Positions 1 through 64,000 of a DNA stretch of 64,000 nt are shown in pieces. The notes under the pieces are model-generated. The model did not search any database and had not been told where the DNA came from. It saw only the letters and a program-made list of their open reading frames with translations. Origin of the DNA: an uncultured Cytophagales bacterium (GTDB lineage Bacteria > Bacteroidota > Bacteroidia > Cytophagales > UBA9547); assembly GCA_945957555.1 (NCBI GenBank), contig CAMFLX010000006.1, positions 1 through 64,000 on the forward strand, read 5' to 3'. Every line of letters starts with the position of its first letter. Within the stretch, counting starts at the first letter, position 1. A program made the position numbers and the translations under genes.

Positions 1-56
1 ATAACCAATAACCAATAACCAATAACCAATAACCAATAACCAATAACCAATAACTA
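1..56. repeat. Heptanucleotide tandem repeat (ATAACCA)n
   Basis: Seven perfect copies of ATAACCA are followed by one variant copy (ATAACTA). The array ends one base before the stop codon of the mutY gene, which is read on the minus strand. It begins at the window edge, so its full length is unknown. It is non-coding here. Confidence 0.95.
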
Positions 57-57
57 C

Positions 58-1068
58 CTATTGAAGACTCCCCTTGTTTTCATCCAAAAACTGCTTCACT
101 ATGATGGGTTTGGGAAGGTTCTCGATCTCTTCAGCATTGTAAAACAAATAATCATCTGCCTTGTGCCCTTTGGGCGGGGTATGACTGATATAGAAACGGA
201 TCTGTAGTTTCTGGTGTGTGAGTTTATGTGTATACACTTTGGCCTCGGCAATACTTTGATCAGGTATTTCCGCTTCTTGCAGTTCCCAGAAATCATAGAG
301 GCCGTTCCATATATCTCCGTCACCTCTCTTTTTCATGTAAACAGCACCTTCATGTAGCCATACCAAGTAGTGAATGTTTCTTTCCTTTACCTTGAGTTTA
401 TTGAGTTTGATGGGTAAGCTACTTACTTGATTGTTGAGGAGTGCGAGGCAAGAGCCTTCCAGAGGACACTCCTTGCAGTTGGGTGCTACGGGCTTGCAGT
501 GCAAGGCACCAAACTCCATGATCGCCTGATTGTACAGACCGTTATCAGTCGTATGGGCAATGATCTCCTCTGCAAGTGCAGTAAAAATCTTCGGTCCCTT
601 GTTGGAGTTGATCGGTTCCTGTATGCCCCAGTATCTTGCGAGGACCCGATATACATTGCCATCCACCACAGGGCGTTTTTCATTGGCCACAAAGGAACTG
701 ATTGCCGCAGCAGTGTAGGCTCCGACACCTTTGAGTTTAAGCAAGTCCAGATAGAGGGTTGGGAATTTCCCCCCAAACTCGTCCCTCACCATGATCGCCG
801 TACTGTGCATGTTTCTGGCTCGCGAGTAGTAGCCCAAGCCTTGCCATGTTCTCAAGATCTCATCTATAGGTGCATTCGCAAAATCAGTAACCGTAGGGTA
901 GTTGGCCGCAAACTTTAAATAGTAGGGCATGCCTTGGTTTACACGAGTCTGTTGCAGGATAATCTCCGAAAGCCAGATCAAATAAGGGTCTTGAGTGCTG
1001 CGCCAAGGGAGATCTCGTTTGTGCAGTAGATACCAAGAAACGATTTCTCTCAAAAAATGGGCTTTCAT
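58..1068 (-). CDS. mutY: A/G-specific adenine DNA glycosylase MutY
   Basis: Base-excision repair enzyme that removes adenine mispaired with 8-oxoguanine. The 336-residue protein has the HhH-GPD core. The motif LPWR...ILQQTRV lies near the N-terminus. The helix-hairpin-helix GVGAYTAAAI is followed by the catalytic aspartate in VVDGNVYR (about D136). A 4Fe-4S loop with spacing C-X6-C-X2-C-X5-C is formed by about C191, C198, C201 and C207. The last 110 residues resemble the NUDIX-like domain that recognises 8-oxoG. The open frame extends 20 codons upstream to 1128, but MKAHFL at 1068 matches the family start and leaves room for the divergent rhomboid gene. Length is normal for the family. The stop lies directly against the heptanucleotide array. 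Confidence 0.96.
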   Translation of the reverse strand: MKAHFLREIVSWYLLHKRDLPWRSTQDPYLIWLSEIILQQTRVNQGMPYYLKFAANYPTVTDFANAPIDEILRTWQGLGYYSRARNMHSTAIMVRDEFGGKFPTLYLDLLKLKGVGAYTAAAISSFVANEKRPVVDGNVYRVLARYWGIQEPINSNKGPKIFTALAEEIIAHTTDNGLYNQAIMEFGALHCKPVAPNCKECPLEGSCLALLNNQVSSLPIKLNKLKVKERNIHYLVWLHEGAVYMKKRGDGDIWNGLYDFWELQEAEIPDQSIAEAKVYTHKLTHQKLQIRFYISHTPPKGHKADDYLFYNAEEIENLPKPIIVKQFLDENKGSLQ

Positions 1069-1086
1069 GCTTGCTGATCTGTTATT

Positions 1087-1914
1087 ATGACTATTTTTAC
1101 GAAAAATAATCAAATGCAAAATAGACAATTATCGCCGACATTGGCGAGCATATTGGTGATAAATTTAATCTGCTTGATCTTGTTCACTTTTGTGAATACC
1201 CCACAAGTCAATGAGCTTCAAGATAAAATGGCTTTACACCTGTTCAATTCAAGCCGTTTTTTCCCTACACAATACCTCACTTATATGTTTTTGCATGCCA
1301 ATATGGGGCACTTTCTTACTAATATGATGGGGCTATTGATCTTTGGAACTCTCTTAGAGCGCTTTTGGGGTGAAAAGCGGTTTTTGATTTTTTACCTGGT
1401 CACAGGTATAGGGGGGGGTATAGTATTCACATTGGCGCGCTATGTCGAGCACTATGAGCTTTTTCAGAGCATAGACTTATTCTTATTAAGCCCCACACCA
1501 GAATTATTTGATACATTGAGCACAAAGTATTATATCTTTGACAGCCATGTGGATCTTACCGATAAAGTAAAGGCGTTTTATGAACATAAAGAGCTTAAAT
1601 CTAGTTGTATACAAGATGCGATCAACATGAAAGAAAATGTGGCGGGCTATCCATGTGTTGGGGCATCGGGCGCTATTTTTGGATTATTGTTTGCTTTTGC
1701 ATACTTGTTTCCCAATACGGAGCTCAGTCTTATGTTTTTACCCATAACCTTACCCGCTAAGATTTTCGTATTACTCTATGGAGCTTACGAACTCTTCTTT
1801 GGGCTTTATAAAGCACCTGGGGACAAAGTAGCACATTGGGGCCATTTAGGCGGTGTGCTGTTTGCATACATCCTATTATATATTTGGCAAAAATCTAGAA
1901 AGTCGCTATTTTAG
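1087..1914 (+). CDS. Rhomboid family intramembrane serine protease (first of two)
   Basis: Predicted polytopic inner-membrane protease of 275 residues that cleaves transmembrane substrates. The catalytic serine is in GASGAIFG (S194) and the histidine in HLGG (about H253). Helices before the serine include NMMGLLIFGTLLE and IGGGIVFTLA. An insertion of roughly 70 mostly polar residues lies between the third hydrophobic segment and the GASG helix, longer than in minimal rhomboids. The start could also be the ATG at 1114 (MQNRQL), which would avoid part of the overlap with the mutY upstream region. A G8 run at 1411-1418 encodes part of a glycine-rich helix. The gene is followed by a second rhomboid after 13 bases. 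Substrate unknown. Confidence 0.9.
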   Translation: MTIFTKNNQMQNRQLSPTLASILVINLICLILFTFVNTPQVNELQDKMALHLFNSSRFFPTQYLTYMFLHANMGHFLTNMMGLLIFGTLLERFWGEKRFLIFYLVTGIGGGIVFTLARYVEHYELFQSIDLFLLSPTPELFDTLSTKYYIFDSHVDLTDKVKAFYEHKELKSSCIQDAINMKENVAGYPCVGASGAIFGLLFAFAYLFPNTELSLMFLPITLPAKIFVLLYGAYELFFGLYKAPGDKVAHWGHLGGVLFAYILLYIWQKSRKSLF

Positions 1915-1927
1915 TAATACTTTAGTT

Positions 1928-2788
1928 ATGTTAGACGATTTAAAATTCAAAATCAAAAAAGGCGATGCCCTAGTCAGGGTCATCATCATCAATCTTTTTA
2001 TTTTTCTTCCACTTTTACTGTTGAACATCATTCTGGTTTTAACCAACCACAAGTACATATTTAACTTTATCAAGTCATTTGTAGAGCTGCCTTCCTATTT
2101 GCCACAACTGGTCGTAAGGCCTTGGACATTGGTTACATACGGATTTACGCATATTAGCATTCTGCATTTTATTATGAATATGCTTGGTCTTTATTGGCTT
2201 GGAGGAATCATTCAAGAGTTTCTGGGAGAGAAAAAGTTTATGAACATATACCTGCTTGGAGCAATAGGTGGAGGGGTATTGTTTTTACTCGCCTATAATA
2301 TATTTCCATATTTCCATGATAAAATGATTCCTATGGTTGGGGCTTCAGGAGCAATTTTTGCGCTAGGTGTAGCGGCGGTTACGCTATTGCCCACCTATAC
2401 CGTTTATATTACATTTTTAGGGGAGGTCAGACTCATGTATATTATTGGTATTTATCTCCTGATCTCACTTGCAAGTACTATTGGTCCTAATGCTGGTGGA
2501 AACATTGCCCACCTTGGTGGAGGGTTGCTAGGGTTTACTTATATTAAGATGTTGAAGCAGGGCTATGATATGGGGGCGCCCATTCAGAAAACTTGGGCTT
2601 GGGCTTCGGGGCTCTTTGTGAAGAAGTCTAACTTGAGGATTACTTATAAAAATTTAGAACATGTAAGTGCTGAATATCCGGATCAAGAAGAAATAGACCG
2701 CATATTGGACAAGATGAACCAAAAAGGCGGCTACAATGCCCTATCTAAAGAAGAAAAAGAAAAATTATTTAAATACAGTCAAAAATGA
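1928..2788 (+). CDS. Rhomboid family intramembrane serine protease (second of two)
   Basis: A 286-residue rhomboid. The catalytic serine is in GASGAIFA (S140) and the histidine in NIAHLGGGL. The glycine-rich helix GAIGGGVLFLL and the family loop NMLGLYWLGG are present. The soluble C-terminal tail (EEIDRILDKMNQKGGYNALS...) is of the kind seen on many Bacteroidota rhomboids. The open frame reaches back to 1853 inside the upstream gene; I chose the ATG at 1928 because MLDDLKFK gives a normal N-terminus. The stop overlaps the start of the enoyl-CoA hydratase by four bases (ATGA), which suggests translational coupling. The protein differs clearly from the upstream rhomboid, so this is not a recent duplication. 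Confidence 0.92.
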   Translation: MLDDLKFKIKKGDALVRVIIINLFIFLPLLLLNIILVLTNHKYIFNFIKSFVELPSYLPQLVVRPWTLVTYGFTHISILHFIMNMLGLYWLGGIIQEFLGEKKFMNIYLLGAIGGGVLFLLAYNIFPYFHDKMIPMVGASGAIFALGVAAVTLLPTYTVYITFLGEVRLMYIIGIYLLISLASTIGPNAGGNIAHLGGGLLGFTYIKMLKQGYDMGAPIQKTWAWASGLFVKKSNLRITYKNLEHVSAEYPDQEEIDRILDKMNQKGGYNALSKEEKEKLFKYSQK

Positions 2789-3570
2789 GAAGCTACAAAA
2801 ATCTAGTGGTAAGTATTGATGGTAATGGAATCTTATTTGTGACCATCAGCCGACCGGAGAAGCTCAATGCATTGAATTTCGAAACACTAGAAGAACTAGA
2901 CGAAGTCGTCTCTCTCATCTATAACGAAAACATGGTGAAGGGGGCGATCATCACTGGTGCTGGAGAAAAAGCTTTTGTGGCTGGTGCCGATATTAATGAG
3001 TTTTTGACCCTCAACGAAATCAATGGACGCAAGGCTGCTGAAAGGGGCCAAGAAATCTTTGAGAAAATCGAAGATTGTTTCAAGCCTATCATAGCGGCTG
3101 TTAATGGTTTTGCCCTAGGTGGTGGTTGTGAGCTTGCGTTGGCTTGTCACTTACGCATTGCTACGCCCAATGCTGTGTTTGGACAACCAGAGGTAAACCT
3201 TGGCTTATTGCCTGGCTATGGGGGGACACAACGATTACCTAAACTTATAGGCAAGGGTAGGGCTATGGAGCTGTTATTGACAGCCGATTCCATCACAGCT
3301 GATATCGCGTTGGCCTATGGTTTGGTCAATAAAGTAGTGACTAAAGAGATCTTAATCAGTGAATGCAAAACGATACTGGAAAAAATCTTTACTAAAGCAC
3401 CACTGGCAATAAGTATGGTCATAGAAAGTGTAAATATTTACTACGATGCTCAGCGTAATGGCTACCAAGCAGAGGCGAATTTTTTTGGACACTGTTGTGA
3501 TACCGAAGACTTTAAGGAAGGTGTAAAAGCATTCTTTGAAAAGCGTAAAGCAGATTTTAAAGGGAAGTGA
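2785..3570 (+). CDS. Enoyl-CoA hydratase/isomerase (crotonase family)
   Basis: Cytosolic crotonase-fold enzyme of 261 residues, of the type that hydrates trans-2-enoyl-CoA in beta-oxidation. The oxyanion-hole motifs AFVAGADI and NGFALGGGCELA are present. Both acid/base glutamates of true hydratases are retained (E116 in GGCELA and E136 in GQPEVNLG), followed by LLPGYGGTQRLP. The position that is usually Asp in the ACDxRIA motif is His here (ACHLRIA). The gene overlaps the upstream rhomboid by four bases, so the two are probably co-translated although no functional link is known. Substrate chain length cannot be read from the sequence. Confidence 0.93.
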   Translation: MRSYKNLVVSIDGNGILFVTISRPEKLNALNFETLEELDEVVSLIYNENMVKGAIITGAGEKAFVAGADINEFLTLNEINGRKAAERGQEIFEKIEDCFKPIIAAVNGFALGGGCELALACHLRIATPNAVFGQPEVNLGLLPGYGGTQRLPKLIGKGRAMELLLTADSITADIALAYGLVNKVVTKEILISECKTILEKIFTKAPLAISMVIESVNIYYDAQRNGYQAEANFFGHCCDTEDFKEGVKAFFEKRKADFKGK

Positions 3571-3888
3571 TCTTGATGCTTACTCCTAAACAGCTTATTG
3601 AAATATAAAACTAAAATGTACCAAGTGCACACGAACTCAACTGATTTTCCACCAATTGGATATTTTCTTGCATTTAAAAGATACAATTGGCAGACATTAA
3701 ATCAGATTGTGTTTTAATAACTGAATACTAACTTCTGTTTTATAATCCATATTGCTTTTGTTTTTTTGAAAGTTTTGTTGTGGTGTATAGTACTTCATTG
3801 TTTTATTTGGGGATTTTTTCCAATATTGGGAAGTTTGTATATTGCTAACGCATTTGTTTTTAGCGTTTTATACTTTGGTCGATAAATT
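3571..3888. other. Intergenic region, AT-rich
   Basis: These 318 bases separate the enoyl-CoA hydratase from the NHL/type B secreted protein. An imperfect inverted repeat lies near 3652-3690 (arms CCAATTG and CAATTGG) and may act as a weak terminator. Near 3870 TATACTTTG resembles the -7 promoter element, but the spacing is off by one. No convincing gene was found. Confidence 0.5.
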
Positions 3889-6483
3889 GTGTTTTTAAAG
3901 ACTTTATGTTCCGTTATGACTTATCTATTCAATAAACGGCTCCTAGATACTCGTTTGATTCGGGTATTGCTACATGTGGTTCTTCGCCTCATTGCCCTAT
4001 TTTCAATAGGTCTTTCTGCACAAGTTGTGAGTACTGTGGCAGGTGTTCAAGGACAAGTAGGTGCTTTAAATACCTCTGCACGTATGGCTACCTTTAACAA
4101 TCCTCATGGTGTAGAGATCGATCGTCAAGGAAATATTTATGTGGCTGATAGGTACAATCATCTCATCAGAAAAATTGATACTGATGGCAATGTAAGCACA
4201 CTAGCAGGTTCTGGAGTGGCAGGTAGCACGGATGGCCAAGGTACGGCTGCTAGCTTTAGAGAACCTTGGGGCCTTACTGTCGATTCCCTTGGTACGGTAT
4301 ATGTCGCTGATACTAAAAATAACAAGATTAGAAAAATCACTTCTTCTGGTTTGGTGAGTACACTTGCTGGGACTGGAACCTTTGGACTTACCGATGCAAC
4401 TAATCCCCTAGCAGCATCTTTTGGAAACCCAACGGGTATCGCCATTGACAAGAAAGGGAATATATATATAGGTGACCACCTTACTCATCTCATTAGAAAA
4501 ATAAGCCCGACAGGTGCGGTAACGACCTTGGCTGGCAATAAGAATTATCCCAATAATGCGGGTTTTGCTGATGGGATTGGTCAAGCTGCACAGTTTCAAA
4601 GACCTTATGGCATTGAAGTCGATCATCAAGGTAATGTATATGTAGCTGATGAGTGGAATCATGCCATCAGAAAAGTCACAGCACTGGGTGTTGTAACTAC
4701 TCTGGCGGGTAATGGCACTATAGGCAATACAAATGCAACAGGAGCCTCAGCTCGTTTTAACTACCCCTGGGATGTAGCAATAGACAGTATGGGTGTGGTG
4801 TACGTGGCTGATGGGTATAACTACATGATTAGAAAGATCGATATAACTGGTGTGGTATCTACCTTTGCAGGTACGGGGGCATCGGGAGCTAGTGATGGTC
4901 TCGCTTTAATGGCCTCTTTCAGTGGTGCTACTTCAGTTTCAATCAATAAGTCGAATACGTCTTTGACGGTTGGTGATGCCTATAACCAGCTCATAAGGCA
5001 GATTACTTTGCCAAAGCCGATAAAGAAACCCATCATAAGTTTTGACCCACCCAATGTGAGTAAGGATTCCATAGCAGTATGTGCAAAAGACAAAGCTGTT
5101 ATAAATATAAGTGCAGATTATGATTCTTATGATTTCTATCTTGATGGTACAAAAGTCATGAGCACCTTTGATAAAAGCTATCCTTTTGAAAACCTTCCGA
5201 CAGGTACACATAAGGTGAAAGTTGTGGGCATTAAAGAGGGATATAGTGAAGCTCCATCCAACATGCTTACCATATATAGTAAACCCAGTACCACCTTTAG
5301 CTTAAAAGCTAGTAAAACCGAAGGTTTGTGCATGGGGGACAGTGTGGAGATCGGTACTTCTGATAGTTCGATCGTTACATGGAATACAGGTGTTGTCGGA
5401 AATAAGATTACAGTTAAAAACTCGTGGATTTATTATGCCACAGCAGCGGATCCAAAATATTGTTTTGCATCTACAGACTCTGTAAAACTGGTCTTTAATC
5501 CGCTACCAATAATTACTGTAATTCAAGATGGGCCAAGCCCACTTTATAAGGGAGACACATTAGTCTTGACGGCTTCTGGTGCCATGACTTATCTCTGGTC
5601 CAGCGGTGTGGTAGACAAGAAGGATACCATTACGAAATCGGGCGTATATGCCGTAAAAGGTACCAGTAAGGACGGTTGTAGTGCCATTTCTGATAGCATA
5701 AAAGTAGTATTCTTAGATAGACCAACGCTCCTGAAAGTAATTTATCCTTCAGGTCTTCGTTTTTGCGCTGGCGATTCACTAATGTTGCGAGCCAACACAG
5801 GTAAGAACATTGCTTGGATACACGAAGGCTTGCCTATAAACCGAAGCGATTCGGTATTATATGTCAAATCTCCAGGTCGTTATACCTTCATATATCAAAA
5901 AGATCTGCAAATTACTGAGTATGCTGATACGGTTTTGGTGGAACAAATACAAAGTCCTTTGGTAGCATTTTCCGCAGATCAAACAGAACTCAATAAAAAC
6001 AACAAGACTGTAAGTTTTAGCTCAGAAACTGACATTTCCTATCGATATCATTGGGACTTTGGCGAGACTTGTATGTTATCTGATACCTCTGCCGAAATCA
6101 ATCCCCAATATATCTATGATAGTCCTGGTGTGTACAGTGTCACTCTTGAGGTTAAGACACAGGAAGGTTGTAAGGCCAGCCTCAAGAAGGCCGATTATAT
6201 CGCATTTGAAGGGGATGTATTTGTGCCTACGGGTTTTACCCCTAATGGAGACGGTATCAACGATGAAGTGCGCATAAGGGGCGTTTTGCCTGAAGGAAGG
6301 ATAAAGTTTTCTATCTATAATGAATGGGGCGAGCAGGTATTTAGCTGTACCTCGGTGGACCGTGCTTGGGACGGAAGCTACAAAGGTCAACTGGCCAATG
6401 CTGGTAATTACAGTTATATTTTGGACACCGATATTCAAGGTGTTCAGCAAACTCATAAAGGTATAATCACTTTAATCAAATAA
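3889..6483 (+). CDS. Secreted NHL-propeller / Ig-like protein with type B T9SS sorting domain
   Basis: Predicted cell-surface protein of 864 residues. After a hydrophobic N-terminus (possible start also at MTYLFN, 3916) come six NHL repeats (about residues 65-380), each of the form NPxGVxID..GNIYVADxxNxxIRKI, which should close a six-bladed propeller. Four Ig-like segments follow (about 390-690), with cysteine pairs and the gliding-type phrase YLWSSG. A PKD domain (YHWDFGE, about 700-770) precedes the C-terminal gliding-associated sorting domain (VPTGFTPNGDGINDE to the end, about 778-864). This domain marks type B cargo, typically anchored with help from a SprF/PorP partner. Just such a protein is encoded three bases downstream, which supports a cargo/partner pair. 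Ligand unknown. Confidence 0.88.
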   Translation: MFLKTLCSVMTYLFNKRLLDTRLIRVLLHVVLRLIALFSIGLSAQVVSTVAGVQGQVGALNTSARMATFNNPHGVEIDRQGNIYVADRYNHLIRKIDTDGNVSTLAGSGVAGSTDGQGTAASFREPWGLTVDSLGTVYVADTKNNKIRKITSSGLVSTLAGTGTFGLTDATNPLAASFGNPTGIAIDKKGNIYIGDHLTHLIRKISPTGAVTTLAGNKNYPNNAGFADGIGQAAQFQRPYGIEVDHQGNVYVADEWNHAIRKVTALGVVTTLAGNGTIGNTNATGASARFNYPWDVAIDSMGVVYVADGYNYMIRKIDITGVVSTFAGTGASGASDGLALMASFSGATSVSINKSNTSLTVGDAYNQLIRQITLPKPIKKPIISFDPPNVSKDSIAVCAKDKAVINISADYDSYDFYLDGTKVMSTFDKSYPFENLPTGTHKVKVVGIKEGYSEAPSNMLTIYSKPSTTFSLKASKTEGLCMGDSVEIGTSDSSIVTWNTGVVGNKITVKNSWIYYATAADPKYCFASTDSVKLVFNPLPIITVIQDGPSPLYKGDTLVLTASGAMTYLWSSGVVDKKDTITKSGVYAVKGTSKDGCSAISDSIKVVFLDRPTLLKVIYPSGLRFCAGDSLMLRANTGKNIAWIHEGLPINRSDSVLYVKSPGRYTFIYQKDLQITEYADTVLVEQIQSPLVAFSADQTELNKNNKTVSFSSETDISYRYHWDFGETCMLSDTSAEINPQYIYDSPGVYSVTLEVKTQEGCKASLKKADYIAFEGDVFVPTGFTPNGDGINDEVRIRGVLPEGRIKFSIYNEWGEQVFSCTSVDRAWDGSYKGQLANAGNYSYILDTDIQGVQQTHKGIITLIK

Positions 6484-6486
6484 GTT

Positions 6487-8019
6487 ATGAATTTCCTATT
6501 CACTCATAGATTAAGGATATTGGTTGTAATGATGACCACCATTTGTATACAATATATTTCTGCCCAAGAGGGACATTTGACCCAGTTTTTCAACGCAGTT
6601 CAATATCTAAATCCTGCGGAGGCAGGAGCCGCTAAACAAGCAAGGGTAGTACTGAACTATCGTCGTCAATGGCCTTCCATAGCCACAGGATATAGCACCA
6701 AGGTGCTTGGTGCCGATCTTAACATCAAAAAGTTTGGTTATGGCTTGCTCTTGACCACCAACGATGCAGGAGGAGGAAGTTTGACGAAGTCGAGGTTTAT
6801 GTTAAACATGGCTCGTCAGTTGAATCTAGACTCAAATAACGTACTAGGCTTTGGTTTGCAAGCAGGCTTTTTGCAGAGTAGGTTCAATGCCTCATCACTT
6901 AAGTTTGATAACCAGTATAGTGCAGGAGGTTTTGATAAGAACCAAGCCAATGGCGAAAGCTTTTCCAATACAAATCGTGTACATTTTGATGGAGGCTTTG
7001 GCCTGTATTGGCAGAATACCAAATATACGTGGAAGCCCAAGGTGTCGTTCGCAGTCGGCCATCTGTTCAGGGCGAAAGATTCGTTTTATGGAAACGCTGA
7101 ATCAAATGCTAGGAGACAGTACAACACCTATATGGAAGTATCAAAACAGTTGAATGACAAGGTGGAACTGATCCCGTATCTTTTTTATGCCCGCCAAGGC
7201 AAAGCGAGTAATTTACTATATGGTTCTAGGCTAGGTTATAGCCTCAAGCCTGAGCAAACAGTATATGTTGGCGCTGCCATGCGTAATAAAGATGCCGTTT
7301 TGGCTTATGTAGGATTTATGTTAAATCAATACCTCATTGGCTTCAGTTACGATGCCAATATTTCTGGGCTCAGGACAGGCACAAAAGGCTTTGGTGCTTG
7401 GGAGATCAGCCTCAGTATGCGGATAAAGAAAAAAACAAAGGATATTTTAGAAAAGGAACAAACAAAAGAAAGCTTGACGCCAGTAGGGTTAGCCAAAGAT
7501 ACAGCTAAAGTCTATGACGTCTTACCTAAGCAAGCCGCAAAGGAGCAAGTTCTGGTACTGGATACTGTGAGTAAAAAAACAAATACAAGTAATGATGTGC
7601 ACGTGGATACTAAAATTAATAAAGATACTCCGCAGTCTAATGTAAAACCCATCGATTACAGTACGATTGATCCCAATAGAATCAAGCAAAGGTATTTTAT
7701 TTATTTTGACATAGACAAGTCTGTGATTAAACACAGCCATAAAGTAGAGCTCGATCAGTTGGTAGAACAACTCAAGCATCATGCAAACTATAGGATTTTG
7801 CTGCACGGGCATACAGATTCAGATGGAGATGGTTTGTACAATATCTATTTGGGGGATGCCCGTGCTCACGAAGTGATGAAATACTTGGTGGAGAAAGGCG
7901 TGTCTATGTCGGTGATAGAAACTTTTACCTATGGTAAGTCTAGCCCTGCAGTGGATAATATAAATGAAGATGCGAAGTCTAAAAATAGGAGGGTGGAGCT
8001 GTTGCTTGTGCAACATTGA
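6487..8019 (+). CDS. PorP/SprF family outer-membrane protein fused to an OmpA peptidoglycan-binding domain
   Basis: A 510-residue envelope protein. After a signal peptide ending near ISAQ, residues 27-310 match the PorP/SprF family (HLTQFFNAVQYLNPAEAGA, NYRRQWP, GLQAGFLQSRF, LGYSLKPEQTVYVG, LIGFSYDANISGL). These are membrane proteins associated with secretion of type B T9SS cargo. A lysine- and threonine-rich linker (about 310-395) leads to an OmpA-like domain (about 398-510: YFIYFDIDKSVI, LLHGHTDSDGDG, NRRVELLL), expected to bind peptidoglycan. Most family members are about 300 residues and lack this domain. The start lies three bases after the upstream type B cargo gene, so the two form an operon. 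Confidence 0.88.
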   Translation: MNFLFTHRLRILVVMMTTICIQYISAQEGHLTQFFNAVQYLNPAEAGAAKQARVVLNYRRQWPSIATGYSTKVLGADLNIKKFGYGLLLTTNDAGGGSLTKSRFMLNMARQLNLDSNNVLGFGLQAGFLQSRFNASSLKFDNQYSAGGFDKNQANGESFSNTNRVHFDGGFGLYWQNTKYTWKPKVSFAVGHLFRAKDSFYGNAESNARRQYNTYMEVSKQLNDKVELIPYLFYARQGKASNLLYGSRLGYSLKPEQTVYVGAAMRNKDAVLAYVGFMLNQYLIGFSYDANISGLRTGTKGFGAWEISLSMRIKKKTKDILEKEQTKESLTPVGLAKDTAKVYDVLPKQAAKEQVLVLDTVSKKTNTSNDVHVDTKINKDTPQSNVKPIDYSTIDPNRIKQRYFIYFDIDKSVIKHSHKVELDQLVEQLKHHANYRILLHGHTDSDGDGLYNIYLGDARAHEVMKYLVEKGVSMSVIETFTYGKSSPAVDNINEDAKSKNRRVELLLVQH

Positions 8020-8040
8020 AATCTATTTCGATATTCAAAA

Positions 8041-8064
8041 AAGGCCGAGTGCAAGCTCGGCCTT
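8041..8064. terminator. Bidirectional hairpin terminator
   Basis: A 9-bp stem AAGGCCGAG/CTCGGCCTT with a 6-base loop, A-rich on the left and T-containing on the right. It lies between the convergent PorP-OmpA and GH9 genes and can serve both. Confidence 0.8.
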
Positions 8065-8089
8065 TCTGAAAAACAATTCTTTTGCCTTA

Positions 8090-9892
8090 TTATTTATTTC
8101 TAATTGCTTCAAGGGCATTTGCAATATATGCAAATGGCGCATTCCAATTAATAGCGATTTCATTTGACGCATAACTACAGTGCAAGTCTAAATAAGACTT
8201 TGCAGCAAGCTCCGAAGGATACTTTTCACCATTGCAGTGAACTAAGTCTTGTTGACCAGGATTTGGTCCGCCTGCTAAAAGTCCAGGAACAGGGTCTACA
8301 ATACCATCAGCTTCTGAAGGGCGGTGGTGCGGGTGCATCGTAGGTTTGTCTCCAAAGCCCGTTAAGAAACTATATCCAACCGCATTTCTGCCCAATAAAT
8401 AATCTAAATCTGCTTCTGCCGCATCCAAGAGAGAGTTGTCTTTGCTCAATAAGTAAGCTTTGATTAAAAACATCCCTTGATTTCCTACGATCGCATTACT
8501 TCCCCATACAAAATCGTTGTCAGAGCATTCGCCCATCGTTACACCATAGGCTGATACCGAAGCTTTTGTTTGAAAAGATTTTGCAGTAGCTACAAACCTT
8601 GACTTTAAAGATTCCAAAACAGCCTTCACATTTGGATTGGTGCTGAATCTGTCAGCATTTTTGAGCAAACTATACAAGCCTAGCATGCCGACGCTTTGCC
8701 AGTTAGGTATGGTAATGTTCTTAGCCATTGTCACGTCTAGGTTAGCATCTTTAAAATAAGCCATATCACCCGTAGTTACAAATAGCTCTGAGGCTGCCCA
8801 AAGCAATTCGTCCTCTATATCAGTATCTTCATAAGCCCCTGTTTGTATCGCAGGGTCGTGCAGGCTGCTTTGAGTTGAATTTGCATACAATACTGCAGGG
8901 TTTTTCTTGGCCCATTCGTATGCTTTTTTGCTAGCCGTCAAACATGAATCAGCAAGACCAGGGCATTGTTGTTCAAAGTTTCTATAAATCCTACTCGCGT
9001 GAGCCAATGTAGCTGCAAAGTCTAAGGTAGCTGCAGTAGTTTTCATGATCACATACCTAGGGCTGGTAGCATCTTTAGGCATAACTACCCCGTCGAAGTT
9101 CGCATTGGTAAGTTTATGGTACACACCGCCATCCACAGGATCTTGCATGGTAAGCATCCAGCGTAAGTTCCAATTAGCCTCGTCGAGTAAGTCAGGTAAT
9201 TGGTTTTTGCTCTCAGGGATGTTTACATTTAAGGTTTTATGGTATTCGGGGAAGTCTTCATACAAAGAAAACAAAGTAGACATGGTAATGCCAGAGTTTA
9301 CAATATATTTGTTGTAATCGCCAGCGTCATACCAACCCTTCGAAGAATTGATTTTAGAGCCAGTAGGTCTGTTAGCCGATGCTGCAGAGTTGTGGATCAA
9401 TACCTCATTGTCTGGATGGCCTGCCGCTCTGGCAAATTTGCCAGCGAACTCAGGCTTAAGCTCTATCGCAGTTCTTTGGTAGTAATACCCCTTGATACTC
9501 GCCTTGGCTACCGCTTCGTTTACATGGTCTTTAATGTCAAAAGGGTACGAACCGCCGATGTCTTTTACAAAAAGTACATACGAGCCAGGCTTGTTGAAGC
9601 TTGTGAAATCGGCTTGAGCAGTTTCTTCCTGAGAATACTTCCAAATTCCTGTTTTCTTTAAGTTTCCCTTAAAAACCGTATCTTTTTTGTTGCTCGCCGA
9701 AATCACGCTAAACTTCGTAGCTGACGAATTGATAATGACCGCAGTCTTTGGGCCATTTGGGTAAAACCCGATTTGATTGAGCCTGATGTTTTCGGCCCCT
9801 GTGTTTTGTGCAGAAGCCACCTGGCTAATGAACATACTTGCCGTTCCCCACAGTAGTGAAGAAGTAAACCTAAGAGATTTTCTCATAAACAT
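8090..9892 (-). CDS. Glycoside hydrolase family 9 endoglucanase with N-terminal Ig-like domain
   Basis: Predicted exported cellulase (beta-1,4-glucanase) of 600 residues. Order: signal peptide (cleavage near QVASAQ), CelD_N-type Ig-like domain (about 33-120), then the GH9 (alpha/alpha)6 barrel to the C-terminus. Catalytic motifs are all present: GWYDAGDYNKY (D189 and D192, base and water-binding), the substrate-binding HHRPS, and NEIAINWNAP with the acid E578. The alternative start MRKS is six bases downstream. There is no T9SS sorting domain and no lipobox, so the product should stop in the periplasm, unlike the sorted cellulase and mannanases elsewhere in the window. Probable role: trimming oligomers after uptake or a first attack on cellulose. 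Confidence 0.93.
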   Translation of the reverse strand: MFMRKSLRFTSSLLWGTASMFISQVASAQNTGAENIRLNQIGFYPNGPKTAVIINSSATKFSVISASNKKDTVFKGNLKKTGIWKYSQEETAQADFTSFNKPGSYVLFVKDIGGSYPFDIKDHVNEAVAKASIKGYYYQRTAIELKPEFAGKFARAAGHPDNEVLIHNSAASANRPTGSKINSSKGWYDAGDYNKYIVNSGITMSTLFSLYEDFPEYHKTLNVNIPESKNQLPDLLDEANWNLRWMLTMQDPVDGGVYHKLTNANFDGVVMPKDATSPRYVIMKTTAATLDFAATLAHASRIYRNFEQQCPGLADSCLTASKKAYEWAKKNPAVLYANSTQSSLHDPAIQTGAYEDTDIEDELLWAASELFVTTGDMAYFKDANLDVTMAKNITIPNWQSVGMLGLYSLLKNADRFSTNPNVKAVLESLKSRFVATAKSFQTKASVSAYGVTMGECSDNDFVWGSNAIVGNQGMFLIKAYLLSKDNSLLDAAEADLDYLLGRNAVGYSFLTGFGDKPTMHPHHRPSEADGIVDPVPGLLAGGPNPGQQDLVHCNGEKYPSELAAKSYLDLHCSYASNEIAINWNAPFAYIANALEAIRNK

Positions 9893-10205
9893 TGTTTTCG
9901 TTACATAATTTGTTTGTTGCCATAAAGGTACAAAAAGTACTGAGCCAAGGAAAAGCTATTTGATATAGATATCTAAACTTTTAATTAAAGTGCCGTAAAA
10001 CTTAAAAATTCACACATTGGTATGCGGTAGATTCATTTTAATTCATTCTTATTTGACATCGTTTAGTGACTTTAAGTTTGATGTCATTCGCTATTAAACT
10101 GTATTTTATTGATTTTATTTATAACCCAGTTCAAACAATTGGCCGAGGCAGTGGTTAATACTTGCAGTTGATAATGAATGTTAACAATCCCAAATTTTAT
10201 ATCAA
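9893..10205. other. Intergenic divergent promoter region
   Basis: These 313 AT-rich bases lie between the divergent GH9 and DUF4142 genes. The plus-strand promoter candidate at 10053-10080 is listed separately. On the minus strand TACCTTTA at about 9924-9931 is one base off the -7 element and could serve GH9. No gene seen. Confidence 0.5.
10053..10080 (+). promoter_or_regulatory. Candidate Bacteroidota promoter for the DUF4142 gene
   Basis: TTG (10053-10055) is followed after 17 bases by TAAGTTTG (10073-10080), which fits TAnnTTTG. Transcription would start near 10087, leaving a leader of about 118 bases before the start codon at 10206. Confidence 0.5.
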
Positions 10206-10772
10206 ATGAAAAGAAAAACAATAATGATCAGTGTAGCGGTTATTGCTGCAGGCTTAGCACTTGCTTCGTGCAAAGACCATAAGGACTCAAAAGAATTGGC
10301 CATTGAAGAGAACAAAGAGAAGTTTGACGACAGAAGCGACAACAAAGATGCCAACTTTTTGGTGGCAGCGGCCGAAATTGACCTTACTGAAATAGAGCTG
10401 GGTAAATTGGCTCAGACGAGGGGTGGCGCTAAGGTAAAAGAACTAGGTGTAATCCTCGAAAATGAGCATACGGAGAATTTGGCTAAACTAAAGGAGCTCG
10501 CGAAGAGGAAACAGGCATCGATCCCGACAAGTCTTACAGACAAGGGACGTGAGTTGAGAGAAAAGTTAGAAAAGAAGGACCATAAAGATTTTGATGCGGC
10601 TTTTGTAGATGAGATCATAAGTGGACATCAAAAGGCAATTGAGAAATTCGAAAAAGCTGGCAAAGATGCCGAGGATGAAGAGATCAGAGCTTGGGCCAAT
10701 GAACAAATCCCGGTTTTACACGCACATTTGGGGCATGCCATTGCTACAAAAGATGAAATAGAGCACAAATAA
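10206..10772 (+). CDS. DUF4142 family lipoprotein (ferritin-like helical bundle)
   Basis: A 188-residue lipoprotein with a lipobox ending at C22 (LALASC). The mature part is almost entirely helical and charged and matches DUF4142 (DANFLVAAAEIDLTEIELGKLA, LGVILENEHTENLAKLKELA, FDAAFVDEIISGHQKAIEKFE, WANEQIPVLHAHLGHA). DUF4142 proteins have a ferritin-like four-helix fold and are often found with stress genes; their biochemical role is not established. The gene is 48 bases upstream of a DUF892 gene, so the two probably form a stress operon that ends at the strong terminator at 11470. Confidence 0.88.
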   Translation: MKRKTIMISVAVIAAGLALASCKDHKDSKELAIEENKEKFDDRSDNKDANFLVAAAEIDLTEIELGKLAQTRGGAKVKELGVILENEHTENLAKLKELAKRKQASIPTSLTDKGRELREKLEKKDHKDFDAAFVDEIISGHQKAIEKFEKAGKDAEDEEIRAWANEQIPVLHAHLGHAIATKDEIEHK

Positions 10773-10820
10773 GAATTAGCAAATAAATTAATCAATAATA
10801 AAGTTTTAAATCCCAAAATT

Positions 10821-11387
10821 ATGAACAAAGTAGAATCAAACTCGAAAGGAGCAGTTAAAGCAAAGTCTGGGGCTGCCGAAAATCTGAGATCACTGTTTGA
10901 AGATCAGATTAAAGACATTTATTGGGCGGAAAAAGCGCTGACCAAGGCGATTCCAGATCTTATTGAAAACGCTACAGCTGAAGATCTGAAAGGTGCACTT
11001 TCGGGGCATCTATCAGAAACACAAAAACAAGTGTTGCGTCTAGAACAGGTTTTTGAAAAACTAGGACTAAAAGTGGAAGCTAAAAAATGTGAAGCCATGG
11101 CTGGGATCTTGAAAGAAGCAGAATCCATCATTGAAGAGACTGAAATAGGTCATGTACGTGATGCTGGAATCATAGCTGCGGCTCAAAAGGTAGAGCATTA
11201 TGAAATAGCATCTTATGGTACTTTATTGGCCTTCGCAAAAACGCTTGGAGCAAGCGAGGTAGAAGACTTGCTTTTAGCTACCCTTAACGAGGAAAAGAAT
11301 GCCAATGCTAAACTTTCTGAAATTGCCGAAGCAACTGTAAATGAAGAAGCCTCAGAAGAAAACCACTCTGTTAAAAAGCATAAATAA
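10821..11387 (+). CDS. DUF892 / YciE-YciF family ferritin-like protein
   Basis: A 188-residue cytosolic protein of the DUF892 family: NLRSLFEDQIKDIYWAEKAL at residues 14-35, HLSETQKQVLRLEQVFEKLG, and AAQKVEHYEIASYGTL. The E, H and ExxH positions that could hold a metal are visible. Family members are dimeric ferritin-like proteins linked to osmotic and stationary-phase stress. No signal peptide is present, so unlike the DUF4142 neighbour it should be cytoplasmic. The C-terminus is a short charged tail. The function beyond the fold is uncertain. Confidence 0.9.
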   Translation: MNKVESNSKGAVKAKSGAAENLRSLFEDQIKDIYWAEKALTKAIPDLIENATAEDLKGALSGHLSETQKQVLRLEQVFEKLGLKVEAKKCEAMAGILKEAESIIEETEIGHVRDAGIIAAAQKVEHYEIASYGTLLAFAKTLGASEVEDLLLATLNEEKNANAKLSEIAEATVNEEASEENHSVKKHK

Positions 11388-11469
11388 TTAGTTTTTGATA
11401 AACATCCCTTTTTGTGGGGGTTTAAGAGCGGTTAAGACTTTTGAAACTCAAAGGCGCTGTTTGATCAAG

Positions 11470-11502
11470 GTGGTGCAGCAGTACTGCTGCACCACTTTTT
11501 TT
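11470..11502 (+). terminator. Strong rho-independent terminator (perfect palindrome plus T tract)
   Basis: A perfect 26-bp palindrome (11470-11495, half-site GTGGTGCAGCAGT) is followed by seven T residues. It closes the DUF4142-DUF892 operon. It lies inside the long open frame of the next gene, which supports that gene starting only at 11530. Confidence 0.88.
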
Positions 11503-11529
11503 GATAAATTCTTTTTAAAATATATTGAT

Positions 11530-13515
11530 ATGAAAAACTTTAAAAATCTCCTGTTAGTCTTAGTAGCGACTGTTTTTTCAGTTTTCTCCAAAGACGTAAA
11601 AGTAAAAGTGTTCAATATCAAATTTGAGGCCGCACAAGCTCTGTTTGAAGACAGTAGCTATTCCGATGCACTTCCCATCTACTTGGAGTTGTACAAGCTT
11701 GATTCTATCAATGCCAACATGAACTACAAGGTCGGAGTCTGCTATTTGAAAGCAAGGCAAGGTCGCAGCAAGGCTGCTCGATACCTAGAAAAAGCCGCAC
11801 TTGAGGTTAGTGCCAATTATAAAGAAGGTTCATCCACAGAAAGGAAAGCACCTTTAGATGCATACTATTATTTAGCGGAGGCTTATCATTTCAATTATCA
11901 GTTTGATGCGGCCATAGCCAATTATGAAAAATTTAAAGGGAGTTCTTCCTCTGCCAATAAGCCCCTTACTGGCCTCGCACTTAAAGACGTGGATCGCAAA
12001 ATTCAGATCAGTAAAAATGCCAAAGTATTAGAAAAGAGCCCAATAGGTATCAAGATAGAAAATATGGGCAAGACTGTCAATTCTCCTTATGGAGACTATG
12101 CGCCAGTACTTACAGCAGACCAAGCGACACTTATTTTTATATCAAGACGGCCAGAAACTACAGGAGGGGAGAAATTTTCGGGTGGTCTGTATTTCGAAGA
12201 CATCTATATCGCAACAAAACAAGATTCTGTATGGGGACCTGCAGTAAATATTGGGTCGCCAATCAATACCAATAGTAACGAGGCATCCGTTGGGGTGTCT
12301 TTGGATGGGCAAACTATTTTTATCTATAAAGACGACAACGGCGATGGCAACATATATGTTACACATCTTCAAGGTGACAAATGGTCTACTCCTGCAAAAT
12401 TGAATGAAAACATCAATACCAAGTCCAAAGAACCCAGTGCATGGATCTCCCCTAGTGGAAATACATTATTCTTCAGTAGTGATCGTAAGGGAGGTTTTGG
12501 AGGGATGGATTTGTATAAAAGTGATAAAACATCAGAAGGTGATTGGGGTAAAGCCGTCAATTTGGGTTCAAACATTAATACAGAATACGATGAAGATGCG
12601 CCTTTTATACATCCAGATGGCCATACTTTGTTTTTTAGTTCAAATGGGCACCAAACTATGGGTGGTTTTGACATCTTCTATAGCACATTGGCAGATAATG
12701 ATATCTGGGCTACTCCCATAAATGTGGGTTATCCTGTAAACTCAACGGACGATGATATCTTTTATGTCGTGTCTCCTGACAATAAGAAGGCTTATTACAC
12801 TTCCTTAAGGGCTGGTGGCTATGGCGATAAGGATAATTATGTGATTACTTTTTTAGAACAAAAAAATGCATCTATTGCATTGTTAAAAGGTACTGTATTG
12901 GATGAATCGGGCAAAGCTTTGCTTGATGTGAAAATAACGGTGACGGATAATGCTACACATAAGGTAGTAGGTGAGTATCGTGCTAATAGTAAAACTGGTA
13001 ATTACCTATTTGTACTTACTGTTGGCAAAAACTATAATATTGCTTATGAAGCAAAAGGATTCCTTTTTTATTCATACAATGTATATGTTCCTATTAAGAC
13101 CAATTATTTTGAAATAGTAAAGACTGTGCAACTGCCGAAGATGGTCGTAGGTTCGGTAGTGGTTTTAGAAAACATATTCTTTGAAGAAGATAAAGCGAGT
13201 CTTACGCCCGAGTCAACCCCTGAACTAGACTACGTCAGTAGGTTTTTGAAGGCCAATACTAAGCTAATGGTACAAATCTCGGGATATACCGATTCCAAAG
13301 GAAACAATGATTACAATAAAAAACTGTCTATGGATAGGGCGAAAGTAGTTGTAAATGCGCTTGTTTTAAAAGGGATTGACGCAAAACGTTTAGTAGCAAA
13401 AGGCTATGGAGAAGAGTCGTCAAGCGTGCCTAATCAAAAGCCTGATGGTACTGATAATCCAGTTGGAAGGCAACTAAATAGGAGAGTGGACCTAAGGATC
13501 ATCCAAGTTAATTGA
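11530..13515 (+). CDS. PorE-like OmpA family protein (TPR, PD40 propeller, carboxypeptidase-regulatory, OmpA domains)
   Basis: A 661-residue exported protein. Domains in order: signal peptide (about 1-20); tetratricopeptide-like helical region (about 27-150, with YKVGVCYLKARQGRSKAARYLEKA in two overlapping helices); PD40/WD40-like beta-propeller (about 180-440, blades with GNTLFFSSDRKGGFGGMDLY and related units); carboxypeptidase-regulatory-like domain (about 455-530, LKGTVLDESGKALLDVKITV); OmpA C-terminal domain (about 545-661, SGYTDSKGNNDYN and NRRVDLRI). This is the architecture of PorE, a periplasmic T9SS component of Porphyromonas that binds peptidoglycan. No lipobox cysteine is visible. 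The frame is open back to 11395, but that extension covers the upstream terminator, so the ATG at 11530 is preferred. Confidence 0.87.
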   Translation: MKNFKNLLLVLVATVFSVFSKDVKVKVFNIKFEAAQALFEDSSYSDALPIYLELYKLDSINANMNYKVGVCYLKARQGRSKAARYLEKAALEVSANYKEGSSTERKAPLDAYYYLAEAYHFNYQFDAAIANYEKFKGSSSSANKPLTGLALKDVDRKIQISKNAKVLEKSPIGIKIENMGKTVNSPYGDYAPVLTADQATLIFISRRPETTGGEKFSGGLYFEDIYIATKQDSVWGPAVNIGSPINTNSNEASVGVSLDGQTIFIYKDDNGDGNIYVTHLQGDKWSTPAKLNENINTKSKEPSAWISPSGNTLFFSSDRKGGFGGMDLYKSDKTSEGDWGKAVNLGSNINTEYDEDAPFIHPDGHTLFFSSNGHQTMGGFDIFYSTLADNDIWATPINVGYPVNSTDDDIFYVVSPDNKKAYYTSLRAGGYGDKDNYVITFLEQKNASIALLKGTVLDESGKALLDVKITVTDNATHKVVGEYRANSKTGNYLFVLTVGKNYNIAYEAKGFLFYSYNVYVPIKTNYFEIVKTVQLPKMVVGSVVVLENIFFEEDKASLTPESTPELDYVSRFLKANTKLMVQISGYTDSKGNNDYNKKLSMDRAKVVVNALVLKGIDAKRLVAKGYGEESSSVPNQKPDGTDNPVGRQLNRRVDLRIIQVN

Positions 13516-13550
13516 TAGAAGCAAATAATCATTTCTAAATTTCATTTATT

Positions 13551-14309
13551 ATGAATGCAAAACATAAAGTTTTAATTATTTTATCGGCAACGATACTTTT
13601 TCTAATACAAAGTTGTGAGTTTAAGGAGGATGGTAAGGTAATGGATACAAATCCTAACGAGCCAGTACCAAATCAAGTAACACCACCCTTATCCATATTT
13701 TTGGGTGCTTCTTCTAACTTTGTTGTACTTGCTGGTGCTGAGATTGTAAGTAGTGACAGTACGAGTATTACTGGCAATGTAGGTCTCGCGCCAGGCAATT
13801 TGGTTTCAGGGTTTCCTCCTGGGATCGTATATGGCGAAAAATTCACAAACGACAACAATAAGCTCGCAAAGGAAGGCCAAAAAGATTTAGCTGCTGCACT
13901 TAAAAATGGATTTGCACTTACTAGTAGTGGAGTTGTTACCCTGAAGGAGAATTTAGGCGGCCTCACCCTTGTACCTGGTCTTTATAAATCAGTATCTGCT
14001 CTTGATATCTCGTCGGGAGACCTCACTTTTGATGCTAAAGGCGATTCTTTGGGTATATTTGTATTGCAGATTCCTTCTTCGCTAACCATAGCAAGTAGTT
14101 CAAAGGTATATGTAATAGGAGGGGCCCAAGCAAAAAACATTTATTGGTTAGTTGGTACTTTTGCAAAGCTCAATGCGAACTCCTTGTTGATGGGTAACTT
14201 ACTAACAGAAGAGTCTATCATTATGGATAAGCATGCTACATTATATGGTAGAGCACTTAGTAAAACGGGCATCGTAAAACTGAAGGGCAGCACCATTATT
14301 AAGCCGTAA
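13551..14309 (+). CDS. DUF3494 ice-binding-fold lipoprotein
   Basis: A 252-residue lipoprotein (lipobox IQSC, C22). Residues about 50-252 match the DUF3494 family: LGASSNFVVLAGAEI, SITGNVGLAPG, VSGFPPGIVYG, DLAAAL, LTLVPGLYKS, FVLQIPSSLTIASSSKV, IYWLVGTFAKL and FKG-like ILAK positions near the end. The fold is an irregular beta-solenoid; many members bind ice, while others in Bacteroidota are surface proteins or adhesins of unknown ligand. The gene follows the PorE-like gene after 35 bases and may be co-transcribed. Ice binding cannot be concluded from family membership alone. Confidence 0.87.
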   Translation: MNAKHKVLIILSATILFLIQSCEFKEDGKVMDTNPNEPVPNQVTPPLSIFLGASSNFVVLAGAEIVSSDSTSITGNVGLAPGNLVSGFPPGIVYGEKFTNDNNKLAKEGQKDLAAALKNGFALTSSGVVTLKENLGGLTLVPGLYKSVSALDISSGDLTFDAKGDSLGIFVLQIPSSLTIASSSKVYVIGGAQAKNIYWLVGTFAKLNANSLLMGNLLTEESIIMDKHATLYGRALSKTGIVKLKGSTIIKP

Positions 14310-14343
14310 TGAACATAGTGACTGATAAACATATTTTAAGGGC

Positions 14344-14373
14344 AAAAACACACCAGACTTCTGGTGTGTTTTT
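14344..14373. terminator. Bidirectional hairpin terminator
   Basis: A 13-bp perfect stem (AAAAACACACCAG / CTGGTGTGTTTTT) with loop ACTT. It lies between the convergent DUF3494 gene and the small exported protein gene. Confidence 0.85.
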
Positions 14374-14462
14374 GCAGTTCATTGAGAAGATAAAAGTCAA
14401 ACTCCCAACAGCTTACAATGGTGTTTTGGTCGTCAAGTTTTAGACTATACCTTGTTGCTACT

Positions 14463-15014
14463 TTATAAATTGTAACACATATACAACCATAAACTTTGAT
14501 TAAGTCTCGCAGAGCTACTTTGCGTTTCTGTAGCTTCTTTGATGGAGGCATTTATTGAGTAGGTAAAAGGTATGCAAATATGCAAGTTTAGGTTTTTAAT
14601 ATTAAATAGGTCTTTTTGTTGAAAGCCAATATGCGAACCGGTATATATGCGTTGTTCCTTATTGGTTTTGAGGTGCAGGTATATATTGTTTTGAACGGCA
14701 ATGCTAAAGCCCAAATACCAGTTTTTATTGTTGCCTAATAATCTGTCGTAACACACTTGCAAATTTCTGGATTTATTACCTTGAACAATAAATTCATAGC
14801 CTTGGCCTTTGTTTTGGATCTCGCAAAAAACTAATCTGATTTGATGCTTTTGGGAGATTTTGTGTATGGCTTCTTCTCTGAAATAAGTACTGCGATTGTT
14901 GTTTAGTTGTAGGATTTCATAGTCAAATGTTAGTTTCTTGATCAAGGAGTTTTTTGCGAATACGTTTGAACATGATAAGGCCAATATTAAGAGTATATAT
15001 AGTGAATTCCGCAT
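14463..15014 (-). CDS. Small exported protein of unknown function
   Basis: A 183-residue protein with a clear signal peptide (MRNSLYILLILALSCSNVFA, cleavage after about residue 20). The mature part is predicted to be beta-rich with alternating hydrophobic residues (YEFIVQGNKSRNLQVCYDRL, WYLGFSIAVQNNIYLHL) and ends in an aromatic residue pattern (LWLYMCYNL). The cysteines are few and not motif-forming. I do not recognise the family. It stands alone between the DUF3494 gene (convergent) and the SGNH/MBOAT pair (same strand, 158 bases upstream, behind its own terminator). Confidence 0.6.
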   Translation of the reverse strand: MRNSLYILLILALSCSNVFAKNSLIKKLTFDYEILQLNNNRSTYFREEAIHKISQKHQIRLVFCEIQNKGQGYEFIVQGNKSRNLQVCYDRLLGNNKNWYLGFSIAVQNNIYLHLKTNKEQRIYTGSHIGFQQKDLFNIKNLNLHICIPFTYSINASIKEATETQSSSARLNQSLWLYMCYNL

Positions 15015-15112
15015 TTGATACTTTTTAGGATTAAGACAAGTCGAATAGATGTATCCCCTATGAGTACCAGAAAATTTCTTAAGAACATTAGACTATGTAG
15101 TTGATTGACAAT

Positions 15113-15147
15113 AAGAAAGGGCCATCATTTTCTGACAGCCCTTTCTT
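15113..15147 (-). terminator. Hairpin terminator downstream of the SGNH/MBOAT operon
   Basis: A 10-bp stem AAGAAAGGGC/GCCCTTTCTT with a 15-base loop, flanked by AT-rich sequence. It lies 26 bases after the stop of the SGNH gene, which is read leftward. Confidence 0.65.
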
Positions 15148-15172
15148 CTTATTTGTATTTTCGTTTCAAATT

Positions 15173-16105
15173 CTACCGTGGTATATTCTTTTGTAATGCC
15201 TCTCCCAGTTTTTGTAATACAAAGGTCTGTCCTTGGGCGCTTAAGTGTCCATGGTCTATGTAAGTCTTGTAGTCATCGGTGATATTTTTGTAGACCTCAT
15301 CGTTGAGATTGATCAAAATGTCATTTTGATGGAACAATGCCATGATCTTATTCTCAAACTTTTGATAGTCAGTTTTGCCCAATTGGTATAGCTTATAAGG
15401 TACTGGACTGAAATATCCTATGATCTTGATGTTGTGTTTACGCAAGTTTTGCAAAGCAGTATCAAGCTCGAGGTATGCTACTGAATCAATGAGGGTATTC
15501 TCGTAATTTTTGAGGGCAACCTTTTCATCTATTGCCTTTTGAGGATTGATATTGGGAGTCTCTAATTCGAAATTATCCCAACCAACTGTGTTATGCAGAT
15601 TAGGTGCATATCTTTTGGGACTCAGGTTGTATTTTCTTACAAAATATAGTAAGTAAGTCTTGATCAAATTGGTTGAACCCAATGCACCATAATATTCCTT
15701 AGGATCTATGTTTGCGCTTTTTTTGCCATGATCTTTGGTGAGGTATGGATCCAAACATATAATTGCAAACTTCATATGACCTTTCTCCATAATGTTATTC
15801 ATGAGATAGCTCAATTCGGTAATATTGGCTCCCATTATACTCGCATTATATATTTTGTAATCTTTGATTTGCTCTGGATTAAGATTTGCAGAAAGTGACG
15901 GACCAATGATAAAACCTTCAAAATTTTCGGGAATATATCTAAACGAAAACAAATATTTGGAAGTACGTTCGTTGATATAGACCTTACGCTCTTTGGCCCC
16001 TCTGAACAATCCATAAATATCAATGTAAGCATTAATGCCGACAATAAGTCCTAAGAGGATTATAGAAATGCTTGCGTATGTGAGTAAGAATTTTTTGTAG
16101 TCCAT
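15173..16105 (-). CDS. Membrane-anchored SGNH-like protein, partner of MBOAT acyltransferase
   Basis: A 310-residue protein with a single N-terminal membrane helix (about residues 8-27) and an extracytoplasmic SGNH-like domain. The nucleophile block is FIIGPSLSANL (about residues 65-75) and the catalytic dyad block is IDHGHLSAQGQ near residue 285, equivalent to the DxxH of DltD/AlgJ-type proteins. Such proteins finish O-acylation of an exported polymer using acyl groups passed across the membrane by an MBOAT protein. The MBOAT gene lies two bases upstream in the same operon. Target polymer unknown. Confidence 0.82.
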   Translation of the reverse strand: MDYKKFLLTYASISIILLGLIVGINAYIDIYGLFRGAKERKVYINERTSKYLFSFRYIPENFEGFIIGPSLSANLNPEQIKDYKIYNASIMGANITELSYLMNNIMEKGHMKFAIICLDPYLTKDHGKKSANIDPKEYYGALGSTNLIKTYLLYFVRKYNLSPKRYAPNLHNTVGWDNFELETPNINPQKAIDEKVALKNYENTLIDSVAYLELDTALQNLRKHNIKIIGYFSPVPYKLYQLGKTDYQKFENKIMALFHQNDILINLNDEVYKNITDDYKTYIDHGHLSAQGQTFVLQKLGEALQKNIPR

Positions 16106-16107
16106 GA

Positions 16108-17505
16108 TTAAAAGTCAAAGTACAAGAAGTCGTTTGCCGTTATAGAATTAAGATAGATAATTCCGATGATTGTAAGAATGATCATATATAAAATGTGCTT
16201 GGTATCGGGTTTGAATTCCTTAGCGAGTTGCATGGGGTTCTTGCAGAAAAGCAAAATAACGCCAACGATGATTGTAGGTACAATATATATATCTGTAAGA
16301 ACCTTTGAACTAGCATAATGAATATTGCCAAGTCCTAACATGCTTTTGAGTACCAGTATAGCGTCGCTGAAGCTCGCTGCTCTGAAAAATACCCAAGCAA
16401 AGTTCACATACATAAAAGTGATAAAGATGCCCAGATAGTCGTTCATCTTAAAGTTGTTCTTCATCCAGAGTCTATGGATGACTAATCCCAAGCCATGTAG
16501 TGAGCCCCAGATCAGGAAATTCCAGTTGGCACCATGCCAGATCCCACCCACCAAAAAAGTCATGAAGAGATTGAAGAGGGTACTGACTTCGCCTTTTCTG
16601 TTCCCCCCCAGTGGAATGTAAATGTATTCTCTGAGAAAGTTACCCAAAGTGATATGCCATCTTCTCCAGAAATCTTGCAAATTGGTAGATTTGTAAGGGG
16701 AGTTAAAGTTAAGTGGAATGTTAATGTTGAACAATAGGGCGGAGCCTATGGCCATGTCTGAGTAGCCACTGAAGTCATAATAGAGCTGTATACCATAAGA
16801 GAGCGACGTGAGCCAACTGTCTGCAAATGATAGTCCAGCAACATTACCATAGCCCGAATTGGCCAACAAAGAGAAGGTGTCAGCAATGGCTGTCTTTTTT
16901 ACAAGTCCCATGAGGAAAATGTAAATTCCTTTAGTGAAGTTTTCAGTATTGAATCTTTTCTTTTCTAGATCTTGAAATTGCGGCATGATCTCTTTGTGAT
17001 GCACGATCGGTCCTGCTATGAGCTGAGGGAAGAAAGAAACGAAGAGGCAGAAGTTTAAAAAGTCGTAGCCTTTAGTTTCGCCTTTGTAGCTATCAGTGAT
17101 GTAAGCAAATTTCTGAAAGGTGAAAAAGCTGATCGCTAATGGTAAAGCGATCTTTTCTATGAGTAGATCGTCATCAAGAACAAGGTTTACATTGTCTACG
17201 ATGAAATTGGTGTATTTGTAATAAAGCAAAACCGATAGGTTGAGCATTAAGCAAGTGATGTAAAAGAGCTTTCTGGTTTTTCGATTTTCTATATAATTGA
17301 GTTTCTGACCCGCAAAATAGTTGAGGGTCATAGACGTAACTATGAGGATGAGATATATGGGCTTCCACCAAGCATAAAAAAACAAAGAAGCTAATAACAA
17401 CCAGATTTTACCTGCTCTATCTTGTCCGTATTTATTTAAAACAAAATAGATGATGAGCGTGATAGGCAAGAACGCACCTAGAAATTCAATCGAATTAAAT
17501 AGCAT
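16108..17505 (-). CDS. MBOAT family O-acyltransferase (AlgI/DltB-like)
   Basis: A 465-residue polytopic membrane protein that would move acyl (often acetyl) groups across the membrane to a polysaccharide. Family motifs: YYKYTNFIVDN, FTFQKFAYITDSYKGE, FFPQLIAGPIVHHKEIMPQ, LYYDFSGYSDMAIG, LQDFWRRWHITLGNFLREY, and GGIWHGANWNFLIWGSLHG containing the conserved histidines. Length is normal. It is encoded two bases upstream of the SGNH partner. Divergent across the 17506-17904 region lies a polymerase locus, so the acyl acceptor may be that exopolysaccharide; this is an inference from position. Confidence 0.92.
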   Translation of the reverse strand: MLFNSIEFLGAFLPITLIIYFVLNKYGQDRAGKIWLLLASLFFYAWWKPIYLILIVTSMTLNYFAGQKLNYIENRKTRKLFYITCLMLNLSVLLYYKYTNFIVDNVNLVLDDDLLIEKIALPLAISFFTFQKFAYITDSYKGETKGYDFLNFCLFVSFFPQLIAGPIVHHKEIMPQFQDLEKKRFNTENFTKGIYIFLMGLVKKTAIADTFSLLANSGYGNVAGLSFADSWLTSLSYGIQLYYDFSGYSDMAIGSALLFNINIPLNFNSPYKSTNLQDFWRRWHITLGNFLREYIYIPLGGNRKGEVSTLFNLFMTFLVGGIWHGANWNFLIWGSLHGLGLVIHRLWMKNNFKMNDYLGIFITFMYVNFAWVFFRAASFSDAILVLKSMLGLGNIHYASSKVLTDIYIVPTIIVGVILLFCKNPMQLAKEFKPDTKHILYMIILTIIGIIYLNSITANDFLYFDF

Positions 17506-17797
17506 GGTGTAATTAAAAGTGTTTTTGTCTACTCTTTAAGTCCTGGAATACCCAGGCAGATGAGTAGTGAATAACAAGTGTTTTGTGTTGTAGCACAATG
17601 ACTCCGTGCAAATATATTTAAAATTGAAAATAGATTATTTTTTAATCACTAATAATTTTTGATCGCTTATAATAAAATTATATTAAATATGAATATCTAT
17701 AGATTTAACGAAAATAATATGTTATGAATATATTTTTTTTAATCTTTACAGTTAATTTTATCCATTTGCATATAGAAGAACAAAGGATATAACATCG
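17506..17797. other. Very AT-rich divergent intergenic region
   Basis: 292 bases with long A/T runs lie between the MBOAT gene and the predicted 32-residue peptide. I found no exact TAnnTTTG element; TATCCATTTG at about 17759 is only loosely similar. Divergent promoters are expected here from gene orientation. Confidence 0.4.
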
Positions 17798-17896
17798 ATG
17801 GAGAAGAAACAGGAAAACCGTATAGCCAAACCCATCACTTTACTGTTTACGGCTTTAGTGCTTATTGTTATCTTTTTGAAAGTGATTATTCTATAA
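17798..17896 (+). CDS. Predicted 32-residue single-pass membrane peptide
   Basis: The frame from ATG at 17798 encodes a short basic, polar N-terminus (MEKKQENRIAKPIT) followed by one strongly hydrophobic helix (about residues 13-32) that ends at the stop. AAAGGA lies 12-17 bases upstream, a plausible ribosome site. The stop is only eight bases before the GTG start of the polymerase gene, so it could also act as a leader for translational coupling. It is too short for homology to be judged by eye and could be chance in AT-rich DNA. Confidence 0.45.
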   Translation: MEKKQENRIAKPITLLFTALVLIVIFLKVIIL

Positions 17897-17904
17897 AACT
17901 GTCT

Positions 17905-19344
17905 GTGGTACAGAAGTCATACATAAGACTACTTGTTGTTTTGGGAGTTTGTGCTTTGAGTCTACTCATTGCTGCTTTGATAGGGAAGTCAGAGGCATTG
18001 GGGCTAGGACTAGCAGCCTTCGTCATTATTGTAATTCCTGTAGTACTTGGCTTTTTCTATTATCCAATATTTGGCTTATCCATCACCCTTACCCTGTCTT
18101 TTTTTCTGTTAGGGATATTGCGATTCATCGATCTTCCATTAGGCACGGTTTTGGACGGCATGGTTGCCATGTTGTTCTTAGGTTTTATATGGACAGTGGT
18201 TACTAAAAAGTTTAGCATGGATCTGAAAAACCCATTGAGCATCATGGTGATGATCTGGATTGTGTACAACATGCTGGAACTGGTAAATCCATTTGCGGCT
18301 TCTACAGAAGCTTGGATTTACACCATTAGAGCCATTGCGCTTACCATGTTGTTATATTTTGTTACGATCCAGATATTTTCGCAATACAACCGAGTCAAAA
18401 TCTTCATAGCCGTTTGGCTCACTTTGGCTTTTATGTTAGCTGCCTATGGGATTTATCAAGAATTTAACGGTTTGTCAAAGGTTGAAGAGGCTTGGGCGAG
18501 AGCCACTACGGCACGTTTCGAACTTTTGTATAACTGGGGACGTTTTAGGAAGTTTTCTTTTTTTCCAGACCCAACCAACTTTGGCGTAACCTGTGCTTAT
18601 ACAGGAGTGTTTTGCACTATTTTAGCAATTGGTAGCAAGGTAAAATGGTTCTACCGAATCATATTGTTTGCTGCAGGAGGAATGATGTTTTTTGCCATGG
18701 TGTTTTCTGGTACACGTACAGCCTACGTAATGCCCGTGGCTGGCTTGGTATTTTATGTATGTCTTAATTTTAACTGGAAGGTAGTTACTGTCTTTGGGAT
18801 TGTCTTTGGAATGGGCGCAGGAGTCATTTTGTCACCAATCAAAAGCCTCGGCCCACTGGATGCCAATAGTTTGGAACGAATAAGGTCTGCATTTATGCCC
18901 GGAGATGATCCTTCATTTCAAGTAAGGTTAAGAAACCAGAGATTTATACAGCCTTACATTCAGACACATCCACTTGGTGGTGGCTTAGGAAGTACAGGAG
19001 AGTGGGGCAAAAGATTTTCGCCTTGGTCTCCATTATCTCAATTTCCTCCAGACAGCGGTTTTGTAAAAATTGGTGTTGAGCAAGGTTTATTAGGACTCAT
19101 TATTTATTGCCTCATGCTTTTTTTTGTTTTCAAAATAGGCGTTGATAATTATTTTAGTTCCATTAGTTACAAACTTAAGAATATATTAGCTGCGATCATG
19201 ACCACACTTTTTAGTATTATTGTGGCAAATTATGCTCAGGAAACTATTATGATGTACCCCACAAGTATTATATTTTATTGTTGCATGGGAGTGATCGTCG
19301 CTAGTAAAAACATACAAAACGTAGATAAATTATTGAAAAAATGA
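17905..19344 (+). CDS. O-antigen ligase-like / Wzy-type polysaccharide polymerase
   Basis: A 479-residue polytopic membrane protein with about 10-12 hydrophobic helices. The family's large periplasmic loop lies at about residues 190-390 and includes FRKFSFFPDPTNFGV, SGTRTAYVMPVAG, PYIQTHPLGGGLGSTGEW and PPDSGFVKIGVEQGLLG, which match the O-antigen ligase/polymerase (Wzy_C) signature. It would link or polymerise lipid-carried glycans on the outer face of the inner membrane. The start is GTG (17905); the next in-frame methionine is far downstream. The stop overlaps the following TolC-like gene by four bases (ATGA). Confidence 0.87.
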   Translation: MVQKSYIRLLVVLGVCALSLLIAALIGKSEALGLGLAAFVIIVIPVVLGFFYYPIFGLSITLTLSFFLLGILRFIDLPLGTVLDGMVAMLFLGFIWTVVTKKFSMDLKNPLSIMVMIWIVYNMLELVNPFAASTEAWIYTIRAIALTMLLYFVTIQIFSQYNRVKIFIAVWLTLAFMLAAYGIYQEFNGLSKVEEAWARATTARFELLYNWGRFRKFSFFPDPTNFGVTCAYTGVFCTILAIGSKVKWFYRIILFAAGGMMFFAMVFSGTRTAYVMPVAGLVFYVCLNFNWKVVTVFGIVFGMGAGVILSPIKSLGPLDANSLERIRSAFMPGDDPSFQVRLRNQRFIQPYIQTHPLGGGLGSTGEWGKRFSPWSPLSQFPPDSGFVKIGVEQGLLGLIIYCLMLFFVFKIGVDNYFSSISYKLKNILAAIMTTLFSIIVANYAQETIMMYPTSIIFYCCMGVIVASKNIQNVDKLLKK

Positions 19345-20012
19345 AAAGAAATATCATAACCCTGATTTTATTGTCTTTGACTGTTGTTTTTGGGCAAATG
19401 ACGAAGTTAGATTCTCTTGAAAACAAGATGGTGGATTTGGCATTGGCCAATTACCCGGCTTTTAAGGTGAATGAACTCAAAGTGAAGTCTGCTAAAAAAG
19501 ATATTACAATTTCTAAATCGGTTTGGGCTGATAATTTGGTGGGGCAGTATAATTTAAGCGAAGCCAATATTGATCCTTCTGCACGTGCAGGTACTAATGC
19601 GCAGAATTCATTCTATCCAAGATATTTAGTGGGGTTAAGATTGACACTCGGTATGTTTGTGAAAAATCCTTTAAATACTCAAAAAGCGAAGTTTGATTAT
19701 CAAATAGCACAACTTGAACGCGAGCAACAGAAACTATTATTGAAAAATGAAGTAAAGCGTAGGTTTAGGATCTATTCAGCCAAAAAAGAAAACTTCATCT
19801 TAAGGAAACAATTGACAGATGAGGCCAAGTCTCAACTCAATGTGGCAACCAAGAGATATAATAATAAGGAGATAACCTATGACGAGTATTTTAGACAATC
19901 TACTAACTATCTATCTCTGAGGGAATCGCTGAATCTAGCGGAATCAGAAGTGTATGTATCCAAGTATGATCTAGAAGAATTGGTAGGTATCGATATTACT
20001 GGTCTGGAATAA
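19341..20012 (+). CDS. Half-length TolC-like outer-membrane efflux family protein
   Basis: A 223-residue exported protein (signal peptide MKRNIITLILLSLTVVFGQ). The mature part has long amphipathic helices typical of the outer-membrane efflux (OEP) family: KVNELKVKSAKKDITISKSVWADNL, a short beta stretch (FYPRYLVGLRLTLGMF), then a coiled-coil hairpin (QIAQLEREQQKLLLKNEVKRR and TKRYNNKEITYDEYFRQST), each read as continuous helix. TolC proteins have two such repeats and about 420 or more residues; only one is present. It is translationally coupled to the polymerase gene. Possibly a periplasmic or outer-membrane part of exopolysaccharide export; function inferred only from fold and position. Confidence 0.72.
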   Translation: MKRNIITLILLSLTVVFGQMTKLDSLENKMVDLALANYPAFKVNELKVKSAKKDITISKSVWADNLVGQYNLSEANIDPSARAGTNAQNSFYPRYLVGLRLTLGMFVKNPLNTQKAKFDYQIAQLEREQQKLLLKNEVKRRFRIYSAKKENFILRKQLTDEAKSQLNVATKRYNNKEITYDEYFRQSTNYLSLRESLNLAESEVYVSKYDLEELVGIDITGLE

Positions 20013-20072
20013 TATAAATCAATATTGGATAAGTGCAATTTAACTAAATATATTACAATTATTTTCTTTTTA

Positions 20073-20106
20073 TTGTATCGTTATAATACAAAATCACGTA
20101 TATTTG
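20073..20106 (+). promoter_or_regulatory. Candidate promoter of the giant surface protein gene
   Basis: TATATTTG (20099-20106) fits TAnnTTTG exactly. A TTG at 20073-20075 lies 23 bases upstream, slightly long for the usual spacing. The predicted leader is about 43 bases. Confidence 0.5.
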
Positions 20107-20155
20107 TTCTGACGTTTATTGCACCAGCAAATTATTACATTTATTTATACAACAC

Positions 20156-23100
20156 ATGGAAAAGAAATTATACATTGCCTTCATCGGCATAGTTATGTCC
20201 TTATGCGGATATACACAGACAACAGGAATCTTTCCTCATACTCCTAACTACTCAAGAGATCCTGGTTTTACGACAACTGACTACAAGGCATTTATCTATC
20301 GTAGGTATAAAAACAATACCAACTCTAGTTTGCCATTTAGGATCTTGGAGCCGAAAAATTATAATCCGGCAAATGCAACAGTCTATCCTGTGTTCTTTAT
20401 GCTCCATGGTAGGGGTGAGGCTGGTACAGATAACAACTACCAACTTAAATGGGGCGGGAAAATGCACTTGGATGCACGAAACAGGACTACGAATCCGATC
20501 GATGCTTTCGTGGTTTTCCCACAAGAGCCCTATGGGCAATGGACTAATGAGCCTTACTACAATACTACCGTGGGGGGGGGGCAAGTGACTACTCATTTGG
20601 AGATGACTTGGGAGTTGGTCGATTCATTGATCAGAAGATATAAAATTGATAATAACCGAGTTTATATACATGGCTTGTCATCGGGAGGAACTGGTACATG
20701 GGCATCAATATACTGGAAACCCAATCTTTTTGCTGCAGCACAACCGATGTCTGCGCCTGGCGATAGTTCAAGGGCTCGTTATATAGCCAATATTCCAATA
20801 TGGTTGCACCAAGGCGGGGTAGATACTAACCCAATTCCGTTTATATCTCATGTGATGATAGCCGCTTTGAAAAAGGCTGGTGCTATTGATACCTCATTAA
20901 AATACACAGAATATCCTAATGTTGGACACTCTTGTTGGACCTTAGCATATGCGCAACCAGACTTTTTCCCTTTCTTTTTAAGACATTCTAAACGGAAATT
21001 GAGGGTCTTGGGAAACAATCCATTTTGTCCTGGAGAATCTGTAACACTGGGTTTTTCATATAATATGTACCAATATGAGTGGTATAAAGATAATGCTGTA
21101 TTAGCAAGTCAAACGAGTCCAAATTTGACAAGCATTAATCAGGATGGAAACTACTATGTTCGTTTTAAGAGAACGGCAACCTCGGCTTGGGAAAATTCGG
21201 ACACAATACATGTGTATCAAAATTCGGCAGCGCCTAAGCCAGTTATACTTGCTTCTGGGAGTACAATTTTGCCAGCACCTGATGCGAATAAAGTTACGCT
21301 AAAGGGGCCTAAAGGATATGCTTCGTATGAATGGAGTACGGGTGGTACTGCAGATAGCATAGTGATGTCGTCAAATGCTACGGTTACATTACGAATTAGA
21401 GGAAGTGTAGGGTGCTGGAGCTTTCCTTCTGATCCTGTTCTAGTTAGAGTAGGTCCGAATAGTTCAGGTACTCCACAGACTGCCACAAATTTGGTGGCAG
21501 CACCACGTTCGCCATCGTCAATAGGTCTTACATGGACTGATAATGCTACAAATGAATTAGGTTACGAAGTATATAGGTCAGCAACTGCAAGTGGCCCTTA
21601 TAAGTTTTTGAAATCAATAGCTGCGAATACTACACTTTTGGTGGATTCCTTTTTGACAGCCAATACTCGTTATTATTATAAAGTAAGGGTTTATAACGAA
21701 AACGGTGCGAATTTGTCTACCAATTATGCTTTTACAAATACTTATGGTGATCTGGTTGCTCCATCACAGCCCACAGGCTTAAAAATCGAGTCGATGGATG
21801 AGTTTGGCGGACTTACATTGGCATGGAATCCTTCCACGGATAACGTAGCAGTTAAAGAATACCGAATTATGGATAATTCTACAAGGCTTGGGACTGCTAG
21901 CACAAATAAGATTTATCTTCAGCTCAATCGTGGACAATATTTTAGCTTCAAAGTAATTGCGGTCGATTACAGTAATAATCTATCAGTTCCGTCTGATGTA
22001 TTGTTGTTTAAATATGATGGGCAAGGAATTATCGCTAGGGCTTATGAAGACAACTGGAATGCGGTACCTAATTTTACGAAAATCACACCTGTAGCAACTG
22101 GTTTGGTTGCCTTAGTGAAAAATACGGGTAGCAAAAGGTTTCCTAATCTGATCAATAGAACGGCAACAGTAAATGGGGCCATAGTTCAAGATCTTATCAA
22201 TGGGACTACCCAAGATTTAGTTAGGAGTAATTTGACAGAATATTATGCTGTACAATTTAAAGGTTATATCAATTTATATTCTGGTACAACTACTTTTTAT
22301 CTTACTTCAGACGATGGTTCCATGTTGTATATCAATAACCAATTGATCGTTAATAATGACGGTAACCATGGTTCTATTACTAAGTCAGGAACAGTTAGTT
22401 TAAGTGGTTGGTATCCTATTGAGGTTCAGTATTATCAGAAGAGTGGTGGTGCAGGACTGAACTTGCAATGGAAAAATTCTAATACCAATAGCGGAAATAC
22501 TCAAGATGTTCCGGCAGGGCGGTTATCTTATTTTTCTACTGGTATACCTACTGCTGTAAGTCAAGTAACTCCTGATGTCCCTAAAACGCCAGCAAGTATA
22601 TCACTTGAACCGGCAACAGTTGTGAATGCCGCAACAGATAAGATGAGAATAAAAATGACTTGGTCTCATGCCACAGCTGCCAATGTGATTGGCTATGAAA
22701 TAGTGAGGGCAAAAACATCTACAAGTAGCTTAAATAATGCTATTTACTATAAAATAGCAGAAATTCCTTTTGTCGCAAATAACTATGTGTATAGAGATAG
22801 CTTAGATAATTCCACTGCCAATGGATTTTTAGAACCTGGCTATTACTATTGGTATAAGATCAGATCCAAATCTACAAATAACTTTTCCAACTATTTGGAT
22901 ATAGGAAAACAACAGGTGTTGACAACTCCAGCTCCAAACATTACCACTATTAATTTACCGAATACTCCAACAAGTCTTGTGGCAAGTCCTATCTCTAATA
23001 GCGTAGTGGGTTTGACTTGGAATTCGAATGGAAGTGCTAATATTTCGGGCGTTAATATTTATAGATGTAGTTCTGTTTCTGGGACTTTTATACTTGTTGG

Positions 23101-26100
23101 TAAGGCTAAAAGGAATGCGACGACCTTTAATGACAGTACTTGTTTGGCTAAAACTACATATTATTATAAAGTACAGGCATTCAATGCAAGAGGAATTTCT
23201 GCATTAAGTTCAGTGGCTAGTACTACTACATTGAACATTCCGAATACTCCAACAAACTTATTGGCTACGGCTCTAGGTCCTAATCATATAGCTTTGTCTT
23301 GGTCTGTGACTGACGATGTCTCTCTTGGTTTTAAAATATATAGGTCATTGTCATCCAATGGTACTTATACTATGATAGATTCAATAGCAAATCCACTTTT
23401 GTTGTCGTACCAAGATCAGTCATTAACCGCCAATACATCATACTTTTATAAAATAAAAGCATATAACAAGAATGATAATGGTACTCAAAACGAATCACCG
23501 TTTTCCCCAGTAGCATCTGCGACAACCATGAAATCTCTTGATGTAGATACGACGGGATGGCATTTACCTATTGTAGCGGGCTCTTTTAGTTCTACATTCT
23601 CTAATAAGAAATCCAATGGTACGAACAAATTACAGTTAGCTTCAGCACTTGAAAATAAGTCAGACTTTTTGAAGATGATTCATATTGATAGTACTATAGG
23701 AAACAAAGCGTCATTTCAGTTCAGATTGCCAACAGTGAGTAATTTCCCTAATGGTGCCATGTTGATTTATAATGTTGGGTATAGCAAATCTGCAACTCAA
23801 TTCTTAGGAGGAGGGAATACCATAACTATAAATGATAGTACCACAATTGTAGATGGAAGTGACTTACTACAAAATTTAATCGTTAGGGTTTATGTTTCTG
23901 GTACGAGTGATTTTGCATCAAAAGATAGTATTCCTTTCGATATGGTTTGGAAATCACCAAGAAACTACGATTTGCAAAAAGTTACATTACCTACTTCGTT
24001 TGTAAATCAGAGTGGAGGTACTGTTAGTTTAGATAATAAATTTATTAGGTTGGAGTTTTTTGTCAAAGCCAATACCAATCCAACTGTAACAAATCAGTCA
24101 ATATGGGTTTCTGAAATTGGTTTATATAAGTTTTTGCCAAGTGGTAAGAGACATAATTATGTACTGTTATTGGGAGCTTCTTTTGAGGAACAGATACCAG
24201 GCATGGGACTTACCATGTTTAGAAAGAAGATAGCAAGCTATCCAGATCTGAAAGACAAAGGAAAGGATTTGGTGATCTTTAACTTGGCCGTGAGTGGTTC
24301 GGCTACTGCAAACTTGCAAGATAGCTTGGAGTCATATTTGAGCAGGCATCCAAATGCGAGTTATGTGTTTGTGCATCAGGGAGGTAATAATATCAATAAC
24401 GGGTTCAATAATATGAGGCCACTTACCTTCAGTCGCTTATCTTCAGCAAATTGTTTGAACTTGGTTGATGATTTCAAATACTTTATCAATACTATATATG
24501 CTAAAGGCAAAGTTCCTTTTATTTCAAGATTACACTTTAGGGATTACAAAGATGCTACCTGCTTGAGTAATGGTATTGCCGATAACTCCCCTTCAGTAAA
24601 AGGGGGCTTATATCAAGAAAACAGCTCTTTGCCTGTTAATCTTCTTATAGATAGCTTGACGAAGTTATACATGCCATACATGTATTCTGATGTGGAGAAA
24701 AGGAATTTGATGAATTATTATCCTGTGACACTCAATGAGCAAAAAATCTTAGGAGGTGATGGTATTCACCCGCAAGCAACGCATAGAGATACACTGTGTA
24801 GATACTGGATTGATTATGGGATTAGATATCTCTATACAGGTGCTTTTGCCACACCTTTGGTATATTCACCTGGCAATTCTCCAGGTGTGAATACAGGTCA
24901 GATTGGATGTAACCCTAACAAATACACGCCACAAAATAAGCCCAATTTGTTAACTCTCGCGGCTAATGCTGTTCTTTTGGCCAAAGAATCAAAATCGGGT
25001 ACAGATATTTGGAATGCTAGAATTTTGGTCGAGCAAATTGGTGATAAGACGATTAGGGTACCGTATGTGAATGCATTGGATTCTTTGAGGGATTTCAGAA
25101 GTCCATCTAATCCTGTGGACTTAGCAGGTAGTGCGATCGACAATACAAAAATACAATTGGACTGGTTGGATTTGAACAGTATAGAGTCTGCTTTTGAAGT
25201 GTATCGATCAGCAAATGCTGGTGCGTTTGCATTGATCAAAACATTGCCAGCTAATTCCATAACATACTTAGATTCTAATTTGGATGCTACCAATGAATAT
25301 ACATATTATGTGAAGGCTTTAAATGGCACATTTAGGTCGGGTCGCTCTAATTTAGTAAAAGTAAGACCATCTGTTACATTTTACTTGAAAGCATCTGGTG
25401 ATGTGGCCAGTTTGACATCATGGGGAAGAGGGTATGATGGATCAGGAGTGAATCCAACAAACTTTGCGGGTTCTGGACAAACCTTTGTGGTTACAAATAG
25501 AAGTGGCCTTGTCACTCTGAATAGTAATTTATCAATGAATGGATCCTATTCTAAACTTATATTGCCAGAGGGACAGTCATTTAAAATCAATACAGGGGTT
25601 AATTTTCAGGGTCAGTTAGAGGTGAATAATAATTCTAAGTTGTATCTTTCGGGGTCTAATTTACCTACCATTTCTAAAGTTGATAGCGGTTCTACAGTAG
25701 TTTTAGGTAATAATTTCACATTACCCAATTCCCTGCGTTGGGGGAATATAGAAGTTCAAAATGCTACGATTACCTTGAATACAGACACAACTAAAATCTT
25801 AGGGAGCTTAAAGTTTAATGCTGGTAGTGGGATCTCAGGAAGTAATTCGATGATTTCCTTGAAAGGGAACTTAGAGACTGTGGATACGCTGTTCACGCTG
25901 ACCGGTACTGGTTTGGTCTTGAAGGGAGATAATCAGACCATAGATGTGAAAAGTGGTACATTGCCTTTAAAATCATTTAGATTGGTGGCTGGCTCTACAG
26001 CTTCTATCCTTAATTCCTCTAAGATCAAGATCACAGGAGCGAGTGCCTCAGATAAATTTGTTCTAGAAAATAATGCTTCATTGCACCTTGGTTCTGGTCA

Positions 26101-27820
26101 AATTATTCTGGAGGGTAACATTGCATTTAACCCAGGTAATGAAACGGGGTATCTAGAAACTAATGGTGGTTCTGTTAAAATAAGCTCAACTTCTTCAAGT
26201 ACTTCATATTTAAGATTGTCTACGGCATTTGCACAGAACTATTTGGAGAATTTGAGTCTTAATAATACTTCGACATCAACAAAATTAGAATTGTCGAGCC
26301 CTGTATACATTAAGAATACCTTAGATTTAAAATCAGGAACTTTTAAAACGAACAATAATCTCGTGCTCTTGACTGATTTTGAAAATTCTTCAAGGATATT
26401 GAAAATGACTTCAAGTGTTGTTTTTCAAGACTCGATTACCTACATGAATTTTGTAGGTCCGTTTAAAAAACAAGGTTCTTATAATATAGCCACACCAATT
26501 AAAAATCGTCAGATGAAAGAATGGAAAAATTCATTCTTTATAAAGACTGGTACAGTTGGTACTACTCCTGTTTCTTATTTGAGAACTTATAATGAAGTTA
26601 CCAATCTTTGGGAGAGCATAATAGATAGTAATGTCACATTAACTCCTGGTAAAGGCTTTAATCTTTATATTCCACAAAGTACATTTAATATTGATGCGGT
26701 GTATAGTGGAGTGTCATATTCAAATTATGGATATCCTGTGATTGGTAATGGCACTGGTAATAATGCAGGTGATTTTCAAATTCCAATTACTAGAACTTCA
26801 GCAACCAATGGTTGGAATCTAGTAGCAAATCCATATCCTTGTGAATTGGATTGGGAAAATACCACAGGCTGGGATAAGTCAGGTATATCTAATATTCTGT
26901 ACTTCTGGGACGGTGCTACAAGTAAGTATCTTTCTTACGATGGAAACACACATACCTCTTTAAATGGAGCAACGTCTAAAATCCCTTCAGGACAAGGATT
27001 CTTTGTAAGGAAGACATCTGTTGGCTCGGGTATTTTAAAGGTCAATGAAAATGCTAAAGTTGGAGCGAAGCCCGATTATAAGTTCTATAGAACGGCTCAA
27101 GAAGAGGACTTGTTCAAACTGTTCATTACCTTGACTGATGGGAAAAGTGCTGGGGACCAAACAGCTTTGGTTTTTGGTACCGACTTCTCTGAGGAATATG
27201 ATGAAATGGATCAAAGTAAATTGTCAGGCCAGGCTATAAATATATATAGTTTGCTAGAAGGTAATAATTTGGTCCTCCAGTGCTTACCTAAAGGCTATGC
27301 AGAGGTCATTCCTTTGGGAATAGCTGCACCGAAAGGTTCTTATATATTGAACTTTACAGACCAACAATTATTGGAGCACTTAGGTAGTCTTTACTTGTAT
27401 GACAAGTATACTAATAAGTCTGTGGATTTGATTTCAGATCCGACTTATTCATTTGCTATTACTGCTGATGCTGCTTCTACAGGAAATGATAGATTTGTCT
27501 TGAATTACACCTTTAAAGAATCTGTAGTAACAGGAATTCATGATCATCAAAGCGAAAGTAATTCTGTAGAGGTATATCCGAACCCATTCTCACACCACTT
27601 AATGTTGAAAATTAAATCTCAAGAATCGACTCTTGCGCATATTCACGTGACCAATGTGTCAGGAATTCAGATTTACAGTAAGGAGCAAGAGTTGAGTGCT
27701 GGGGATAATTATATTGATGCATCCAAGCTGATTAATTTTGAGTTTTACGGAAAAGGTGTGTATATTTTGAAGGTGATTACAGATTCACAGACTGTTTCAT
27801 CTAAATTAATTTATAAATAA
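20156..27820 (+). CDS. Giant multidomain T9SS-secreted protein with feruloyl-esterase-like and SGNH hydrolase domains
   Basis: A 2554-residue surface or secreted protein. Order: signal peptide (1-21); alpha/beta-hydrolase of the feruloyl/acetyl esterase type (about 40-285) with FMLHGRGEAG, nucleophile S175 in HGLSSGG, D223 and H258 in NVGHS; two Ig-like segments (about 290-435); two fibronectin III domains (about 439-618); PA14 domain (about 690-790, FYLTSDDGSMLYINNQ); three more Fn3 domains (about 809-1125); a beta-sandwich; an SGNH hydrolase (about 1332-1565: S1342 in LGASF, NLAVSGSA, HQGGNNIN, D1535 and H1538 in GDGIHP); another Fn3 (about 1645-1740); a repetitive beta-rich region (about 1741-2096); a beta-sandwich; type A T9SS sorting domain (VEVYPNPF from about 2471). 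Likely deacylates plant or other polysaccharides at the cell surface. A G10 tract at 20572-20581 lies within the esterase coding region. Confidence 0.88.
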   Translation: MEKKLYIAFIGIVMSLCGYTQTTGIFPHTPNYSRDPGFTTTDYKAFIYRRYKNNTNSSLPFRILEPKNYNPANATVYPVFFMLHGRGEAGTDNNYQLKWGGKMHLDARNRTTNPIDAFVVFPQEPYGQWTNEPYYNTTVGGGQVTTHLEMTWELVDSLIRRYKIDNNRVYIHGLSSGGTGTWASIYWKPNLFAAAQPMSAPGDSSRARYIANIPIWLHQGGVDTNPIPFISHVMIAALKKAGAIDTSLKYTEYPNVGHSCWTLAYAQPDFFPFFLRHSKRKLRVLGNNPFCPGESVTLGFSYNMYQYEWYKDNAVLASQTSPNLTSINQDGNYYVRFKRTATSAWENSDTIHVYQNSAAPKPVILASGSTILPAPDANKVTLKGPKGYASYEWSTGGTADSIVMSSNATVTLRIRGSVGCWSFPSDPVLVRVGPNSSGTPQTATNLVAAPRSPSSIGLTWTDNATNELGYEVYRSATASGPYKFLKSIAANTTLLVDSFLTANTRYYYKVRVYNENGANLSTNYAFTNTYGDLVAPSQPTGLKIESMDEFGGLTLAWNPSTDNVAVKEYRIMDNSTRLGTASTNKIYLQLNRGQYFSFKVIAVDYSNNLSVPSDVLLFKYDGQGIIARAYEDNWNAVPNFTKITPVATGLVALVKNTGSKRFPNLINRTATVNGAIVQDLINGTTQDLVRSNLTEYYAVQFKGYINLYSGTTTFYLTSDDGSMLYINNQLIVNNDGNHGSITKSGTVSLSGWYPIEVQYYQKSGGAGLNLQWKNSNTNSGNTQDVPAGRLSYFSTGIPTAVSQVTPDVPKTPASISLEPATVVNAATDKMRIKMTWSHATAANVIGYEIVRAKTSTSSLNNAIYYKIAEIPFVANNYVYRDSLDNSTANGFLEPGYYYWYKIRSKSTNNFSNYLDIGKQQVLTTPAPNITTINLPNTPTSLVASPISNSVVGLTWNSNGSANISGVNIYRCSSVSGTFILVGKAKRNATTFNDSTCLAKTTYYYKVQAFNARGISALSSVASTTTLNIPNTPTNLLATALGPNHIALSWSVTDDVSLGFKIYRSLSSNGTYTMIDSIANPLLLSYQDQSLTANTSYFYKIKAYNKNDNGTQNESPFSPVASATTMKSLDVDTTGWHLPIVAGSFSSTFSNKKSNGTNKLQLASALENKSDFLKMIHIDSTIGNKASFQFRLPTVSNFPNGAMLIYNVGYSKSATQFLGGGNTITINDSTTIVDGSDLLQNLIVRVYVSGTSDFASKDSIPFDMVWKSPRNYDLQKVTLPTSFVNQSGGTVSLDNKFIRLEFFVKANTNPTVTNQSIWVSEIGLYKFLPSGKRHNYVLLLGASFEEQIPGMGLTMFRKKIASYPDLKDKGKDLVIFNLAVSGSATANLQDSLESYLSRHPNASYVFVHQGGNNINNGFNNMRPLTFSRLSSANCLNLVDDFKYFINTIYAKGKVPFISRLHFRDYKDATCLSNGIADNSPSVKGGLYQENSSLPVNLLIDSLTKLYMPYMYSDVEKRNLMNYYPVTLNEQKILGGDGIHPQATHRDTLCRYWIDYGIRYLYTGAFATPLVYSPGNSPGVNTGQIGCNPNKYTPQNKPNLLTLAANAVLLAKESKSGTDIWNARILVEQIGDKTIRVPYVNALDSLRDFRSPSNPVDLAGSAIDNTKIQLDWLDLNSIESAFEVYRSANAGAFALIKTLPANSITYLDSNLDATNEYTYYVKALNGTFRSGRSNLVKVRPSVTFYLKASGDVASLTSWGRGYDGSGVNPTNFAGSGQTFVVTNRSGLVTLNSNLSMNGSYSKLILPEGQSFKINTGVNFQGQLEVNNNSKLYLSGSNLPTISKVDSGSTVVLGNNFTLPNSLRWGNIEVQNATITLNTDTTKILGSLKFNAGSGISGSNSMISLKGNLETVDTLFTLTGTGLVLKGDNQTIDVKSGTLPLKSFRLVAGSTASILNSSKIKITGASASDKFVLENNASLHLGSGQIILEGNIAFNPGNETGYLETNGGSVKISSTSSSTSYLRLSTAFAQNYLENLSLNNTSTSTKLELSSPVYIKNTLDLKSGTFKTNNNLVLLTDFENSSRILKMTSSVVFQDSITYMNFVGPFKKQGSYNIATPIKNRQMKEWKNSFFIKTGTVGTTPVSYLRTYNEVTNLWESIIDSNVTLTPGKGFNLYIPQSTFNIDAVYSGVSYSNYGYPVIGNGTGNNAGDFQIPITRTSATNGWNLVANPYPCELDWENTTGWDKSGISNILYFWDGATSKYLSYDGNTHTSLNGATSKIPSGQGFFVRKTSVGSGILKVNENAKVGAKPDYKFYRTAQEEDLFKLFITLTDGKSAGDQTALVFGTDFSEEYDEMDQSKLSGQAINIYSLLEGNNLVLQCLPKGYAEVIPLGIAAPKGSYILNFTDQQLLEHLGSLYLYDKYTNKSVDLISDPTYSFAITADAASTGNDRFVLNYTFKESVVTGIHDHQSESNSVEVYPNPFSHHLMLKIKSQESTLAHIHVTNVSGIQIYSKEQELSAGDNYIDASKLINFEFYGKGVYILKVITDSQTVSSKLIYK
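20572..20581 (+). repeat. G10 homopolymer tract inside coding sequence
   Basis: Ten consecutive G residues at codons 139-142 of the giant protein gene (residues VGGG). The tract is in frame as given. Such runs can slip during replication and switch a gene off; they are also a common site of sequencing error. Confidence 0.95.
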
Positions 27821-27821
27821 G

Positions 27822-28121
27822 TTGGGTTCACTACTAGGCAAATATTCGAAATGGGGAAAAGTATCATTGCTTTTCCTCTTATTTTCTTTGTGTTTTAATG
27901 TTTCTGCGCAGCCAGGACCATGTGATTGTCCGGATGGATATACGTATTCACCTCCAGATAACAGTTATGATCCTTGTGATGCGTTTAACTTGATTGCATA
28001 CTGCGTTCCAAGTGATGTTCCGATTGGAGACAACGTATATATTTTAATGATTGCGGCATGCATATACTTGGCATGGTTAGGTCGCAACTACTATAAAGCG
28101 GATTTGTATAAGTCTAAGTAA
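27822..28121 (+). CDS. Short Cys-rich exported protein with C-terminal membrane helix
   Basis: A 99-residue protein that starts with TTG one base after the stop of the giant protein gene, so it is probably translationally coupled. The signal peptide ends near NVSAQ (about residue 30). The short mature ectodomain has five cysteines (PCDCPDGY, DPCDAF, AYC). The tail VPIGDNVYILMIAACIYLAW is a transmembrane helix followed by a basic end (RNYYKADLYKSK). The layout resembles short Bacteroidota proteins that end in a VPIDGG-helix-basic sorting tail, but the GG is replaced by GDN, so this is a suggestion only. The last 31 bases overlap the convergent glycosyltransferase gene. Confidence 0.7.
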   Translation: MGSLLGKYSKWGKVSLLFLLFSLCFNVSAQPGPCDCPDGYTYSPPDNSYDPCDAFNLIAYCVPSDVPIGDNVYILMIAACIYLAWLGRNYYKADLYKSK

Positions 28122-29215
28122 GATTTCGCAGTATATTCCCAAGAGAATATCTGCGATCTTTCAAGTCCTTTTTGAGACAGTTCTTGTCTTAGGGTTTCAT
28201 TGTTGATCAGAGTTTGGATCTGTTGTGTGATTTGTTCTGCTTTGTGTGGGTTTACTATTATGGCAGCATCGCTGGCGATCTCGGGCATTGAGGTGGTGTT
28301 TGAGGTGATGACAGGGCATCCCATGGCCATAGCTTCTATGATAGGAAGTCCGAAGCCTTCGCTTAAAGACGGAAACAACAAAAATGTAGCCGCCTGATAG
28401 ATTTTTGGAAGGTCTTCCTTGTCTATAAAGCCTGGACAAACAAAGGCTTCATTCTCGCAAGAATTCTCTGAAGTTTTAAGATAAGCTTGGATTGTGTCCA
28501 CATTTAGTGCTGGTGTGACCAGCTTGGTGGTTTTGTCTGAGCTGTTATAAAATGATGCAAAGGCTTGTAAACTATTCTGAGCATTTTTTCTGGGGGCAGT
28601 ATTGCCCAAGAAAAGGATGAATTTCTCTGGTAGTTTATACTTAACTTTTAGTTCTTGAATCTCCTCCTCTGAATATTTGATTCTGTAACTTTGGTTGATG
28701 CCATTATATATCGTTGAAATCTTGTCAGGACTGAGTTGAAATGCTTTTAAGATTCTATCTTTCTCGAAGTTAGATACTGTTGCTACTTTTCGTGCTTTTC
28801 GAGCAGTTCTAGGAACAACGAATCTTCGGTACAAGTTGCCGAAGTTTTGATAAGCTGTTCCCCCAAAATCTATTTTGTCAAGATATATGATATCGTGAAC
28901 GGTTTGGATATAAGGTTTACTGTACTTGAGAGGAGCAGTATTGCCCGTAAGGTGCAAGAGCTCTATTTTATATTCTTTACACTTTTTAGGAAGGTGATAT
29001 TGTTCCCAATCTCCAAAGCTCAGTGCTCCAAACTCTATGATCTTGAAGTTTTCGGTTTCGCTTAAACAAGATTTATCAGTGTCCTTTTTTACAAATATGA
29101 AATATTCATTACTTTTATCCAGATTTTGTAATGCTTTGATGAATTCTAAAGCAAATACTTCTATACCATGTTTGTGAGGTCTAAATAATCGTTGTACTTC
29201 GATTCCGATTCTCAT
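28091..29215 (-). CDS. Glycosyltransferase family 4 protein
   Basis: A 374-residue cytosolic GT-B retaining glycosyltransferase. The N-terminal domain begins MRIGIEVQRLFRPHKHGIEV with the nucleotide-sugar-family glycine/histidine loop. The C-terminal donor domain has FILFLGNTAPRKN, LFPSLSEGFGLPIIEAMAMG with the EX7E motif, and PVITSNTTSMPEIASDAA. It probably adds a hexose to a cell-surface glycan or lipid. It is monocistronic, convergent with the small membrane protein gene (overlap of 31 bases) and divergent from the lipoprotein glycosidase gene. Acceptor and donor cannot be assigned. Confidence 0.93.
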   Translation of the reverse strand: MRIGIEVQRLFRPHKHGIEVFALEFIKALQNLDKSNEYFIFVKKDTDKSCLSETENFKIIEFGALSFGDWEQYHLPKKCKEYKIELLHLTGNTAPLKYSKPYIQTVHDIIYLDKIDFGGTAYQNFGNLYRRFVVPRTARKARKVATVSNFEKDRILKAFQLSPDKISTIYNGINQSYRIKYSEEEIQELKVKYKLPEKFILFLGNTAPRKNAQNSLQAFASFYNSSDKTTKLVTPALNVDTIQAYLKTSENSCENEAFVCPGFIDKEDLPKIYQAATFLLFPSLSEGFGLPIIEAMAMGCPVITSNTTSMPEIASDAAIIVNPHKAEQITQQIQTLINNETLRQELSQKGLERSQIFSWEYTAKSYLDLYKSAL

Positions 29216-29256
29216 GATGTGTTTTTTAAAATACTAAAGTATATTACTTTTCGTTT

Positions 29257-31455
29257 ATGAGGTCAAATTTAACCATTAATATTTCTGTTGCCTGTTTAAT
29301 TGCTGTTTTTTTTACATCCTGTGGACAGAATGTTGACTTTGCGGGCAAGAAAATACTTGAATTGCGGTCAAGTAATGTCATCAATGAATCAGGATGTGGG
29401 GATGCACTTTTATTGATTGATGAGTTTCAATCCAAATCATTCAGTCCACAGACGATATGGTTCCCCAAAGAGCGGTCAGTATGTGCCGATGAAAAATCGA
29501 GTGTGGTTGTCAGATTAGATACTGTAGCGCAAGTTCAGAATGTATACATTTATGCGGAGAACTCATCGAAAGGCATACTGTCCCATTTAGACAAAGAATT
29601 TGTTCCTCAAGAAATAGAGCTCAGTAGTGGCTGGAATACCATTGCTCTAGCTAAGAAATGTCAATATATAAGAGTACAAGTAAATGGTGATGCAAAGCTA
29701 GGTGAGATAGCTATAGAAGGGGTCTATGTAGTCGCTGTTCCTCAAAAGAATAAGACGTCTAAAAGACCAAGCTTTAATGAACTGATGGGTACCAATGCTT
29801 TTGTGGATGATCCACTCGGTGCATTGGAAGTAGTGCAGCATGTGAGAGAGTACCATGAAAGCAGCTGGCATCAAAAGGATAGTCTGGAATTTAACTTTGC
29901 TCCATCTATTCCCGGTTTCGAGTTTGAGCTTTATTACCAGAATCTAATGAGGCAAGGTATGACTGTGGTTCCAGTGATGCAGCATTCTGCCTATTGGCTT
30001 ACTGGTGATAAAAATCCTGAGGTGAAACCTATGGATAAGAAGAACGATACTAAAGATCCTTGGTCGTATCGTCTGCATGCAAAGCTTCTTTATGAGTTTT
30101 CTAAAAACTACAAAGATAAAGGGGTTGCGCTTCCTTATTTAGAAAACTGGAATGAACCAGAGAAGTGGTGGCACGGCAACGATGCCTACATGTCTCCTTA
30201 TGAATATGCAGCACTCTCCAGTCAAGACTGGGATGCACACAGAGATACGACACAGTGGTCGATCAAAAAAGCATCACCCCAGACGCAGATGGTGATGGCA
30301 GGGCTCTCTGATTTGAAGTCTGACTATGTGAATGCAATGAGGTATTGGTGTGACCAAAATAGGGGAGGCGATATTCCGTGGAAAGTAGTCAATGCCCATG
30401 TGTATGCCAATGATCCGAAAGCTAAGGTCGCACTAACACCGGAACGATTTAAACTAGCAGAGAAGGTGTCTGATTTTGTAAGTAATGCGAGGGTGGCCAT
30501 GCCTCAGGCACAAGTATGGCTTTCTGAATTTGGTTATGATAGAAATGGTGACTCTCCGCAAAGTGTACCCGTAGTGGATGGGTATACTCCAGAGGAGGTC
30601 CAAGGGATCTGGCTGTTGCGTTCCTTTTTATTGCTGTCAAGTACTGGTTTGGACAAAGCATACCAGTATATGATTCGCGATACAAGGGGTAAAGGCTTGT
30701 ATACCAGTTCTGGTTTGTACAAGCTGGGCAAGGAAAAGATAGAGCTCGCTGAAGCTTGGTATTATTTAAAAGCCTTGAGGAGCGCCTTGGGCGATTATCA
30801 TTTTGTGAAACGGTTAGCAATGAATGATCCTGACTTATATGTATTTGAGTTTGAGAACTCACAACATCGAAAGGCTTATGCCGCATGGGCAGGTGTAGAT
30901 ACTCGGAAGACATATTCACAACAAAGTCTTTCATTGAAGTTTCAAGATTCTAAAAATGCACAAGTTTTAGAATTTAATAGAACAGCAACAGGTCAGCTTA
31001 AACCCTTAAGGTCGGGCAGCTCTGCAAAGATAGACATTTCAGAAAAGCCGATCTTGTTACTTGAAAGTTATGCACCTGCCACAGCTCGTTTGAAAATTCC
31101 AGTCACAGATTTGTTATTAGATGGTACTTCATTGACTTTGTTTGATGAACAAACTACTCATGATCCTTTAATGTACACACAAACTAAGCCCATTTCTTTA
31201 CATGAACAAAAGCTTACCACGGTTAAGTTTGCCAAGTCACTCAAACTTTCTTATATCTGTTTGTTTGACGACCAAGGTCAGTCTGAGATTAATATAGAGG
31301 TACTTGAAGGTGATCAATGGGTATCGGCTTATAAAGGCAAACTTTCTTTATACCAGAAGTGGAAAGGAATCTATGTGGGTAAGACTTGCAAAGGTCTCAG
31401 AATTACGCATCAAGGTGCTACTTCAAAAATAGGGGAACTGGTTTTGTATGAATAA
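29257..31455 (+). CDS. Lipoprotein glycosidase of clan GH-A type
   Basis: A 732-residue lipoprotein (lipobox FTSC, C22). N-terminal beta-sandwich (about 25-165) with the look of a galactose-binding-like domain; central TIM barrel (about 170-500); two C-terminal beta-sandwich regions (about 510-732), the last of which again resembles a ligand-binding jelly roll. The barrel carries YLENWNEPEKWW, with the acid/base candidate E300 directly after Asn, and VWLSEFGYD with nucleophile candidate E424. That pair, NE on strand 4 and E on strand 7, defines clan GH-A retaining glycosidases. I cannot assign the GH family; GH39-like or an unclassified family is possible. A lipid anchor suggests the outer membrane or periplasm. 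Confidence 0.75.
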   Translation: MRSNLTINISVACLIAVFFTSCGQNVDFAGKKILELRSSNVINESGCGDALLLIDEFQSKSFSPQTIWFPKERSVCADEKSSVVVRLDTVAQVQNVYIYAENSSKGILSHLDKEFVPQEIELSSGWNTIALAKKCQYIRVQVNGDAKLGEIAIEGVYVVAVPQKNKTSKRPSFNELMGTNAFVDDPLGALEVVQHVREYHESSWHQKDSLEFNFAPSIPGFEFELYYQNLMRQGMTVVPVMQHSAYWLTGDKNPEVKPMDKKNDTKDPWSYRLHAKLLYEFSKNYKDKGVALPYLENWNEPEKWWHGNDAYMSPYEYAALSSQDWDAHRDTTQWSIKKASPQTQMVMAGLSDLKSDYVNAMRYWCDQNRGGDIPWKVVNAHVYANDPKAKVALTPERFKLAEKVSDFVSNARVAMPQAQVWLSEFGYDRNGDSPQSVPVVDGYTPEEVQGIWLLRSFLLLSSTGLDKAYQYMIRDTRGKGLYTSSGLYKLGKEKIELAEAWYYLKALRSALGDYHFVKRLAMNDPDLYVFEFENSQHRKAYAAWAGVDTRKTYSQQSLSLKFQDSKNAQVLEFNRTATGQLKPLRSGSSAKIDISEKPILLLESYAPATARLKIPVTDLLLDGTSLTLFDEQTTHDPLMYTQTKPISLHEQKLTTVKFAKSLKLSYICLFDDQGQSEINIEVLEGDQWVSAYKGKLSLYQKWKGIYVGKTCKGLRITHQGATSKIGELVLYE

Positions 31456-31512
31456 TTTACGTAGCCCATATTTCACTCAAATCATCAATCGTTATCGTAA
31501 ATTATTTTTAGA

Positions 31513-33393
31513 ATGCTCATCGTAGTAATGGGAGTGAGCGGCAGTGGGAAGACTTCCGTAGGGCAGCTTTTGGCCGAAGAACTTAATCTTCCGTTTTTTG
31601 ATGCGGATGATTTTCATCCAGCAAGCAATAGAGAAAAGATGGCAAAGGGTATTCCCTTAAATGATGAAGACCGTTGGCCCTGGTTACAGATCCTTGCTGA
31701 TTTGTTGCTTGTTCAAGAGAAGGGAAAGGGGGCTGTGTTGGCTTGTTCGGCACTTAAGGAAAGCTATAGGTCGTTCATGGGGCAATCTGTTCTATCTTCC
31801 ATCAATTGGGTTTTACTTGAAGGTTCCAAAGACTTGATCATGCAACGTATGCAGGAACGTACGGGACATTTTATGCCTCCAAGTTTGCTAGATTCCCAGT
31901 TTCAAACCTTGGAGCGACCCGATTACGCGTTTCATATATCCATAGAAAAATCATTAAAGAAAATCGTTGAAGAAATTATCATACAGATGAACGCTACTAT
32001 ACAAAATTCAATTGGACTCATTGGCCTAGGTGTAATGGGGGGTAATCTTGCACTTAACTTCAGAGATAAAGGGGTAAAGATTGCTGTATACAATCGCCAA
32101 ACACCCACGGAAGTAGATGTGGCGAAGAAGTTTGAGGCAAAACACCAAGTAGCAGGCTTTGATGATCTTCCTGCTTTTGTAGCCTCATTAGCATCACCCC
32201 GCAAGATTTTGCTCATGGTGAATGCTGGCAAACCAGTAGATGATGTGCTGAGTCACTTGCTTCCTTTGTTGCAAAGGGGGGATGTGATTATGGACGGAGG
32301 TAATTCTTATTATAACGATACGACAGAAAGAAGCAAGGCTCTGGAAGCACAAGGTATTCTGTACTTAGGCGTAGGGGTTTCTGGAGGGGAGGAAGGTGCG
32401 CGCAAGGGGCCTGCCATAATGCCAGGGGGCAGCAAAGATGCCTATGCGCTCATGGCGCCCTTTTTTGATCTCGTGGCCGCTAAAGACAGCAACAATAAAC
32501 CTTGTAGCGCATACATTGGGCCAGACGGTGCTGGGCACTTTGTGAAGATGGTACATAACGGTATAGAATATGCGGAAATGCAGATCTTGGCGGAGACTTA
32601 TGCAGTAATGAGAAACCTTATGGATTTGGCTCCGCAGAAGATTGCTGAAATCTTGGATCAATGGAAGCATGAAGGAGAGGGCAGTTTTCTTTTGGAGATC
32701 ACACGAGACATCATGCTTAAGAAAGAAGGCGAGGATTTACTCTTAGATAAAATAGTAGATGCTGCGGAGCAGAAGGGGACGGGAAGTTGGACCATAAAGG
32801 CTTCATTGGAGTTGGGGATTCCCATAAATACCATTGCTGATGCGGTAACTGCAAGGGTGCTGTCTTCTATGAAGCCTTATAGAGTAAAAGCGAATGCTCA
32901 ATACGCTTCTGTTTTGAATAAAGAAAAGAAACATGAAATCACTACGGCGACTTTGAAGTCTGCCTTTAAAGCAGCTCGATTGATCAACCATATTACTGGA
33001 TTTGAAATGATCAAATATGCCTCTGATGAATTTAATTGGGGGCTAAATCTAGGTGATATCGCAAGAGTATGGACCAACGGCTGTATCATTAGATCTGTGT
33101 TGATGGAACAATTGTCCACACTTTTGACAACAGAATCGCAATTGCTATTGGCGCCTCAAGTAGTTAAAGAACTGACGGAAACACAAGCGTCTTTGGCAAT
33201 GGTAGCCGCTCAGAGCTTGCAAAATGGTTTAGCCGTGCCTGTATATACTTCAGCTTTGAATTATTTCCTCAGTTGTATTACGGCCAATAGTGCTGCCAAC
33301 CTGATCCAAGCACAAAGGGATTACTTTGGCGCACATAGGTACAAACGTGTCGATCAAGACCAGAATTTGTATTTCCACACGCAGTGGGTTTGA
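31513..33393 (+). CDS. Bifunctional gluconokinase / 6-phosphogluconate dehydrogenase (GntK-Gnd fusion)
   Basis: A 626-residue cytosolic fusion. Residues 1-155 are a full-length GntK-type gluconokinase: P-loop GVSGSGKTS, DADDFHPASNREKM, GIPLNDEDRWPWL, CSALKESYR. Residues 159-626 are a full-length 6-phosphogluconate dehydrogenase: Rossmann motif GLIGLGVMGGNLALN, MVNAGKPVD, IMDGGNSYYNDT, GVGVSGGEEGARKGP, catalytic K and E regions GHFVKMVHNGIEYAEMQ, and the C-terminal AQRDYFGAHRYKR. The two reactions are consecutive: gluconate to 6-phosphogluconate, then to ribulose 5-phosphate with NADPH or NADH. The frame is continuous with no stop between domains. The dehydrogenase half has its own ATG at 31987, so separate translation of the second half is possible. 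No signal peptide. Confidence 0.94.
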   Translation: MLIVVMGVSGSGKTSVGQLLAEELNLPFFDADDFHPASNREKMAKGIPLNDEDRWPWLQILADLLLVQEKGKGAVLACSALKESYRSFMGQSVLSSINWVLLEGSKDLIMQRMQERTGHFMPPSLLDSQFQTLERPDYAFHISIEKSLKKIVEEIIIQMNATIQNSIGLIGLGVMGGNLALNFRDKGVKIAVYNRQTPTEVDVAKKFEAKHQVAGFDDLPAFVASLASPRKILLMVNAGKPVDDVLSHLLPLLQRGDVIMDGGNSYYNDTTERSKALEAQGILYLGVGVSGGEEGARKGPAIMPGGSKDAYALMAPFFDLVAAKDSNNKPCSAYIGPDGAGHFVKMVHNGIEYAEMQILAETYAVMRNLMDLAPQKIAEILDQWKHEGEGSFLLEITRDIMLKKEGEDLLLDKIVDAAEQKGTGSWTIKASLELGIPINTIADAVTARVLSSMKPYRVKANAQYASVLNKEKKHEITTATLKSAFKAARLINHITGFEMIKYASDEFNWGLNLGDIARVWTNGCIIRSVLMEQLSTLLTTESQLLLAPQVVKELTETQASLAMVAAQSLQNGLAVPVYTSALNYFLSCITANSAANLIQAQRDYFGAHRYKRVDQDQNLYFHTQWV

Positions 33394-33619
33394 GTGGTTT
33401 AAAGTGATGGTTTAGCGCCCCATAAGGGAAGTCCCAAAAGCTCAGCAGCTTTTACCCAAAAGGTACTGAGCTTTTCCTCAAAAGATGCGGAGCTTTTCAC
33501 CGAAAGCTGCTGAGCTTTTTTGAGGAAGCTGCTGAGCTTTTTCTGATTCAGATATGGATAATTATTAAGGTGCAGGAAATCTGCTGATTGTGAGATATTG
33601 TTTGTGTTTTGTTCTACTA
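33394..33619. other. Intergenic region with repeat array
   Basis: Between the convergent GntK-Gnd and DUF4846 genes. It is mostly occupied by the 22-bp repeat array listed separately; the flanks show nothing else. Confidence 0.6.
33436..33545. repeat. Five tandem 22-bp hairpin repeats
   Basis: Five consecutive 22-base units (33436, 33458, 33480, 33502 and 33524). The core AAAGCTGCTGAGCTTT is self-complementary at its ends (AAAGCT/AGCTTT) with a 4-base loop. The first unit carries the core in inverted orientation (GCTCAGCAGC) and units 2-3 have substitutions in the core but keep AAAAG...CTTTT. Possible terminator or REP-like array between convergent genes. Confidence 0.85.
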
Positions 33620-34414
33620 TTACTTAAATCTCCTCAAGTCTTTACTATTAAAAGTCCACTCAGGGGTCTGGATCACACCCTCCTCTAGTTTGTACCAAGG
33701 ACTGGAGAGTGTACTGTTTGGATTCAATAATATCTGAGTTTCCTGGGCGGGCATATAACTCTGGGCAAGCATGTACATTTTCTGTTTGGTCTTCGTGTTT
33801 TCCGCCATGTCCACCACAATTACGGCATGTCCATAAGGATGCCCCTTTTGAATGAGCACATCACCAACCTTCATGTCCTTAAAGTTTGACACAGGCGTAA
33901 GTTCCCCAAGAAGCGAAGCCGTATTAGCATAAGAGAAAACTTCTCGCATATATTTCCTAAAGTTTTGATACGAATAATTTCCCTTTGCGAAGGCTTTAAA
34001 ATACCTCGGTTTGCCATCGGAGATATAGTTGAAATGAATCTGTTCGTACTTTTTGGCCTTGTACAAGTATTCTCCACGTAAGCGCATTACGGCATCGGCG
34101 CATTGTTGTAAATCTACAGGGTCTATGTCCATGGCCACCACAGATATATATACATTTTCTTTGTCTTTAGTGGTTTTGTCGTAGTACAGCACTTTATTAC
34201 CCTGTTTTTTGAGGGGTAGCTTTTGTAGATAATAACCGAAACTGCTACTGTCTTGCAGGATTCTGCTGAAGCCTTCAGGAATATTAAATCTCGTTTTGAT
34301 ACTAGAACCTGATATATTGATGATACCAAGGTCTTGAAGTTCTGAGGTCTTGCTCTTTGTATACCATGAAGCACTAACTATGATAGCAAACAAAAGGAGG
34401 GTTTTGTATTTCAT
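33620..34414 (-). CDS. DUF4846 domain protein, exported
   Basis: A 264-residue protein with an N-terminal signal or anchor helix (about residues 4-20). The rest matches DUF4846: RFNIPEGFSRI, SSSFGYYLQKLPLKKQGNKVLYYD, DLQQCADAVMRLRGEYLYKAKKYEQIHFNYISD in consecutive helices, VGDVLIQKGHPYGHAVIVVDMA, and LAQSYMPAQETQIL. The conserved QCADA cysteine, the GHAVIV histidine and the AQSYMPAQE segment recall papain/NlpC-like cysteine hydrolases, but I cannot confirm catalysis. Family role not established. It is the last gene of a leftward run with an unknown exported protein and a CPBP protease. Confidence 0.82.
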   Translation of the reverse strand: MKYKTLLLFAIIVSASWYTKSKTSELQDLGIINISGSSIKTRFNIPEGFSRILQDSSSFGYYLQKLPLKKQGNKVLYYDKTTKDKENVYISVVAMDIDPVDLQQCADAVMRLRGEYLYKAKKYEQIHFNYISDGKPRYFKAFAKGNYSYQNFRKYMREVFSYANTASLLGELTPVSNFKDMKVGDVLIQKGHPYGHAVIVVDMAENTKTKQKMYMLAQSYMPAQETQILLNPNSTLSSPWYKLEEGVIQTPEWTFNSKDLRRFK

Positions 34415-34454
34415 GGGGAAGGTTTAAATGGATGATTGATAAACGCCGTGTGGT

Positions 34455-34500
34455 TAAGTCCTCACCCTTAATCCCTCTCCAAAGGAGAGGGAAATTTAAA
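34455..34500. repeat. Dispersed-type intergenic hairpin (CCCTCTCC AAA GGAGAGGG)
   Basis: An 8-bp perfect stem at 34473-34480/34484-34491 follows the phrase TCCTCACCCTTAAT. From memory, very similar CCTCACCC...CTCTCC-GGAGAGGG phrases are scattered in intergenic DNA of many Bacteroidota. No second copy is in this window. Confidence 0.6.
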
Positions 34501-34513
34501 GGAGAATGATGAT

Positions 34514-35656
34514 TTAATTTTTGATCTCGTCTAGTGTTAAAGGTTTGATGTCGAACCGAAGGATTTCCTCGTTGTCTTCAAACAGCTTGACCTTAAACTT
34601 GGCATCTTTATCGAAGAAGTGATAGAAGCTGTAAGGTGCACGTCTAGATCCTTTAGGCATTTCTCGCTTTTCGTAAAGGACTTCAAAGAGGTTGCCATCG
34701 GGTCCATAGGCTTTCAAACTCGCATTTTTCAAGTCTTTGGGTACGTCATATTCAAACTGAGTCTTGTAGAGCCAAATCTTGGGTCTATCATCGAGGTTGT
34801 TGTTTTTGACTCTTTTAGAGAAGACGATATGATTCTGCTGATCCAAAAGCTTGAAAATAACCACGAGGTTGGTGTCTTCCACAAGTTCGTTGAAACCAAT
34901 GGTTACACTGTATACCCCATTTTTGATGGTTTTGTTTTTGTAATAGCTTCTTAACTCCTTGCCACTGGTATCAGTACAGATCAGTGAGAAGTTTTGAGTG
35001 TTCTGTATGTTGGCAGTGATATTGACTCTCGATGCGAAAGCAAATTTAGGCTTCGGAGGAGGACCATGATTTACATATGCTTGACTGTAGGGGTCTGCCT
35101 CTGGTTTGTATACTTGTACTTTTACATATTTAGCCATGTATTGGTATACTGGCCATGCCGAAGCAGAATCTCTTTTTTCACAAGACACATCACTGTTGTT
35201 GATCAGGGCCCAAACGATAGACTGTGTTGCATATGTGTAATATCTATGCCTGGCGATGAGTTTGGCTAAACCAGAGAGCTTTTCGTTTTTAACAGTATCT
35301 ATAATAAACTTCGAATCCTTGTGTGGAGAATAGTTATGTGGAATGACGCAGTTGGCATATACCACGATATTAGTACTCGAGTAGGGTGGGAGGTTGAAAG
35401 CATAGTTATCCATGACCATCAAGCTTTGAGCTTTATTGTCTTCACAAACGAAAATAACCCCAGCATCTAAAGTGTCTCTTATGGAAGACTTCGTGTTGTT
35501 TTTAACCTGGACTTTAAGTACTTCTCCTGAGTGACCACCGAGACCGTCTGCTTTAATTTGGATTTTGGACTTCGTAACCAAGTCCACAAAAGTCTGTGTG
35601 TCGGCAAATAATGCCTGAGCGCAGCAGAGTGCCAAGATAAATAGTATGTTTTTCAT
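34514..35656 (-). CDS. Exported protein of unknown function
   Basis: A 380-residue protein starting at MKNILFILALCCAQALFA, a clear signal peptide (cleavage after about residue 18). The frame is open upstream to 36127 inside the CPBP gene, but that part has no protein character, so 35656 is preferred. The mature protein begins with a beta-sandwich-like section (GEVLKVQVKNNTKSSIRDTL, GVIFVCEDNKAQSLMVMD, VVYANCVIPHNYSPHKDSKF), then a helical section, then a second beta-rich half (residues about 210-380). Cysteines are present in NCVIPHN and SDVSCEK. I do not recognise the family. It sits between a CPBP protease and a DUF4846 protein on the same strand. Confidence 0.6.
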   Translation of the reverse strand: MKNILFILALCCAQALFADTQTFVDLVTKSKIQIKADGLGGHSGEVLKVQVKNNTKSSIRDTLDAGVIFVCEDNKAQSLMVMDNYAFNLPPYSSTNIVVYANCVIPHNYSPHKDSKFIIDTVKNEKLSGLAKLIARHRYYTYATQSIVWALINNSDVSCEKRDSASAWPVYQYMAKYVKVQVYKPEADPYSQAYVNHGPPPKPKFAFASRVNITANIQNTQNFSLICTDTSGKELRSYYKNKTIKNGVYSVTIGFNELVEDTNLVVIFKLLDQQNHIVFSKRVKNNNLDDRPKIWLYKTQFEYDVPKDLKNASLKAYGPDGNLFEVLYEKREMPKGSRRAPYSFYHFFDKDAKFKVKLFEDNEEILRFDIKPLTLDEIKN

Positions 35657-35766
35657 AACAGAGATAAATGTCGTTAGTGCATACGTAAAGTAAGTGTCAA
35701 GGTTAGATACTTGCTGATTTGGAGGCTTATAGCATACGACAATGTCTTGTTCTGATGATATTTGCT

Positions 35767-36732
35767 TTAACGTATTGGCTCTTGAGGCAATTCCCTGTCT
35801 GCAGGTGAAGTGTTTTTCCAAAATAGGTAGAGCAGACCCGCTGTAATAACTGCAGAGAATATGACTGCAGGTATAGGCATGACCTCTTCGGATTCCACGA
35901 GTTTCTTGGTTTCTTCCATGTTCTTTGTGAAGTGAAGGGCCAAGATCGTAAAGGCATTGTTGCAGGCATGTGCTACTATAGGTACCCATAGGTTGCCAGA
36001 CCAATAGTATAAGTAGCCAAACAATACGGCTAGAAGCATACGGGGTAGAAAGCCATAAAACTGCATGTGCACAAAACTGAAGATAGCGGCAGCGGTCCAG
36101 ATAGCTATGTGAGGATTTCTCGTCCACTGAAGGAGCTTGGTTTGTAGCGCGCCTCTGAAAAATAATTCTTCCCCAATACCAGTAAAAGCACCCATTACTA
36201 AAACCGCCATTAATATTTCTTGGGTATTTTGGAAGTCAGTAAGGTATTTGATTAGTACCTCTGTTGAAACTTCCATAGCCTTCATACTAGCTTCAAGTGT
36301 TTCAAACCCTGAAGGTAATACCATGTTTTTATTAAGGCTTATGAAGATAGAATTCAGCGGATTGGAAAGGATTGTAACAGAGATACCAATTCCAATAAGA
36401 AATAAAGTGTTTTCGGTACTAAAACTAAAAAAACTTGAGAATGTAGACTTCTCCACTATTTTTTTCCAAAGAAGACCTGATAGTATAAATGCAAATAGGG
36501 CCGTGCCTATACCATGATTGAGCAAGAGCGCCATACGCGAATTGGGATAACGTTCGGGGTGTACGGTAAGGTCTTGGAGTGCCTCTGTAGAGTAGTGGTA
36601 TACAAGTTTGATGAAAGTCCACGCTACCAGTTGGCCAAGGAACATGCAAAATATAAAAAGACCAATCAGTGCCGCAATAGATACTAAAGGGTAGAGCTTG
36701 CGAGGATTCTGATTGGGTTCATCAATAACCAT
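35767..36732 (-). CDS. CPBP family intramembrane metalloprotease (CAAX protease-like)
   Basis: A 321-residue polytopic membrane protein with about eight helices. The ABI/CPBP motifs are present: motif 1 GIGEELFFRGAL (EExxxR), motif 2 FSFVHMQFYGF (histidine), motif 3 IVAHACNNAF (HxxxN). These bind a metal in the membrane and cleave peptides or prenylated tails; bacterial substrates are mostly unknown. The C-terminus has an additional helix and a charged tail. It is the first gene of a leftward run and divergent from dusB with 50 bases between the starts. Confidence 0.9.
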   Translation of the reverse strand: MVIDEPNQNPRKLYPLVSIAALIGLFIFCMFLGQLVAWTFIKLVYHYSTEALQDLTVHPERYPNSRMALLLNHGIGTALFAFILSGLLWKKIVEKSTFSSFFSFSTENTLFLIGIGISVTILSNPLNSIFISLNKNMVLPSGFETLEASMKAMEVSTEVLIKYLTDFQNTQEILMAVLVMGAFTGIGEELFFRGALQTKLLQWTRNPHIAIWTAAAIFSFVHMQFYGFLPRMLLAVLFGYLYYWSGNLWVPIVAHACNNAFTILALHFTKNMEETKKLVESEEVMPIPAVIFSAVITAGLLYLFWKNTSPADRELPQEPIR

Positions 36733-36746
36733 AATTGTTTTTTTCG

Positions 36747-36754
36747 TAAATTTG
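36747..36754 (+). promoter_or_regulatory. Candidate -7 element of the dusB promoter
   Basis: TAAATTTG matches TAnnTTTG; 28 bases separate it from the dusB ATG. No TTG at the usual distance was found upstream. Confidence 0.45.
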
Positions 36755-36782
36755 CGGGAACAAAAATAATAAAGCTTTTGGT

Positions 36783-37766
36783 ATGGTAAAAATCGGCAAC
36801 CTTGAATTGGGCGAATTCCCTCTGTTATTGGCCCCTATGGAGGACATCAGCGATCCGCCTTTTCGTGCAGTATGCAAGGAAAACGGGGTAGATATGATGT
36901 ATACCGAGTTTATTTCCTCCGAAGCCTTGATTCGCAACGCAGATAAAAGTATTCAGAAATTAGATATATATGCTCAAGAGCGGCCCATAGGTATTCAGAT
37001 CTTTGGCGATAAGCCTGATGTGATGCGCGAAGCTGCCAAAATTGCAGATGCGGCGAATCCTGAGATTGTAGATATCAACTACGGATGTCCCGTGAAAAAG
37101 GTGGCTTGTAAAGGTGCGGGGGCTGGCTTGTTGCAAGACCTGCCCAAGATGCAGAAGATCACGGAAGAGATCGTGAAAGCGTGTACTAGGCCAGTAACTG
37201 TAAAGACTAGACTGGGGTGGGATGAGAGTACTAAAAATATCCTTGAGGCCGCCAAGAGGCTTCAAGATGTAGGGATTTCCGCACTTACAATCCACGGAAG
37301 GACCCGTGCTCAAATGTATAAAGGTGAAGCAGATTGGTCATTAATTGCAGCCGTGAAAAACATGCAAGATATCCATATCCCAATATTTGGTAATGGAGAT
37401 ATCGATAGCCCAGAAAAGGCCTTGGAATACCGGAACAGATACGGTGTGGATGGGATCATGATCGGTCGTGCTGCTATAGGTTATCCATGGATTTTCAATG
37501 AAGTCAAACATTTTTTTAAGACAGGGGAAATATTGCCTAAACCTACCATAGAACAAAGGATAGATGTCGTAAAAAGGCATTTGGAGTTTGCCGTGAAGTG
37601 GAAAGGCGAAAAGACAGGTGTTTTTGAAATGAGGAGTCACTATACCAATTACTTTAGGGGAATCGACGGCATCAAACCTTTCCGTCAAAAACTCGTAGAG
37701 GCAGGTAGTTATTTAGAAACAGTAGAGGTTTTAGGAGAAATTGCGGGTGCGGAACTTATGGTATAA
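36783..37766 (+). CDS. dusB: tRNA-dihydrouridine synthase DusB
   Basis: A flavin-dependent enzyme of 327 residues that reduces specific uridines in the D-loop of tRNA. The TIM barrel starts with LLAPMEDISDPPFRAVC. The catalytic-loop block DINYGCPVKKVACKGAGAGL contains the active cysteine candidate. FMN-binding KTRLGWD, LTIHGRTRAQMYKG, GNGDI and GVDGIMIGRAAIG follow; the C-terminal helical domain binds tRNA (MRSHYTNYFRG). Length is normal. It is followed by miaA after 62 bases, giving a small tRNA-modification pair. Confidence 0.95.
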   Translation: MVKIGNLELGEFPLLLAPMEDISDPPFRAVCKENGVDMMYTEFISSEALIRNADKSIQKLDIYAQERPIGIQIFGDKPDVMREAAKIADAANPEIVDINYGCPVKKVACKGAGAGLLQDLPKMQKITEEIVKACTRPVTVKTRLGWDESTKNILEAAKRLQDVGISALTIHGRTRAQMYKGEADWSLIAAVKNMQDIHIPIFGNGDIDSPEKALEYRNRYGVDGIMIGRAAIGYPWIFNEVKHFFKTGEILPKPTIEQRIDVVKRHLEFAVKWKGEKTGVFEMRSHYTNYFRGIDGIKPFRQKLVEAGSYLETVEVLGEIAGAELMV

Positions 37767-37828
37767 GAAAGTCACTGAGCTGAAAACTCTTTTTACTTCG
37801 AACATTCAAGCATTGCTATCTAAAACTT

Positions 37829-38746
37829 ATGATGTCTTCAAAAAAGCTGATCATTATTGTAGGGCCAACAGCTGTAGGCAAAACAGCCCTTGGCGTACAA
37901 TTGGCAAAACACTTTAATACAGATGTGATCTCCGCAGATAGTAGACAGTTCTATAAAGAAATGTCTATAGGTACAGCCAAACCTACTAAAGATGAAATGC
38001 AAGGAGTAAAGCACCATTTTGTGGACACCCTTTCGGTGACGCAGGTGTACAATGCTGGTGACTTTGAACGAGATGCATTGGTTTTGCTGGAATGTTTATT
38101 CAAAGAGAAAGACGTGGTAGTGATGGTAGGAGGCTCAGGCATGTATGTAAAGGCGCTTTGTGAAGGTTTGGACGATATGCCCGAACATGATGAGGACCTG
38201 CGCGATAAACTCAATGATGATGCCAGTGCCGATTATCCAGCTTTTTTAGAACGTTTAAAATTGCTCGATCCACATTATTATGAACAAGTAGATCAAGCGA
38301 ACGTACAGCGAGTGGTGAGGGCCATGGAAGTATGTTTGGCTACTGGTAAACCTTTTTCGAGTTTCAGGAAGTCAGAGAAGAAAGAGAGGCCTTTTGAGAT
38401 CATTAAGATCGGGCTGGAGCGAGAAAGAGATCTTTTGTACCAACTCATAGACCAGCGTATGGACACGATGCTACAAAAGGGGCTGCTTGACGAAGCCAAA
38501 AAACTAGCTAAGTATAAGAAAGAATATGCCTTGCAGACTATAGGCTATACGGAAATCTATGATTTTCTGGAGGGTACTTACGATTGGGCTGAATGTATAC
38601 GACTCCTCAAGAGAAATTCACGCCGCTATGCCAAGAAACAACTTACTTGGTTTAAGCGTGATCCAGAGATCAAGTGGTTTGATGTGGGAAAGGTGGATGT
38701 CTTGGGGGCCGTACTCAAAGAGATAGGAGAACAGGTTAGGCAATAA
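37829..38746 (+). CDS. miaA: tRNA dimethylallyltransferase MiaA
   Basis: Transfers a dimethylallyl group to N6 of A37 in tRNAs that read codons starting with U. 305 residues. P-loop GPTAVGKTALG (about residues 12-22), DVISADSRQFYKEMSIGTAKP, HHFVDTLSVTQVYNAGDFERDA in the acceptor region, GGSGMYVKAL, and the C-terminal YAKKQLTWFKRD. The start may be either of two adjacent ATG codons. It follows dusB in the same direction and ends at a strong terminator shared with the convergent GH5 gene. Confidence 0.96.
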   Translation: MMSSKKLIIIVGPTAVGKTALGVQLAKHFNTDVISADSRQFYKEMSIGTAKPTKDEMQGVKHHFVDTLSVTQVYNAGDFERDALVLLECLFKEKDVVVMVGGSGMYVKALCEGLDDMPEHDEDLRDKLNDDASADYPAFLERLKLLDPHYYEQVDQANVQRVVRAMEVCLATGKPFSSFRKSEKKERPFEIIKIGLERERDLLYQLIDQRMDTMLQKGLLDEAKKLAKYKKEYALQTIGYTEIYDFLEGTYDWAECIRLLKRNSRRYAKKQLTWFKRDPEIKWFDVGKVDVLGAVLKEIGEQVRQ

Positions 38747-38796
38747 CATCAAACAAAAAGGCTACATCTTTCGATATAGCCCTTTTTGTTTGATGT
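38746..38796. terminator. Bidirectional terminator between miaA and the GH5 gene
   Basis: Long stem of about 19 pairs (ACATCAAACAAAAAGGCTA pairs with TAGCCCTTTTTGTTTGATGT, one bulged C) around a 12-base loop. A-rich and T-rich arms allow use from both sides. Confidence 0.85.
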
Positions 38797-38809
38797 CCTA
38801 AGAAGGATT

Positions 38810-41248
38810 TTACTTGATCACTACTTTTAAGGTTTCTGTTTTGTCAGTGCCTGAAAGTTTAATCATGTACATGCCTTTAGGCAATTTGTTAATAGAGATC
38901 GTTTCAATATTGCTGTTCAAATTGAATTTCTCTACCATTTGACCTGAAAGGTTCATTAGAGAAGCCGAATTGAAGTTCATTGTTTTTTGATCGATTGTCA
39001 ATTGATCCGTTGCTGGATTTGGATACACGTTGAACTGGCCGATCAACTCATCGTTCATGCCAGTAAGCAAAGTACAGCCAGAAGCATCTACCTTGTCACC
39101 AAGAGGTGTGTTAGCACATTTGTCTGAAGCATTAGCTACACCATCGTTATCATCATCAGCTTGTGCAGCAGAACAACCTTTTCCATTCACTGCTGTGCCA
39201 GAAGGTGTATTAGGGCAAATGTCATCTGCGTTTACTACACCATCTTTGTCAGTATCCAACTGTGCGTTAGAGCAACCATTGGCATCTACTACAGAGCCAG
39301 GGGTTGTACCACGGCATTTGTCTTTTTCTTCTTTCACACCATCTTTGTCATCATCTCTGATGCTTGTACAGCTTTGTACTGTAGTTTCATCATAGCCTAT
39401 GCTGAAATCATCAATTTTTACTGTACCTGTAAATGCAGGTCTTGACCATGTTTCACCAGCACTTGGGTTTACTACAAGTTTTACCTTGTTTACGGCTGCA
39501 AAGTTGAATTTCTTAATATAACATGGGGTCGTAGTCCCTAAACCCGCAGCTTGACATTCTGCTGCAGTATAAGATTCCCAAGAGCCTCCTTTATAGTCTA
39601 TTTCTACCGTAGTCCACGTAGTACCATTGCTAGCAAGAGGAATGGTTTTTCTTGTATTGGTGTTGTTTACTGCATTGATAGAGTTACTGTCAGTGTCCTC
39701 CAAGTTTACATCTAGTAATATTGTTGTCGGAGTATAAGCTACAGTTGGATCTTTTTGTACGTTGATTTTGAATTTAACTTTAGCATTACCACGAATGTCC
39801 AAAGGAATTAAATTGCCATCTTTATCGTGTCCAAAAGAGAAACCTTGTGTTGCGTAATTTTTGTCGGCAGCAGTACATTTAACCACCAATTCTCCATTCA
39901 CGGTACTCGCAGAATATACTGGGTTTTTAACTGCAGGACGGTTCCAGTAATCAACGTTCACCAATGAGTCTTCAGTAAAGTCGGTACGGGCATAACCTTG
40001 TTTGTTGTTAAAGCCTACACACACGTTACTTAAGAAAGGATCAGAGAGTGGGCAACCGTATCTGTTTACGACAGAGCCTGCTGGCGTACTAGGGCAAATA
40101 TCAGTGGCGTCGATCACACCATCAAAATCGGCGTCGCCTTGTAGTGCTGGGCAACCTCTACTGTCTACAAAGGTGCCTTTAGGCGTGTTCGCACAAGCAT
40201 CAGAGCCGTTAGCTACACCGTCACCGTCGTCGTCAGCAGCAGCGTTACAAGCCACGAAGTTGTCTGCGCTGTGGATATAGTTATATACAAAAGCACCAGA
40301 AGTTGTTTTGGTAGTCCAATTACCAAGGTCGCAAGATCCGGTAGTTAACGCAGAAGAGATTTCTCCTTTGTCTACAAAGGCCCAGTTACATGAGCTTACC
40401 TTCACGCCACCACTGTTGTCGCCATTCATTACTGCGATCCAGTTATTAGCGCCATTAGGGTCATAACCACCATCGCCAGAAGCAGCCGAAGTACCCCACT
40501 CAGAAACAAATACAGGCACTTTACCTAATGCATCTCTTAAGTATGCATAGTCGTAGTGTGAGCCACTGTAAAAGTGGAAAGTATACATTACGTTATATGC
40601 GTTAGTGGTAGAAAGAGGGTTTGAAAGCACATCTCTTGGTTTGCTACTCCACTCAGGAGTACCTACGAGGATGATACCTTCTTTGTCATTGGCCCTGATT
40701 ACAGGAATCACTTGATCTGCGTAGGTTTTGATGGTATTCCAGTCTGCTCCACTGTTGGGCTCATTACAAATCTCGTAAATTACGTGTGTTTGGTCTTTGT
40801 ATTTGGCGGACATTTTAGTAAAGAACGCTTTTGCCTGAGTCACATACTTATTAGGGTTGCCATCAGCAAGTATATGCCAGTCGATGATCACATAGATGCC
40901 GTTGGTTTTAGCAGCAGTTACCATTTGGTCGATCCAAGAGTCCCAATCTGATTGATTTCCATTGATATACCCTTTAGTTACACCGATGTCCTCAGTATAG
41001 ACCGCAAGTCTAATCACATCAGCGCCCCAGTCTTTAGCCAAAGATTGTATGGCAGCTGGAGTGATACAGTTTTTATGCGCTTGTACCGCATGAGAGCTCA
41101 TTCCGCGAAGCTGTACAGTGCTTCCGCATTGGTTGCTCAATTGCTTGCCTACAAGCTTTAACCTTCCATTTAATGAAAGAGGAGTCTGGGCTTGGGTCAA
41201 TAAGACCCCGATGAACAGTAAGTTCAGCGACAGTAAAAATTTCTTCAT
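38810..41248 (-). CDS. GH5 endoglucanase with TSP3 repeats, carbohydrate-binding-like module and T9SS sorting domain
   Basis: An 812-residue secreted cellulase. Signal peptide ends at LLTQAQ. The GH5 barrel (about 22-330) has LRGMSSHAVQ, DWHILADGNP, the acid/base E163 in YEICNEPNSG and the nucleophile E250 in VFVSEWGTS. Two groups of thrombospondin type 3 calcium-binding repeats (DDDGDGVANGSDACANTP and similar) lie at about 337-400 and 625-735. Between them is a beta-sandwich of about 215 residues containing PCYIKKFNFAAVNKV; the same block occurs in the protein encoded at 54986-55972. The C-terminus (FNVYPNPATDQLTI...LPKGMYMIKL) is a type A T9SS sorting domain. Expected at the cell surface, acting on beta-1,4-glucan. 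Confidence 0.93.
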   Translation of the reverse strand: MKKFLLSLNLLFIGVLLTQAQTPLSLNGRLKLVGKQLSNQCGSTVQLRGMSSHAVQAHKNCITPAAIQSLAKDWGADVIRLAVYTEDIGVTKGYINGNQSDWDSWIDQMVTAAKTNGIYVIIDWHILADGNPNKYVTQAKAFFTKMSAKYKDQTHVIYEICNEPNSGADWNTIKTYADQVIPVIRANDKEGIILVGTPEWSSKPRDVLSNPLSTTNAYNVMYTFHFYSGSHYDYAYLRDALGKVPVFVSEWGTSAASGDGGYDPNGANNWIAVMNGDNSGGVKVSSCNWAFVDKGEISSALTTGSCDLGNWTTKTTSGAFVYNYIHSADNFVACNAAADDDGDGVANGSDACANTPKGTFVDSRGCPALQGDADFDGVIDATDICPSTPAGSVVNRYGCPLSDPFLSNVCVGFNNKQGYARTDFTEDSLVNVDYWNRPAVKNPVYSASTVNGELVVKCTAADKNYATQGFSFGHDKDGNLIPLDIRGNAKVKFKINVQKDPTVAYTPTTILLDVNLEDTDSNSINAVNNTNTRKTIPLASNGTTWTTVEIDYKGGSWESYTAAECQAAGLGTTTPCYIKKFNFAAVNKVKLVVNPSAGETWSRPAFTGTVKIDDFSIGYDETTVQSCTSIRDDDKDGVKEEKDKCRGTTPGSVVDANGCSNAQLDTDKDGVVNADDICPNTPSGTAVNGKGCSAAQADDDNDGVANASDKCANTPLGDKVDASGCTLLTGMNDELIGQFNVYPNPATDQLTIDQKTMNFNSASLMNLSGQMVEKFNLNSNIETISINKLPKGMYMIKLSGTDKTETLKVVIK

Positions 41249-41564
41249 TTGTCTTTGTTTTGATTTGGTATGAATTCTACAAAGGTAAGCATAAATTATT
41301 ATTTATAAAAAACTTACATTTTGTATCATTTGAAGGGGTAGAGGTGTACAGAGTTGGAGTTGTACTTTGTGGTTTTATTCTTGTGCTATTCAATGTAATT
41401 ATCTCTTTTTATGTATTAGTAGGGTGGTTTTTGTGTTTTTATATTGAGAATATGCGATTTGATATTACTTGGTAATAATCATTGTAAGCTCAGGCGAAGA
41501 AAGACGAAAGATATATAGCGGTGTTGTACTGTTGCTCAGTAAGTGATGAATAGTAGGAGTCTCC
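41249..41564. other. Intergenic region upstream of the GH5 gene
   Basis: 316 AT-rich bases. It contains the candidate minus-strand promoter element at 41280-41287. A 71-codon frame on the plus strand (41260-41475, TTG start) lacks protein character. Nothing else seen. Confidence 0.5.
41280..41287 (-). promoter_or_regulatory. Candidate -7 element of the GH5 endoglucanase promoter
   Basis: On the minus strand this reads TACCTTTG, an exact TAnnTTTG match, 32-39 bases upstream of the GH5 start codon. No clear TTG partner upstream. Confidence 0.5.
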
Positions 41565-41918
41565 CTAGTTCAAGTCCAAGTTTTCTTTCATGAAATCCTC
41601 ATAAAGTGGACGAAGCTCCTCGTAAGCTTTTTTGGCTTCTTCGTTTCCTTGTAGTGATAAGTTGCGAAAGTGAAAGAAAATGTCATTGGTGCCTCGGATT
41701 AGGCTTTCACCTAATATTTGTTGACAAAAAAGGATAACTGGTTGCGCCTTTTGGATGATTTCGACGATCTGCTTCATTTCTTTTTTTTCCTCTTCATCTA
41801 AGTATGATTGCTTACAGAGTTCTTCATAGCGAGGAATCACTTCAGATAGAAGCGTTATCAGCTTTGTCATTTCTTCGTGCATTCCTGGGGGTAGTGGAGA
41901 TTTGTATTGGCCTTCCAT
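41565..41918 (-). CDS. Small helical cytosolic protein of unknown function
   Basis: A 117-residue protein without signal peptide or membrane helix. It is almost all predicted helix and acidic (EEMTKLITLLSEVIPRYEEL, LDEEEKKEMKQIVEIIQ, NEEAKKAYEELRPLYEDFM). I recognise no family. The monocistronic gene lies between the GH5 endoglucanase (same strand) and the divergent M3 peptidase. The regular helical heptads argue for a real protein. Confidence 0.6.
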   Translation of the reverse strand: MEGQYKSPLPPGMHEEMTKLITLLSEVIPRYEELCKQSYLDEEEKKEMKQIVEIIQKAQPVILFCQQILGESLIRGTNDIFFHFRNLSLQGNEEAKKAYEELRPLYEDFMKENLDLN

Positions 41919-42125
41919 GTCTATGTGTTTGTGTAAATATAAAAAAGATATGAATAATTTACTAGATGGATGTTATCAAAAATGAAGGAGGTTAAGCTTG
42001 TTTTAATCCTAATAGGTCTAGTTTATGGTTTGAATATTCTGAAAATCTAGCTATGCAATTCTAAACATTTTATATCTTAGGACTTTTATACGAATGCATT
42101 GTTTTTATTTTTTTGATCCATATAA

Positions 42126-44240
42126 ATGATTGACCTCATGAGAAAGAGTCTACTTTCCTCACTTTTAGTTTTTGCAGGACTTGCAGTCTCGCAAACAGCA
42201 CCCAATCCCTTGTTATTACCTTGGGCTGGTTCTTATAATGGTGTGCCGCCATTAGATAAGGTTCGTCTTGATGATTTCAAGCCTGCTATTGAAGCAGCTA
42301 TGGCTGAGAATATAGCAGAGATCCATAAAATTACCCATAACCCATCCCCACCTAATTTTGACAATACACTTGCAGCACTAGAACGAACTGGGCAAACACT
42401 GAACAGAGTGCTTGCGGTATATTATATATGGTCTTCCAATATGAACAGCGAAGCTTTTGAGCCTATAGAAGGAGAGATGGAGCCTAAGTTGGCAGCCTTT
42501 AGGGATCAGGTCGTACAGAACACTGAGCTATTCAAACGCATAGAAGCAGTGTACAAATCACCCGCTTACCAAAACTTGAATTCAGAACAAAAGAGACTTA
42601 CAGAGAAATACTATATTGACTTTGTGCAATCGGGTGCTAAACTGGACGCCGACACTAAGCTTAAGGTGGCTGCGATCAATCAGCAGTTGGCAGGGCTCTT
42701 CACCAGGTTTAGTCAGAACCAATTGGCTGATGAAAGCGAGAAATATTTGGAACTTACTGATCAAAAAGACTTGGAAGGGCTACCAGAGGGTATAGTGAGC
42801 GCCGCGGCATCCAATGCTGCAGCATTGAAGAAACAGGGATGGGTGATTTTTAATACCCGTTCGTCTATAGAGCCTTTCCTAACCTACGCATCGCGAAGGG
42901 ATTTGCGCGAAAAGGCATGGCGGATGTTCGTAAGTCGTGGTGATAACGGAGATGCACATGACAACAAAAGTACAGTTACGGAGATCCTGAAGCTACGTGC
43001 ACAAAGGGCTAAACTCTTGGGCTATGCTACGCATGCACATTGGCGTTTGGCCAATACCATGGCCAAAACTCCAGAGAAAGCTTTGGCATTGATGGAGGCT
43101 GTATGGCCAGCAGCCGTAACTCGTGTACATGAAGAAGTGGCCGATATGCAAAAGATTGCTGACCAAGAAGGCGCACAGATCAAAATCGAAGCTTGGGACT
43201 ACCGCTACTATGCAGAGAAAGTGCGTAAGAGCCGTTATGACTTGGATCAAAACGAAGTGAAGGAATACTTGCAGTTGGAGCAGCTCAGGGAGAGCTTGTT
43301 TTGGGTGGCGGAGCAACTTTTTAACTTGACTTTCAAGCCTGCTGTAGGTGTACCCGTATATCACAAAGATGTACGCGTGTGGGTGGTGAGCGATAAGGCT
43401 AGTGGCAAACAAGTAGGACTTTGGTATTTTGACCCTTATGCTCGTAAAGGGAAACGCTCTGGTGCGTGGATGAACGCCTACCGCGACCAGCAAAAACTGG
43501 TGGGGAATATCACTACTATTGTGTCAAACAACGCCAACTTTATCAAAGGTAAGGCTGGTGAGCCTGTGCTCATCTCTTGGGAAGACGCGAGGACCCTCTT
43601 TCATGAGTTTGGCCACGCCTTGCACGGACTTAACTCTAAAGTGACCTATCCTGCACTTTCGGGTACCTCTGTACCAAGAGATTACGTAGAGTTTCCTTCA
43701 CAGCTTTTGGAGCGCTGGTTGGCCACGCCTGAGGTCTTGAAGCGTTATGCTTTACATTATCAAACAGGTAAACCTATCCCACAGTCTTTGGTAGATCGTA
43801 TAACCAATGCTTCCAAGTTTAACCAAGGTTTCAGTACTGTGGAAGTCGTATCTAGTGCTTTGATAGATATGAAGCTGCACTTGGCGGGCGATAGCACCAT
43901 AGACCCAGCCGCTTTTGAGAAAAAGACACTCGCTGCACTCAATATGCCTAAGGAGATGGTGATGCGTCACCGGATTCCACAGTTTGGGCATGTATTCTCT
44001 GGTGATGACTATTCGGCAGGTTACTACAGCTATCTGTGGTCTGACGTACTCAGTGCAGATGCCTATGAAGCATTTACAGAGGCCAAAGGTCCCTATGACA
44101 AAGAAGTCGTGAAGCGACTGTACCAATATGTATTCAGTGTAGGCAATACCATAGACCCTGCAGAAGGTTATAAACTGTTCCGGGGCAAAGAAGCGAGCAT
44201 TCAGGCACTCATGCGCAACAGGGGTTTTCCTGTAAAATAG
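42126..44240 (+). CDS. M3 family metallopeptidase (Dcp-like peptidyl-dipeptidase), exported
   Basis: A 704-residue zinc peptidase. A signal peptide (MRKSLLSSLLVFAGLAVSQ, alternative start at 42138) precedes a helical N-terminal part with LDDFKPAIEAAMAENIAEI and the family phrase LFTRFSQNQL. The zinc site HEFGHALHG has H493, E494 and H497, and the third ligand lies in the downstream EFPSQLLERW segment. The C-terminal QFGHVFSGDDYSAGYYSYLWSDVLSADAY, split here over two helices, is typical of Dcp/oligopeptidase A. The signal peptide places it in the periplasm, where it would trim oligopeptides. Length is normal. Confidence 0.94.
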   Translation: MIDLMRKSLLSSLLVFAGLAVSQTAPNPLLLPWAGSYNGVPPLDKVRLDDFKPAIEAAMAENIAEIHKITHNPSPPNFDNTLAALERTGQTLNRVLAVYYIWSSNMNSEAFEPIEGEMEPKLAAFRDQVVQNTELFKRIEAVYKSPAYQNLNSEQKRLTEKYYIDFVQSGAKLDADTKLKVAAINQQLAGLFTRFSQNQLADESEKYLELTDQKDLEGLPEGIVSAAASNAAALKKQGWVIFNTRSSIEPFLTYASRRDLREKAWRMFVSRGDNGDAHDNKSTVTEILKLRAQRAKLLGYATHAHWRLANTMAKTPEKALALMEAVWPAAVTRVHEEVADMQKIADQEGAQIKIEAWDYRYYAEKVRKSRYDLDQNEVKEYLQLEQLRESLFWVAEQLFNLTFKPAVGVPVYHKDVRVWVVSDKASGKQVGLWYFDPYARKGKRSGAWMNAYRDQQKLVGNITTIVSNNANFIKGKAGEPVLISWEDARTLFHEFGHALHGLNSKVTYPALSGTSVPRDYVEFPSQLLERWLATPEVLKRYALHYQTGKPIPQSLVDRITNASKFNQGFSTVEVVSSALIDMKLHLAGDSTIDPAAFEKKTLAALNMPKEMVMRHRIPQFGHVFSGDDYSAGYYSYLWSDVLSADAYEAFTEAKGPYDKEVVKRLYQYVFSVGNTIDPAEGYKLFRGKEASIQALMRNRGFPVK

Positions 44241-44279
44241 GGTTAGGTGATTCTCATCCGTACTCTTGAACGGTACGTT

Positions 44280-44312
44280 AGGCCTTTCAAGTCTTTAAGA
44301 CTTGAAAGGCCT
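44280..44312 (+). terminator. Hairpin terminator after the M3 peptidase gene
   Basis: A 14-bp stem (A plus GGCCTTTCAAGTC / GACTTGAAAGGCC plus T) with loop TTTAA, followed by TTGTTGTT. It lies 40 bases after the stop. Confidence 0.75.
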
Positions 44313-44375
44313 TGTTGTTCATTAGCTACTCCACGCTCTGCGACTCACATGCCTTTCATTCTCTTTGCTTGATGT

Positions 44376-44401
44376 AACAATAGCCATTTTTGGCTATTGT
44401 T
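44376..44401. other. Hairpin overlapping a promoter candidate
   Basis: An 11-bp perfect stem AACAATAGCCA/TGGCTATTGTT with loop TTTT. The 3' arm contains the TTG that would be the -33 element of the next promoter, so the palindrome may be an operator or simply a second terminator. Confidence 0.55.
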
Positions 44402-44427
44402 CAACAGTTCATACGCATATACCTTTG
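44397..44427 (+). promoter_or_regulatory. Candidate promoter of the lipoprotein gene at 44610
   Basis: TTG (44397-44399), a 20-base spacer, then TACCTTTG (44420-44427): a good match to the Bacteroidota promoter pattern. Transcription would start near 44434. Confidence 0.6.
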
Positions 44428-44609
44428 TAATCGTAATAGCAAACAGCCTACTTGCTGAGATAAATCTGGTTTATATATAACTTAATTAGAGATTAATTAT
44501 GAATCCAGATCGAACCTTGTGTACTCACAAAATATCTTTCATAAAAAGGCTTGTTCTCTTTTCAGTAGTATCTAGGTTCGCAACAACAATTTAAACATAT
44601 TTTAATCAA

Positions 44610-45248
44610 ATGAACAAAAATGTAAAAACCACAATCATCGGCTTAATGGGAGTATTGGCCCTCATGTCTTGCAAAAAGAAAAGTAGTGATGTAACTCCCC
44701 AAGATACAGGTGTTGCCATTACTGCAAAGTATTATTTTAAAGGTACTGTTAACAACAAATCCGTAGTTCTTCAGAGTGGCGTTGGCGGATATTACAACGG
44801 TGTGGAAAGTGGTGGCTCTTATAAAGGAAGTGCAGGCGAAAACTACCTAGCAACCAATGGCTTTGTCTTTTTAGATATTACCTCTAAATCTTCACAACAG
44901 ATAGAGGTGAACTTCGTGAAATACTTTCAGAACAAATCTCCTAAAGTGGCAGATATCGATGGCATGTTTGTAGTGGGGGATTATAAGTATGGCGATGAGG
45001 ACAAATTGGTCGATGGTGTAGAAATTGTCTATGTCGATGAGAATAAAAAGTCATGGTCGTCAAGAAGGGGAACGGCGAATCAGACGGGAAGTACCTTTAA
45101 GTTAAAAACAAGAACAGCCTTTGTGAATGAGTTTACCTATATACAAATCACAGGTACCTTCAGTTGCAAGCTCTATGACGAGGCTGGCAATATGATAGAA
45201 CTTAAAGACGCGGAGTATTCGAGCCAAGCAGGCGACTATCTCAATTGA
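44610..45248 (+). CDS. Lipoprotein of unknown function
   Basis: A 212-residue lipoprotein with the lipobox ALMSC (C21) followed by a lysine-rich stretch. The mature part is predicted to be all beta: AKYYFKGTVNNKSVVLQSGVG, VFLDITSKSSQQIEVNFVKYF, TYIQITGTFSCKLYDEAG, a pattern like small Bacteroidota surface lipoproteins of the calycin or jelly-roll type. No enzyme motif. It stands alone, with its own promoter and terminator. Family not recognised. Confidence 0.7.
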   Translation: MNKNVKTTIIGLMGVLALMSCKKKSSDVTPQDTGVAITAKYYFKGTVNNKSVVLQSGVGGYYNGVESGGSYKGSAGENYLATNGFVFLDITSKSSQQIEVNFVKYFQNKSPKVADIDGMFVVGDYKYGDEDKLVDGVEIVYVDENKKSWSSRRGTANQTGSTFKLKTRTAFVNEFTYIQITGTFSCKLYDEAGNMIELKDAEYSSQAGDYLN

Positions 45249-45262
45249 CCCCAAGTTCATTG

Positions 45263-45300
45263 TAAACAAAAAAGCCTCATCAATGAGGCTTTTTTGTTTA
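45263..45300 (+). terminator. Strong hairpin terminator after the lipoprotein gene
   Basis: An 18-bp stem (TAAACAAAAAAGCCTCAT / ATGAGGCTTTTTTGTTTA) with a 2-base loop and a built-in T run. It resembles the one at 56049-56076. Confidence 0.88.
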
Positions 45301-45617
45301 TGTATATTCATATTCTGTAACACGCCCTACATTAAATTTGTATTCTTAGGAGTGGTCGGCCTTCATTCTTGTGTAATCAATACAAAGGTTATAAAATTCT
45401 GGACCACCCACTTTCTACCCAATTATTTGCGCATCCATCAAAAAATCATTCGATGGCGTATTCATCTATTCTGTCGTCCATGATCATTGGTGTTCCATCT
45501 CCTATGACCATGCATCATACAGCGGTTTCAGTTTACTTTTTCTATCCCAAACTACCTCTCACCACCAAATTCTACCTTTTAGCCACCGTTTTACCCCTAC
45601 AGTAGAGGTCTTGATTG

Positions 45618-45625
45618 TACTTTTG
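45618..45625 (+). promoter_or_regulatory. Candidate -7 element of the mannan cluster promoter
   Basis: TACTTTTG matches TAnnTTTG and lies 64-71 bases before the ATG at 45689. No TTG is seen at the normal distance, which would suit an activator-dependent promoter. Confidence 0.5.
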
Positions 45626-45688
45626 CAATATTAATTTGAATTATTTCAACGATTAATAATGCATCAATCAATTATAACAAAGTACAAC

Positions 45689-47338
45689 ATGAGGAATATT
45701 TACAGGAAATTAGTAGTCGCATTCACATTAATGAGTTGCGCAGTAGCAAATGCTCAAGGCTTTACAACCAATAACACGAATGGAGATTTAATAGATGCCA
45801 ATGGCCAACCTTTTATAATGAAAGGAATGAATATGGCGCTAGCATGGTATGAAAGTCAAGTGAATGGAAGCATTGCTGATGTGCGGAAAAATACAAAGTC
45901 AAATTGTATCAGAATTTGTGTGGAAACAAGGCTTTCTGATGCTTCATGGCAAACTGCAGTAGACAATTGCATCAAAAACAACATGATCCCGATGGTGGAA
46001 CTGCACGATGTTACGGGCAGCACCAATGAAAATGATTTGGTTCGCATGGGGCAATTTTGGGCAAGCAAAGCCGCTTATTTTAAAAGGCCTGAAATAGCGA
46101 AGTACATCCTTATTAATATAGCCAATGAATGGGGTACTTGGCAAGTAGCCTCATCCAATGGTGCTTCTTGGAAAAATGCATCTACCAATGCAATCAAGGC
46201 GATGAGAGACGCAGGCATTAAAACCACTATTGTAGTAGATGCCGTGGGGTATGGTCAAGATGTGAATTCTGCACAAAACATTCGCAGTTATGCCAAAGAT
46301 ATTCAAGCTTCTGATGCTGGATTTTTGAAAGGACAAGCCAACCTTCTGTTTTCTGTACACATGTATTGTGAATGGAAAGCTGGAGCTAACTACAATATAT
46401 TAGGAACTATTAAAAAAAGTGGTATTCCTATTATAGTAGGAGAGTTTGGGTACCAACACACAGAAGGGAGCGGAACATGTGACATAGATGAAAAACAAAT
46501 ACTTAATTCTTGCCAAGCAAATAGTGTGGGCTGGTTGGCGTGGTCACAAAAGGGTAATGGTAGTGGAGTGGAGTATTTGGACTTATGTAATGACTGGGCA
46601 TGTACCAGTTTAAGTGGATGGGGGAACACCATCATTAATGGAGCAAATGGCACCAAAACAGCTATCACCTGTTCGGTATTTACAGGTCCCGTGAAAACGT
46701 ATGGTACTAATTTAGCCTTGAACAAACCCGTTACAGTCTCTACTACCGAGCCCAGCCTGGGAAATATAGCCAGCAATGCAACTGATGGCGATAAGAACAC
46801 ACGTTGGTCAAGTGAATACGCCGATCCCCAATGGATTCAAATAGATTTAGGTAAGACGTATCGTATCGATACCATTGTGCTACGTTGGGAAGCTGCTTAT
46901 GCAAGTGCATATAAGGTGGAAACATCTTTGGATGGTATTACTTGGGCACAAGCGAATACTACTGCCAATGGAGATGGCGGTGTTGACGAACTGGCCAATC
47001 TTGCTAAAGAGGGTAGATACGTCAGGCTTACTGGAACACAAAGGGCAACCACTTTTGGGTATTCATTATACGAAGTTGAAGTATATGGCAAATCTGTTGT
47101 AACAACACTTGATGATGAGGCATATGCCACTACAACGGTTTACCCAAATCCTTTCCACGACAAAATTAATCTAAACCTGTCATCCGAAGCAGAGCTTCAA
47201 CTCACAGATATTAAGGGCGCAGTATTATACAATGGTTTCGGTCATGAAATAGAGACCAGTGCATTGCCGCTAGGCATGTATGTACTCAAAATCCGTCAGA
47301 ACGGCAGCACCAGGGTCATTAAGATGAGCAAAAATTAA
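45689..47338 (+). CDS. GH5 beta-mannanase-like enzyme with discoidin (F5/8C) module and T9SS sorting domain
   Basis: A 549-residue secreted glycosidase; the ATG at 45689 (MRNIYRKL) is preferred over the in-frame one at 45659. Signal peptide ends at AVANAQ. The GH5 barrel (about 22-325) has FIMKGMNMALAW, the acid/base E147 in INIANEWGTW and nucleophile E252 in IIVGEFGYQ; NANEW-type motifs are typical of the mannanase subfamily GH5_8. A discoidin/CBM32-like domain (about 338-470: NLALNKPVTVSTTEPSLGNI, TRWSS, PQWIQIDLGK) follows. The type A sorting domain (about 485-549, VYPNPFHDKI) ends the protein. First gene of the six-gene cluster, 33 bases before a GH26 gene. Confidence 0.9.
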   Translation: MRNIYRKLVVAFTLMSCAVANAQGFTTNNTNGDLIDANGQPFIMKGMNMALAWYESQVNGSIADVRKNTKSNCIRICVETRLSDASWQTAVDNCIKNNMIPMVELHDVTGSTNENDLVRMGQFWASKAAYFKRPEIAKYILINIANEWGTWQVASSNGASWKNASTNAIKAMRDAGIKTTIVVDAVGYGQDVNSAQNIRSYAKDIQASDAGFLKGQANLLFSVHMYCEWKAGANYNILGTIKKSGIPIIVGEFGYQHTEGSGTCDIDEKQILNSCQANSVGWLAWSQKGNGSGVEYLDLCNDWACTSLSGWGNTIINGANGTKTAITCSVFTGPVKTYGTNLALNKPVTVSTTEPSLGNIASNATDGDKNTRWSSEYADPQWIQIDLGKTYRIDTIVLRWEAAYASAYKVETSLDGITWAQANTTANGDGGVDELANLAKEGRYVRLTGTQRATTFGYSLYEVEVYGKSVVTTLDDEAYATTTVYPNPFHDKINLNLSSEAELQLTDIKGAVLYNGFGHEIETSALPLGMYVLKIRQNGSTRVIKMSKN

Positions 47339-47371
47339 TTTACTAAAATTCGACAATTAAATATTCTAAAG

Positions 47372-49201
47372 ATGAAAAAGCAATTACTATTTGTTTTGGC
47401 GTTGATAGCCGCTGGCTTTCAATGCGTGTCAGCACAGACAACTTGCACGCTGCAACCTGCAGATCCGCAGGCTACTGCACAGGTCAAAAATCTGCTCTGC
47501 TATCTTAAAACACATACTTATATCAGCGGTCAGACAGACTTGAACGACGGTGATTATGTGAAGCAGATGACAGGCCGCTACCCTGCCATCATAGCCTTTG
47601 ACTTTTATAATTATACCAATGGAGATAATGTGGGCAATACCTCGGAAACCCAAAAAGCCATTGACTGGGCCAAGGCTACAAAAGGCATTGTAGCCTTCCA
47701 GTGGCATTGGAGATGCCCGCTGGGTGGGGGACAATTTAGCGGCGACTGCGATTTTGTTCCCTATCTTGACAACCCAAATTCCGCATTGTATAGAAACATT
47801 GATCTTGTGATCAGCGAGATCAAAAAAATGGGCGATGCAGGTGTGCCGGTATTGTTCCGTCCACTTCATGAGGCCAACAACAATTACATGTGGTGGGCCA
47901 AAAAAGGGCAGGACGCTTACAAGAAGTTATTTATTTTGTTTTACAATCGTGCGAAATTAGCGGGTGCTCACAACATTATCTGGGTGTTCAATGGTATGGC
48001 CAATGGGCAGAATACTTCCTTGGCATCTTGGTATCCAGGCGATCAATATGTGGATGTCGTGTCTTCCGATTACTTCCAAGACTACAATGATTTCAATACC
48101 TGTAAGGCAATCGGTACCAACAAGGTAATGGCTGTTGCAGAGACGATGAATCAGTTGAACCCCTCTAAAGATCCTGCATGGAACTACAGCATCGTTTGGG
48201 CCTCGCGCGACTGGAACAACAACTCGGCAAACGACTGGAAAACTGCGATGTCAAACTCTAAAACCATTGCTATCGACCAACTTCCCGACTTTTATCAATT
48301 GTCAATTAGTGCCAACGCTGGTAATGATCAAAAAGTGACTATGACAGGCACAACGACACTCGTTACCTTGGATGGATCGGCGAGTGTAGCAAGTAGTGGA
48401 AGTACCATCACGTCTTATGTCTGGAAAGAGAACAATGTTCAGATTGCTACGGGTGTTAAGCCACAAGTGTCTTTGTCTTTAGGGCTTCATACGATTACTC
48501 TTACAGTTACCGATGCAAGCAATAAAACAGCTACAGATGAGGTGATCATTAACGTGAAAAAACCGAATCTTGCACTGAACAAGACCGTGACTGTTTCTTC
48601 CACGGAGGCAAATCTGGGAAACATCGCAAGCAATGCTACTGATGGCAAAGCCGATACCAGATGGTCGAGTACTTATGCGGACCCACAATGGATTAAAATT
48701 GATTTAGGGACTCCATACGTTTTAGAAGACCTAAGTTTGATGTGGGAGGTGGCATTTGCTAAATCGTACGTTATTGAAGTGTCCATGGACAATACAAATT
48801 GGACTCAGGTCATGCAGACCACTACAGGCGATGGCGGTACAGACGATATTGCCATTACCCCAACCTCGGCACAATACGTAAGGTTGACATCTACTGCTAG
48901 GGCTACCACTTATGGGAATTCATTGTATGAATTTGAAGTCTATGGAAGTGACATGATCACAGCTCTTGATTCAGAGGCAGGAAATTATCCCAAATTAAAC
49001 CCTTACCCTAACCCGTTTCAGGATAGAATCTATCTCAATTTGCCAGCAAACACTGAAGTTGAATTAAGTGACATGAATGGAATGCTGTTGTATAGAGGTT
49101 CTGAGAGTTCGATTGAGACTGGCGCTTTGTCCAAAGGGCTGTACTTGTTGAAGATCAAACAAGTTGGCGGTACACAGGTGGTTAAAATGAGTAAGAACTA
49201 A
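47372..49201 (+). CDS. GH26 beta-mannanase with PKD, discoidin and T9SS sorting domains
   Basis: A 609-residue secreted enzyme. Signal peptide to CVSAQ. GH26 barrel (about 22-310) with FQWHWRCPLGG, acid/base E167 in RPLHEANNNYMWW and nucleophile E257 in MAVAETMN. A PKD/Ig-like domain (about 312-396: NAGNDQKVTM, TLDGSAS, ITSYVWKENN) and a discoidin domain (about 397-525: ASNATDG, TRWSSTYADPQWIKIDLG) follow. The type A sorting domain (about 539-609) starts at NPYPNPFQDRI. The last 396 bases are nearly identical to those of the gene at 50603. Expected to cut internal beta-1,4-mannosidic bonds of mannan or glucomannan outside the cell. Confidence 0.92.
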   Translation: MKKQLLFVLALIAAGFQCVSAQTTCTLQPADPQATAQVKNLLCYLKTHTYISGQTDLNDGDYVKQMTGRYPAIIAFDFYNYTNGDNVGNTSETQKAIDWAKATKGIVAFQWHWRCPLGGGQFSGDCDFVPYLDNPNSALYRNIDLVISEIKKMGDAGVPVLFRPLHEANNNYMWWAKKGQDAYKKLFILFYNRAKLAGAHNIIWVFNGMANGQNTSLASWYPGDQYVDVVSSDYFQDYNDFNTCKAIGTNKVMAVAETMNQLNPSKDPAWNYSIVWASRDWNNNSANDWKTAMSNSKTIAIDQLPDFYQLSISANAGNDQKVTMTGTTTLVTLDGSASVASSGSTITSYVWKENNVQIATGVKPQVSLSLGLHTITLTVTDASNKTATDEVIINVKKPNLALNKTVTVSSTEANLGNIASNATDGKADTRWSSTYADPQWIKIDLGTPYVLEDLSLMWEVAFAKSYVIEVSMDNTNWTQVMQTTTGDGGTDDIAITPTSAQYVRLTSTARATTYGNSLYEFEVYGSDMITALDSEAGNYPKLNPYPNPFQDRIYLNLPANTEVELSDMNGMLLYRGSESSIETGALSKGLYLLKIKQVGGTQVVKMSKN

Positions 49202-49231
49202 TCTGTAATAGTCAGTTTCAAATTATACTAA

Positions 49232-50584
49232 ATGCCAGATTTTAGAAAAATTGGGATCTTAGGGCTTTCTGTTTGGGCTTCTATGCAATTGGAAGCCCAA
49301 ACAGACCAAGGTCTTGTACAAGTGGATGTTACTAGCGTGTTGAACGGCCGCTCTGTATCTACTTTTACCAATGGAAAGATCGTGTCATGGTCAACCGGCT
49401 TTGATGGTAAATACAGTGGAGAAGCAACGCTCGCTGTGGCTCAAGCCTTGGGCAATACTAATCCTAAAGCATTGCCTAATGATGGCTTCTTTCCTGCCAA
49501 TAATCGCCATCCAGACGTGCAACTTCATTTTAGCAATACTGATGGTGTTAGCAACCAATCGCGCTACGTGACGGGTGCGGCTAGTTTTGGTTTCGATGTG
49601 CCAGTGGCATCTTACTCTATTTTACATGTTTTTGCTTTAAGTGCAAATGGCCCAAGTATGATAGATGTGGATTTGGTATACAGCAATGGTACCGTACGTA
49701 AGTCATTTGAAGTGCCTGATTGGTACAACTACGTAACCGATGCTGATCGTTACGTATTGGCGGATGACTTGGATAAATGGGACATGTCAAATGCTCGCAC
49801 CGAGCAAGGCCATCATTATATCTTTGGGTTTGATTTACGTCCTGACGCAGGTAGGGTACTGACACGCATAGTAATAAACAAACAAAATGCTGGAGCGCTT
49901 ACGTTCTGGGGTGCTACCGGTGTAAGAACTGGACCCGTAAAAAAACGAAGTAGTAATTTAGCCTTGAATAAACCAGTATCTGTTTCTTCCACAGAGGCAA
50001 ATCTAGGAAACATCGCCAGCAATGCCACAGATGGTGATGCAAGTACGCGTTGGTCAAGTTTGTACACAGATCCTCAATGGATTCAAATTGATTTAGGTAA
50101 GACCTATCTCATAGATACTCTTGTGATACGTTGGGAAGCTGCCTATGCCAGTGCCTATAAAATAGAAACATCAGTAGATGGAACTATTTGGTTGCCAGCA
50201 AGGAATGTTGCCAGTGGAGACGGTGGAGTAGATGAAATGGTTGATTTAAACGCGACCTGTCGATATATAAAATTGACGGGTACACAGCGAGCAACAACCT
50301 TTGGCTATTCACTATACGAGTTGGAAGCGTACGGTAACGAGGTGGTGACAAATTATAATGATGTCTCCATAGACCTGCCCATGGTCTATCCAAATCCATT
50401 TCAAGATAGAATCCAGCTCGATTTGCCAGCAAATACCGAAGTTGAATTGATGGACAAGAATGGAAGGCTATTGTACAAAGGTGCTGAGGCGTCGATACAG
50501 ACTGGCGCTTTGTCCAAAGGGCTATACTTGTTAAAGATCAAACAAGTTGGCGGTACACAAATGATTAAAATAAGTAAGAACTAA
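49232..50584 (+). CDS. Secreted protein with uncharacterised N-terminal domain, discoidin module and T9SS sorting domain
   Basis: A 450-residue protein. Signal peptide to LEAQ. Residues about 23-235 form an all-beta domain I do not recognise, with the conserved-looking phrases VSTFTNGKIVSW, LPNDGFFPANNRHPDVQLHF, MIDVDLVYSNGTV and ALTFWGATGV; aromatic residues are frequent and no catalytic pair is apparent. A discoidin domain (about 241-368) and the type A sorting domain (about 383-450, MVYPNPFQDRI) are the same kinds as in the neighbours. Lying between two GH26 genes with short gaps (30 and 18 bases), it is probably a mannan-binding or accessory protein. It could also be an unknown enzyme. 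Confidence 0.75.
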   Translation: MPDFRKIGILGLSVWASMQLEAQTDQGLVQVDVTSVLNGRSVSTFTNGKIVSWSTGFDGKYSGEATLAVAQALGNTNPKALPNDGFFPANNRHPDVQLHFSNTDGVSNQSRYVTGAASFGFDVPVASYSILHVFALSANGPSMIDVDLVYSNGTVRKSFEVPDWYNYVTDADRYVLADDLDKWDMSNARTEQGHHYIFGFDLRPDAGRVLTRIVINKQNAGALTFWGATGVRTGPVKKRSSNLALNKPVSVSSTEANLGNIASNATDGDASTRWSSLYTDPQWIQIDLGKTYLIDTLVIRWEAAYASAYKIETSVDGTIWLPARNVASGDGGVDEMVDLNATCRYIKLTGTQRATTFGYSLYELEAYGNEVVTNYNDVSIDLPMVYPNPFQDRIQLDLPANTEVELMDKNGRLLYKGAEASIQTGALSKGLYLLKIKQVGGTQMIKISKN

Positions 50585-50602
50585 TATTTAAAGCTACTAA
50601 AA

Positions 50603-52486
50603 ATGATAAAGCAAATTTTAAGTTTTATGTTAGGCTTGGTTGCAATTTACAATTGCAGTCAAGCTCAAAATATAGTAAACCCAAATGCCAACGCAGAAAC
50701 AAAAGCGGTAAAGGCATACTTGGACCAAGTGTATGGCAAGAAGATCATTTCGGGCCAAGCCTTTGAGAATGTAAATGAAAACTGGTTGAATATCATACAA
50801 AATGCCTCAGGCAAGCAGCCAGCCATTCTAGGCTTGGATTTTATGAACTCGACCTATGAAAGAAGGACGAATCATGGTGCTGATCCTAATGCGATGACCG
50901 ACAAAGCCATCGATTGGTATAAAAACAAACATGGTTTGGTGGAGTTTCATTGGCATTGGGATGCCCCCAAAAATGTTACTGGGATATGGTATTCGGCATT
51001 TTACACCAGCGCAACGAGTTTCGATATCAACTACGCTGTAAATAACCAAAATTCCACCGATTTCCAGTTGCTCGTTCGTGACATTGATGATATCGCAGCT
51101 CATTTAAAGAGATTGCAAGATAATGGCGTTCCTGTTATTTGGCGTCCATTGCATGAGGCTGAAGGTGGTTGGTTCTGGTGGGGTGCCAAAGATGGAGCCT
51201 CTTGCCAGAAATTATGGAATTATATGTACGATCGATTGGTAAATCATCATCAGCTGAATAACCTTATCTGGGTATGGAATAGCTATGGTGGTGGCAATAA
51301 AGGGAATTGGTATCCTGGCGATAAAACAGTTGATATCATCGCTTGGGATTATGAATCAGGAAACTCTTGGAACAGTTACCAACAACTATTTGGCGGCAAA
51401 GGCAAGTTGTTTGCTTTAGGCGAAGAAGGCAAGCTGCCAGACCCTAACAATTTTGCAGCACGTCCGTGGTTGTATTTTCTCACTTGGGCATACATGATTC
51501 AGAATAACAATGACGCTAACTGGATCAACAAAGTATATAACGACCCTAAAACCATTACGCTTTCTGACCTCCCATGGCCTTGGGTTAAGGATGTGGTTGC
51601 CAATGCAGGTCCAGATCAAGTTCTCATAACCACAAATTTGAGCACTGTCGTGGGGCTCGATGGATCAGGTAGCTCCTCTGTAAACAGCGCCATCACCTCT
51701 TATGTATGGAAAGAGAACAATGTTCAGATCGCAACAGGGGTAAAACCGCAACTTAGTTTGTCGCTAGGTAAGCACACGATTACGTTGGTTATTACCGATG
51801 CAAACAACAAAACTGCTACAGACGAAGTGGTCATTCACGTGAAAAAACCGAATCTTGCACTAAACAAGACCGTGACTGTTTCTTCCACGGAGGCAAATCT
51901 AGGAAACATCGCCAGCAATGCGACCGATGGAAAAACCGATACCAGATGGTCTAGCCTGTACGCAGACCCACAATGGATAAAAATTGATTTAGGGGCTCCC
52001 TACGTATTGGAGAACTTTAGTTTGATGTGGGAGGTAGCATTTGCTAAATCGTATGTTATTGAAGTGTCCATGGACGATGCAAACTGGACCCAGGTCATGC
52101 AGACCACTACAGGCGATGGCGGTACAGACGATATTGCCATTACCCCAACCTCGGCACAATACGTAAGGTTGACATCTACTGCTAGGGCTACCACTTATGG
52201 GAATTCATTGTATGAATTTGAAGTCTATGGAAGTGACATGATCACAGCTCTTGATTCAGAGGCAGGAAATTATCCCAAATTAAACCCTTACCCTAACCCG
52301 TTTCAGGATAGAATCTATCTCAATTTGCCAGCAAACACTGAAGTTGAATTAAGTGACATGAATGGAATGCTGTTGTATAGAGGTTCTGAGAGTTCTATTG
52401 AGACTGGCGCTTTGTCCAAAGGGCTGTACTTGTTGAAGATCAAGCAAGTTGGCGGTACACAGGTGGTTAAGATGAGTAAGAATTAA
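50603..52486 (+). CDS. GH26 glycosidase (second) with PKD, discoidin and T9SS sorting domains
   Basis: A 627-residue secreted enzyme with the same plan as the GH26 at 47372 but a divergent catalytic domain (about 22-330): KIISGQAFENVNENW, EFHWHWDAPKN, acid/base E185 in RPLHEAEGGWFWWG, and LFALGEEGKLPD with the nucleophile at E274 (or E275). The barrel has drifted far while the PKD (about 331-413), discoidin (about 415-543) and sorting domains (about 556-627) are close copies. Substrate may therefore differ, for example mannan of different decoration. Sequence identity over the last 396 bases suggests gene conversion with the neighbour. Confidence 0.91.
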   Translation: MIKQILSFMLGLVAIYNCSQAQNIVNPNANAETKAVKAYLDQVYGKKIISGQAFENVNENWLNIIQNASGKQPAILGLDFMNSTYERRTNHGADPNAMTDKAIDWYKNKHGLVEFHWHWDAPKNVTGIWYSAFYTSATSFDINYAVNNQNSTDFQLLVRDIDDIAAHLKRLQDNGVPVIWRPLHEAEGGWFWWGAKDGASCQKLWNYMYDRLVNHHQLNNLIWVWNSYGGGNKGNWYPGDKTVDIIAWDYESGNSWNSYQQLFGGKGKLFALGEEGKLPDPNNFAARPWLYFLTWAYMIQNNNDANWINKVYNDPKTITLSDLPWPWVKDVVANAGPDQVLITTNLSTVVGLDGSGSSSVNSAITSYVWKENNVQIATGVKPQLSLSLGKHTITLVITDANNKTATDEVVIHVKKPNLALNKTVTVSSTEANLGNIASNATDGKTDTRWSSLYADPQWIKIDLGAPYVLENFSLMWEVAFAKSYVIEVSMDDANWTQVMQTTTGDGGTDDIAITPTSAQYVRLTSTARATTYGNSLYEFEVYGSDMITALDSEAGNYPKLNPYPNPFQDRIYLNLPANTEVELSDMNGMLLYRGSESSIETGALSKGLYLLKIKQVGGTQVVKMSKN

Positions 52487-52492
52487 ACAGTG

Positions 52493-52615
52493 ATGGATAA
52501 ATTTGACTTGGGTGGAAAGGAAACGGTCTTTCTGGATTCTTCAAAAGATAAGTTCAAGTCAATATTAGACGGTCAGGGCATGATTATACCTGATTACCAT
52601 GAGTTATTTGGATGA
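52493..52615 (+). CDS. Possible 40-residue ORF between the GH26 and beta-helix genes
   Basis: An ATG frame of 40 codons in the 180-base gap. The peptide (starting MDKFDLGGKETVFLDSS, ending PDYHELFG) is balanced and soluble-looking, unlike the AT-rich noise of other gaps, and could be the remnant of a larger gene. No family recognised; it may be chance. Confidence 0.25.
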   Translation: MDKFDLGGKETVFLDSSKDKFKSILDGQGMIIPDYHELFG

Positions 52616-52666
52616 GTTTACTAAAACTTTTTAGGTTGTTAAAAGATAAGTTTATTGTAAAAGGCT

Positions 52667-54982
52667 ATGGTGAAAATGTTGACTAGGAGGGTGGCAAACC
52701 AAACCCGGAAGATCATAAAAGTAAACAGTTTATTATTTGGTTTAATAGGCATTTGTGTCCTATTGGATTTAAAGAGTTATTCTCAAATCACTTCCGATAG
52801 AATAAGCCCTGACTGGCCAAAAGCAGGTGTTGAGGGTGGTATTCCCTGTTGGACTAAAGAGGTGGCAATAACATCCCTGAAGTCGGATGGGGTTACTGAT
52901 AATTCCACTTTGTTGACCACCGCGATGAATACCTACAAAGGAACAAACACTGTATTGAAAATTCCCGCAGGTACCTTTCTGTTTACAAATAGAGTTGCTA
53001 TTCCCAAAGAGGGAGGCATAGTGATTAAGGGGGAAGGGCCAACAAAGACCATTTTTAAATTCACGGTAGGTGATATAAGTGGTAATGGTTGTTTTAATAT
53101 CAATGCAGGAAGTGTAATTGCCGGTACAGAAACGAATGTGACAGCAGGCCTTACAAAAGGTAGCAAATCTATTACTGTGGCTAATGCCACAAATATTTCG
53201 GTAGGTAATTGGGTAGAAATAGATATGGCTAACCCAAGTGTAATCACGTCTAATACTGCTTGGAATGTATCATGGGCTGACCGTTGTTTAGGTCAGATTT
53301 TCAAGGTGCTAACAAAGTCTGGAAATGTATTGACTTTAGATCGTGAGGTGCACATCACCTATCCTGATGTTTCAACTGCAAAGCTTAGAGCCATCAAAAT
53401 GACAGAATGGGTGGGCTTTGAAAACTTCAAAGTGGATATTGTGTGTGCCGCTACTGACGACAAGTACAACTTTATGTTTAAAAATGCCGCCAATTGTTGG
53501 ATGAAGCTCGTCCATTCTGAAAAAGCAGTAAACAGGCATGTAAATACCCCAGGTAGTTCAAACCTAACTATTACTGATTGTTATTTTAATGGATCGTGGA
53601 ATAATGGCAACGGCGGTTATGGCTACGGAGTGGTTACCGACTTGCATACTACAAATTGTCTGATCCAAGACAATGTCTTTAATGGGTTACGTCATGCCAT
53701 GATGTGTAAACTTGGTGCAAATGGTAATGTATTTGCTTACAATTATTCTGCTAACTCCAACTGGCCCAATAATGCAAATAATCCACCGGATATAAACATG
53801 CATGGTCACTTGCCGCACATGAACCTGTTTGAAGGGAATATCGCTTGTAAAATTGGCGCTGATGATGTTTGGGGTCCATCATGGGATGGTACTACATATT
53901 TTAGGAATCGTCAAACTTCTGTAAATTCAAACTTGGAGTTAGACGGGCCTAATATAAATTCAAATCTTGTTGGAAACGAACTAATAGTAAGTGGGAAAGA
54001 TATTAAGGTCGATGCCTTAAACACAGGAACCTTGATACATGGTAACAATGTGGCAGGAAACATAACTTGGGTCAATGGTGTAACACAAACTCTTCCCAAT
54101 TCATATTATCTGTCAAATAAACCCTCTTGGTGGGGTACCGCAAAATGGCCGAGTATAGGCCCCACAAACACTCTCAATTCGGGGAATAATCCAGCTTACG
54201 AGCGGTTTTTGTCAAATCAATTATTTAGAGCCTACTATTGCGGAGATCCTAATGTGGTAGATTGTAGTGGAGTAATTGGAGGTAACGCCAAAATCGATAA
54301 CTGTGGGATTTGCGCTGGAGGTTCTACTCATATTCCTGTTAATAGCTGTAAGGTATGTGGTAGTCCCTTTGCCTCTTCCGAAGATGGAGTCAATATGGCA
54401 TCAAATGTACTCGATAAAGATTTAAATACCCGTTGGTCGGCTTTCGGAATAGGAGAGTTCATTGAAATATGTCTCGGAGACACCTTGGCCTTAAACAAAG
54501 TTTCGATGGCCTTTTATAAAGGGAATGAACGTGCTACAACCTTTGATTTGCAAGCTTCCGTTGATGGCAAAAGTTGGAGTACCGTGTTGTCAAACAAAAT
54601 AAGTAGTGGTACTACCTTGGCGCTTGAAGATTTTACTTTTGCAGCTACCCAGGCCTGGAAAATTAGAATTATAGGGAAAGGTAATAGTTCACCAAGTGAT
54701 TGGGTGAGTATAAACGAAGTGGCTTGGTCCTCAGTTATTACACAATTGTCAAGTGCGTTTGAAAGTGTAAATACCGAGATATATCCAAATCCTTCTGATG
54801 ATTTAGTACATATACCCAATAATAGCTTAAAAAAATGGGAGCTATTCAATATAGAAAGCCAGCGCGTGTTAACGGGAAAAGATAAAGAAATAGACGTATC
54901 GGTTCTCACAAACGGAGTTTATTTCTTGAATATTATAAATGAAGATGGAAGTACAAAAACGTTTAAACTATTTAAAAAATAA
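52667..54982 (+). CDS. Secreted right-handed beta-helix protein with Cys-rich linker, discoidin-like module and T9SS sorting domain
   Basis: A 771-residue protein. After an N-terminal signal or anchor (hydrophobic part about residues 22-40, the first ATG may not be the true start) comes a pectate-lyase-type beta-helix (about 55-520): ITSLKSDGVTDNSTLL, VLKIPAGTFLFTN, GIVIKGEGPTKTIF, and later LTITDCYFNG, NCLIQDNVFNGL, MHGHLPHMNLFEGN. A cysteine-rich linker (about 530-568) contains VDCSGVIGGNAKIDNCGICA, a motif also found in other Bacteroidota cellulases as DCxG..GGxAxxDxCGxC. A discoidin-like domain (about 570-690) and a type A sorting domain (about 703-771, IYPNPSDDL) follow. Probably a lyase or glycosidase acting on a polysaccharide; specific activity unknown. 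Confidence 0.82.
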   Translation: MVKMLTRRVANQTRKIIKVNSLLFGLIGICVLLDLKSYSQITSDRISPDWPKAGVEGGIPCWTKEVAITSLKSDGVTDNSTLLTTAMNTYKGTNTVLKIPAGTFLFTNRVAIPKEGGIVIKGEGPTKTIFKFTVGDISGNGCFNINAGSVIAGTETNVTAGLTKGSKSITVANATNISVGNWVEIDMANPSVITSNTAWNVSWADRCLGQIFKVLTKSGNVLTLDREVHITYPDVSTAKLRAIKMTEWVGFENFKVDIVCAATDDKYNFMFKNAANCWMKLVHSEKAVNRHVNTPGSSNLTITDCYFNGSWNNGNGGYGYGVVTDLHTTNCLIQDNVFNGLRHAMMCKLGANGNVFAYNYSANSNWPNNANNPPDINMHGHLPHMNLFEGNIACKIGADDVWGPSWDGTTYFRNRQTSVNSNLELDGPNINSNLVGNELIVSGKDIKVDALNTGTLIHGNNVAGNITWVNGVTQTLPNSYYLSNKPSWWGTAKWPSIGPTNTLNSGNNPAYERFLSNQLFRAYYCGDPNVVDCSGVIGGNAKIDNCGICAGGSTHIPVNSCKVCGSPFASSEDGVNMASNVLDKDLNTRWSAFGIGEFIEICLGDTLALNKVSMAFYKGNERATTFDLQASVDGKSWSTVLSNKISSGTTLALEDFTFAATQAWKIRIIGKGNSSPSDWVSINEVAWSSVITQLSSAFESVNTEIYPNPSDDLVHIPNNSLKKWELFNIESQRVLTGKDKEIDVSVLTNGVYFLNIINEDGSTKTFKLFKK

Positions 54983-54985
54983 TAA

Positions 54986-55972
54986 ATGATCAGAATAATT
55001 TTACTAGCATTATCAGCTAGTTTGTCAATAGTTAAAGCTCAGTATGAGCCAGAGAATTATATGAGTGACAACTGGGCTATGGAAGACATGAGTAACCCCT
55101 ATGGTGCGCCTAGTTTCGGTGCCAACCAAAAAGGTATCTATTTTTGGAGACCCAAGGACGAATGGTATTTTACCACCACGATGTCTCGTGTGGCTGATAA
55201 GGACGCTGCCGATGGGTTTGGATACATAAGCTTTATATCGACACATACCTCAGGCTCGTATCACCCCGTTGGTGTTGGTTTTGGTTCTAATGCCTCCGGA
55301 GGCCAATACACGATAGACATGTCAGCTGCAGACGGCGATACGGTGTATTTTGAAGCAGAAAATGTATCAAATCAGGATTTGAACGTGAGAGTAGGTTTGA
55401 AAGATGTGAACAATAACTTGATAGATACCAAGTCTGGAACACCACTCACCAATATACCTGCCGGTATTATCGATATGGTGATTCCCAAATATTCCATACG
55501 CTCCAAGAAGTTTGTTTACCATGGAGGTTATTATGCAGAATGGGGCGACGTAAATAAATGTACAGATTGGGCTGACCCCAATAACAAAAGCAAGCCCTGT
55601 GCAATCAAGAAATTCGATTTTGCCAAAGTAGTCGGTGCCAATATTACGATCAATAGTACCAATCCTGGGAACGTAGGTGTTACCAATGCAGAACTGAGGA
55701 TTCGTAAAATGGAGTTTGGTAAAAAGCCAGTGCTGGTAACAATTTATGAAGAAGAAAACATGGCAGAGCAAACCTTAATAGTGAGTCCAAATCCAGCCAC
55801 TGGAGCTTGGGTACAATTTAATCATGTGTTAGATAGATGTGTCGTGTTGAATGCCGAAGGCCAAGTCAAGCTTGAAAAGCAATACGTAGATAAACTAGAT
55901 GTTTCGATGTTGAAATCTGGTATTTACTCTATAGTTTCTAGTAGCGGTACCCGTAAGCTTGTCGTGGAATAA
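54986..55972 (+). CDS. Secreted carbohydrate-binding-like protein with T9SS sorting domain
   Basis: A 328-residue protein: signal peptide (to IVKAQ), a single beta-sandwich (about 20-250) and a short type A sorting domain (about 262-328, LIVSPNPATGAW...LKSGIYSIV). The sandwich shares the block PCAIKKFDFAKVVGANI with the corresponding module of the GH5 endoglucanase at 38810-41248 (PCYIKKFNFAAVNKV), so both probably belong to one carbohydrate-binding-type family. No catalytic motif. It starts three bases after the beta-helix gene and is the last gene of the cluster. Role: probably binding of substrate or attachment to plant cell wall material. Confidence 0.78.
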   Translation: MIRIILLALSASLSIVKAQYEPENYMSDNWAMEDMSNPYGAPSFGANQKGIYFWRPKDEWYFTTTMSRVADKDAADGFGYISFISTHTSGSYHPVGVGFGSNASGGQYTIDMSAADGDTVYFEAENVSNQDLNVRVGLKDVNNNLIDTKSGTPLTNIPAGIIDMVIPKYSIRSKKFVYHGGYYAEWGDVNKCTDWADPNNKSKPCAIKKFDFAKVVGANITINSTNPGNVGVTNAELRIRKMEFGKKPVLVTIYEEENMAEQTLIVSPNPATGAWVQFNHVLDRCVVLNAEGQVKLEKQYVDKLDVSMLKSGIYSIVSSSGTRKLVVE

Positions 55973-56048
55973 ATATGGATTTTGAGTCCATCAATTAATA
56001 ACTTCTTTACATACTCCTAAACACGCTTATTTTTCAAATAGTGGAAAC

Positions 56049-56076
56049 AAAAAAGCCTCATTTCTGAGGCTTTTTT
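56049..56076. terminator. Bidirectional hairpin terminator
   Basis: A 12-bp stem AAAAAAGCCTCA/TGAGGCTTTTTT with loop TTTC. It closes the mannan cluster and the convergent PPIase gene. Confidence 0.85.
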
Positions 56077-56078
56077 GC

Positions 56079-57128
56079 TTATTTGTTGATCTTGATCAGT
56101 TCCACTTCAAAAATCAAGTTGCTTTTAGGGGGAATGGCCCCAGGATAGCCCCTCTCTCCATATGCCAATTGATAAGGGATGTAAAATTTGTATTTAGCAC
56201 CCTCGCTCATCAGCTGCACGCCTTCGGTCCAGCCTGGGATCACTTGGCTGAGCCCAAAATCGATAGGGGTGCCACGCTGGACGCTGCTGTCAAACACCTT
56301 TCCGTTCAAAAACTGACCCGTATAGTGTACCTTTACATTGCTATTAGCATTAGGTTTCGCGCCAGTACCTTCTTGCAGTACCAAATAGCGCAAGCCACTT
56401 GGGGTAGTGTTTGTGAACTCACCCAATAGCTTTTCAGCAGCAAGTCTAGCTTTTTCTTCCGCTTCCGCTTCCTTTTTGGCCGCTTTAGCCTGCTCGTCAG
56501 CAAAAGTTTGTGCAGCGTTGAATTCTTCCGCAGCTTTACCCTTGCGCAGGATAGTAACGGTTTTAATCGTATCTCCTTGTACGATGGCGTTCACCACTTC
56601 TTGTCCTGTGATCACGTGGCCAAACACCGAATGTTTGCCATCCAGCCATGTCGTAGCTACGTGGGTAATAAAAAATTGAGAGCCGTTAGTGCCTGGCTCA
56701 GAAGTATTGGCCATGCTCAATATGCCAGGGCCACTATGTTTGAGCGTAGAATCGAACTCATCTGCAAACGTGTAGCCTGGCCCGCCTCTACCTGTGCCAA
56801 GTGGGCAGCCTGCTTGGATCATGAAATTGGCCATCACCCTGTGAAAAGTAAGCCCATTGTAGAATGGGGTACCCAAAGGTTTCGCTGTGTTTTTGATAGT
56901 ACCTTCCGCTAAGCCTACAAAGTTGGCTACCGTGAGGGGCGTCTTTTGGAACTCCAGATTCGTGTAGATGTTCCCTTTGTTGGTTTCGAACTTAGCGTAT
57001 AATCCATCCGCCTGCTTACTTAAAAATTCCTTATCCATTTTGTTTAATTTAATTTTTTTTGGTTTTTGTGCCAAGCTCATGTAGCTCAAGCAGCACAGAG
57101 CGATAAAAAGAGAAACTAACTTGTTCAT
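56079..57128 (-). CDS. Exported cyclophilin-FKBP fusion peptidyl-prolyl isomerase
   Basis: A 349-residue periplasmic folding catalyst with two unrelated PPIase domains. Signal peptide ends at YMSLAQ; the ATG at 57128 (MNKLVS) is chosen over the upstream 57161. Cyclophilin domain (about 40-190): FHRVMANFMIQAGCP, GPGILSMANTSEPGTNGSQF, HSVFGHVI. A charged alanine/glutamate helix links the domains. FKBP domain (about 245-349): VKVHYTGQFLNGKVFDSS, FGLSQVIPGWTEGVQLM, YGERGYPGAIPPKSNLIFEV. Both active sites look intact. A role in folding of envelope or secreted proteins is likely. Confidence 0.93.
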   Translation of the reverse strand: MNKLVSLFIALCCLSYMSLAQKPKKIKLNKMDKEFLSKQADGLYAKFETNKGNIYTNLEFQKTPLTVANFVGLAEGTIKNTAKPLGTPFYNGLTFHRVMANFMIQAGCPLGTGRGGPGYTFADEFDSTLKHSGPGILSMANTSEPGTNGSQFFITHVATTWLDGKHSVFGHVITGQEVVNAIVQGDTIKTVTILRKGKAAEEFNAAQTFADEQAKAAKKEAEAEEKARLAAEKLLGEFTNTTPSGLRYLVLQEGTGAKPNANSNVKVHYTGQFLNGKVFDSSVQRGTPIDFGLSQVIPGWTEGVQLMSEGAKYKFYIPYQLAYGERGYPGAIPPKSNLIFEVELIKINK

Positions 57129-57158
57129 GATTTTGATTGTGATTTCAATTCGCTCGCG

Positions 57159-57166
57159 CAAATTTA
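57159..57166 (-). promoter_or_regulatory. Candidate -7 element of the PPIase promoter
   Basis: TAAATTTG on the minus strand, 31 bases upstream of the ATG at 57128. The following GCG context is the same as at the dusB promoter (TAAATTTGCG). Confidence 0.45.
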
Positions 57167-57378
57167 TACATTTTTCTAAAATTCCAGCACTATGAGCCGC
57201 TCTTAAACTTATATTGAGGGAAGAAGAGTATTTGTTCTTCTAATTTCCATTGTTTTAGAAAAAAATTAGTTTTAGCCCTTAAACCAATGTGGCTTGCCCA
57301 AACCTATTTTTTGTGATAGTGGTCAAAAGTCATGAACTCTAAATATGCTATATAGAATATCCATGGTAGAATAATAAT

Positions 57379-57630
57379 AGATCACGTGCATTTATCCAAT
57401 ACCTTCGGGAATATCGCGCCAAATCACGTGCATCTATCCAATACCTTCGGGAATATTGCATTAAATCACGAGCATCTATCCAATACCTTCGGGAATATTG
57501 CACCAAATCACGTGCATCTGTCCAATACCCTCGGGAATATCGCACCAAATCACGTGCATATATCCAATACCTTCGGGAATATTGCATTAAATCACGTGAA
57601 TCTATCCAATACCTTCGGGAATATTGCACC
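57379..57630. repeat. Six tandem 42-bp repeats forming UUCG-type hairpins
   Basis: Exactly six 42-base units start at 57379, 57421, 57463, 57505, 57547 and 57589, with a short partial seventh. Consensus features: AAATCACGTGCAT (with the CACGTG palindrome), then CCAATACC-TTCG-GG-AATATTGC, in which CAATA/TATTG and CC/GG can pair around a TTCG tetraloop. Unit 4 has CTCG in the loop position. Units 1-3 and 4-6 share variant bases, so a block of three was duplicated. 42 is a multiple of three, so frames stay open on both strands. Confidence 0.93.
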
Positions 57631-57802
57631 AAATCATAATGATATACCAAAGTTCTAGGGGATTATGGTGTCTAATCTTAATGTAATGGTGGGTATTCCT
57701 AAAGGGACGGTGCAGCTTAAGTTCCAAAAGTAGCTCTCCATAGAACGTGTAATATATGTTTCATTTAATTGTTAATATTTTGAAATATTTTATCAGTAAT
57801 AT

Positions 57803-57834
57803 TTGGAATTATTAAACATATTTTTTTAAATTTG
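57803..57834 (+). promoter_or_regulatory. Candidate promoter of the gene at 57890
   Basis: TTG (57803-57805), 21-base spacer, TAAATTTG (57827-57834). Predicted start near 57841, leader about 49 bases. Confidence 0.55.
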
Positions 57835-57889
57835 TTTAAGAGTACAATGAATATTTAGGGACTTAGTAAACATATAAACTGTAATATAC

Positions 57890-58597
57890 ATGAACAGGAC
57901 ATGGCAGTATCTCGTCAATCCATTTTTGGCGGCTACAACTAACAGCTTCGCATTAGCACAGCTCATCAGCAATCACCACCTTACTGCCTTGCAGGTAGTA
58001 TCTGAGGATCCTTTTTTCAAAAGCATGTATGAGGCATACTTGCCCTTATACACGGCCTATGAAGATGGATATAGCAAGTGGAAGGCTCAAGCGCAACAGC
58101 AAACTGGGCAAACAGACTCTCTTAACAAATTACTCAAAGGGCTTAAAGATAAAGTAGAAGATTGGGATACCCAAGTGAAGCAGGTACATAAGAAAGATAC
58201 CTCAGAGTATAAGTCGCTTTTGGGGGCTGGCCGTAAGGCTTTTACTGCTGGTACACAGGCGAATAGGATCGCTTCGGTGAAGGCTTTTGCTAAGAATCTT
58301 AAGAATATCTCATCCCTTAAGTATGTTTGGGAGGATGTCGAGAAGTATGGCGATCGTTTGGCCGCAGCACTTAATAACAAAGATTCTGCTAAGAAAGATA
58401 CGGGCAATCACAGCGATAGCCTTGAGGCGGCTCGTGTGGCGATCTGTAACCAGCAGTATGCACACTTAGGCTTGCTGATCAACAAGTACGCTGATAAACC
58501 TGAAATGGTCGAGAAGTTTTTTGATACCTCAAATATCCGCACTGGTGCGCATGTCGCCAAAGAAGAGCCTGCACAGGAGAAAAACAAGCCGGAATAA
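57890..58597 (+). CDS. Helical protein of unknown function
   Basis: A 235-residue protein without a signal peptide. It is predicted to be almost entirely alpha-helical, with LTALQVVSEDPFFKSMYEAYLPLY in the first third, a long charged coiled-coil-like section (LNKLLKGLKDKVEDWDTQVKQV), and a lysine/glutamate-rich disordered tail (EEPAQEKNKPE). It resembles in type the uncharacterised helical proteins often found in Bacteroidota accessory DNA, but I assign no family. It is isolated, with a repeat array upstream and a palindromic element downstream, and ends at a hairpin terminator. Confidence 0.65.
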   Translation: MNRTWQYLVNPFLAATTNSFALAQLISNHHLTALQVVSEDPFFKSMYEAYLPLYTAYEDGYSKWKAQAQQQTGQTDSLNKLLKGLKDKVEDWDTQVKQVHKKDTSEYKSLLGAGRKAFTAGTQANRIASVKAFAKNLKNISSLKYVWEDVEKYGDRLAAALNNKDSAKKDTGNHSDSLEAARVAICNQQYAHLGLLINKYADKPEMVEKFFDTSNIRTGAHVAKEEPAQEKNKPE

Positions 58598-58681
58598 TTG
58601 TATTAAACCTTGGTATTGAAAGGAAGGTGTGGTCTAGGTGCTAGCTTAATAGTTGTATTTGAGTAGGTGTAATATATGTGT

Positions 58682-58730
58682 TATAACATCAATATATATT
58701 TATATTTAATAAGTGTATATTGATGTTATA
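58682..58730 (+). terminator. Hairpin terminator after the helical protein gene
   Basis: A 15-bp perfect stem TATAACATCAATATA/TATATTGATGTTATA with a 19-base AT loop, followed by TTTTTATTTT. Confidence 0.7.
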
Positions 58731-58791
58731 TTTTTATTTTAAATTATAATATTTTACCACCTTTTCCTGATACTAAATCAATACCTTTGTG

Positions 58792-58799
58792 GGGCAATG
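58792..58799 (+). promoter_or_regulatory. Promoter-like -7 element before the palindromic element
   Basis: TACCTTTG, an exact TAnnTTTG match, 23 bases upstream of the nested palindrome at 58822. No TTG partner at normal distance. If active it would transcribe the palindrome. Confidence 0.4.
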
Positions 58800-58821
58800 T
58801 CATTAATTAAGAAAAACAGTC

Positions 58822-59027
58822 CATGCGACGTTGGGCTTAAACCCAGAATACGCATTTGGGGTTTTGGCGAGACGGAATGGTACAAAAAAGTCATGAGACA
58901 CGGAGTTTTTCTGAGTGAAAAGCTAGTAGTTCTAGCTTGAATGAAGAAAAACGAGTATCGAAATGAATTTGATTAGCATTTTGTCGCAGTAAATTTCTAA
59001 TGCGTATTCTGGGTTAAATGTCGCATG
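58822..59027. mobile_element. Nested palindromic element (MITE-like or structured RNA candidate)
   Basis: Four nested inverted repeats share nearly one centre (about 58925-58929): CATGCGAC/GTCGCATG (58822-58829 with 59020-59027), AACCCAGAATACGCATT with its exact complement (58840-58856 with 58999-59015), GTTTTTCT/AGAAAAAC (58905-58912 with 58945-58952), and AAGCTAG/CTAGCTT (58920-58926 with 58932-58938). The whole can fold into one long interrupted hairpin. No open frame. It could be a miniature inverted-repeat element, an IS remnant or a non-coding RNA. Confidence 0.6.
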
Positions 59028-59278
59028 TCAAGAAAGAACCTGAAGGGCTTCATAATGAACCACTCTGTGGTTGTGCCTTGTAGCCTTGGTTTTTAGCTAC
59101 TTTTGTATCAGAGAGATTAAGCCACCGCAGCAGCAGCTACTAAGATACCATTTCCAAAAAATGTTTTGGAGGGATTTGAACATTATCATTTTTCTCATCC
59201 AGAATTCAGGTTAAATAACGACATTGTTCTGTATAAGAGCTGCAAAAGTGCTCTAATGTATATGAAATTCCTTTATAG

Positions 59279-59683
59279 ATGAATCTAGAACATCACCTTC
59301 GCAAGTCACCAGAACAAGTATATGAGTACCTCAGCGACATGCAAAAGTTTGTGAGTATTCACCCCGTCATTCATCAAATGGATCCATTGGGACAAGGCCA
59401 GTACTGGGTACATGAAAGAATAAAACTACTCTATATTCCCTGGCGGTTCACCTATTCGGCAACCATTTTGGTGCACAGTCCAAAGCACATTGCTATGTCG
59501 GCCACAGTGATGGGGGTAGTCCATATCGCTATGGATTTTGTATTGAAAGATACTAACGACGAGGGCTGCTTAGTTCTTGAAACGGTGCAGTTCAAGTCAT
59601 TTCTGCCAGTACATTGGGTAATGACGCAAATTTTCAGGAAACAGCATACGGAGCTTTTCAGGAATATGGATAATGCGAAATAA
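59279..59683 (+). CDS. SRPBCC-fold (START/Bet v1-like) protein
   Basis: A 134-residue cytosolic protein with the helix-grip pattern: N-terminal HLRKSPEQVYEYLSDMQKFVSIHP, the strand series YWVHERIKLLYIPWRFTYSATI and HIAMSATVMGVVHIAMDFVL, then a C-terminal helix (VMTQIFRKQHTELFRNM). SRPBCC proteins bind hydrophobic ligands or modify polyketide-like molecules; function here is unknown. It is monocistronic with no related neighbour. Confidence 0.8.
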   Translation: MNLEHHLRKSPEQVYEYLSDMQKFVSIHPVIHQMDPLGQGQYWVHERIKLLYIPWRFTYSATILVHSPKHIAMSATVMGVVHIAMDFVLKDTNDEGCLVLETVQFKSFLPVHWVMTQIFRKQHTELFRNMDNAK

Positions 59684-60281
59684 ATAATCTGTATGGTAGA
59701 GAAGTGAGGGAGGAATACTGTCAAAGTCAATGGGTTTAAGGTCGATACTCTAGCGTGCGTGGTCGTGCACACGGCAAAAAACGATAGTTTTTTGAGCAAG
59801 TATGTGCGTGGAATGGAACTGCAAATCGACCTTGCGGTTGGCTTTTGTGCCACACTTTCTTTGGGTACTTTTTCTTTGTGTGAGCAAAGAAGAGTACAAT
59901 AACAATGCATCCCGATTAAATAAACTCTAGGGGAATTATTTACACCATCTATCAAACGGGCGTTTAAGCCGGTTTTGCAATTGCCAATTATCCCGATTTG
60001 AGGTTAAATGAGTACTTGAGTATTTTTCTAAAGGCGTATAAAACAAAAAGGACTCGAATGAGTCCTTTTCCCTTTTTCACGGTTATACGTAAGGCGCATC
60101 AGTTTTTATTTCTTTGAAGAGAGGTAAGCCTCTCGATTTCTAGTTTTATGTATTGCGATTAGAAGCTTATATAAAACGGAATAAAGAACCTGCCATAATT
60201 TTACCAAAATTAAGCCAAGGACGCATTCCTTGTCCTACACAAAACGGGTAGTGCTAAGTTTTTTACAGATAATCTTGCGTA
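59684..60281. other. Intergenic region with possible dispersed-repeat remnant
   Basis: 598 bases. Around 59850-59890 the phrase CTTTCTTTGGGTACTTTTTC occurs; similar phrases recur in intergenic DNA of many Bacteroidota, from memory. GGTTAAAT occurs here (60002) as well as at 59013 and 59212. A terminator lies at 60046-60069. A 167-codon minus-strand frame over this region is not convincing as a protein. Confidence 0.45.
60046..60069. terminator. Hairpin terminator
   Basis: A 10-bp stem AAAAGGACTC/GAGTCCTTTT with loop GAAT, followed by a T/C-rich stretch. It lies between the SRPBCC gene and the convergent response regulator gene. Confidence 0.7.
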
Positions 60282-60914
60282 TCAATACCAATTATTTTTG
60301 CGAGCCTTGGCTATGGCATCTTCCTTTGAACCCACCTGCAGTTTGATATAGATGTTTTTGATGTGGTATTTTACGGTGTCAATCTTAATGTGCAGTTCGG
60401 CAGCAGTACTTTTATAGCTCTTGCCTTCCACCAGTTTTTGGAGTACGTCATTTTCTTTTTCCGTAAGCGGGTTGGGGCTTGGGCTCTTTTTAAAGGAATC
60501 GATGACCATACGAGCTATGTTGGTACTCATGGGGGCCCCGCCAGCGCCTACTTCTTCTAGCGCCTCTAACAGCTTTGAGTGCTTCGAGTTTTTGGTAAGG
60601 TAGCCACAAGCTCCCGCACATAAAGCATCAAATACGCGCTCGCTGTTTTCAAATACACTAATGATGAGTATGTTGGTCTGAGGGAGCTTGGTCTTGATGA
60701 TCTTGGTGCCTTCTATGCCAGACATACCAGGCAGATCTATGTCCATAAGCACTATCTCTGGTTTTAGGAAGGTAATCTGTTCTAGGGCCTGTTCACAACT
60801 TGTAAAGCATGCCACTACCTCATAGTCGTTGGTTTCATTGATCAATAGCTTGAAACCTGTGCTTATATCCGTATTGTCCTCTATTATGATGATTTTTTTC
60901 TTGAGAAAGTTCAT
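60282..60914 (-). CDS. NarL/LuxR-type response regulator
   Basis: A 210-residue two-component regulator. Receiver domain (about 6-125) with acidic pocket IIIEDN, phosphoacceptor D58 in IVLMDIDLPG, and the conserved lysine in GYLTKNS. A C-terminal LuxR-type HTH (about 145-205: PLTEKENDVLQKLVEGKSYK, IKIDTVKYHIKNIYIKL) binds DNA. The gene starts 34 bases after the histidine kinase gene, with which it should form a pair. Targets unknown. Confidence 0.94.
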   Translation of the reverse strand: MNFLKKKIIIIEDNTDISTGFKLLINETNDYEVVACFTSCEQALEQITFLKPEIVLMDIDLPGMSGIEGTKIIKTKLPQTNILIISVFENSERVFDALCAGACGYLTKNSKHSKLLEALEEVGAGGAPMSTNIARMVIDSFKKSPSPNPLTEKENDVLQKLVEGKSYKSTAAELHIKIDTVKYHIKNIYIKLQVGSKEDAIAKARKNNWY

Positions 60915-60948
60915 GGGCTCTATATAGATAGGAAGTTATTCATGAGCT

Positions 60949-62226
60949 TCAGTTTTGCATAATAGGTAATCTGATGAGTGCTACCTCTATTTTGAATACA
61001 CTACCGGCGTTTGGCGTACTATTGATATCAAGAAGCCCATCAATATAGAGTATTCTTTTGCTGATATTTAACAAGCCTCTACTGGAGCTTTGTTGTGGGT
61101 CAAAGCCTTTACCATCATCATTAATTTCTATGGTAAGAGTTTCTTCGTTGGTGTGAATATACATAGTAAAGGATACTTTGCTGCATTTGGAATGCTTGGC
61201 AGCATTGGTAAAAAGCTCTTTAATCATATATACCAAGTGCCTGTTTGTGTTCACCTCAAGTCTATGTGAGGAATTTGGAAGCACATTGGACTCACTCTTG
61301 AAATCAATATCCAATTCGTTAAAAAAGACCTCTCCAAACTCCCGCAGATACAGAAACAGCTCATAGACATAATCGCTTTTGAAGTCGATAGACCAGATAA
61401 AATCTTTGGTGCCATAGTAAAGCTCTGACGATCTTTTCTCAATGGTATCGAGCATGTCTGGTACCTCATCCAAGGCATGGTTCTTGAGTTTGAGACCTAC
61501 GGATTGCGCCAGTAGCGTGATGCTTGCAAGTTTGTTGCCCATCTCGTCGTGGAAATCCTTCGCGATTTCGCTTCTCAGCAGACTTATTTCATTAGTCTTA
61601 GCTTTTAGTTTCTCTTCTAAGTCTTGTATCTGTTGCTCCTTGAGCTTTTGTATGGTTTGATTGGCCTTTTCCAGAGACTGCACAAACAAGATGAGTACCG
61701 TGGAGGTGAGAATAATCACGAATATGATGGTGATGATATTGTGTGTACTGTTGTGATATTCTATATAGTGTTTGAATCTATCATCATTTATGTAGGCGTC
61801 TTTATAATAGAGGTAAGCAACATACACAATGGATGCGGTAGTTACGATCAGTCCTGAAGTAAGTGTAGAAACGATGAACGCACAGAATATATTAAGAAAG
61901 AGCCAAACAATGTCCATGGAGTAGATCCCGCCAGTATTGTAAATACTGATCATGGTTGGGATCACGCCACCTATACTGAGTTGTAGTAGTATAATATGTA
62001 TATTCTTGTAGAACCGCATTTGGGCGGCCATCACGATCATAAAAGAGAACCCTAAGATGTTGATTCTCTGTTTTACTTGATCTTCGGGATAATATATAGT
62101 GAAATATACACTATATAGAAATACGAAGACGATGATCGTACTCAGTAGCCAACTCGCCCAAGAAGCCTTTCTGAAATCAGGATGCGTAGGTTCGTGCAGG
62201 TCCGGATGAACGATGAACTTTACCAT
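60949..62226 (-). CDS. HisKA_3-type sensor histidine kinase
   Basis: A 425-residue membrane kinase with about six N-terminal transmembrane helices (residues 20-190), little extracytoplasmic sequence, a coiled coil, then the HisKA_3 dimerisation box SEIAKDFHDEMGNKLASITL (phosphorylated H226). The ATPase domain has N-box LFTNAAKHSKCS and G1 INDDGKGFD, and ends STPNAGSVFKIEV. It senses through the membrane region or a partner. It lies 29 bases downstream of pdxJ and 34 upstream of its regulator gene, so these three are probably one transcript. Confidence 0.93.
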   Translation of the reverse strand: MVKFIVHPDLHEPTHPDFRKASWASWLLSTIIVFVFLYSVYFTIYYPEDQVKQRINILGFSFMIVMAAQMRFYKNIHIILLQLSIGGVIPTMISIYNTGGIYSMDIVWLFLNIFCAFIVSTLTSGLIVTTASIVYVAYLYYKDAYINDDRFKHYIEYHNSTHNIITIIFVIILTSTVLILFVQSLEKANQTIQKLKEQQIQDLEEKLKAKTNEISLLRSEIAKDFHDEMGNKLASITLLAQSVGLKLKNHALDEVPDMLDTIEKRSSELYYGTKDFIWSIDFKSDYVYELFLYLREFGEVFFNELDIDFKSESNVLPNSSHRLEVNTNRHLVYMIKELFTNAAKHSKCSKVSFTMYIHTNEETLTIEINDDGKGFDPQQSSSRGLLNISKRILYIDGLLDINSTPNAGSVFKIEVALIRLPIMQN

Positions 62227-62255
62227 GAGTCAAAAATAAGTTCACACATGCTTGC

Positions 62256-62969
62256 CTATTTGAGTTGTCTAAGGTAGAGCTGGATCGTATTCTCAAGACC
62301 GAAATACAGTGCATCACAAACCAGCGCATGTCCAATAGACACTTCTTGTAAATGTGGGATGTTTTGGTGGAAATAGGCCAAGTTTTCCAGGCTCAAATCG
62401 TGGCCAGCATTCAGGCCCAAACCAAGAGCACTAGCTCTTTGTGCCGCTTTTGCATAGTCACGGATCGCTAAGGCAGGGTTTTGCGGATACTGTACCGCAT
62501 AAGGCTCTGTATAAAGTTCTATCCTGTCAGTGCCTGTCTCATGAGCGTGGTCTACCATCTTCTCTTCCGGGTTTAAGAAAATGGAAACCCTAATGCCCGA
62601 ATTCTTTAGCTCGGAAACAACTTCTTGCAAAAATTTTTGATGTTTTATAGTATCCCAACCATTGTTTGAGGTAATGGCTGTAGGAGGGTCAGGAACCAGT
62701 GTGGCCTGCGTTGGTTTTACCTTCTTTACAAGGTCAAGAAAACGCTGATCAGGGTAGCCTTCAATGTTGAATTCGGTAGTCACAACCTTTTGAAGAGCCA
62801 ATACATCATCGTATCTGATATGCCTTTCGTCAGGTCTGGGGTGTACCGTTATTCCCTGTGCACCAAATCGTTCACAATCTTGTGCGACTTTAACTACATC
62901 AGGATTGTTGCCCCCTCTGGAATTCCTCAAAGTGGCTATTTTATTGATATTTACACTTAACTTCGTCAC
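62256..62969 (-). CDS. pdxJ: Pyridoxine 5'-phosphate synthase PdxJ
   Basis: Last step of the DXP-dependent route to vitamin B6: condenses 1-deoxyxylulose 5-phosphate with aminoacetone phosphate. The 237-residue TIM barrel starts KLSVNINKIATLRNSRGG and contains GITVHPRPDERHIRYDD with catalytic histidine and arginine, ATLVPDPPTAITSNNGWD, VSIFLNPE, IELYTEPYA, LGLNAGHDLSLENL and SIGHALVCDALYFGLE. The P in HPRPD differs from the usual E/S but the core is intact. Probably the first gene of an operon with the two-component pair. Confidence 0.96.
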   Translation of the reverse strand: MTKLSVNINKIATLRNSRGGNNPDVVKVAQDCERFGAQGITVHPRPDERHIRYDDVLALQKVVTTEFNIEGYPDQRFLDLVKKVKPTQATLVPDPPTAITSNNGWDTIKHQKFLQEVVSELKNSGIRVSIFLNPEEKMVDHAHETGTDRIELYTEPYAVQYPQNPALAIRDYAKAAQRASALGLGLNAGHDLSLENLAYFHQNIPHLQEVSIGHALVCDALYFGLENTIQLYLRQLK

Positions 62970-63040
62970 TTTATTTGGTAAGTTAAAATAAGCTTTTTAA
63001 TTTCGCAAAGTTGGGCAATTTCCTTCTAAAAGAAAAATCC

Positions 63041-63490
63041 ATGGGCTTAAAGAAAACAATTGAGGCAGATATTAAGCAAGCGATGCTTGCAAAAGAAAAA
63101 GATGTGTTACAGGCTCTAAGAGCCATTAAATCTCTCATTCTTTTAGCAGAAACTGAAAAAGGTGGACAAGAAGAACTGTCTGCTGACGTAGAGTTGAAGC
63201 TGTTGACCAAAGCCGCAAAACAAAGACGTGAATCAGCCGAGATATATGCAAAACAAGGAAGAGCGGACCTTGAAGCAGTAGAGTTAAAGGAGTTGGAGGT
63301 AATAGAAAGATACATGCCTAAGCAACTTTCTGATGAAGAGATCGTGGCTAAACTAAAGGAAATCATGACAAGGGTAGGCGCAACATCTGCCGCTGATCTT
63401 GGCAAGGTGATGGGCACAGCGACTAAAGAACTGGCAGGTATGGCCGATGGCAAAGTGATCTCTGCAAAGGTAAAGGAACTATTGGCTTAA
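63041..63490 (+). CDS. GatB/YqeY family protein
   Basis: A 149-residue helical cytosolic protein. The ATG at 63041 (MGLKKTIEADIKQAMLAKEK) is chosen over the in-frame 63011, which lacks family character. The family pattern is clear: LQALRAIKSLILLAE, KLLTKAAKQRRESAEIYAKQGR, EAVELKELEVIERYMPKQLSDEEI and AADLGKVMGTATKELAGMADGKVIS. The domain is the same as the tail of the GatB amidotransferase subunit, which contacts tRNA, but the stand-alone role is not settled. It is divergent from pdxJ and five bases upstream of a cvpA gene. Confidence 0.94.
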   Translation: MGLKKTIEADIKQAMLAKEKDVLQALRAIKSLILLAETEKGGQEELSADVELKLLTKAAKQRRESAEIYAKQGRADLEAVELKELEVIERYMPKQLSDEEIVAKLKEIMTRVGATSAADLGKVMGTATKELAGMADGKVISAKVKELLA

Positions 63491-63494
63491 GAAT

Positions 63495-63959
63495 TTGAGT
63501 CAAATTGATATAATACTATTGGTATTGCTTGCTTTAGGGGCATATTTCGGCTATACCAAAGGACTTTTAATGGAGCTGGTAAATACAGCTTCTTTTTTCT
63601 TAGGGATATTTTTGGGCATTCGCTTTTGGTACATTGGTGCTGAATATTTGGCGCAGAAATTTGATAGCGTACCACAAATATTGCCGATATTGGGGTTTTT
63701 ATTTGTCTTTGTGATTGTCCTCATAGGTGTAAGGCTTGTTGGTAAAGTCGTTAAGATAGGGATAGATCAAACATTGTTCGGTTCTCTAGACAAACTATTA
63801 GGAGCATTGTTAGGTATTTTTAAATGGTTAGTAGGAGTGGGTGTGTTCTTGTGGGGCATGCAGAAGTATTCTATATTAGGTATGGATGCCATCATCCAGA
63901 AAAGTTCAGTTTGTAGCGTTATCGTTCGCTATATGCCAAAACTGATTATGTTTTTTTAA
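63495..63959 (+). CDS. CvpA family membrane protein
   Basis: A 154-residue inner-membrane protein of the CvpA (colicin V production) family. Four hydrophobic segments follow IDIILLVLLALGAYFGYTKGLL, with family hallmarks GYTKGL near the start and GSLDKLLGALLGIFKWLVGVG in the second half. The start is a TTG at 63495, five bases after the YqeY-like gene stop, so it is probably in the same transcript. CvpA is linked to envelope homeostasis; exact function unknown. Confidence 0.88.
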   Translation: MSQIDIILLVLLALGAYFGYTKGLLMELVNTASFFLGIFLGIRFWYIGAEYLAQKFDSVPQILPILGFLFVFVIVLIGVRLVGKVVKIGIDQTLFGSLDKLLGALLGIFKWLVGVGVFLWGMQKYSILGMDAIIQKSSVCSVIVRYMPKLIMFF

Positions 63960-64000
63960 TAGAACCATTATCGTAATTTTTTCGTAATTCAAAAAAAATA

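Follow-up and report, generated by a model that had tools for sequence, protein, structure and literature searches.

The window, a stretch of 64,000 nucleotides from an uncultured Cytophagales bacterium, carries a single gene whose product joins a gluconokinase (GntK) to a 6-phosphogluconate dehydrogenase (Gnd). The frame runs from an ATG at 31513 to a TGA stop at 33391–33393 and encodes 626 amino acids with no internal stops, which confirms the exact coordinates of the uninterrupted 626-codon frame (31513–33393) described in an earlier note on this DNA. That note also held that a complete GntK is followed by a complete Gnd, and NCBIfam profiles bear this out. Against the gluconokinase model TIGR01313 (curated cut-off 113.75 bits) the first half scores 164 bits, with residues 3–157 covering positions 1–160 of 164, and against TIGR00873 (gnd, curated cut-off 426.7 bits) the second half scores 548 bits, with residues 167–626 covering positions 2–466 of 467. 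TIGR00873 is the NADP equivalog and the Gnd half falls below the cut-off of the NAD-type TIGR00872, so that a preference for NADP is predicted from the profiles. Pfam divides the protein into SKI (10–118), NAD_binding_2 (166–324) and 6PGD (341–625), and none of the NCBIfam models matching it spans GntK and Gnd together. Solved gluconokinases (3t61, 4eun and 1knq) align with the first half, and many solved 6-phosphogluconate dehydrogenases (2zyg, 2w90 and others) align with the second, from residue 164 or 165 to 626.

Table 1. Features of the gntK-gnd fusion gene, in window coordinates.
Feature	Position	Strand	Basis or remark
gntK-gnd fusion gene, 626 codons and stop	31513..33393	+	open frame; full-length fused homologues
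Gluconokinase half (GntK/IdnK-type), residues 3–157	31519..31983	+	TIGR01313; solved gluconokinases aligned
P-loop GVSGSGKT of the GntK half, residues 7–14	31531..31554	+	K13 kept in 47/47 fused proteins
In-frame ATG (Met159) at the joint	31987..31989	+	matches start codon of relatives' separate gnd; possible internal start
NADP-type 6-phosphogluconate dehydrogenase half, residues 165–626	32005..33390	+	TIGR00873; PDB relatives

The neighbours of the fusion gene (a glycosyltransferase, an unassigned 732-residue protein and a DUF4846 protein) offer no explanation of it. Just 3′ of the gene, at 33430–33545, lie repeated short motifs like AGCTGCTGAGCTTTTT together with their reverse complements, possibly a terminator or a small repeat element. 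Elsewhere in the window, 20156–27820 encodes a 2554-residue protein with fn3 and PA14 domains, a Por secretion-system tail and weak esterase matches at its start; it is probably a large type IX-secreted protein.

Both halves retain the residues expected of working enzymes. The motifs quoted in the earlier note, among them the P-loop and DADDFHP, were found in the sequence, and alignment with 3t61 and 1knq gives the GntK set as GVSGSGKT, DADDFHP, CSALK, YR, RTGHFMP and SQ. The Gnd half has N264, S290, K345, H348, N349, E352, Y353, K421, R448, R602 and H608, positions that correspond to substrate-binding or catalytic residues of the sheep enzyme. Across 47 aligned fused proteins, namely that of the window and 46 others, all eleven Gnd positions are invariant, as are G7, G12, K13, H35, Y85, R86, R116 and Q129 of GntK; most of the GntK motif residues are conserved across the set. 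A reading in which one half is catalytically dead and kept as a structural or regulatory domain could draw on the greater variability of the GntK halves, which have longer branches in the tree than the Gnd halves. However, the alignment revealed no loss among the residues checked in either half of the window protein, and the Gnd residues and K13, H35, R86, R116 and Q129 of GntK are kept in 47/47 proteins. We therefore reject the dead-half reading as highly improbable. The conserved residues support two complete, apparently active enzymes for successive steps in one polypeptide.

The same domain order recurs well beyond this genome. Within a sample of 391 genomes of its order, full-length fused matches occur in 37, the window's included, and the other 36 are 46–54% identical to it. 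In a phylum-wide sample of 396 there are ten such genomes, six of them outside the order. Named carriers include an uncultured Dokdonia sp., other Flavobacteriales, a Chitinophagales metagenome-assembled genome (MAG) and, more distantly, an Actinomycetaceae MAG. The remark that separate genes are the norm for GntK and Gnd is correct in general, yet within this group of Bacteroidota their fusion is no rarity. Recurrence also bears on the possibility that the joined frame is an artefact of misassembly or of a frameshift error. Relatives in the same family do have separate, overlapping genes that are one indel away from fusing. Against this, the same kind of joint is seen at 46 other fused loci in different genomes, some of them single-contig (for example G293 and G364), and because of these loci we reject an artefact as very unlikely indeed. 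The titles and abstracts searched, which represent part of the literature, did not describe a GntK-Gnd fusion, its recurrence or its link to the absence of zwf and pgl.

In many relatives gntK and gnd are neighbouring genes in different frames, and their ends often overlap: the overlap is ATGA in four genomes (G191, G106, G153 and G142) and longer in two of the window's own family (G001 and G006). Of the rows in the Gnd tree, 62 from Bacteroidota, of which 46 are fused and 16 adjacent, cluster together with support of 100, and within this cluster the nearest companions of the window are G001 and G006 (support 99). The fused and adjacent states are interleaved, so that the change from one to the other occurred several times. 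The idea that all fusions share one origin was rejected when the 46 fused rows were constrained together (p-AU 1.8e-102, Gnd tree), a result that does not distinguish repeated fusion from fission. The GntK tree is weaker and does not place the window beside G001 and G006, yet many of the small groups reappear in it, so that the two halves seem largely to travel together. From these sequence comparisons, we suggest that overlapping gntK-gnd pairs are either the source of the fusion or its alternate form, the tree allowing either direction. The ancestral or alternate state would be a translationally coupled gntK-gnd pair with overlapping ends, and an indel at the joint would switch between states. 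We also observed gntK and gnd matches adjoining as two pieces on plasmids of Rhodococcus opacus (CP003955.1 and NZ_CP080955.1) and of Vibrio (NZ_CP045339.1 and others).

An AlphaFold model of the single chain (mean pLDDT 84.9, pTM 0.70, from a 24-row alignment) predicts that the last GntK helix (148–163) leads straight into the first Rossmann strand of Gnd (166–170) with no flexible linker. Nearly all Bacteroidota homologues have an equally short joint, and the Actinomycetaceae fusion (L062) has a long one. At the joint of the window's gene lies the ATG at 31987, which sits where the separate gnd genes of relatives begin (as at the G006 and G191 junctions), raising the possibility that a separate Gnd is also, or even mainly, made from Met159 as a retained ancestral gnd start, in which case the fusion would matter little. 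A Gnd beginning at Met159 would be complete, and a nearby ATG is retained in 35/47 fused homologues. The remaining evidence points the other way: the predicted structure has one continuous helix across the joint, the joint zone has no ATG in 12/47 homologues, and in 3/47 it has no ATG, GTG or TTG at all, so that in those the fused product alone suffices. Our view is that a separate Gnd may be made in the window's organism but is not characteristic of fused homologues as a whole, and we regard its synthesis as an unlikely account of the gene.

What the fusion is for is suggested by what the genome lacks. The window's genome is 98.6% complete and a draft of 413 contigs, and the absence of zwf from it is thus not absolute. 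It has no match to PF00479 (glucose-6-phosphate dehydrogenase, G6PDH; zwf) and no 6-phosphogluconolactonase (pgl) above cut-off; the best TIGR01198 match, in a 655-codon frame, reaches 75 bits against a cut-off of 124 and is probably a NagB-like paralogue. Apart from the fusion gene, no Gnd or GntK match was found in this genome. In the order sample, 11/37 fused and 0/7 adjacent genomes have zwf, as do 102/103 of the listed genomes with stand-alone Gnd; put otherwise, it is missing from 33/44 fused-or-adjacent genomes against 1/103 with stand-alone Gnd. Fisher's test gives p of about 3e-22 with genomes treated as unrelated and with a stand-alone set that consists of the listed, best-scoring matches. 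It is important to note that related genomes share ancestry, and the association is not built of independent events. All five fused genomes checked outside the order are without zwf, and in a set of 48 genomes every above-cut-off pgl falls in a genome with zwf.

The exceptions are concentrated, with nine of the 11 zwf-bearing fused genomes belonging to one genus (g38) and carrying a divergent, lower-scoring zwf of ∼162–166 bits; other members of this genus have stand-alone Gnd and ordinary zwf. Possibly, the divergent zwf is a later gain. Its frames, of ∼463–504 residues, occur in G043, G095, G155, G292, G295, G313, G325, G328 and G378, and in the two of these genomes that were tested (G043 and G378) a pgl match lies near it. 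In other genera of the window's family, three genomes (G003, G004 and G007) are without zwf and have no full-length Gnd match, G004 having only a shorter Gnd-like match. Use of 6-phosphogluconate by the Entner-Doudoroff route was rejected, since Edd has no match above cut-off in the window's genome or in any of the 48. In the window's genome the Eda homologue (KDPG aldolase-like; C137, L180) forms a row with genes for a KDG kinase-like protein and an MFS transporter, and these genes are probably for uronate catabolism.

In 12 fused loci and about 15 adjacent ones the GntP permease directly adjoins the pair, as it also does in the Actinomycetaceae case; where coordinates are known, the gaps are roughly 10–65 bases. 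The window's genome has GntP too, away from the fusion gene (C240). Gluconolactonase-like and GSDH families are also found there; they are too broad to prove a source of gluconate.

Our reading, to which we give a probability of roughly 0.8, is that the gene encodes one bifunctional enzyme that arose from, or alternates with, a coupled gntK-gnd pair and provides a gluconate-fed entry to the pentose phosphates without G6PDH. The N-terminal half would convert gluconate and ATP to 6-phosphogluconate, and the C-terminal half would convert this to ribulose 5-phosphate (Ru5P), CO2 and NADPH. Because G6PDH, 6-phosphogluconolactonase and Edd have no above-cut-off match, the fusion enzyme appears to be both sole producer and sole user of 6-phosphogluconate in this genome, which points to a 'gluconate shunt' without G6PDH. 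Gluconate may come from uptake by GntP or from sugar oxidation. The gene is thus best read as a self-contained module from gluconate to Ru5P and NADPH that would bypass G6PDH.

The earlier note had instead proposed a channelled enzyme. Its picture of two complete enzymes for successive steps in one chain agrees with our alignments, but it missed the recurrence, the relation to gene pairs and the loss of zwf and pgl. True channelling, in which 6-phosphogluconate would be handed from one active site to the other, is suggested by the succession of the reactions, the short and, in the model, rigid joint, and the repeated occurrence of fusion. However, overlapping separate genes serve equally in sister genera, from which it follows that channelling is not essential, and either stoichiometry or coupling by itself may suffice to maintain the fusion. 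We therefore hold channelling to be doubtful, and the loss of zwf and pgl is a better explanation of the fusion's role.

Several elements of this proposal have precedents. In Bacillus subtilis the gntRKPZ operon keeps gluconate permease, gluconate kinase and 6-phosphogluconate dehydrogenase together, and GntP adjoins Gnd in most of the Bacillus-type loci in our set (between L071 and L127). In B. subtilis, however, each enzyme is a protein of its own and the kinase belongs to the FGGY family, whereas here a P-loop GntK is fused in frame to Gnd in cells mostly without zwf. Each half matches E. coli-type GntK (1knq) or Gnd (2zyg/3fwn) over nearly its full length, but those are two polypeptides. 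Successive oxidative pentose-phosphate enzymes are also fused in the G6PDH-6PGL proteins of Plasmodium and chordates, for which independent fusions have been reported (PMC3148214, PMC6346587); those join the upstream pair that is missing from the window's genome, rather than gluconokinase and 6-phosphogluconate dehydrogenase. In the gluconate shunt of methanotrophs, GDH and GntK take free glucose through gluconate to 6-phosphogluconate (PMC8062543). There, as here, 6-phosphogluconate is reached through gluconate and GntK, but the enzymes are separate (the word 'fused' is absent from the main text) and the authors discuss G6PDH in the same methanotrophs too. Both reactions, the idea of a gluconate operon and the gluconate shunt itself (PMC8062543) were thus already known.

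On balance, we favour the wider view that much of Bacteroidota has rebuilt its oxidative pentose phosphate pathway to begin with gluconate rather than glucose 6-phosphate, with Zwf and Pgl lost and a repeatedly fused GntK-Gnd, often beside GntP, as the sole entry. This would explain how Bacteroidota without zwf could still use 6-phosphogluconate dehydrogenase and obtain NADPH and pentose phosphates from sugar. For these organisms, a metabolic model would be in error if it took gnd by itself as evidence of a complete oxidative pentose phosphate pathway. Furthermore, the overlapping genes and in-frame fusions would form a natural series for studying the origin of a bifunctional enzyme.
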